26,771 nt of DNA, taken from the IMG/VR virus record IMGVR_UViG_3300037963_000739, positions 1 through 26,771 of that record; one strand, given 5' to 3'. The stretch comes from a virus. A program made the position numbers and the translations under genes. The notes under the pieces were generated by a model. The model searched no databases. It was not told the origin of the DNA and worked only from the letters and a program-made list of their open reading frames with translations. The stretch's first letter is position 1. Every line of letters begins with the position of its first letter. This document shows, piece by piece, positions 1-26,771 of this stretch.

Positions 1-635
1 TTGAGTCCTCTCATCGCTCCTGGACCAGCATTAGCCCATGTCAAAATATCTTTAGCGTCTCGTAATAGATAAGTATGACGTAGGTCTGTTATAACTTCGT
101 ATGCCATGAATGGACCCATGTATGGGTAATCGCGCAAGATCTCCCAAGATTTTTCTAACGATTCGGTAGCAAGTATTTGGTCTACAAGTTTTTCTCTATC
201 GCTCCACATATGGGATATACACTCTGCTACACCTGTTACCTTATCCATACGGTTCGGTGTTTTAACGATATATGCACCTGTTACCCATTTATCTTGTTTC
301 GTTATTTCTTCGATAGCTTTCTTTCTATCCCACTCGATATGTAAGTTATGGCGCACTAAAGTTCTTCCTGTCTCGATAAAATTAAACCAACGGAAAATTA
401 CAGTAGCCATTAAAACTTCAGGATCATCACGCCACACATTACGTATATGGTGTTTAAACCAACGAGTCGTTCTATCGTCTTCTCTAAACACCTGACAAAA
501 CTTAAACTTTTGTAAGATAGGGTCATCCGTCCATGGCTGTGGTCTCCGTTCTACTTCTTTAGCTATACGAATAGTTTCCCGTTCGTGTATCCAATAAAAG
601 TATAGGTCGAGCCTATCTCGTAATTCTTGAATCAC
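1..635 (-). CDS. Partial protein of the 5-hmdU DNA kinase helical-domain / glutamyl-putrescinyl-thymine pyrophosphorylase-like family
   Basis: The reading frame is open from a GTG at 635-633 to the left edge (about 211 codons, C-terminus missing). The GTG overlaps the stop of the methyltransferase gene in a GTGA. Visible motifs are WTDDPILQKFKFCQVFRED near residues 34-52, directly followed by DRTTRW, and, near the cut end, PYMGPFMAYEVITDL and AGPGAMRGL. I recognise this combination from the alpha-helical, HhH-glycosylase-like domain predicted by comparative genomics to act in phage thymine hypermodification. No P-loop kinase precedes it, so this would be a free-standing helical domain. Family assignment is from memory of motifs; the role in DNA base modification is inferred from the family, not shown here. 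Confidence 0.6.
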   Translation of the reverse strand, partial: MIQELRDRLDLYFYWIHERETIRIAKEVERRPQPWTDDPILQKFKFCQVFREDDRTTRWFKHHIRNVWRDDPEVLMATVIFRWFNFIETGRTLVRHNLHIEWDRKKAIEEITKQDKWVTGAYIVKTPNRMDKVTGVAECISHMWSDREKLVDQILATESLEKSWEILRDYPYMGPFMAYEVITDLRHTYLLRDAKDILTWANAGPGAMRGL

Positions 636-1480
636 TTCTTAACAAGCCTCCACGCGCAGTTGTTAGCTATCTCAGGATAGAACACAGCCGCAGCCATTCT
701 TAAAAACTGTTTACCGAAACGTTCTTGTAATAGCAACATTTGTTCTACGCTCCACCCTCCCTGAGTATAGTTGTCTCCAGACATAGCTTTTCTTAATCTA
801 GGCATTTGTATAAACGTACCTGTTACTGCTTCTATACGGAAGTTTCTTTCTAGTTCTTCTTTTAGTTCTTGAAAGCCCCACTCGTAGACATGATCCTCGG
901 GCAACTTATCGTTAGAGCCGTCATGGTTAGGCGTTGATATATAAGCGATAGCATCAGGTCGCATAACCCTTGCCGCCTCATCAAGCCAAGCAGGAACGAA
1001 CTCTCTGCCCATGTGTTCAATAACTTCTGTCGACCAAAAGAAATCTATACTTTCATCTGGTAGGTCTAGTATCGGATTAGTTGTTAAATCTTGTATGCGT
1101 ATTTCGCCGTTGAAGTTCTTAAACCAAGTAGATTCTTTTAGTTCTCCTCCGCCGTTTGACCAAAATGGATTTTCTAGTTCGCAAGCTGGATCGATATCGT
1201 AGCCATAATAAGAACGAATAACGTCAGACTTTTTGATAACATAAGCCTTATATAACACTCTTAATGACCAACACTCACCGCAACCTATTTCTAAAGTATC
1301 TAGTGGTCTACCTAATAATTTAGATTCTTCTATGGCTAAACTAGCTATCTTATCGAATCGACTCATATGAGCTAATTCATCAGGTCGCCAGTTTCCTAGA
1401 ACACCCGCAGACGCTAAATCCATACGGGTATTTTTACTATCGTTTTCGTTAACTTTTAATTTTCTTCTTATAGATGACAT
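632..1480 (-). CDS. Class I SAM-dependent methyltransferase
   Basis: This 282-aa protein has a Rossmann-type methyltransferase core: motif I LEIGCGEC (about residues 63-70) for S-adenosylmethionine binding, the acidic post-I strand GYDID (93-97), motif IV DFFWSTEVIEHM (about 146-157), and VMRPDAIAYISTPN after it. I start it at the ATG at 1480-1478, because GGGAGG lies at ideal spacing in front of it; an ATG 15 nt further upstream has no such site. The start overlaps the end of the preceding gene by 13 nt and the stop overlaps the next gene (GTGA), so the three genes are translated together. The fold resembles ubiE/Methyltransf_11-type small-molecule enzymes more than sequence-specific DNA methylases. 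The substrate is unknown; being next to a thymine-modification-like gene makes a role in nucleotide or base modification possible but unproven. Confidence 0.8.
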   Translation of the reverse strand: MSSIRRKLKVNENDSKNTRMDLASAGVLGNWRPDELAHMSRFDKIASLAIEESKLLGRPLDTLEIGCGECWSLRVLYKAYVIKKSDVIRSYYGYDIDPACELENPFWSNGGGELKESTWFKNFNGEIRIQDLTTNPILDLPDESIDFFWSTEVIEHMGREFVPAWLDEAARVMRPDAIAYISTPNHDGSNDKLPEDHVYEWGFQELKEELERNFRIEAVTGTFIQMPRLRKAMSGDNYTQGGWSVEQMLLLQERFGKQFLRMAAAVFYPEIANNCAWRLVKK

Positions 1481-1968
1481 GGTTCCTCCCACCATTCAGG
1501 TTTATTTCTACCCTTTTCCCACTTAGCGTAGTGCTTTTCGTGGATACAGTAATCTCTGTATGCTTTAACAGGGTTTTCATTTTTATATTGATCAGGCATA
1601 GCCTGTGCTATTGGTGTCATACTTTCTGTAGTCGGTATGTTGTAAGGTATATAATCTAACGCCTCAGCCAACTTCATAACACTCGCATGAGTTTTACCAT
1701 ATCTGTATTTGTATTCTTCTCCTAAAGCTAGGAAGTGTTCGTACAGCCATACATAATTATGATGAGACTCTCTCGCCCATATTGTGCACGGATGATTCCA
1801 GTAAGCTCTTTTATATAAGCCAACCTCATCCGCATATTCATCCCCATCCAACTCTCGGTGCGCAGTACATAACATCTGTGCAGTTTCGAGAGGCATTTTT
1901 ACTAGAAGCTTATCAGGCTGTGCTTGTGCAGCAACTCCTGGGTCTTCGTCAAAATAAAATATATTCAT
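1468..1968 (-). CDS. Conserved phage protein of unknown function (DEDPxxAAQ family)
   Basis: A 166-aa soluble protein opening with MNIFYFDEDPGVAAQ, then DKLLVKMPLETAQML, NHPCTIWARES, NYVWLYEHF and a closing stretch with PVKAYRDYCIHEK and KWEKGR. I recognise this motif series as a widespread conserved phage protein without an assigned function. The many invariant Asp, His, Trp and Arg residues look like those of an enzyme or nucleic-acid-binding fold, but I cannot name one. A strong AAAGGAG lies just before the ATG. It is the first gene after a short gap holding a promoter-like sequence, so it probably heads a three-gene sub-operon with the methyltransferase and the thymine-modification-like protein. 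Confidence 0.8.
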   Translation of the reverse strand: MNIFYFDEDPGVAAQAQPDKLLVKMPLETAQMLCTAHRELDGDEYADEVGLYKRAYWNHPCTIWARESHHNYVWLYEHFLALGEEYKYRYGKTHASVMKLAEALDYIPYNIPTTESMTPIAQAMPDQYKNENPVKAYRDYCIHEKHYAKWEKGRNKPEWWEEPCHL

Positions 1969-1996
1969 AACTCTCCTTTCTAAAATAACAGATTTA

Positions 1997-2026
1997 ATTA
2001 TCCTTTACTTTTAGTTGCAAAGTAAA
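1997..2026 (-). promoter_or_regulatory. Putative promoter upstream of the DEDPxxAAQ gene
   Basis: Read on the minus strand, the gap contains TTTACT (2026-2021), an 18-bp spacer and GATAAT (2002-1997), a fair sigma-70-like pair. The expected start near 1990 would leave a leader of about 22 nt carrying AAAGGAG before the ATG at 1968. The -35-like part lies in CTTTACTTTGC, which recurs exactly in the promoter-like region in front of the replication operon. This is a pattern match; promoter activity is inferred. Confidence 0.4.
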
Positions 2027-2027
2027 G
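2003..2027. repeat. Perfect 9-bp inverted repeat in the intergenic gap
   Basis: CTTTACTTT (2003-2011) and AAAGTAAAG (2019-2027) are exact reverse complements separated by 7 nt. They overlap the putative promoter between its -10 and -35 parts. A dyad in this position fits an operator. It could also form a hairpin just after the helicase stop codon, but no clear T-tract follows it. Confidence 0.55.
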
Positions 2028-2033
2028 AAGTTT

Positions 2034-3530
2034 TTATATCTGAAAGCAGCGCGTCGTTGCAGGCTCAATAAGGTACAAGTTTTCTTTTGCCCTTGTAAGC
2101 CCAACATAAAAAACTCTATTCTCATCATCTGGGTTTTGTTGATACGTTTTATAAACTCTGGTCGTTATATCGGTAAGTAAAACTACATTAGTTGCTTCAC
2201 CACCTTTAGCGGCATGTATGGTCGACAACCTAATTCTAGGTTCTTTAGTAATTTTTTCTCCCCTACGGAGCATGGCTCGGATATAACTAATGTCTTTTGG
2301 ACTTAAACCTGTAAGTGCATCGTACCAATCTCCGTCAGGTAACTCAGGAAAGCGTTCTCTGAGATCAGCTAAGGTCATCGTTACGTCAATCTCTAAAACA
2401 TCTAGGGAGTTAGCCTTACGAACTTTCACAAATTTTAACAGATTGACGCATTCTGATAGGGGTAAACTCTCTCCTTTTTGTAATCTTTGCCAATTTAGCA
2501 CCGCTCTGACTTTTGATTCAGAAATACTAGGTCTACCCTTCACTTCAAAAAACCAACCTTCGTTTCTACAGTGGTCGTCTATTTGTTCAAGTAAATAATT
2601 AGTACGAGCAAGCACCAACCAGTCACCTTTTTCCATATCAATTAATTCGATAGACGGTTCCCACCTAACTAAACCTGTTTCTTTTCTCGGTAGCCATGAT
2701 TTATGTATCCTGGATCTAACTTGATTTATACATCGACTCGCTAGTTCGTGAACAGCTGACGGTATGCGATACGACTGTTCTAATATCGTAGCGTGTGTTG
2801 CGTTCTTAATTAAATAATCTACGTCGGCTCCCGCCCATTTATAAATTGCTTGATCATCGTCACCAGCAACATAAACACGGTCAGCGTTTTCAATTATCTT
2901 ACGAACCACTGCCCACTGTAAGGGAGATAAGTCTTGAGCTTCATCTACAAAAACTGCTTCTAATTTAGGCACGTCACCTTTTTCTAAAAACAGTTTTAAC
3001 ATATCTGTGTAATCTACTAGCAACCTATCTTCCTTAAATAACTGTAATCCTCTAGCGTAACGCTCTAGCTCAAACCAACCCACTGCATCGTCAACATCGT
3101 GCCATTGATCTTCTAACGCCACCTGTCGCATACGAGCAAGGTTTTCTATAAACGCTAATCGATCATCGTGGCTCATGCCAAACAGATGTCCTGAGTCTGT
3201 ATTTACCCCACCCGTTAGACGTAGATTTAAAATCTCATTTAGTTCTTTTATATCTTTTAGATCCATAACGCTTTCTTTAGAAAGCCCTAGTTGCCTAAAC
3301 GCTAACGAATGGAGTGTGCGAAAGAAAGGTAAATCTTTCTGTGATAAATCAAACTTCTCCATAGCACGTTGCTTTCCTTCGTTTACAGCTTTTTTAGTAA
3401 ACGTAAAGAAACCTATCCGTGTAGGATCTGTTCCTCTTTCTAGTTCATCTTCTATCAACCCTAGTAATGTGCTTGTCTTTCCTGTTCCTGGTGGTCCAAG
3501 AATCACTTGCGTATGGGCTGGAAGTGTCAT
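2034..3530 (-). CDS. UvrD/Rep-like superfamily 1 DNA helicase
   Basis: This 498-aa protein carries the SF1A helicase motifs in order: Walker A GPPGTGKT (residues 12-19), motif Ia FFTFTKKAV (41-49), Walker B VDEAQD (195-200), motif III GDDDQAIYKWAGA (223-235), motif IV QSYR (252-255), motif V STIHAAKGGEA (about 436-446) and motif VI VGLTRAKE (about 477-484). It should be an ATP-driven 3'-5' DNA translocase. At about 500 aa it is shorter than cellular UvrD or Rep (about 670-720 aa), with reduced accessory subdomains, as is common in phages. Its ATG overlaps the stop of the AlkB-like gene (ATGA, 3527-3530), placing it in the replication operon. It could unwind forks or support recombination-dependent replication. 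Confidence 0.93.
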   Translation of the reverse strand: MTLPAHTQVILGPPGTGKTSTLLGLIEDELERGTDPTRIGFFTFTKKAVNEGKQRAMEKFDLSQKDLPFFRTLHSLAFRQLGLSKESVMDLKDIKELNEILNLRLTGGVNTDSGHLFGMSHDDRLAFIENLARMRQVALEDQWHDVDDAVGWFELERYARGLQLFKEDRLLVDYTDMLKLFLEKGDVPKLEAVFVDEAQDLSPLQWAVVRKIIENADRVYVAGDDDQAIYKWAGADVDYLIKNATHATILEQSYRIPSAVHELASRCINQVRSRIHKSWLPRKETGLVRWEPSIELIDMEKGDWLVLARTNYLLEQIDDHCRNEGWFFEVKGRPSISESKVRAVLNWQRLQKGESLPLSECVNLLKFVKVRKANSLDVLEIDVTMTLADLRERFPELPDGDWYDALTGLSPKDISYIRAMLRRGEKITKEPRIRLSTIHAAKGGEATNVVLLTDITTRVYKTYQQNPDDENRVFYVGLTRAKENLYLIEPATTRCFQI

Positions 3531-4108
3531 AACCCTGTCCTGAACGTTAAGTTAATACGTTCTCCTACACCACGTAATGTAGGAACAGAATGAGTAGCAG
3601 ACATCTGAGAAGCTCCGTCAAAAATAATAACGTCACCGTGACTTAACAAATAATTGTTTAGTTTAGTAACTTTAGCATCTTCAATATTTATCTCACTGGT
3701 GTTGCTTTTAGTTTTTATGCGGCGATCGAATTGCTTCCATTGGAAGATCCTAGGTTCACCAAACGAGATAGAAACTACAAGGTCTTTTTGAGTAGGTACA
3801 GTATCAGAGTGATGTGGAATACCTATACGACCATTTTTATACATACCACATAAACAAAACGTAAACTCTACGTCTTGTCCTGTAATGTTTTTAGTATATT
3901 CCTCCGCCCCTTGTTTTATCCATTCCATGTTTTTTGTCCACGGATCAGGTTCATATAACTTGCCTGCATATTCGAAAGACTTCGTTCCGAACGCTCTAGT
4001 TGGTCTACCCTCTACAACCTTACCGTTAAAAACTCTTTGAGAAGGTGCGTCCCATTTTTCTATATATGGAACGTATTCCTTCATGGCGTCTTTGTTATAG
4101 TGGATCAT
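3527..4108 (-). CDS. AlkB-like 2-oxoglutarate/Fe(II) dioxygenase
   Basis: This 193-aa protein has the complete AlkB active-site signature: H100-S-D102 (in PHHSD) and H173 (in ATHSVP) to bind iron, and R-x-N-x-T-x-R (RINLTFR, residues 184-190) to bind 2-oxoglutarate and shape the pocket. AlkB enzymes oxidatively remove alkyl groups from bases such as 1-methyladenine and 3-methylcytosine, preferring single-stranded DNA or RNA. It is coupled by ATGA overlaps to the primase gene upstream and the helicase gene downstream, so it acts in a replication setting. Repair of alkylation damage in phage DNA is the simplest role. Since a base-modification-like gene lies in the same direction downstream, hydroxylation or editing of a modified base is an alternative. 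All key residues are present, so it is probably active. Confidence 0.9.
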   Translation of the reverse strand: MIHYNKDAMKEYVPYIEKWDAPSQRVFNGKVVEGRPTRAFGTKSFEYAGKLYEPDPWTKNMEWIKQGAEEYTKNITGQDVEFTFCLCGMYKNGRIGIPHHSDTVPTQKDLVVSISFGEPRIFQWKQFDRRIKTKSNTSEINIEDAKVTKLNNYLLSHGDVIIFDGASQMSATHSVPTLRGVGERINLTFRTGL

Positions 4109-5628
4109 ATCGGATTCTCGTTAAACTCAGGTAAGTCGTGAGACTCGGTCTGAGTTTCGAATTCATGAATACACCACACGTTTACACCTCGACCTTTTAT
4201 ATTGAAGAAGTGAGGGCTGCCTTCCATTTGTTTTAACTTAGCGGTAAGTTTATTTCTAGGATATTCTTTAAAGTTATTCCTATGTAGATACTCCATTAAG
4301 TCAGCTAATCTGAAATAAGTTTTACCCATATCTGTCCACGGTTTATGGAGCAGTAGCTCATCTTTTTCACGTGCAGGTCTTTCGGTACAAAACGTTTCTA
4401 GTAGCTCTAAGAAATGCCCCTCGGTAGAAGATTCTTTAGGCACCTCAACAACGGTTAGACTATCTAACAACTGCTGTATTATCTGTCTCCAAACGTTATC
4501 TTTTACCTTCGGTGGTATCTTATTTAAGGCGTCCATACATTTACGTTGGAACCTGTTTTGATTTAATAAATCATCTGTCTCTAGTTCTAATCGTCCTCCT
4601 TCAACGTCTAAGAACCAGATAGGTGGATCACTATCCTGTTTAGTTAAGTTACTAAATAATGGCGTACCGCCGTTAGCCCCTATACCGTGTTTCCTCGTTC
4701 TACATAGAGGACTATTACAATGGCTCGCTATCGGCTGATCGTTACACCTGTAGAAATAATCTTTCCTTTTTAGTTGTTTTGTTATAGTTAAGACTTCTTG
4801 AGCACCTAACGGAGGTTGCATATATTCTAGGTTTACTTTCTCTAACCTAGTTTCCCACTCATCAGGATACTTCTTACGTAAGAATACGCCTACGTTAAAC
4901 AAACCAGAATTACGAGTTCCTTTCGGAAAACCTTGAACAACTAAATGTTGTATACATGGAGGTGATTGATCTAACCACTCGATTTTATCAACTAGCGGAC
5001 TTGCCTCTAGCTTTTCTAGTTCGTCTACAGTTAAGGTAATCTCCTTAACTCTTTCTATAAATTCTTCAGGACTTAATGCCTGACCTTCTTTTCCATAACC
5101 GTATCTAGTAGAGCTTTCTCCACCAAAATATGGCATATTTAATGTGCTACCTCTGTCTCCCCTGTCCAATAACAACTGTGTTTGTTTAGGAAATATCTCA
5201 GCCTGACCATATCCGATGGACGCGGCTAACTGCCTAAGTTTTCTTTGTAATAGTGACGCGGGTACTGGCTCTTCAATGAACAAGTATATGTGCGCTCCAC
5301 CGCTCTTACTACGACATAGGACTAGAGGTAAATCGTGTTTAGCTAACTTCTTAGATAGCCCTTTGAGATCCAACTGATATTCATCAACATCAATCGCACC
5401 CCAAACACAAGCATTGTTCTCGTCAATCGGAACGAGCCCAATGCTTTGTTCACCTGACAGGTGGTTATTCCATAACTCAAGAATATCTTTTTCAGATAAC
5501 TCTTTAGATATAGTAACGTTTCGACCACCTGCTTTCCCATCTTCCCGTGATTCATTCGTAGCGGTAAAGGTTCCATATGCTTGTCGCAATCCAGCGTAAC
5601 GTGTAGCAAATTCCTCTGCTAACGACAT
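4105..5628 (-). CDS. Archaeo-eukaryotic-type (AEP) DNA primase / primase-polymerase
   Basis: This 507-aa protein shows the AEP catalytic pattern: D80-V-D82 in a WGAIDVD strand for metal binding, SKSGGAH (107-113) with H113 as the nucleotide-binding histidine, then AEIFPKQ (143-149) and NMPYFGG (164-170). A C-terminal part has PPCIQHL (223-229), GTRNSGLFNVGVFLRKK (237-253) and a Cys-rich patch, C295, C304 and C309 followed by RKHG, which looks zinc-binding. I associate this arrangement with the TOTE-type and phage primases. It should make primers and may extend them. A good AAAGGAG precedes the ATG. No other polymerase is seen in the window, which raises the question whether this enzyme does more than prime. 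Confidence 0.85.
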   Translation of the reverse strand: MSLAEEFATRYAGLRQAYGTFTATNESREDGKAGGRNVTISKELSEKDILELWNNHLSGEQSIGLVPIDENNACVWGAIDVDEYQLDLKGLSKKLAKHDLPLVLCRSKSGGAHIYLFIEEPVPASLLQRKLRQLAASIGYGQAEIFPKQTQLLLDRGDRGSTLNMPYFGGESSTRYGYGKEGQALSPEEFIERVKEITLTVDELEKLEASPLVDKIEWLDQSPPCIQHLVVQGFPKGTRNSGLFNVGVFLRKKYPDEWETRLEKVNLEYMQPPLGAQEVLTITKQLKRKDYFYRCNDQPIASHCNSPLCRTRKHGIGANGGTPLFSNLTKQDSDPPIWFLDVEGGRLELETDDLLNQNRFQRKCMDALNKIPPKVKDNVWRQIIQQLLDSLTVVEVPKESSTEGHFLELLETFCTERPAREKDELLLHKPWTDMGKTYFRLADLMEYLHRNNFKEYPRNKLTAKLKQMEGSPHFFNIKGRGVNVWCIHEFETQTESHDLPEFNENPI

Positions 5629-5645
5629 ATGTTCTCTCCTTTATT

Positions 5646-6449
5646 TTAGAATGGAGCATCTTCCTCAGAGTCAGTAGGTATATCCACTACTGAAGCTCCG
5701 TCTCGTTGCTGCTCTTCTTTTACTTCTACATCACCCGCTCTCGCAGCATCCATAAACTCTTTAGCGAGTCGTGCTGTTTCTACGTCGGTTGGACCTTCTT
5801 GGTTTACAGTGAAACCGTTCCACGAACCCTTATCGTTAGATTGAGATAAAGTTCCCAAGTTATATTGATAAGCGAACATCGGTGCGGACACTGACTGACC
5901 TTTGCTAGTTTTTACTCTAGCCATTCTTAACATAGTTAGCCACTTCCTAGAAGCTCCTAACTGTGTCGAGGTAAATGCTACAACTGCTTGTTGTGGAGAA
6001 GGCTCTAAAACTAACACAAAAAACTGTGCAGTTTCTACAATCTCATTACCGTTATCGAGAAAAAGTCTACGTGACTCTGGATCTTTTTTACAAGACTTAA
6101 GTATAGAAGCTCCGTGGTCAGCGTTAACTAATCCACCACCCTTCTCACGTGGAACCCACTCGATATATTTTTTAACATAGGCACACGGCACAACCGTAAT
6201 ACCTTTTTCACCGTCATAAACTTCATTAGTTACTGTGTTGACAAGCATACCTGCTTGTGCATCAGGATTGTAACGTCCATCTTGTTTATTAAGTTGTGGG
6301 GACATTTGTTGAAGTACTCTAATAAATGGGATCGCAAAATCCTCAGTCGTAGTTTCTTCAAGTCCAGTGCCACCTGATAATAGATCATCGTCAAAAGTAG
6401 CGATTGCTGTTTGTTTCGCCTCAGCTAGGCTTGTTTTATCTTCTGCCAT
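5646..6449 (-). CDS. Putative single-stranded DNA-binding protein
   Basis: A 267-aa soluble protein with a compact central domain (FIRVLQQMSPQL near residue 42, then WLTMLRMARVKT near 170) and a disordered C-terminus ending in DIPTDSEEDAPF. An acidic tail finishing in phenylalanine is the hallmark of bacterial SSB (DDDIPF) and phage T7 gp2.5-type proteins, where it recruits partner enzymes. It lies between a coiled-coil protein and the primase, as expected for a replication accessory protein. No OB-fold can be proven by eye, so the call rests on the tail, the size and the neighbourhood. A DNA-annealing or recombination mediator function is possible. Confidence 0.5.
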   Translation of the reverse strand: MAEDKTSLAEAKQTAIATFDDDLLSGGTGLEETTTEDFAIPFIRVLQQMSPQLNKQDGRYNPDAQAGMLVNTVTNEVYDGEKGITVVPCAYVKKYIEWVPREKGGGLVNADHGASILKSCKKDPESRRLFLDNGNEIVETAQFFVLVLEPSPQQAVVAFTSTQLGASRKWLTMLRMARVKTSKGQSVSAPMFAYQYNLGTLSQSNDKGSWNGFTVNQEGPTDVETARLAKEFMDAARAGDVEVKEEQQRDGASVVDIPTDSEEDAPF

Positions 6450-6453
6450 AATA

Positions 6454-7029
6454 TTAATCCTTCTTAATAATAGCTTTGGAACCTATATAGATTCCAAATG
6501 GTTCTGTAGGTATGTCCTTCCCAGATGTTAACTGCTCTTTTACGAAAGCCTTTAACGTACTAGGATGAACGCTCTGACGTACTTCAGGCGCAAGTCCGCG
6601 AGATTTTAGAGCAAGTACTGTTTCTTCAGCTACTCTTTCCTCGTCTCTACCGAACTTAAGCGAAACTTCATTTTTAATTAAGCCCGCATGTCCGTTTTGG
6701 ATCAGCCATTGATACGCTGTGTCTTGATTAGCTTTAGATATATGAGCGTTATAAAACTCAGATATAGTGATCTTTTCACCTGTACTAAGTACTATTTCCG
6801 TCAGCCCTGCAGTTTGCATAGCCTCTGGTAACTCTTGTTCTGAAGTTAATCTAAACTCTTCTTTTTTAGCTTTAACAGCTTCTTCTAAACTCGCTAGTTC
6901 TTGAGCTAGTTGAACCTGTTTATTAGCTAAAGCAGAAACTAATGAAAGTTCACCTTCGTTAATCTCATTAAACGATTCTACATTTTCCTCGCCAATGAGT
7001 TCTTCAAAAGTTGGGTTTTCTTTATTCAT
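6454..7029 (-). CDS. Hypothetical coiled-coil protein of the replication operon
   Basis: A 191-aa protein. Residues about 30-70 form a long acidic/lysine-rich heptad-like helix, probably a coiled coil. The following domain includes EFYNAHISK, AYQWLIQNGHAGLIKNEVSL and VHPSTLKAFVKEQL. I have the impression of a conserved phage family with this layout but know no function. It overlaps the upstream small gene by ATGA (7026-7029) and sits 4 nt from the ssDNA-binding candidate, so it is probably co-made early with the replication proteins. The coiled coil suggests oligomerisation or a scaffold or loader role; this is inference only. Confidence 0.75.
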   Translation of the reverse strand: MNKENPTFEELIGEENVESFNEINEGELSLVSALANKQVQLAQELASLEEAVKAKKEEFRLTSEQELPEAMQTAGLTEIVLSTGEKITISEFYNAHISKANQDTAYQWLIQNGHAGLIKNEVSLKFGRDEERVAEETVLALKSRGLAPEVRQSVHPSTLKAFVKEQLTSGKDIPTEPFGIYIGSKAIIKKD

Positions 7030-7346
7030 AATTCTCCTTTCTGATGTAGGTCGATATGGACGGGGTAATATACTCCTTCCTGTCTATCCCATTTAAGGAT
7101 ACTATAACGACCTCGATTAAAAAATGCAGCGATGGAGCACGCAACCCCAATAGCTGCTGGATCTCCAATTAATAATAAGTAGTCTTCATCTTTAAAGTCC
7201 TGAAGTATTCTTTTCATTCTTCTAACTGATGGACCTGCACTTAGCATTATATTGGTTTTGGGAGGCAACAAAACTTCAAAATCACCATACTGTCTAGCAG
7301 AGGCGATATTGCGTCCTGTTACTTCTTGAACAACATATACTGTCAT
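7026..7346 (-). CDS. Small hypothetical protein, first gene of the replication operon
   Basis: A 106-aa protein beginning MTVYVVQEVTGRNI, with a central YLLLIGDPAAIGVACSIAAFF segment that is moderately hydrophobic but more like a buried helix than a clear membrane span, and ending YYPVHIDLHQKGEL. I recognise no domain. An excellent AAAGGAG lies a few bases before the ATG, and the gene follows a promoter-like sequence in the divergent region, so it is probably among the first proteins of this operon. Its stop overlaps the start of the next gene (ATGA). Confidence 0.75.
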   Translation of the reverse strand: MTVYVVQEVTGRNIASARQYGDFEVLLPPKTNIMLSAGPSVRRMKRILQDFKDEDYLLLIGDPAAIGVACSIAAFFNRGRYSILKWDRQEGVYYPVHIDLHQKGEL

Positions 7347-7375
7347 TTTTCTCCTTTCTAATTTCTAGAGCTATA

Positions 7376-7404
7376 AAGATACTCCTATAAAACGGCAAAG
7401 TAAA
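7376..7404 (-). promoter_or_regulatory. Putative promoter of the replication operon
   Basis: On the minus strand TTTACT (7404-7399) is followed after 17 bp by TATCTT (7381-7376); transcription would start near 7369, giving a leader of about 23 nt with AAAGGAG before the ATG at 7346. An alternative reading is TTGCCG (7398-7393), 17 bp, TATAGC (7375-7370). The first reading shares CTTTACTTTGC, the spacing and the leader length with the putative promoter at 1997-2026, which supports it. Confidence 0.45.
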
Positions 7405-7484
7405 GGGATATTAGATATAGTTATCTGGGAAAATAAAAAATTTATAAAAAATAATTTACGAAAAGTACTAATATCTCTAATAAT

Positions 7485-7575
7485 CTAATAGATTTTTAAA
7501 GAAACATTGGAATCTAGAGGGGTACAGTCTATTAGTTTTCAAAGAAAATCTATTAGAAACAGTGAATTCTATTAG
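7485..7575. repeat. TCTATTAG repeat cluster (iteron- or operator-like)
   Basis: Three direct copies of TCTATTAG lie at 7528-7535, 7549-7556 and 7568-7575, with start-to-start distances of 21 and 19 bp, about two helical turns, so they face the same side of the DNA. A fourth, inverted copy (CTAATAGA) lies at 7485-7492 within the dyad AATCTAATAGATT. Such phased short repeats between divergent genes are typical of regulator-binding sites or of initiator-binding iterons, with an AT-rich stretch right next to them (7611-7650). Confidence 0.6.
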
Positions 7576-7633
7576 AAATATGAGAGGGCACGAGGAAATA
7601 ATTCCGTTTGGACTATATTTTATTTAATTTATA

Positions 7634-7639
7634 TATAAT
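7634..7639 (+). promoter_or_regulatory. Possible -10 element for the SNF2 helicase gene
   Basis: A perfect TATAAT lies 30 nt before the ATG of the plus-strand helicase gene, within an AT-rich run. The best -35-like hexamer, TTGGAC at 7608-7613, is 20 bp away, which is too far for a good promoter. The assignment is therefore weak, since TATAAT arises easily by chance in such AT-rich DNA. Confidence 0.25.
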
Positions 7640-7668
7640 ATATCGGATTAGAAATTAGAAAGTTTGTT

Positions 7669-9111
7669 ATGAAATATAAGTTTAAAACGGAGCCGTACGA
7701 GCATCAGCTTGAGGCGTTGAAAAGATCATGGGATAAGAAAGAATATGCTTATTTCATGGAAATGGGAACAGGTAAATCTAAAGTACTTGTTGATAATATC
7801 TCTGTGCTTTACGACAGAGGAGCCATCAACGCGGCTGTAATAATTGCACCGAAAGGCGTATATAAGAACTGGTCGGAACGTGAGATACCAACCCATATGC
7901 CCGAACATATAATAAGGCGTATAGGCGTATGGAATCCCGCACCAACTAAAAAGGAAAAACTACAGCTTACAAAGTTATTCGAAGTTACAGACGATTTAAA
8001 GATATTAGTTATTAACGTAGAAGCCTTTAGTACTAAGAAGGGCGTGGCGTTTGTAGAAAAGTTTTTACTAACTCATAACGCTATGATGGCAGTTGATGAA
8101 TCTACCACAATAAAGAACCCGAAAGCACAACGGACAAAGAATCTCGTTAAGTTGGCATTACAAAGCAAATACAGGCGTATTTTAACAGGTTTTCCTGTTA
8201 CCCAATCACCACTAGACCTATACAGTCAATCAGAGTTCCTATGCGCTCAGTTGCTCGGCTATTCGTCATTCTATACGTTTCAAAATCATTACGCGAAAGT
8301 AATTAATAGAAGTATGGGACAGAGAACTTTTAGACAAGTGGTCGGTTATCAGAACTTAGACGAACTATCTGATAAGGTATCTACGTTCTCGTACCGTGTT
8401 CTTAAGAAAGAATGTTTAGATTTACCCGATAAGGTGTATCAAAAAAGAGAAGTAGAACTTACGCCTGAACAAAAGAAGATATATAACCAAATAAAAGACT
8501 ATGCCATCGCGGAACTTGAATCAAATGAAATAGTTAGCGTTAGCTCGGTTCTAACTCAGATATTAAGGTTACACCAAGTTACTTGTGGTTTTGTAAAACA
8601 TGACCAAGGTGAAGAAATAGAAATTAAAAACAATCGATTAGAAGAATTATTAAAAGTATTAGAAGAAATACAGGGTAAAACAATTATATGGGCTAATTAC
8701 CAATACGATATAAAACGTATTTTAAACACTCTTAACGATATTGTAGGAACTGATGCGGTAGCTACTTATTATGGAGGTACGCCAGAGGAAGAACGACAGC
8801 CTATTATCGATAGGTTTCAAGATCCCAACTCTAGCTTACAGTATTTAATAAGTAATACTCAAACAGGTGGTTATGGAATCACTTTACACCAAGCTAGTAA
8901 CGTTGTTTATTACAGTAATAATTACGATTTAGAAAAAAGATTACAATCAGAAGACAGAGCGCACCGTATCGGACAGGTTAATAAAGTAACTTATATTGAT
9001 TTGATATCGAAAGATACAGTTGATGAAAAAATTGTGAAAGCTTTGCGGAACAAGCTCAACCTAGCACAAGAGGTGCTAGGTGATGATAAATGGAAAGATT
9101 GGATCGGTTAA
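7669..9111 (+). CDS. SNF2-type superfamily 2 DNA helicase/translocase
   Basis: This 480-aa protein has a complete two-lobe SF2/SNF2 motor: Q-like YEHQ (10-13), Walker A MGTGKS (32-37), Walker B AVDEST (141-146; DEST instead of DEAH/DEGH), motif III LTGFPVTQS (172-180), then in lobe two SNTQTGGYGITLHQA (motif V) and QSEDRAHRIGQ (motif VI, about 426-436). Phage proteins of this type are short SNF2 motors without extra domains. It should move on double-stranded DNA using ATP, e.g. to remodel protein-DNA complexes or help replication or recombination. It is the only plus-strand gene here, has its own upstream region and only a weak ribosome site, and its stop shares TTAA with the convergent gene. 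Separate, perhaps early, expression is likely. Confidence 0.93.
   Translation: MKYKFKTEPYEHQLEALKRSWDKKEYAYFMEMGTGKSKVLVDNISVLYDRGAINAAVIIAPKGVYKNWSEREIPTHMPEHIIRRIGVWNPAPTKKEKLQLTKLFEVTDDLKILVINVEAFSTKKGVAFVEKFLLTHNAMMAVDESTTIKNPKAQRTKNLVKLALQSKYRRILTGFPVTQSPLDLYSQSEFLCAQLLGYSSFYTFQNHYAKVINRSMGQRTFRQVVGYQNLDELSDKVSTFSYRVLKKECLDLPDKVYQKREVELTPEQKKIYNQIKDYAIAELESNEIVSVSSVLTQILRLHQVTCGFVKHDQGEEIEIKNNRLEELLKVLEEIQGKTIIWANYQYDIKRILNTLNDIVGTDAVATYYGGTPEEERQPIIDRFQDPNSSLQYLISNTQTGGYGITLHQASNVVYYSNNYDLEKRLQSEDRAHRIGQVNKVTYIDLISKDTVDEKIVKALRNKLNLAQEVLGDDKWKDWIG
9060..9080. repeat. 8-bp hairpin near the convergent gene junction
   Basis: CCTAGCAC (9060-9067) and GTGCTAGG (9073-9080) are perfect complements around a 5-nt loop, inside the last 17 codons of the SNF2 gene and about 28 nt beyond the end of the convergent gene. 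Because the two genes meet without any spacer, a hairpin here could stop or slow transcription from either side. No T-tract follows in either direction, so it is not a standard intrinsic terminator. Confidence 0.4.
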
Positions 9112-9593
9112 GAAAGATATTCGTCTCTTTTTCTTCTAAATTCTTCGGTATCCATAATACCGCCGCCATCAGCCATAAAGCCCATTTTATTTCTTACTTC
9201 TTCAGGTAACTTACCTAATCCCTTATTATCCTCAGGAACAGGTTTTAACGCTTTTCCTTCTGCTGCTCTTTGAGGCTCACGAGCAGCTGCTTCTAACATA
9301 GCTTTAGCGTCATCTAACAACATTAATGCTTGTTGTACGTCACCACCTGTTCTACCAACTACGGCTTCTGCTAAAGCTCCTGCGTCTTGTTGTAACATCT
9401 CACCACTGTCCGCGGGCATCTGTCTATCCATCTCTGAACCCAAACTTGCTTCATTACCCATAAGTGCCGCCATAGCTTCCATAGCTTCTGGTGGAGGTGC
9501 TCCAGCTCCTTTAGCAGGTGCATTAGGATTACCCATAGGTACGTCTGCTCTTTTTCCCATCATCATTATTTCTTCTGTTGGTGTCATCGCCAT
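9108..9593 (-). CDS. Hypothetical low-complexity protein, end of the late operon
   Basis: A 161-aa acidic protein rich in Met, Ala, Gly and Pro (MAMTPTEEIMMMG..., then several AMEAMAAL- and AGALAEAVVG-like helical stretches) ending in MADGGGIMDTEEFRRKRDEYL. No enzyme motif is visible. Composition and location at the end of the virion-protein block suggest a structural or assembly accessory protein; I cannot say more. AGGAG precedes the ATG. Its stop codon shares TTAA with that of the convergent SNF2 gene. Confidence 0.7.
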   Translation of the reverse strand: MAMTPTEEIMMMGKRADVPMGNPNAPAKGAGAPPPEAMEAMAALMGNEASLGSEMDRQMPADSGEMLQQDAGALAEAVVGRTGGDVQQALMLLDDAKAMLEAAAREPQRAAEGKALKPVPEDNKGLGKLPEEVRNKMGFMADGGGIMDTEEFRRKRDEYLS

Positions 9594-9595
9594 AT

Positions 9596-10567
9596 TTATC
9601 TCCTTGGTCTAAACGACTGTGCGAATAGTTGTGTTAGTTTATCGTTTTGTTGCATCGGTGGCAACCCGCCTAATCCTGAATTAAGTGCTCCTCCTCCCAT
9701 CATTGACATAAAACCTAGATCAGTAGAAGGCTCTTGCCCTGGTCTGCTCCCAAACTCTGCCGCAGACATAGGTCTAAAGTATGTTTGTTGTTGTTGTTGA
9801 GGTTGTGGGTTATATACTGCATTTTGTAATGCTGAATTATACGCGGCTCTTTGTTGTTTTATTAAATCACTGATAGGAGAAGCAACTGGCATTCTTCTAA
9901 AATTTGGATCTACGTCTGGCATTCTTTGTATATCTGTGTACTGCCCTACAGTTGACGTAACTGGTGCTGTACTTGGTAATGACCCAATACCCCCTGTGAT
10001 AGGTAAGTCTGATTCGTTTGCTCTACCTATAGCTCGTTCATCTTCCCCGCTCATATAGTTTGGATTATAAGTGTCCGTACTAGATAAACCTAAAAGATCA
10101 TCCATAGTTATATCTGCAGAAAAACTAGGAAAACTCGCTGTTGAGGCTGGAGCTTCTGTAATCGTTTCTACTGGTGTGATTGGAGCTGGAGCTTCTTCTG
10201 CTGCTTTATCTAAAGCAGCTTTTACAGTTTCTTGTATACTGCTCGGCATAGGTGCTGAAGGCTCTACGAATGTAGGAAAATCTCTATCAGATACGGCTTC
10301 TATAATTTTATATTCATCAGGTAAACTTAATGCTTGCATTACTTCTTCCACAACAGGAGGCAAAGATGCAATACCTGATTCGTATTCTGTAATCTGCTCC
10401 TTCGTATTTTCAGCTACGTCTTTTTCGTATTCATTAGTCGCCGCCGAAAGATCTTGATCTGCAAGATACTTAGCTACTTCAACAGCGATGCCCGCGTTGA
10501 TCTCGTCCATGTTTAAGTCTGGTAATGCAAACCCACCTAAATTTATTCCGCCAAATCCTGGACCCAT
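9596..10567 (-). CDS. Hypothetical proline/glutamine-rich virion-block protein
   Basis: A 323-aa protein that looks mostly disordered. Its N-terminal third is glycine/acidic, the middle has Ala/Pro/Thr-rich linkers (near residues 110-150), and near residue 260 there is a short poly-glutamine run (QPQQQQQT) encoded by CAA repeats. It ends with a Met/Gly-rich segment and a basic SFRPRR tail. No family recognised. Its ATG overlaps the stop of the 1106-aa gene by one base and it sits 2 nt before the next gene, so it belongs to the same transcription unit. A linker or assembly role in the particle is plausible but inferred. Confidence 0.7.
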   Translation of the reverse strand: MGPGFGGINLGGFALPDLNMDEINAGIAVEVAKYLADQDLSAATNEYEKDVAENTKEQITEYESGIASLPPVVEEVMQALSLPDEYKIIEAVSDRDFPTFVEPSAPMPSSIQETVKAALDKAAEEAPAPITPVETITEAPASTASFPSFSADITMDDLLGLSSTDTYNPNYMSGEDERAIGRANESDLPITGGIGSLPSTAPVTSTVGQYTDIQRMPDVDPNFRRMPVASPISDLIKQQRAAYNSALQNAVYNPQPQQQQQTYFRPMSAAEFGSRPGQEPSTDLGFMSMMGGGALNSGLGGLPPMQQNDKLTQLFAQSFRPRR

Positions 10568-13500
10568 TAGTTAAATGCTCCTATTCTATTTGCTCTTTGT
10601 AAAACTCTTTGTAAACCCTCATCTGTCAATGTTTGTGTTTTAAAAGCTTCTTGTCTTTTATCTTCTCTATTATAAAAATCTATTGTAGAGGCTAAATCTC
10701 TTGAATATATTGTATCGTAACTATTCAACATTTTAACAAAATTAGCTGCTTCTTTACCGCTTTGTAGTGCTCTTACATAAGTGTTGAATAGCTGCTGATC
10801 TTGAAGAATTTCTCCCATAAAATTAGCGTTACGTTGTTCTACTAATCTTTCTAAAGCAGTAGCTTTCCTCCCGAAAGCAGTAAGTGGTGGGATCAAGAAT
10901 CTTCTTAAATACTCTGTTCCTGGATCAAAAACCTCTTCTTCAATCTGTTTTCTTATTTGGCTTTCGCTTCTGAAATCAGTTGTGATTCTTTTACTTATAT
11001 CGCGTAAAACATCTAATTGTTGAAAAAACTTATCATCATCAAGTATTAACCGACCATACACCCCTTTAAAACTTAAATCTTTTCCAACTAATTCAGCAGG
11101 CGCAAAACCCTCGTTCATGAGTTGATCAAGTCTTCTCACGTCGAAAACATTGTCTACAGACGATCTCATTGCTATGTATTTTTTAGTTGCGTCACTTATT
11201 TGTTTTTGTAATATTTCTCTAGCTTCTGGATCTGCTTCTTTAAGGATTCTTTCTAATGTATCTAAACGAGTTATAACTGCACCAGAAGCTTTATCGTCAG
11301 CTCCTGTAGCTAGTATTCTACTGACTATGTTAAACGGGTTAGAACTTCCAAAAGTTGACTCTAAAATCGCTTTTTCTCTATTAAGAGCATCTAACCTATC
11401 TATAACATTTTTCTTGAAATTTTGTTTAGTTGAAACTAATTTACCAAATTGTTCTTCAGGAAATATTTCTTTTAATGTAGGTAATTTATCTTTTAAAAAC
11501 TTTTGATAATTTTTAGCTAATGTTTTAGGATCAGCCATGTCTGTATCGAAATAGTTTCTTTGTATATATTCAACAACATCATTTCTTATTACATCTATTT
11601 CGTCATAACTATTAGTATTTTTTAAAAAAGACATAAAATCTCTTGCAGTGCTATTACTTCCTGCTCCTCTACTTTGAGTAGCTAATAAATAACCAGAAAC
11701 ACCTTCGGGCTGGGTTTGTAGTAAATTTTTGATTACTTGTTGATTAGCTAATTCTGATCCAAGTTTTTGAGCATTAAATAAATCTATGTATCTTTCTGCA
11801 TCTTTTTTAGGTAATCGTCTTCTAAGCTGGTTCATCAAAGTATCTTCTATAGAGTTTTGTAAATTTCTAAGAGCCTCAAATGTTTTTTGATCAGATAAAG
11901 ATTTGTCAGGGTCAAGGTTTTTACTTGCGAAAGAATTTAATTGTGTTCTAAATTTATTTAATTCAGATAAAGTAAAATCTCCCTCACGAGTTGATTTTAA
12001 TCTTTTGAGTAAATTTTCAGGAAATAACTGATTGAATCTTTTCCTTACCTCTGATTCTAATAAATCAATTTCTTGACTAGGCTGTGTTAATTTTTCAAAC
12101 TCATCTAATTCTTTTCTAAAACCTCTACCAGTTAGTTTTATATTAGATAACGCAGGATCATTAAAAATTTCTTGTACTTCTTTGGATAATTGTTCTTGAC
12201 TGTTTCTAGCTATTTTATTTATTCGTGCAGTAGTTCTTTCTATTAATCTGCTTGAAGCTGCTTCGTCCATTACAGGGTCTAAAATATTTTTATCAGATAC
12301 TTGAGTTTTGAAAGAATCTATTTCAGAAGAAAGCCTTGCAATTATATTCAACCCTTCGTCTTCAAACTCTTCTGATTTTCGATTATATAAATTAACTAAT
12401 TCCCTTGATATGGTTTCTCCTGTAACATCCGTATCTAAATCTCTAAATATAGCCCTAAATATTTTTTGCGCCAGTTCTTTATTGCCTTTCAGCATTTCGT
12501 CATAAACTTTGACAAATCTTGGATCAGTTGCTTTTCTTAAAATCGCTGCTTCTAAGTCAGCAGCAGCATTATCTTTAGAGGCTTGAGGTAAGCTAGGGTC
12601 AAATCTACCGAACTTTGATAAGTCTTCCCCTATCTCTTCGGCTAATTCTTCAATAGTTTGGTCTATGTCTTTTAAGGTTATTTGTTCTAACTCTCCGCTT
12701 TCCGTAACTGCACGTTTTGCACCCGCTGTTCGACTAGCATTAGCTTGATCAAAAGCTGCTTCTAAGGCTTTTAGTTGTTCTGTTGGGGCTGCTTTCCCTG
12801 TTATGCCTCTATATACTGCAGGAATACCTTCCATAAAACCAGCGATTAGCGTGTTACCACCAGCCGCTATCAAGCCTATAAGTCCTGCTTCTTGAGCTAT
12901 GTCTACTAAATCTCTATTATGAACTCCTGCAGCTATTCCTCCTGCAAGTTGAGTAAATCTAGTGGCAGCTACTCCACCTCCTAATAAAACATTAAAAGCA
13001 ACATTATCCCCTAATTTTTTCAATTTAGGATATTTAACATCATCTGCCATTGCTTTTAAAATATCGTCTTTTGCAAAATTTAATCCTTTTGTGCCTAAAG
13101 CTACGTCTGCAGCAATTAAAGGAGCTTCCTGCAGTACAAATTCAGCCATATCACTTTTGTTAAACATTGGGGAATCAAAAAAGACAGGCTCTTTACCTTC
13201 TTCTACATAAACTATTCCTGAATCTGGGTCATCGGGTATTGCATATTGAAAATTTCCTGGAAGTAATTCTGCAAACCGACCTCTAACATCAGGATCTGAA
13301 CGGCTTGTAATATCTGTTCCTAAATATTGTTTTTGATAATTTAAATCAGCGGGAGTCGGGTCATAAAAACCTAAAGCGGCTGTTGCACTACGGAAAGGTA
13401 TAATACCATCAAAATTTAATTCTTTGCGCGGGTCTAGTCCAAAATTTATCAAACGCTGTGCTTTGTCGTACCCAAAAGGTTTAAAAGGTTTTCTAGGTTG

Positions 13501-13887
13501 TAATGCGCTTTCAGGTAAATTACCTCTCTCATACCCAGAAGTAACGAGGTTTCTACTGTTATATCGAGCTAGCGCACTTGTATATTCAGGATAAAGTTCC
13601 TCTATTTTGAGATCTAAAGGAGGTCTTACAAATTGTGTATATTTGCGTTCTTTTTCAGCTTGAAACTCAGCTATTACTTTATTGTACTGTTCTTCTCCAA
13701 GTTGTGTTCTTAATGCGTACGCAAGGTCAGGATCAACACTATCTTGAGACATAGCGTAAACTAAACTTTCTTGTCCAAATAAATCACCATAGGTAATATT
13801 CGGATTAATAATATTACCGTCTATGTTTATAGGCATAGTCTTGAGTTTTTCTACCCCAGCCGCTAATCTCTCTCCGTAAGTCGCCAT
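10567..13887 (-). CDS. Large internal virion / DNA-ejection-type protein (putative)
   Basis: At 1106 aa this is the largest gene of the window. The N-terminal 250 residues are mixed, with FDSPMFNKSDMAEFVLQEAP near 238-257. Residues about 296-354 are glycine/alanine-rich and hydrophobic (VLLGGGVAA, GLIGLIAAGGNTLIAG) and could enter a membrane. The remaining two thirds are long charged helices with heptad character. This layout (long helical protein with one amphipathic membrane patch, in a block of large virion proteins) matches internal core or ejection proteins of podoviruses such as T7 gp16-type proteins in general design; I see no clear lytic transglycosylase motif. AAGGA precedes the ATG and the gene abuts the upstream one. 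Confidence 0.6.
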   Translation of the reverse strand: MATYGERLAAGVEKLKTMPINIDGNIINPNITYGDLFGQESLVYAMSQDSVDPDLAYALRTQLGEEQYNKVIAEFQAEKERKYTQFVRPPLDLKIEELYPEYTSALARYNSRNLVTSGYERGNLPESALQPRKPFKPFGYDKAQRLINFGLDPRKELNFDGIIPFRSATAALGFYDPTPADLNYQKQYLGTDITSRSDPDVRGRFAELLPGNFQYAIPDDPDSGIVYVEEGKEPVFFDSPMFNKSDMAEFVLQEAPLIAADVALGTKGLNFAKDDILKAMADDVKYPKLKKLGDNVAFNVLLGGGVAATRFTQLAGGIAAGVHNRDLVDIAQEAGLIGLIAAGGNTLIAGFMEGIPAVYRGITGKAAPTEQLKALEAAFDQANASRTAGAKRAVTESGELEQITLKDIDQTIEELAEEIGEDLSKFGRFDPSLPQASKDNAAADLEAAILRKATDPRFVKVYDEMLKGNKELAQKIFRAIFRDLDTDVTGETISRELVNLYNRKSEEFEDEGLNIIARLSSEIDSFKTQVSDKNILDPVMDEAASSRLIERTTARINKIARNSQEQLSKEVQEIFNDPALSNIKLTGRGFRKELDEFEKLTQPSQEIDLLESEVRKRFNQLFPENLLKRLKSTREGDFTLSELNKFRTQLNSFASKNLDPDKSLSDQKTFEALRNLQNSIEDTLMNQLRRRLPKKDAERYIDLFNAQKLGSELANQQVIKNLLQTQPEGVSGYLLATQSRGAGSNSTARDFMSFLKNTNSYDEIDVIRNDVVEYIQRNYFDTDMADPKTLAKNYQKFLKDKLPTLKEIFPEEQFGKLVSTKQNFKKNVIDRLDALNREKAILESTFGSSNPFNIVSRILATGADDKASGAVITRLDTLERILKEADPEAREILQKQISDATKKYIAMRSSVDNVFDVRRLDQLMNEGFAPAELVGKDLSFKGVYGRLILDDDKFFQQLDVLRDISKRITTDFRSESQIRKQIEEEVFDPGTEYLRRFLIPPLTAFGRKATALERLVEQRNANFMGEILQDQQLFNTYVRALQSGKEAANFVKMLNSYDTIYSRDLASTIDFYNREDKRQEAFKTQTLTDEGLQRVLQRANRIGAFN

Positions 13888-15630
13888 TTATATTCCTTGT
13901 GTTGGAATCTCTTGATTATAAATATCTACTGTGCTTCCGCCGCCTGTGGCTGTACCACCGCCACCGCCACCGCCAGCTGTGGTGTTTCTATCAGGGAAAT
14001 ATATATCGAAACCTACTCTAGGTGTTTGACTTATTAAATAATTTCTATCTGTAAATGTGTTAATTGCAGGTATGTTTTTATATCTCGTATAAAAATTTCT
14101 AAAAGTATAATTGTTTTCGTCTAGTTTATCTTGGTCATTAAAAGCTTTATCCTCTTTAGGTTTAAAGAAATATGTAAGTTCGTCTGCGAATAATGAACCG
14201 CCTGTGCTATCAAATTTATATCTATTCCATGTGTTAGGATTATGTAATGCACGAATTTGGTTATCATTATTAGAAATTAGAAGGTCTGCAAATGTTATTA
14301 AATTATCATGCAACACTCCTGGATTTTGAGTAGCCCCATATCCGACCAGTTGTAAATGATATGCTAAATCTTTATCTGATAATGTTCGACCTGTTTGTCC
14401 GTTTGCTGCTGCCGCTAAATAAGCTAATTGTAATAATGCCGCTTGTTGTCTGACATTTTCAAGACTTGTTCTTTCTAAAAATTGTGTATTAAATGATTTT
14501 TTCGTAGCGTCGTCTATATCTGCAGTTTCAACCCATTGATTTAAAGAACTTAATATTTGTTGGTTAGTCGCATTTGGGTTATTGATAATATTAAATAAAC
14601 TTTTTGAAGCATTACCGAAACCTGTCCTTCCTGCGCTACCTCCTACCTCATTAGTTGCAAAAAAGCTGTTGGTGTCTCTAAATCCAAACGATGTAGATAT
14701 ATCATTAAAAGCTACGACAGCATCATCACCTAGTTTTATGACATCGGATACAATACCTGTTGAAGATATAAGTTGATCGTTTTCATATTCGCTTTTAGCT
14801 CTATCTAATACTGGATTTGCTAACGTTAAAACTTGGACTGTAGCAGCGTCTGTAGTTCTACGCGCGTCCATGTCTTCTTTTAATTTTGTTAAATCTTTAT
14901 CAACTAAACCAGCGAACGGATCGCTGCCTCCTTCTCCAGGTTTTGCTACTTCTATCCAACTTTCAGTTTTAAAAGCTCTACGGAAGCCATCGTCATTAGC
15001 TAACCCTTGTTCTATTTCTGCAGGTGAAGCGGGGATATATAAATTAGGATCATTTTTATAATACCTACCAATACGTTTATCTGAAACATTCGCCCTAGCT
15101 GCGTTTTGTTCTAATACATTAACGGTTCTAATGTCTGGAAAAAGACCACTAGAAATAAATGATTGTCTGTCTGAAGCTAATTGTTGCTCTAATCCTTTGT
15201 TTCGCACTCTTCTATCTACAGCTAATTTTGCATACTCAGCTCCACCCCTATCACCAAGACCTCCTGCAATTAAAGCATCTATACCTATCGGGAGAAGATC
15301 TTGCATCAAAGTTGATTGTTCTCTACGTGGTCCGTAAATGTTTTCTGCAGCTTGATAAACTCTATCTACTCTTTGATTTCCTGTTGGTTGATAAGGAATA
15401 GGATCAGGCTTGGGTAAAAATTTATTACCTAGCGCTCCTACAATTCCTGGAAGTAAAAAAGAAGCAGGATTTACATCTCTTCTTCCGCCTCCGCCTCCAC
15501 CGCCTGCTCGAGGAAAGTTGATCGGTGCAGGTCTAAGTTGTAATTGCGGTATTACGCCACCTTGTCCACCTGCATTAAATTGTGGGAAACCTAATGTCCC
15601 TAATCCGCCTCTTTGTCTTCCGTTTGCCAT
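13888..15630 (-). CDS. Putative internal virion protein, glycine-rich ends
   Basis: A 580-aa protein with a Gly/Pro-rich head (seven glycines in a row near residue 44), a helical centre and a glycine-rich tail (another seven-glycine run near 555). A conserved-looking segment, LLQLAYLAAAANGQTGRTLS followed by DKDLAYHL and LVGYG, lies near residues 397-428; I have the impression of having seen similar segments in marine phage virion proteins of unknown function. The gene is directly joined to the 1106-aa gene and follows another glycine-rich virion-type protein by one base. A partner of the large internal protein in DNA ejection is likely but inferred. Confidence 0.6.
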   Translation of the reverse strand: MANGRQRGGLGTLGFPQFNAGGQGGVIPQLQLRPAPINFPRAGGGGGGGRRDVNPASFLLPGIVGALGNKFLPKPDPIPYQPTGNQRVDRVYQAAENIYGPRREQSTLMQDLLPIGIDALIAGGLGDRGGAEYAKLAVDRRVRNKGLEQQLASDRQSFISSGLFPDIRTVNVLEQNAARANVSDKRIGRYYKNDPNLYIPASPAEIEQGLANDDGFRRAFKTESWIEVAKPGEGGSDPFAGLVDKDLTKLKEDMDARRTTDAATVQVLTLANPVLDRAKSEYENDQLISSTGIVSDVIKLGDDAVVAFNDISTSFGFRDTNSFFATNEVGGSAGRTGFGNASKSLFNIINNPNATNQQILSSLNQWVETADIDDATKKSFNTQFLERTSLENVRQQAALLQLAYLAAAANGQTGRTLSDKDLAYHLQLVGYGATQNPGVLHDNLITFADLLISNNDNQIRALHNPNTWNRYKFDSTGGSLFADELTYFFKPKEDKAFNDQDKLDENNYTFRNFYTRYKNIPAINTFTDRNYLISQTPRVGFDIYFPDRNTTAGGGGGGGTATGGGSTVDIYNQEIPTQGI

Positions 15631-15631
15631 A

Positions 15632-16777
15632 TTATGCTACTGGCATATTCATGCCATATGTTCCTGTTCCTACAGTTGATCCGTACATTGGGTAATAACT
15701 TCCTAAACCACCCATAGTGTTCGCTCCACCGCCATAAAAGTTAGCCCCTACTGTACCCATGGTTTGATTAGGGTAAAACGGCGCGCCTGTATTATTAGGG
15801 AAGTCTTGAGGAGCACTACTACCTGCGTATCCAAAACCACCTGCCATTGGTCCAAGAGCCCCTAGGATAGAACCAACATTACTAATTGTAGTCATAGGTA
15901 AATTATAAGTGCCCACAAAATCAGAGTAAGCCCTATCTAATTCAGATTGAGACCTTCCCCTACCTAATGCACCTATGCCCATAGTCCGATTAATATCTTG
16001 TTGTTGTAGTTCTGCTAGTTGTGTGCCTAATCCTTGCATACCTATTCCAAAACGTGACATACCCGTCGCGCCCACGTTACCTAAAGAACCTAAACCACTT
16101 CCTATGCCTGTAAATAATTGTCCTGCTCCTTGGTCTCTACGCCTAGCTCCTTCGAACCCTGTCATAGCATTACGTATAGCGTCTTGAAAACCTTTACTAC
16201 GAATACCCGCTACTGCTTCTGTAGCCCCTCTGCCAACTCTTTCTGCTAAATCTTCTTGTGTTAACCTACCCCTAGAACCGCCGAAAGCTCCCGCGTCAAC
16301 AGCTCTATCTCTAAGCGCCATATCGCCTTTAGCTAATCCTTCACTTATATCAGATAAAGTTTGTTCTACTACTTGTTCTTCGAAAGGATTAAAATAAGAA
16401 CTTGCCATAGTTGGATCAAATTCTCCACGACCTGCCTGCGCTGCTGCTCCTGCTTCACCAAATGCACCTAAGCCTGCTCCTTGTATGTTTCTTAGATCTT
16501 CTGCGCCTGTAGAAAAAATATCTGAAGCATCTGCTATAAACGGTCTATACGAACCGATAGCCGCATCAGATAAATCCATAGCATATCGCTCTCTGGGATC
16601 GAATTGCGCTATCCTTTCACCTGTATACGTGAACGGAGTTGCGTCTGGTCTGCCAATATTTTCAAATTGAGATCGAAAAAAAGCTCCTAAATAAGGGAAT
16701 ATACCTTGTGATAAAAAATCTCCTACATACCCTGCAGGGGCTTGGGAAGTAAATTCTCGTACCGTTCTATCAGCCAT
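15632..16777 (-). CDS. Putative minor virion / ejection protein
   Basis: A 381-aa protein. Its middle contains YFNPFEEQVVEQTLSDI followed by DRAVDAGAFGGSRGRL (about residues 125-170), a pattern I associate with phage internal or DNA-transfer proteins, where a helical region carries the NPY/NPF...AGAFGGSR stretch. The last 120 residues are rich in Gly, Met, Tyr and Asn and probably disordered. It overlaps the upstream gene by 8 nt. Role in the particle or in DNA delivery is inferred from the pattern and neighbours. Confidence 0.6.
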   Translation of the reverse strand: MADRTVREFTSQAPAGYVGDFLSQGIFPYLGAFFRSQFENIGRPDATPFTYTGERIAQFDPRERYAMDLSDAAIGSYRPFIADASDIFSTGAEDLRNIQGAGLGAFGEAGAAAQAGRGEFDPTMASSYFNPFEEQVVEQTLSDISEGLAKGDMALRDRAVDAGAFGGSRGRLTQEDLAERVGRGATEAVAGIRSKGFQDAIRNAMTGFEGARRRDQGAGQLFTGIGSGLGSLGNVGATGMSRFGIGMQGLGTQLAELQQQDINRTMGIGALGRGRSQSELDRAYSDFVGTYNLPMTTISNVGSILGALGPMAGGFGYAGSSAPQDFPNNTGAPFYPNQTMGTVGANFYGGGANTMGGLGSYYPMYGSTVGTGTYGMNMPVA

Positions 16778-17621
16778 ATCTTTGATTTCCTAATTCATTA
16801 AAAGCTTCTAATCTAGCAATACCTTTAGAATGGTCACCACCACCTACCTGATCTACTGCTGCTTTAGATAACATAAATTCACCGTTACTTGCCATTACTG
16901 GTATTAAATCATCTTTTGGACCACCTGGACCTCTAACATCTCCGCCGTCTAACATAGGATTAGCCGCAAACATTTTTCTATCTAATACTGCGTCAGGACT
17001 ACCTCCGTCTTGCATAGCACGATACATAAACGGATCAATAGCAGTTCCTGCAACCCTTAAATCTCTGTTCGATATACTTCTACCGCTTCGGCTTGCTCCT
17101 GGAACTATATTACCCCTACCTCTTATACTAGGCTTTTTATTTCTAGCATTCATAATCATTTCTACAAATTCAGGTAATTCGTTAATAACTAAGTCTTTCA
17201 TGACTTGTTTTCTTAACATATCGTCTAATTCTTTTCTAAAATCTGCAACGGTAGCGCTAGGCTGGGGTATGTCCATTTCTGGTTTCATATCTGTTTCAAC
17301 AGACATAATACCTTCTTCAGGTCTTTTCCCGACCACTTCTTGTCTATAAATATCATCGCCTTCTGCCAAATATAGCGGACCACCGTGATACATTTGTTGA
17401 GGTTCTTGTTGTTCTTTACGAAATATTTCTTCTAATAATTCATATTCGAAAGGAGTAATCTCTAAAGACTCTAAACCCACAGGAGTATATTGTAATTGCG
17501 AACTTCCTGTTTGAGTATCTGCAGAAACCCCGCCACCAGACTGACCGCCGCCTTTGTTCATTGCACCACCTAACAAAGAACTACCAGCGGATATAAGAGC
17601 TGCAGTAATTATAGGATCCAT
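16770..17621 (-). CDS. Putative virion-block protein with C-terminal (D/S)xIPVMxSxGEFMLS motif
   Basis: A 283-aa protein beginning with a hydrophobic Ala/Gly helix (IITAALISAGSSLLGGAM) and glycine repeats, with a variable middle and a conserved end, DDLIPVMASNGEFMLSKAAV, followed by a GGGDHSKG loop. The IPVM-(A/L)SxGEFM motif recurs in many marine phage proteins of the tail/ejection region; its function is not known to me. A ribosome site (AAAAGG) precedes the ATG. The following gene overlaps it by 8 nt, so the five large proteins form one block. Confidence 0.65.
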   Translation of the reverse strand: MDPIITAALISAGSSLLGGAMNKGGGQSGGGVSADTQTGSSQLQYTPVGLESLEITPFEYELLEEIFRKEQQEPQQMYHGGPLYLAEGDDIYRQEVVGKRPEEGIMSVETDMKPEMDIPQPSATVADFRKELDDMLRKQVMKDLVINELPEFVEMIMNARNKKPSIRGRGNIVPGASRSGRSISNRDLRVAGTAIDPFMYRAMQDGGSPDAVLDRKMFAANPMLDGGDVRGPGGPKDDLIPVMASNGEFMLSKAAVDQVGGGDHSKGIARLEAFNELGNQRYG

Positions 17622-17633
17622 TGTTGAACCTTT

Positions 17634-17750
17634 TTATGTGTTATGTTCTTTATTATTTGCATAGTGTTCCCAGTATGGTTTTTTAGCGGATAAAGCCGTT
17701 CCCGAAGGCTGCAGTAAAGAACTGATGAGTCGATTATACTTCATGATCAT
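17634..17750 (-). CDS. Small ORF, 38 codons
   Basis: This short reading frame starts ATGATCATG (second Met two codons later) and ends TAA. The product is basic, with KYNRLISSLLQPSGTALSAK then KPYWEHYANN near the centre. The composition looks protein-like (few rare residues, Trp and Tyr kept) and it fills the otherwise empty 157-nt gap between the FecR and IPVM-motif genes. No clear ribosome site is visible, which lowers confidence. No function can be suggested. Confidence 0.45.
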   Translation of the reverse strand: MIMKYNRLISSLLQPSGTALSAKKPYWEHYANNKEHNT

Positions 17751-17779
17751 TAACTTTGTATATATTTATAAACCACAAA

Positions 17780-18901
17780 TTAACTACTTTGTTTTATGGT
17801 GATTGTATTAGCAGAACCTCCGTTTACCTTGACAACGTTTTCCACACCGTTTTGTAAAAGAATTAAAGTATATGAGCTAGAACCGTCTAAATCTAGTCTA
17901 TAACTGTCCCCTACAGCCCTTCTAATACTTATTTGTTGTCCTGTTATTATCGTAGTTATTTGGGTATCTTTATCTTGACCTATATCTGTTCCCGCTATTC
18001 GTATGCCTGTGGCTAATTGATTTAGTTGATCTTCTTCTTCAGAAACAGCTAGTGCGTCTATTATTTTTAGTAAATCTTCTAAAAAGTTTACGTCAAGGTA
18101 ATTTATATCTAGTTCTGTGAAGGTTAGATCAGCTTCATTATCTAAAAAGTCCTCTGCTAAAAAATCAATATCTAGGTCTGCAAAATCTAAATAATCAGCG
18201 GTGCCCTGTACTTGTGTTTGCTCTAAAGAATCTTGTGTTTCTTTTGGAGGATTTACAATCAGCATGTTATCTATCAGTTCAAGGGTTATATCTAAGATAA
18301 CAGGTTTAGTAGGTGCTTGTTCATATACACTTGCAACTGTAGATTCATAAGGTTTATTAAGAATAACCATACCCATAGCAGTCTCTACTGTTATTTCGCC
18401 GCTAGAAGTGCCGTCAAAATTAGGCAATAAAATCACCAATGACCGCCCTAATTCATCAACAGTTATAGTGAAGTCTGTTCCTCTTATTCCAATGGTTGCA
18501 CTATTCGTACGTATTTTAATATTTTTCTTTGGAACTTTATTAAGTTTACCTGTAACAAATCGTGCGGTACCTTTAGCAAAGGTTAAAGCCATTTTAGAGT
18601 TATCTGGATTAGGATCAAAAACAAACTCATCAATTAATACTTTTGAGTTTTCTGTAAGTCTTATTTGAGTTTCATCGATAAATGTAATACCCATACGACC
18701 ATTCGCTGTCTCTACTTTGTCATAACTGAGTATGCCAAAGTCTAGTTCAGCTCCGTAAGGTTGGTCTCTTACTACTTGCGCGTTGCCACGTAACTCACTA
18801 ATACTGCCTATATCAGCAGCCTGTGCTTGTACCTTGGTCGTTTTGAATGACACACACAGAGCTAGAAGTAGAACCAACACTGATAATTTTAAGCCAGTCA
18901 T
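17780..18901 (-). CDS. Secreted FecR-domain protein of the curli-like module
   Basis: A 373-aa protein with a Sec signal peptide (hydrophobic core 6-19, likely cleavage after AQA at about 28) and a FecR domain at about 32-180, with GNAQVVRD, GDxV-like YDKVETANGRMGITFIDET and IKIRTNSATIGIRGTDF. FecR domains are beta-rich modules that act in the periplasm or on the surface of many bacteria. The rest is acidic (DFADLDIDFLAEDFLDN region, 240-280) and ends in a beta-rich tail. The start at 18901 is needed for the signal peptide, so its first 89 nt overlap the end of the curlin-like gene. Function here is unknown; co-occurrence with CsgF, CsgG and a curlin suggests a partner of that secretion system, e.g. 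a surface anchor, stabiliser or second cargo. Confidence 0.85.
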   Translation of the reverse strand: MTGLKLSVLVLLLALCVSFKTTKVQAQAADIGSISELRGNAQVVRDQPYGAELDFGILSYDKVETANGRMGITFIDETQIRLTENSKVLIDEFVFDPNPDNSKMALTFAKGTARFVTGKLNKVPKKNIKIRTNSATIGIRGTDFTITVDELGRSLVILLPNFDGTSSGEITVETAMGMVILNKPYESTVASVYEQAPTKPVILDITLELIDNMLIVNPPKETQDSLEQTQVQGTADYLDFADLDIDFLAEDFLDNEADLTFTELDINYLDVNFLEDLLKIIDALAVSEEEDQLNQLATGIRIAGTDIGQDKDTQITTIITGQQISIRRAVGDSYRLDLDGSSSYTLILLQNGVENVVKVNGGSANTITIKQSS

Positions 18902-19532
18902 TATCTTGTGTACTTTGTTGTTGTATATTAAAAGTTCTATTACTTCCTGTATGATCTAGCCAAAAATAACCTCCAGCATAACCGTCTCCATCGTAAGTAA
19001 CAGTATTATCAGATCCATCAATATCCATGTAATTAGTCGCCGCATCTATATCAATCGCTGCAGTAATACTATTACTCGAACCGTTAATAATCCAATCTAA
19101 ATCTAGTGTGGTAGCTTGTGCAACAGTAGCGTGATTTAAAGTGAATGTATTGCTGTTTCCAGTTACATCGACATTCACATTAGAACTGTCTGCTCCAAAT
19201 GTGTTAGTTTTGTCTGTATTCATGTTAAATGTATTGCTGTTACCGTCGAACTCGAAAAAACCTGTATAAGAGTCTGCCCAAATATCTCCTAAAAATTTAT
19301 TGCTGTCTCCTATCTGGTTTATATCAAGTGTCATAGCTGTTCCATCTAAATCTAACGGGGTCATATTAGAAGCACCAGCCGTGGCATCGGCTCCTCCTAT
19401 AATATTTCCCGAACCTAACTGCTCAAGGTCTATGTTGGTATTAGATGATCCAGAACTCTGGTCAATATATATTTCGTTATCTGCTCCGTATAGAGGTGAC
19501 GACAACATTAGTAATAATAAAAGTTTTTTCAT
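18813..19532 (-). CDS. Secreted curlin-repeat (amyloid-like) protein
   Basis: A 239-aa protein with a signal peptide (MKKLLLLLMLSSPLYG) and about eight imperfect curlin-type repeats of the form hydrophobic-x-hydrophobic-x-x-G-x-x-N-x-hydrophobic: IYIDQSSGSSN, IDLEQLGSGN, LDINQIGDSN, FEFDGNSNTF, VDVTGNSNTF, WIINGSSNSI, MDIDGSDNTV and LDHTGSNRTF. The Gln is kept only in the first three; Gly and Asn persist. Curlin repeats form the beta-helix of CsgA/CsgB amyloid. Two Cys (227, 239) close the chain, perhaps as a disulfide. The ATG at 19532 has GGAGG at good spacing and overlaps the CsgG stop (ATGA); a longer TTG start is unlikely. It is the probable cargo of the CsgG channel. Sequence identity to E. 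coli CsgA is low. Confidence 0.8.
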   Translation of the reverse strand: MKKLLLLLMLSSPLYGADNEIYIDQSSGSSNTNIDLEQLGSGNIIGGADATAGASNMTPLDLDGTAMTLDINQIGDSNKFLGDIWADSYTGFFEFDGNSNTFNMNTDKTNTFGADSSNVNVDVTGNSNTFTLNHATVAQATTLDLDWIINGSSNSITAAIDIDAATNYMDIDGSDNTVTYDGDGYAGGYFWLDHTGSNRTFNIQQQSTQDNDWLKIISVGSTSSSVCVIQNDQGTSTGC

Positions 19533-20317
19533 TCTTTTATCCTCCAATAATTATTTTTTACACCCTCTTTTATTGTCTCTAGTACCGCTGTTTCAATCGC
19601 CATTTGTAAGGCGATGCTGGTCGGCTCATTTTTTACCGCACCTCCTTCAATCTCGATTAACTCTGTACTATCCGAAACAAACCTAAACACGTCGTTATCT
19701 AACGACGCAGACAAAACTGTTTTTGTAACTAAAACTTCTGTTAAAACTCTTCCTGTGCTGACAGATACTGTTCTTAAACTTACTGTGATTATATCTTCTC
19801 TAAACTGTCTTGAGATTCCTATTCCTAAATTTCTTGCCCCCATACCACCACTAGATATATTCGCTTGATAAGATAAAACGCCTCCTGTCATTATCATGTC
19901 GCCAAATTTAAGGGGTAATAACTTCTGATCCTCGTCAAAAGTATCTCTTGTTGAACGGATTAACTGTCTTTCTTTAGTTACTGAATCTAATGAAACTCGT
20001 TCTACTACTTCAAAAAAGCCTGAGTGTTTAAGGGCTCGGATTAAATATGCATGAGGAGCCTGTGTAATAGCTGTGCTAAAGGTAGCGTATTTAGAGTTAG
20101 ACCTACGTTGCCCTGTTTCATCTTTAAAATCATTGGCATATATAGAAACCACAGGTTTTCTGATAGGCTCAGGAACCTCTTTTATGTCTACGTATAACCC
20201 TACAACTTGAGCCTGCTTCAAACGCTCAACTGGAGGTAAGTTGTTAGCTAAAGGATCGATCATTAGCGTACAGCTAGAAAGTAAAACCACCAACGGGAAC
20301 AATAACTTCTGTAACAT
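19529..20317 (-). CDS. csgG: CsgG-like outer-membrane curli secretion channel lipoprotein
   Basis: A 262-aa lipoprotein: signal peptide with lipobox LLSSC (Cys16, the same position as in E. coli CsgG) and a CsgG domain with KPVVSIYANDFKDETGQ, FSTAITQAPHAYLIRALKHSG then FFEVVER, SSGGMGARNLGIG, ITVSLRTVSVSTG, VTKTVLSASLDNDVFRF and NEPTSIALQMAIETAV, in the order of the bacterial protein. CsgG forms a nonameric pore that exports curli subunits. The Phe of the constriction loop (FSTA) is kept, while the residues before it differ and the loop is one residue longer. I start at ATG 20317, with GAGG upstream; the gene then overlaps CsgF by 44 nt. Length is close to the 277-aa E. coli protein, so it is probably a full channel. 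Confidence 0.95.
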   Translation of the reverse strand: MLQKLLFPLVVLLSSCTLMIDPLANNLPPVERLKQAQVVGLYVDIKEVPEPIRKPVVSIYANDFKDETGQRRSNSKYATFSTAITQAPHAYLIRALKHSGFFEVVERVSLDSVTKERQLIRSTRDTFDEDQKLLPLKFGDMIMTGGVLSYQANISSGGMGARNLGIGISRQFREDIITVSLRTVSVSTGRVLTEVLVTKTVLSASLDNDVFRFVSDSTELIEIEGGAVKNEPTSIALQMAIETAVLETIKEGVKNNYWRIKE

Positions 20318-20741
20318 TGCCGTCCTCATCGGTAATTGTAACTTTAACTTCTTCATCTGTTATTTCATATTCTATAGTGTTACCATCTAGCTCCATAGAA
20401 CCGCTTTTATTGGTATCTTCTCCAAATAATGAAGCCTCTACTTGGCGAGCAATGTTAGCGTAGATACGACTGGTCAGATTTCTCATGAACCTAGCTTCAA
20501 CTGTGTTATTTTCTTCCCTTTCTATTTCATCGCGCAACGCTTTGATTTCTTCTGCGATTGCTTCTTTACGATTAGTTTCTTGATTTTCAATAGTTAGATA
20601 ATGACTAGAAGTACCAACTCCGCTAAACGAAGGACTTTTAAATTCATGAACCATTTCGTCAGCGTGTATTTGTTGAATAGCCACAACTAATAAAATAATC
20701 ATCATTCCTATGATCGCAAATATTGTGTCGTAAAAGTTCAT
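20274..20741 (-). CDS. csgF: CsgF-like curli assembly factor
   Basis: A 155-aa secreted protein with a signal peptide to about residue 27 (HA/DEM). The mature start MVHEFKSPSFSG matches the CsgF head MTFQFRNPNFGG of enterobacteria, the part that plugs into the CsgG pore. The rest shows the CsgF order: a helical linker, ARFMRNLTSRIYANIARQV then LFG, and a beta-rich tail with NTIEYEITDEEVKVTITD and EVIVPVGGF. A longer charged helix (56-80) replaces the Asn/Gln-rich linker of E. coli CsgF. It lies just before csgG and shares its first base with the stop of the upstream membrane protein gene. CsgF couples secretion to surface nucleation of curlin, so the phage carries both pore and pore-cap. Confidence 0.88.
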   Translation of the reverse strand: MNFYDTIFAIIGMMIILLVVAIQQIHADEMVHEFKSPSFSGVGTSSHYLTIENQETNRKEAIAEEIKALRDEIEREENNTVEARFMRNLTSRIYANIARQVEASLFGEDTNKSGSMELDGNTIEYEITDEEVKVTITDEDGNVTEVIVPVGGFTF

Positions 20742-21091
20742 TAGTCTTTTCTTTGGTCGTCTCTATCAGCTTTAGCAATTTTAGTGCTGTCTATTAGTTG
20801 GGGCACACCCAGTATTGTTTTTATAAGTGTGTCCTGTCTAATAATTTCATTGTCTAAACTACGTACTCTGTCTATAAGAGCAACTAATATTCCGTGTTGC
20901 GAATCTAATTTAGTACCTAGTCTTTGCTCCATTTGTTCTATTTGATCGGCTACTTTATCATCTAGCACGTCTACTTTCGTTTCCATGCCGTCGATGATGC
21001 GGTTAATAAGTTTCCATATGAAAAACCCTAATCCTAGTGCAGCAGCTATCGGGAAGCCAACTTCATTTATAAACTGTACTGCTTGATCCAT
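20741..21091 (-). CDS. Small membrane protein with coiled coil, holin-like
   Basis: A 116-aa protein with one membrane span near the N-terminus (FPIAAALGLGFFIWKLINRI, about 13-32) followed by a long charged amphipathic helix (about 35-90) and a polar tail. The design resembles small single-span holin or holin-partner proteins (BhlA/UviB-like) and also phage membrane accessory proteins. Its ATG overlaps the stop of the 3TM holin candidate by one base and its stop overlaps the CsgF start, so it links lysis-type and curli-type genes. Holin, pinholin or antiholin activity is inferred only. Confidence 0.55.
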   Translation of the reverse strand: MDQAVQFINEVGFPIAAALGLGFFIWKLINRIIDGMETKVDVLDDKVADQIEQMEQRLGTKLDSQHGILVALIDRVRSLDNEIIRQDTLIKTILGVPQLIDSTKIAKADRDDQRKD

Positions 21092-21567
21092 CAGTCTTGT
21101 TTATGAGACGCTCCGAAATAAAAACTTATTACAGCACTAGCTAACCCGCCAAGGTAGCCAAGTACAAGATTTATCAAAGCCTCGCTGTTCTGCTCAGGCG
21201 GCTGGAGGGTGACTAGAAAAATATACCCTAGAAAACCACCAACTGTCGCTATACCCATGATACGAGCTGTCCAATCCGAACTAAATCTAGTTCTTGCATC
21301 TTGTTTATCTTTAGTTTCAAGTTCAAAAACATCTACTTCAAGCTCTTTCATTTTGAGTTCGAAGTCTTGTTCAGCTTTTTTCAAAGCTAACATCTGTTCA
21401 GGAGTAGCTGATTCGATTGCCTTTTCTATAGCTTTTGGCTCGTTTTTACAGCCTAATACTTCAGAAATCATATTAGCCGCCATACCCCCCATTGGACCTC
21501 CAAGAGCGGTTCCTAGTGTAGGAGCTACCGCGCCTACTACATTTTTTAATAATCCACCTATTTTCAT
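21091..21567 (-). CDS. Holin-like protein of the three-segment (GTA holin) type
   Basis: A 158-aa protein with a glycine/alanine-rich N-terminal segment (about 4-35), a charged helix (45-95) and two clear membrane spans (about 112-130, IMGIATVGGFLGYIFLV, and 138-155, LVLGYLGGLASAVISFYFG). The layout and the SSDWTARIMG entry into the membrane match the family called holin of 3TMs, first noted in gene transfer agents. Holins time the release of endolysin through the inner membrane. The lysozyme encoded at 23723-24166 has no signal peptide, so a holin is needed. The gene overlaps the nuclease gene (ATGA) upstream. Confidence 0.7.
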   Translation of the reverse strand: MKIGGLLKNVVGAVAPTLGTALGGPMGGMAANMISEVLGCKNEPKAIEKAIESATPEQMLALKKAEQDFELKMKELEVDVFELETKDKQDARTRFSSDWTARIMGIATVGGFLGYIFLVTLQPPEQNSEALINLVLGYLGGLASAVISFYFGASHKQD

Positions 21568-21992
21568 TTTACTTCCTCTGGGTTAAATAAACCTTTTTCT
21601 ATAAGAACATCTCTGTTACGCATATGTTCTTCCTCTACGTCATTTTTTGATTGTCCGTGGTAAGCTACAGCTAAATGGCATTTAACCATAAGTTGGTTAA
21701 TATTTACGCCATCTACAACAACATCGCCTAAAACTCTACCAAACTTACCTCTGGAGTCTTTAAGCTTTGTCTGTATAACTACTTTCTCTCCTTCCTCAAT
21801 CGCTTCTTTCAAGAAAGTCGAAGCCATTTTTCCTCTAGCTTTCTCATCTTTGTTACGAGTACGTGACTCGGGAGTATCAATACCATATAGCCTAACACGA
21901 GACTTATAAAGAATATCGAAGCCAAGATCCAACACAACATCGACAGTATCTCCGTCAACAACTTTTTTAACTTCACAACTGTATTCATACAT
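21564..21992 (-). CDS. Staphylococcal-nuclease-like (thermonuclease) protein
   Basis: A 142-aa SNase-fold protein with all the active-site positions of S. aureus nuclease: VVDGDTV (D13, D15, T16), RVRLYGIDTPE (R34, D39, E42) and KFGRVLGDV (R86). Such enzymes cut DNA and RNA with calcium. Unlike secreted SNases it has no signal peptide, so it should act in the infected cell or within the particle. Host genome or RNA degradation and nucleotide recycling are the likely uses; its late-operon position next to holins argues against a purely early role. The start shares a base with the stop of the small basic protein gene (TAATG). Confidence 0.9.
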   Translation of the reverse strand: MYEYSCEVKKVVDGDTVDVVLDLGFDILYKSRVRLYGIDTPESRTRNKDEKARGKMASTFLKEAIEEGEKVVIQTKLKDSRGKFGRVLGDVVVDGVNINQLMVKCHLAVAYHGQSKNDVEEEHMRNRDVLIEKGLFNPEEVK

Positions 21993-22159
21993 TATTTACG
22001 CTTCCTGCTAGTTGACCTAGCTTGTTTAAAATGTTTTTTCTTTGGAGCACCTTTAGATCCAGGTTTTCTCATACGTTCCCCGCTTCCAGATTTTATGCGT
22101 TTTCTTTTAGCATGAATATTAGCCCAAAGTCCTTTTCTTTTAGTTCCTTTCTTTTTCAT
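21992..22159 (-). CDS. Small basic protein (55 aa) with GLWANIHAKRKRIKSGSGERM motif region
   Basis: This short gene encodes a very basic, 55-aa protein: KRKGLWANIHAKRKRIKSG, then GERMRKPGSKGAP and a lysine/arginine-rich tail. The GLWANIHAKRKRI...GERMRKPGSKGAP pattern is one I know as common in marine phage genomes, with no firm function. It joins the next basic gene without a gap (TAA then ATG) and the nuclease gene by TAATG. The charge suggests DNA or RNA binding, maybe genome compaction in the head; this is inferred. Confidence 0.75.
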   Translation of the reverse strand: MKKKGTKRKGLWANIHAKRKRIKSGSGERMRKPGSKGAPKKKHFKQARSTSRKRK

Positions 22160-22456
22160 TTAGCATTTCCATCTACGTCTTGCTTGACGTATTCTTGAAT
22201 TAGGATTGTTTCTAGTTTTAGCAGAGCTACGTTTTAGCTGTCCTAGTGATCTAGCACAGTAAGACTTTCTGCGTTTTGCTGCTTTACTGCCCTTTTTAAC
22301 TTTGCCTGTTACAGCCGTTTTTAGTTTAGATCCTGGATTGGCTTTTCTGTATGCTTTAACACCTTTTCGCGTCATTCCAGCACCTTTTTTAGTAGGTCTG
22401 TAATTACCGCCTTTTCCTGTTGTTCTGCGTATCGCTTTAGCTTTTTTTCTTGCCAT
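22160..22456 (-). CDS. Basic protein, DUF6321-like
   Basis: A 98-aa, lysine/arginine-rich protein with GAGMTRKGVKAYRKANPGSK, LKTAVTGKVKKGSKAAKRRK and SYCARSLGQLKRSSAK, ending NPNSRIRQARRRWKC. The order ...GVxxYRxxNPGSKLxTAVT...RRKSFCAR...NDPNSRIxxALRxWxC is one I recall for a phage domain of unknown function (probably DUF6321). Three Lys/Arg-rich stretches and two or three Cys suggest nucleic acid binding, perhaps with metal. It overlaps the upstream basic gene by 20 nt. It could help condense or protect DNA; no direct proof. Confidence 0.75.
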   Translation of the reverse strand: MARKKAKAIRRTTGKGGNYRPTKKGAGMTRKGVKAYRKANPGSKLKTAVTGKVKKGSKAAKRRKSYCARSLGQLKRSSAKTRNNPNSRIRQARRRWKC

Positions 22457-22739
22457 TTTTATTTTTCTTTTTTACAAAAGTCCTAACATTAGTTGGCTTC
22501 CCTCCTGGATTGCCTGCTGCTCTTTTACGTTTTACCGCACTTTTTCTTTGTGCTGGTGTCATACTTCTGGCTTTGGATCTAGGAACACATTTTGGATATG
22601 CTCTTTTACTCCCGCCTTTGGCGGACTTTCTACCGCATTTTTGGAATTTACCTTTTTTCTTAGGCGCACCTATGTCCACCCAATCTCCTTTCGGTCCTTT
22701 TCCAAACCATGCAGTTAGTCCGCCTTTAGGTTTCGCCAT
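22437..22739 (-). CDS. Basic protein with GGLTAWFGKGPKGDWVDIG motif
   Basis: A 100-aa, highly basic protein beginning MAKPKGGLTAWFGKGPKGDW, then VDIGAPKKKGKFQKCGRKSA, YPKCVPRSKARSM and a lysine-rich C-terminus. The (G)GLxAWFGKGxxGxWVD...CGR...YPxCVP pattern is familiar to me from marine phages and giant-virus-like genomes, without a known role. Two Cys in a basic context could bind zinc. Its ATG shares a base with the stop of the upstream basic gene; its end overlaps the next by 20 nt. Confidence 0.75.
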   Translation of the reverse strand: MAKPKGGLTAWFGKGPKGDWVDIGAPKKKGKFQKCGRKSAKGGSKRAYPKCVPRSKARSMTPAQRKSAVKRKRAAGNPGGKPTNVRTFVKKKNKNGKKKS

Positions 22740-22927
22740 TATCGGTATCCACCTCCGCGTTTTTTATATTCTCTAACAAGCCAACCATTTGCATACGCAG
22801 AAGGATAAACCTTAAACTTGCGTTTAGCTTCAGCTTTTACTCTTGAATAAAGAGCCTTATTAGTAGGCGTTGCGCCCTTTTTCTTTTTAGTGCTCTTTTT
22901 CTTAGTCGTTTTCTTTTTTGCTGGCAT
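22739..22927 (-). CDS. Small basic protein with YPSAYANGWLVREYKKRGG motif
   Basis: A 62-aa protein: a lysine-rich head (KKKTTKKKSTKKKK) and a compact helical part, ALYSRVKAEAKRKFKVYPSA then YANGWLVREYKKRGGGYR. The second part is a small family I recognise from phages and some large DNA viruses (possibly the one called DUF5872), with unknown role. The histone-tail-like head suggests DNA binding. It follows the 225-aa gene by 2 nt. Confidence 0.75.
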   Translation of the reverse strand: MPAKKKTTKKKSTKKKKGATPTNKALYSRVKAEAKRKFKVYPSAYANGWLVREYKKRGGGYR

Positions 22928-22929
22928 AA

Positions 22930-23607
22930 TTATTCTTCCTGATATAAATTATTAAACGTTATACTGGGATCAAGATAACTTTCATGACCTTCTGCAGAAT
23001 GCAACGTTTGTGAGGGAGTAAAATCTGGTGCTCCTTCTCCAGTTACCCATAATGCAGGACTTGTTGCTCTTACTCGATTATTCGGTAATGCAACTAAGTT
23101 ACCTTTCCATTCACAATCTTCTGTTATATATAAAACATGAGACTGTTTATGTTGTGCAGGACAATCTGCTATTTCGTTGTTTGTATAATCTACAGTAAAC
23201 ATATATTTACCAGTATAAAACTTTCCATCTATTTTGCATAGCCATGGACTAGAACTAACTCTATCCATAACTATTACAGAATGATCTCTTGATTCACAAT
23301 CCCATGGTTGCGCTATATGGTCTTCCATAGGATCACCCCATTCTTCTAAAGGAATATCGGCTACTAAACCTTGTATTGGCATTCTTGCCCACATTGCGCC
23401 GCCATGAATATTACCCTCTTCCCAATCATCGTATTCTGTTTCACAACCTGTAAACACAACTTGAAAACTTAATGAACGGTCAGGAATAGTATTAACAGCG
23501 AACGCAATAGCATGCAAAAATTCTCCGTGGTAGTTACTATGATTAGCGGTAAATTCCCTTCTCACCCAACATTTAAAATGTGGAATATTGCTAATTAGAT
23601 GAGACAC
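22930..23607 (-). CDS. Conserved phage protein of unknown function (HFKCWVRREF family)
   Basis: A 225-aa protein starting (GTG) MSHLISNIPHFKCWVRREF, then HGEFLHAIAFAVNTIPDRSL, MWARMPIQGLV, FYTGKYMFTVDY, QHKQSHVLYI and a C-terminal LPNNRVRATSPALW. I recognise this series from marine phages, including cyanophage-like genomes, as a conserved protein of unknown function; the mix of beta-strands and aromatic residues would suit a virion decoration or enzyme. No signal peptide. The GTG comes right after the stop of the small basic ORF (TAAGTG) and lacks a good ribosome site, so it probably depends on coupled translation. Confidence 0.8.
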   Translation of the reverse strand: MSHLISNIPHFKCWVRREFTANHSNYHGEFLHAIAFAVNTIPDRSLSFQVVFTGCETEYDDWEEGNIHGGAMWARMPIQGLVADIPLEEWGDPMEDHIAQPWDCESRDHSVIVMDRVSSSPWLCKIDGKFYTGKYMFTVDYTNNEIADCPAQHKQSHVLYITEDCEWKGNLVALPNNRVRATSPALWVTGEGAPDFTPSQTLHSAEGHESYLDPSITFNNLYQEE

Positions 23608-23721
23608 TTATTTTCTTTTACGCGTCATTTTTCTTTTTCTAGCGCCACCTCTTTTTTTACCTTTAGAGGACTTAATAGCTCCTCCATTTCTTCTATATTT
23701 GGTTTTTTTCATTCCAGGCAT
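23608..23721 (-). CDS. Very small basic protein (37 aa)
   Basis: A 37-aa protein, MPGMKKTKYRRNGGAIKSSK followed by an Arg/Lys-rich tail ending in TRKRK. An excellent AAAAGGAG sits upstream of the ATG. It is the fifth short basic gene in this stretch and joins the 225-aa gene end to start (TAAGTG). Its charge is like that of protamine-type peptides; nucleic acid binding or DNA packing is inferred. Confidence 0.7.
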   Translation of the reverse strand: MPGMKKTKYRRNGGAIKSSKGKKRGGARKRKMTRKRK

Positions 23722-23722
23722 T

Positions 23723-24166
23723 TCATTCTCCTTTTAACATTTTTTCTTTTAACCTGACTGCTCGATTACCTACTTGGGTAGCCCACTTAGAATCCATCAT
23801 CTCTTCAGCAGCTTTTTCCCAATCAGATGCTTGAACAGCAGTTAAAAATTTAACAAATTTGCTCAATCTAGGTAAACCTAAATTAAACGCCATATTAGCT
23901 AAAACACGTTGGCGAACATCGTCTAGTTCTGCCCACCATGCCATGTTTCTATCTAATTCTTTACATACAATGTCTATATCATTACGAAGACATTCTTTAA
24001 TTCTTTGTTCTGAAACTGGTGTACCTACTGGCTTACCGAATTCCTCATCAGTTTCTAATATTAAATGCCCTACTCCAAAAGTTGGGTAGCCCAGATGATC
24101 TAAATAAATTTCATATTCATAGCCTTCATCTTGTATTAGTTCTGTTTCTAACTTATCTATATTCAT
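23723..24166 (-). CDS. T4-type lysozyme (glycoside hydrolase family 24 endolysin)
   Basis: A 147-aa muramidase with the T4 lysozyme triad: E14 (in QDEGY), D23 (in YLDHLG) and T29 (in GYPTFGVGHL), at the same E-9-D-6-T spacing as T4 (E11, D20, T26). C-terminal features such as LANMAFNLGLPRLSKF and WATQVGNRAVRLKEKML also match. I start at ATG 24166, which overlaps the upstream stop in an ATGA; the frame is open 34 codons further up but that part is out-of-family and overlaps the upstream gene. It cuts peptidoglycan between MurNAc and GlcNAc. Without a signal peptide, it needs the holin-like proteins downstream. Confidence 0.95.
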   Translation of the reverse strand: MNIDKLETELIQDEGYEYEIYLDHLGYPTFGVGHLILETDEEFGKPVGTPVSEQRIKECLRNDIDIVCKELDRNMAWWAELDDVRQRVLANMAFNLGLPRLSKFVKFLTAVQASDWEKAAEEMMDSKWATQVGNRAVRLKEKMLKGE

Positions 24167-24489
24167 AGTATTGATATTGTAGTTGATCCATTTGTTGAAA
24201 CAGAAATTTTTCCAAGAGAAGCCACCCCCTCTACTCCATTTTCTGTTCCCGTATAAATATCTATCCATTGCTCACCTGTCCATAACTGTAGTTGATCAGT
24301 GCTTAGGTTCCAAATAATATCACCTTTTTGAAACTGATTTTCGTTACGTTGTGTTTCGTTTACAGAAAGCGTTGAGTCTATGTCTACTTTATTAAGACTT
24401 AGCTCTAAAACTCTAACCAACCTGTTAAAAGTCTCGGGAGATATTTCTCCTATAGCGATTGGTAATTTTGTCTCTAATATCTTAGCCAC
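24163..24489 (-). CDS. Hypothetical small virion-associated protein
   Basis: A 108-aa protein: LETKLPIAIGEISPETFNRL followed by VRVLELSLNKVD, then FQKGDIIWNLSTDQLQLW with TGEQWIDI. The last motif (GDIIWN...LQVWDGxxW) is common in small phage tail or fibre-associated proteins and seems typical of marine phages; the domain binds neither metal nor nucleotide as far as can be seen. Its ATG shares a base with the stop of the 628-aa gene and its stop overlaps the lysozyme start. Link to the tail is inferred from position. Confidence 0.65.
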   Translation of the reverse strand: MAKILETKLPIAIGEISPETFNRLVRVLELSLNKVDIDSTLSVNETQRNENQFQKGDIIWNLSTDQLQLWTGEQWIDIYTGTENGVEGVASLGKISVSTNGSTTISIL

Positions 24490-26375
24490 TATCGCCTACC
24501 GTTCGGCTGAACATCCATTCTAGTAACGCCTACTCTAAATCCAACCCCTAGATTATTTCCAGAAGTGTTATCATCATCAGACTCAACCCTTAACACAGCT
24601 TGTCTAGCTCGAATTCTAGTATCTATCTTAGATGTGCTACTTGTGCAAGTAGCTGTGGTAGCCGTTGATAAACTTTCGGCAGGAAAATTTCTAGTTTTCA
24701 CGACTACATTTACAGTTTGTCCTGTTCCTCCGTCTCCTGTAAATTTTATATCAGGAATAATTCTTCTAATTGATTGAAAATCTTCTCCGTCGGCTAAGTC
24801 GAAGTCACTAGATTCTATGAAAACGTTATCCATCGCAGCACCGTCTGCATCATTACCTGTTTCATGGTTATATAAATATCCCACATTGCTTGTGGTGTAT
24901 GTCGCCATTGGATTATTAAATATGCCCTCATCTATCCATGCACTTCGGGTAAGTTCTCCGATTGTCCAAGTTCCGTCTTCATAATTAAATACAACATATT
25001 TATCTATAACAGTAGAAGTTCCTGAACAATAAAACCAACCTACTTCATCAAACTCTTTATTCACAAAACCAAAAGTTTGAAAGGCTTGAGATTCATTAAA
25101 ATCACTGAACACATAATTTTGTACTGTACAAGGTATGTCTTGAACAGAACCGTTGTACGTATAAAAACCTTTTTTATCCATCCAAAACACTCCTTTAGGA
25201 GTGTTAATTGCACCATTCGGAGCAATAAGCCCTACACCTTCATTTACTAAATTTATGCCGAACGTAAAAGGCTGACCTATAAAACTCATAGAATATAAAG
25301 CTGTGTCAGTCCAAATTAAAGTTTCTTGTCTGGCTCGCAAGGCTCCTATAATTTGAGACCCTGCGGATAAGCGCAAAGATCCTGCTGTGTTTGTTGGTAA
25401 AGGCTCCCATTCAGTAACGTTTTCTTGATCGCTCCAAGCAACTAACAATGGATCTATACTTCCAGACCTAGAGCTGCCTGATATAGGATCAGCTCCTAAA
25501 CATATAACGTGTCTATCTACATCACTGACTAATACTTGTAACGCTTTTGTAGGTGTCAGGTTTGCTCCTGCTAAATCTGATAAAGCTACAGCTCTAGTAG
25601 TTCCTAAAGTAGCTGCGCTTATGTCATAGTAAAACACACCCCCCGATCTGACGTTCATAACCAAGTCTTCACCAAAATTGTCGTGTGACCATAATCTTAA
25701 TTGATTAGCAGCTGTGATTGCTGTAGAGGATCCCCAAGCTCCTGCTCCCCACGTACTAACTCCCCAACCTGTAGACTCAACGTAAACGTCTAGACCTACG
25801 TTAATTTGATAAGCACCAACAACTGAAGAACCTCCATTACCGCTGTCACTAGCGTTTGCAGTCACAGTTGCATCCGAAGTATCTTTCGCTGTAATTGTAT
25901 AGCTATTAGCGTTAACAACCGTTGCTATTTGGTACTCTTGATTTAAAACAGCAGCGGTTATATTTCCACCAAGCGTGGCGGCTCCAGAAAAAGTTACAAA
26001 ATCATTTTGTTGTGCGCCGTGAGCTGTGTCGGTTACTGTGAGTGTAGAACTTCCATTAGTGGCTGAAAACGTAACGTCTCCTGCGGCGGTTGTCAGTCTT
26101 ATTGGTGTAATATCATAAAAGCTTGCACCTTCTTTTATGTAATATTTCCAAGTAGCTCCTAAACCAAGATACTTAGTTAAAGATAAATCTACCCAAGCAT
26201 GTAAAGCTCGAACAGTTGATTGATAAGTATTTGAAGTAGCTTTTGCCCAGCCACCTATTTTTTCTGGTAGTCCTTTACGAAATCTAACAAGGTTGGCATT
26301 AAACCAGCCACCTTCGTTAGAGTAATCTGTTCCCTCTCGATTGATCCCTGGACGAAAAATATACTTCGTTAACAT
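24489..26375 (-). CDS. Large virion structural protein (tail/stabilisation-type)
   Basis: A 628-aa protein with an N-terminal head (YIFRPGINREGTDYSNEGGW followed by FNANLVRFRKGLPEKIGGW) and beta-propeller-like repeats with aromatic anchors (WSDQENVTEWEP, GALRARQETLIWTDTALYSM then FIGQPF, VFWMDKKGFYTYNG) and a C-terminal domain. The GINREGT...NVRFRxGxPEKIGGW start is one I recognise from phage structural proteins of the tail, comparable to P22 gp10-type stabilisation proteins in layout. No enzyme motif. It probably closes or lengthens the short tail. A poor ribosome site precedes the ATG at 26375, so translation may be coupled to the small gene upstream. Confidence 0.75.
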   Translation of the reverse strand: MLTKYIFRPGINREGTDYSNEGGWFNANLVRFRKGLPEKIGGWAKATSNTYQSTVRALHAWVDLSLTKYLGLGATWKYYIKEGASFYDITPIRLTTAAGDVTFSATNGSSTLTVTDTAHGAQQNDFVTFSGAATLGGNITAAVLNQEYQIATVVNANSYTITAKDTSDATVTANASDSGNGGSSVVGAYQINVGLDVYVESTGWGVSTWGAGAWGSSTAITAANQLRLWSHDNFGEDLVMNVRSGGVFYYDISAATLGTTRAVALSDLAGANLTPTKALQVLVSDVDRHVICLGADPISGSSRSGSIDPLLVAWSDQENVTEWEPLPTNTAGSLRLSAGSQIIGALRARQETLIWTDTALYSMSFIGQPFTFGINLVNEGVGLIAPNGAINTPKGVFWMDKKGFYTYNGSVQDIPCTVQNYVFSDFNESQAFQTFGFVNKEFDEVGWFYCSGTSTVIDKYVVFNYEDGTWTIGELTRSAWIDEGIFNNPMATYTTSNVGYLYNHETGNDADGAAMDNVFIESSDFDLADGEDFQSIRRIIPDIKFTGDGGTGQTVNVVVKTRNFPAESLSTATTATCTSSTSKIDTRIRARQAVLRVESDDDNTSGNNLGVGFRVGVTRMDVQPNGRR

Positions 26376-26383
26376 CTGTCATT

Positions 26384-26560
26384 TTAAAATAATTGTTCTG
26401 CTAAAATAGCACCAGCACTTAGTAATAAAGTAACTAAAGTAGCAATTACAAAAAGTTCAAGACGTTTTATTCGATGAATAGTTTCTAACCAGCGTTCAGT
26501 GCAAACTGCTTCGTGTCTTTCAATATGTGCTGCTACTTCCATTACGGTTTTTTTAGGCAT
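26384..26560 (-). CDS. Small single-span membrane protein (58 aa)
   Basis: This short gene encodes MPKKTVMEVAAHIERHEAVC, a basic-charged helix, then one membrane span LELFVIATLVTLLLSAGAIL and a short tail. It starts in the TAATG that ends the gene upstream and ends 8 nt before the structural gene. The N-in design with an amphipathic helix before the span resembles phage membrane accessory or holin-type proteins. No specific function. Confidence 0.65.
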   Translation of the reverse strand: MPKKTVMEVAAHIERHEAVCTERWLETIHRIKRLELFVIATLVTLLLSAGAILAEQLF

Positions 26561-26721
26561 TATTTATCTTTAGCCTTGCCTATATTCAAAGCTAAAAAAT
26601 CTATAACTTTATAAAGTTTCGCTAATAGCTTATCTCCTTGCGGAGTAGGTGTAACCGCAGCTACAAGTGAAGCTATGGCTATTATTGCTGTTATCCACAT
26701 AAATAAATTAATCCACATCAT
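26560..26721 (-). CDS. Small membrane protein (53 aa)
   Basis: A 53-aa protein with an N-terminal membrane span (INLFMWITAIIAIASLVAAV) and then TPTPQGDKLLAKLYKVIDFL followed by ALNIGKAKDK. The segment after the span is familiar to me from marine phages, with unknown role. GGAG lies 7 nt before an ATGATG start; the second ATG is possible. Together with the next gene it makes a pair of tiny membrane proteins before the structural gene. Confidence 0.7.
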   Translation of the reverse strand: MMWINLFMWITAIIAIASLVAAVTPTPQGDKLLAKLYKVIDFLALNIGKAKDK

Positions 26722-26736
26722 TTTCTTTCTCCGTTA

Positions 26737-26769
26737 TTAATGATTCTCTTGAACATCCCAACAATTTAA
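26737..26769 (-). CDS. Possible C-terminal end of a further gene cut by the right edge
   Basis: Only ten codons are visible (LNCWDVQENH) before tandem TAA stops at 26734-26739, which lie right before the ribosome site of the next gene, as expected for the end of an upstream gene in an operon. Another frame is also open to 26701 region, so the choice is uncertain. Confidence 0.25.
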   Translation of the reverse strand, partial: LNCWDVQENH

Positions 26770-26771
26770 AT

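Follow-up and report, generated by a model that had tools for sequence, protein, structure and literature searches.

The left end of the window, by which we mean the whole stretch of DNA that was analyzed (26,771 bases, the entire virus record, with nothing further left in it), is best explained as the upstream part of a predicted thymidine-hypermodification cassette of a pelagiphage-like marine phage, in which a methyltransferase (MT), an HMUDK_hel protein (hel) and a dUMP hydroxymethylase follow one another. It is highly likely that a 5-hydroxymethyl-dU (5-hmdU) cassette lies at this end, and likely that the MT acts on a hydroxymethylpyrimidine; judging from sequence comparisons, we also lean towards an O-methyl product, 5-methoxymethyl-dU, that would be made on DNA together with hel. 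Three open reading frames occupy the left edge, all on the minus strand and where the original prediction had placed them, and the features are as follows:

3..635, minus strand: hel, an HMUDK_hel (PF18723) protein, of which the first 211 of about 294 amino acids are present before it runs off the contig end
632..635, minus strand: GTGA shared by the end of the MT gene and the beginning of hel (translational coupling)
632..1495, minus strand: class I SAM-dependent methyltransferase (MT; PF13489/PF08241), 287 amino acids
1468..1968, minus strand: DEDPxxAAQ protein (phrog_624 'DNA binding protein'; weak PF03013 Pyr_excise), 166 amino acids

The MT and hel reading frames share 4 nt in the window, and an overlap of either 1 or 4 nt is seen in 93 of 105 non-redundant pairs, so the translational coupling that had been noticed at the GTGA is real. 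The DEDPxxAAQ protein had been proposed as a further member of this sub-operon with a promoter-like signal of its own, and neither proposal held up. The signal (a 9/12 match at 2026–1997) is without statistical support, with 10 such matches in the region versus 18.9 ± 4.9 in shuffles, and the protein is directly upstream of the MT in only 34 of 77 relatives and therefore lies outside the conserved unit, as an incidental and optional neighbor. An AlkB-like 2OG-Fe(II) oxygenase is encoded in the same operon at 3527–4108, and occurs in 41 of the 77 relatives at variable positions. Both the DEDP/Pyr_excise protein and the oxygenase are optional and mobile among the relatives, and are ruled out as core parts of the cassette.

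The left-edge protein is a member of the HMUDK_hel family, as was predicted from its motifs: it matches PF18723 at 2e-39 and 136.1 bits (curated cut-off 25) and phrog_2396 at 3e-52, a full-length relative scores 159.8 bits against PF18723, and the motifs FREDDRTTRW, GPFMAYEVITDL and AGPGAMRGL are all present, with core residues that are invariant or nearly so among 76 aligned homologues. A complete homologue of 294 amino acids is encoded at 10001–10885 in the relative L002. A PDB sequence search with hel gave no match. The AlphaFold model (pLDDT 94) resembles the HhH DNA glycosylase MjOgg in Foldseek comparisons with a probability of 1.00 and an E-value of 0.048, which is weak although the best obtained for hel (TM 0.38–0.40 by query); PaMx11 5-PmdU glycinyltransferase and MagIII are matched with probabilities of 0.87 and 0.66, each with a weak E-value. 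A sequence-profile comparison of hel with the amino-acid:DNA transferase family was negative, and homology between these two is unsupported. When aligned by the position of the HhH motif, Phe176 of hel appears to lie at the place of the OGG-type catalytic lysine with Asp196 kept, which would suit base flipping without strand cleavage, and we regard hel as a helical partner protein of hmdU systems, with a predicted likeness to HhH glycosylases.

The upstream gene encodes a class I SAM-dependent methyltransferase, with a Rossmann-like fold, a GxG motif, and profile matches to PF13489 (6e-10) and PF08241; the SAM-site residues G71-C72-G73 and D100 are invariant. Foldseek searches with its AlphaFold model (pLDDT 86) return many small-molecule methyltransferases including AtmM and RebM, and the predicted fold is not diagnostic of substrate, resembling methyltransferases of many kinds. 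Neither the (D/N/S)PP(Y/F/W) motif IV of DNA amino-methyltransferases nor the catalytic PCQ/PCT motif of 5mC methyltransferases occurs in any of 76 MT sequences, and a PDB sequence search with the MT gave no match. Beyond the SAM site, His202 and Glu205 are conserved in both branches of the MT family (see below), and could plausibly deprotonate a hydroxyl. Natural fusions of the MT to hel, or other fusions, were sought as proof of interaction and none were found. The only relatives in cultured phages are 26–28% identical to the window MT and belong to the distant one of these branches, and among cellular homologues there is one close match, on a short contig that is binned as a Maricaulis MAG and is probably phage, the remainder being weak. 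The MT in MW202621 is labelled 'capping protein', which is likely a mis-annotation.

Because the window is the whole contig, the left flank was read in the relatives L002–L005, whose hel proteins are 93–95% identical to that of the window. The order there is hel, a 73-aa ORF, a thymidylate synthase (TS) homologue (11116–12165 in L002), a 120-aa ORF and DNA polymerase; the MT, hel and a uracil-type hydroxymethylase are found together in each of the 105 non-redundant relatives whose hydroxymethylase could be read. The best PDB match of the TS homologue is a CMP 5-hydroxymethylase (75.6 bits, vs 49.6 for the best TS), the catalytic cysteine (Cys146) is kept, and the Trp80 segment of TS is not conserved; the E. 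coli ThyA sequence behind these numbers serves for position numbering only. Residue 177, at which Asn or Asp is the established dUMP/dCMP determinant (PMC8670742, PMC6400193, PMC5175136), is Asn in every one of the 142 hel loci where it could be read, irrespective of the partner gene, and Asp in all 64 readable MT loci without hel. Cys146 and Asn177 of a dUMP hydroxymethylase are thus both found in the relatives, the gene being absent from the window itself, and by these residues the TS homologue beside hel is a predicted uracil-type hydroxymethylase. M6 gp58 has the same residue pattern as the TS homologues of hel loci, and M6 DNA contains 5-NedU (PMC6449724). Among 50,697 cultured phage records, only 1,799 and 762 contain homologues of these two types of hydroxymethylase.

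The HMUDK_hel match and the TS-type hydroxymethylase just to the left in relatives bear out the hypermodified-thymidine setting that was originally predicted, but of the two enzymes expected to complete the pathway there, a hydroxymethylase and a P-loop 5-hmdU kinase, only the former is present. A profile search for a PF18748-like kinase found none in 23 MT-type records of 54–84 kb (the 24th record searched, L217, is of the glycosyltransferase type) and none in 3 TAGT-type records, and the same profile recovered the kinase from all 9 kinase-type records held out as controls. A kinase hidden elsewhere in MT-type genomes is ruled out by this search and its positive controls, an absence that is strong rather than absolute as IMG/VR records may be fragments. 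A TAGT glycosyltransferase was found in none of the 24 records and is ruled out as a partner of the MT phages, and exactly one TS homologue is present in each of the 24. Among loci fetched with hel or MT, some of them overlapping stretches of one contig, those with a window-type MT contain hel in 107/107 cases and a kinase in 0/107; within the 20 kb neighborhoods fetched, a PF18724-like amino-acid:DNA transferase occurs only in kinase-type loci. The MT sits in the slot directly upstream of hel that is held by the kinase in M6 and PaMx11, and because of this the chemistry that we predict is methylation, rather than phosphorylation and amino-acid transfer.

The partners of hel vary more widely. 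A non-redundant tally in a wider scan, using profiles built in this analysis and with TAGT membership Pfam-checked on five loci, gave 42 loci with MT, 14 with kinase, 20 with glycosyltransferase types (TAGT 10, GT4 with FkbM 8, FkbM with TAGT 1, GT4 alone 1) and 2 with none, and MT and kinase never occur in one hel locus. Since hel is found elsewhere with glycosyltransferases, it is a partner common to several systems and not of kinases only. The kinase-less loci L027, L028, L030, L031, L033, L034 and L035 contain hel either with TAGT glycosyltransferases or with GT4 and an FkbM-type methyltransferase, and are probable glycosylated hmdU systems. In L120 (Acinetobacter phage nACB2) the hel and TS genes at 6248–6946 and 9129–10301 are flanked by Macro-domain and phosphomevalonate-kinase-like proteins, perhaps representing yet another hmdU chemistry. 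A quick hel tree, which has several long branches and is unsure in its details, allows the MT loci to form one group (support 68), with kinase and glycosyltransferase loci interleaved and at least 4 forced changes for each. This topology fits a hel–hydroxymethylase core with an exchanged transferase, and the MT group may reflect a single acquisition, so that the many MT loci should not be counted as independent events.

The MT family (METHYLTRANSFERASE) has a second, separate context, that of hel-less loci with cytosine-type hydroxymethylases. This distant branch, about 26% identical to the window MT, has no hel and no kinase in 74 non-redundant loci; a TS homologue is near the MT in 66 of them, against the low background among cultured phages given above, and of the 8 loci without one most stop a short way past the MT. 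Among the neighbors are a PRA-PH pyrophosphohydrolase and a dCMP deaminase, with a dNMP kinase in some. By the residue-177 assignments, one MT family accompanies both predicted 5-hydroxymethyl-uracil and predicted 5-hydroxymethyl-cytosine synthesis, and the two hydroxymethylase contexts have in common the 5-CH2OH group, which we propose as the MT target. The existence of the hel-less branch indicates that hel is dispensable for the MT family as such, and with only about 26% identity it is uncertain that the cytosine branch shares the reaction. In L358, L360 and L363 the MT occurs with a far more divergent TS-like gene (59–61 bits), and the pyrophosphohydrolase is upstream rather than downstream.

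Stenotrophomonas phage AXL3 contains the distant-branch genes, encoding the MT (gp31), pyrophosphohydrolase (gp30), a kinase-like protein (gp29), the Asp177 hydroxymethylase (gp28) and dCMP deaminase (gp27). Its DNA is cut by only 2 of 37 restriction enzymes, TasI and Tru1I, both with A/T-only sites, from which its authors concluded that G/C bases are altered, and it encodes a separate ThyX-type synthase (PMC7504290). The cytosine-type call from Asp177 predates our comparison with these published data, which fit a genome-wide cytosine modification; the resistance would be equally expected from unmethylated 5hmC, from its methyl ether, or from another cytosine modification. The Asp177 hydroxymethylase of PW916 is annotated as a deoxyuridylate enzyme, likely a mis-annotation, and the record annotation of the cytosine-type AXL3 gp28 is likely also wrong (the labels of this PW916/AXL3 pair being deoxyuridylate enzyme or thymidylate synthase). 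Both AXL3 and PW916 are cultured, and the cytosine half of the proposal is thus directly testable.

In the mechanism that we propose, the TS homologue whose gene lies immediately beyond the left window edge would make 5-hydroxymethyl-dUMP, and 5-hydroxymethyl-dU would be incorporated instead of some or all thymidine. We infer that hel, as a DNA-glycosylase-like helical module, would bind DNA and present 5-hmdU by base flipping, and that the co-translated MT would use SAM to methylate the exposed hydroxyl of the 5-CH2OH group, yielding the O-methyl product 5-methoxymethyl-dU on DNA and not on the nucleotide. The MT would stand in for the 5-hmdU kinase of M6 and PaMx11 and for the glycosyltransferases of other hel phages, and its sister branch would treat 5-hydroxymethylcytosine likewise.

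The MT could alternatively act before replication, on 5-hydroxymethyl-dUMP or -dUTP (5hm-dCMP or dCTP in the sister branch), with the methylated nucleotide being incorporated and hel having some other role on hmdU DNA. The hel-less sister branch does have nucleotide-pool enzymes around it (PRA-PH pyrophosphohydrolase, dNMP kinase, dCMP deaminase), and a carbamoyltransferase of similar neighborhood acts on 5hmdCTP as well as DNA (PMC8670742); however, the tight MT–hel coupling mirrors the kinase–hel pair, of which the kinase acts on DNA (PMC7653180), and this argues for DNA-level action in the uracil branch, leaving pre-replicative methylation unlikely. More doubtful is that the MT belongs to hmdU and hmC systems but modifies elsewhere, such as a ring nitrogen or a further intermediate, or uses a donor such as carboxy-SAM. 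Sequence cannot tell the donor or the acceptor, and a phage DNA carboxymethyltransferase, CmoX, is known (PMC12783734), but 5-CH2OH is the moiety shared by both hydroxymethylase contexts, and the MT has no DNA amino- or C5-methyltransferase motif.

Methylation of the hydroxymethyl group can also be set against two readings in which the MT is peripheral. An M6-like kinase-based hypermodification, with an undetectably divergent 5-hmdU kinase elsewhere and the MT as a late tailoring enzyme, would account for the hel and hydroxymethylase genes held in common with M6 and PaMx11, but is improbable given the kinase counts (0/23 records vs 9/9 controls) and the restriction of amino-acid:DNA transferase homologues to kinase-type loci. 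The least probable reading is ordinary thymidylate supply next to an unrelated methyltransferase with no DNA modification at all: although TS homologues are often labelled as plain thymidylate synthases, the sequence here is hydroxymethylase-like, hel is constantly present, the MT link recurs in two separate contexts, and AXL3 DNA is restriction-resistant.

In the kinase-type pathway, 5-hmdU is phosphorylated and an amino acid is then transferred. The phages M6 (5-NedU) and PaMx11 that use it share with the window type hel and a TS-type hydroxymethylase in the same order near the DNA polymerase, and a catalytic gene directly upstream of hel (overlapping it by 4 nt in 8 of the 14 kinase loci that were checked); they have the kinase and an amino-acid:DNA transferase, whereas the window type is without both and has the SAM methyltransferase in the kinase's place. 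M6 gp54 matches the kinase family PF18748 at 8e-18, and its annotation as 'terminase small subunit' is likely wrong. The 5-hydroxymethylcytosine carbamoyltransferase of the MetaGPA study is similar in transferring a group to a 5-hydroxymethylpyrimidine, and has the Asp177 hydroxymethylase, PRA-PH pyrophosphohydrolase and dCMP deaminase neighbors of the sister MT branch, but it transfers carbamoyl rather than methyl and acts on cytosine only, and hel and methyltransferases are unmentioned in that report (PMC8670742). Systems with a TET-associated glycosyltransferase (PF20691) or GT4/FkbM also combine hel, a uracil-type hydroxymethylase and a group transferase without a kinase, but presumably transfer a sugar and not a methyl group.

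A pair of TS and aG/PT-PPlase1 (hel) genes together with curli T8SS genes was described in HTVC023P-type pelagiphages in 2022, and a role in thymidine hypermodification proposed (PMC9599517); the window or its relatives have both such a TS and hel pair and curli genes. The window contains FecR, CsgG and CsgF genes (curli, type VIII secretion) at 17780–20741, as in those phages (PMC9599517), and a SNF2-type helicase gene at 7669–9111 on the plus strand, opposite to the adjoining genes, which matches that of HTVC023P-type pelagiphages, with 71–73% DNA identity to pelagiphage helicases. The window phage and the HTVC023P-type pelagiphages are very probably one lineage. The hel and synthase pair in pelagiphages and its thymidine-hypermodification role are therefore already published; the word methyltransferase is absent from that paper, and the missing kinase and the product are undiscussed in the passages covered (PMC9599517). 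What appears to be new is the MT, the absence of a kinase and the cytosine branch, and neither 5-methoxymethyl-uracil nor 5-methoxymethyl-cytosine is named in the full texts of 5.39 million open-access papers under the spellings searched.

The DNA of this ocean phage family thus probably carries a methyl-capped base that is, as far as we have found, unreported in nature. The chances seem to us even for the broader proposal of a new class of DNA bases, comprising 5-methoxymethyl-dU where hel is present and 5-methoxymethyl-dC where it is absent, and made by one MT family, in which hel would be a general hmdU-presenting subunit with an exchangeable catalytic partner (kinase, glycosyltransferase or methyltransferase). 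If true, the 'kinase helical domain' would be recast as a module common to several DNA-modifying systems, and the enzyme would be a useful means of shielding 5hmC or 5hmU during sequencing chemistry. A methyl-ether base would then be present both in widespread ocean phages and in cultured Stenotrophomonas and Pseudoxanthomonas phages, where masking the hydroxyl with a small, neutral group could block the glycosyltransferases, kinases and defense enzymes that read hydroxymethyl bases.
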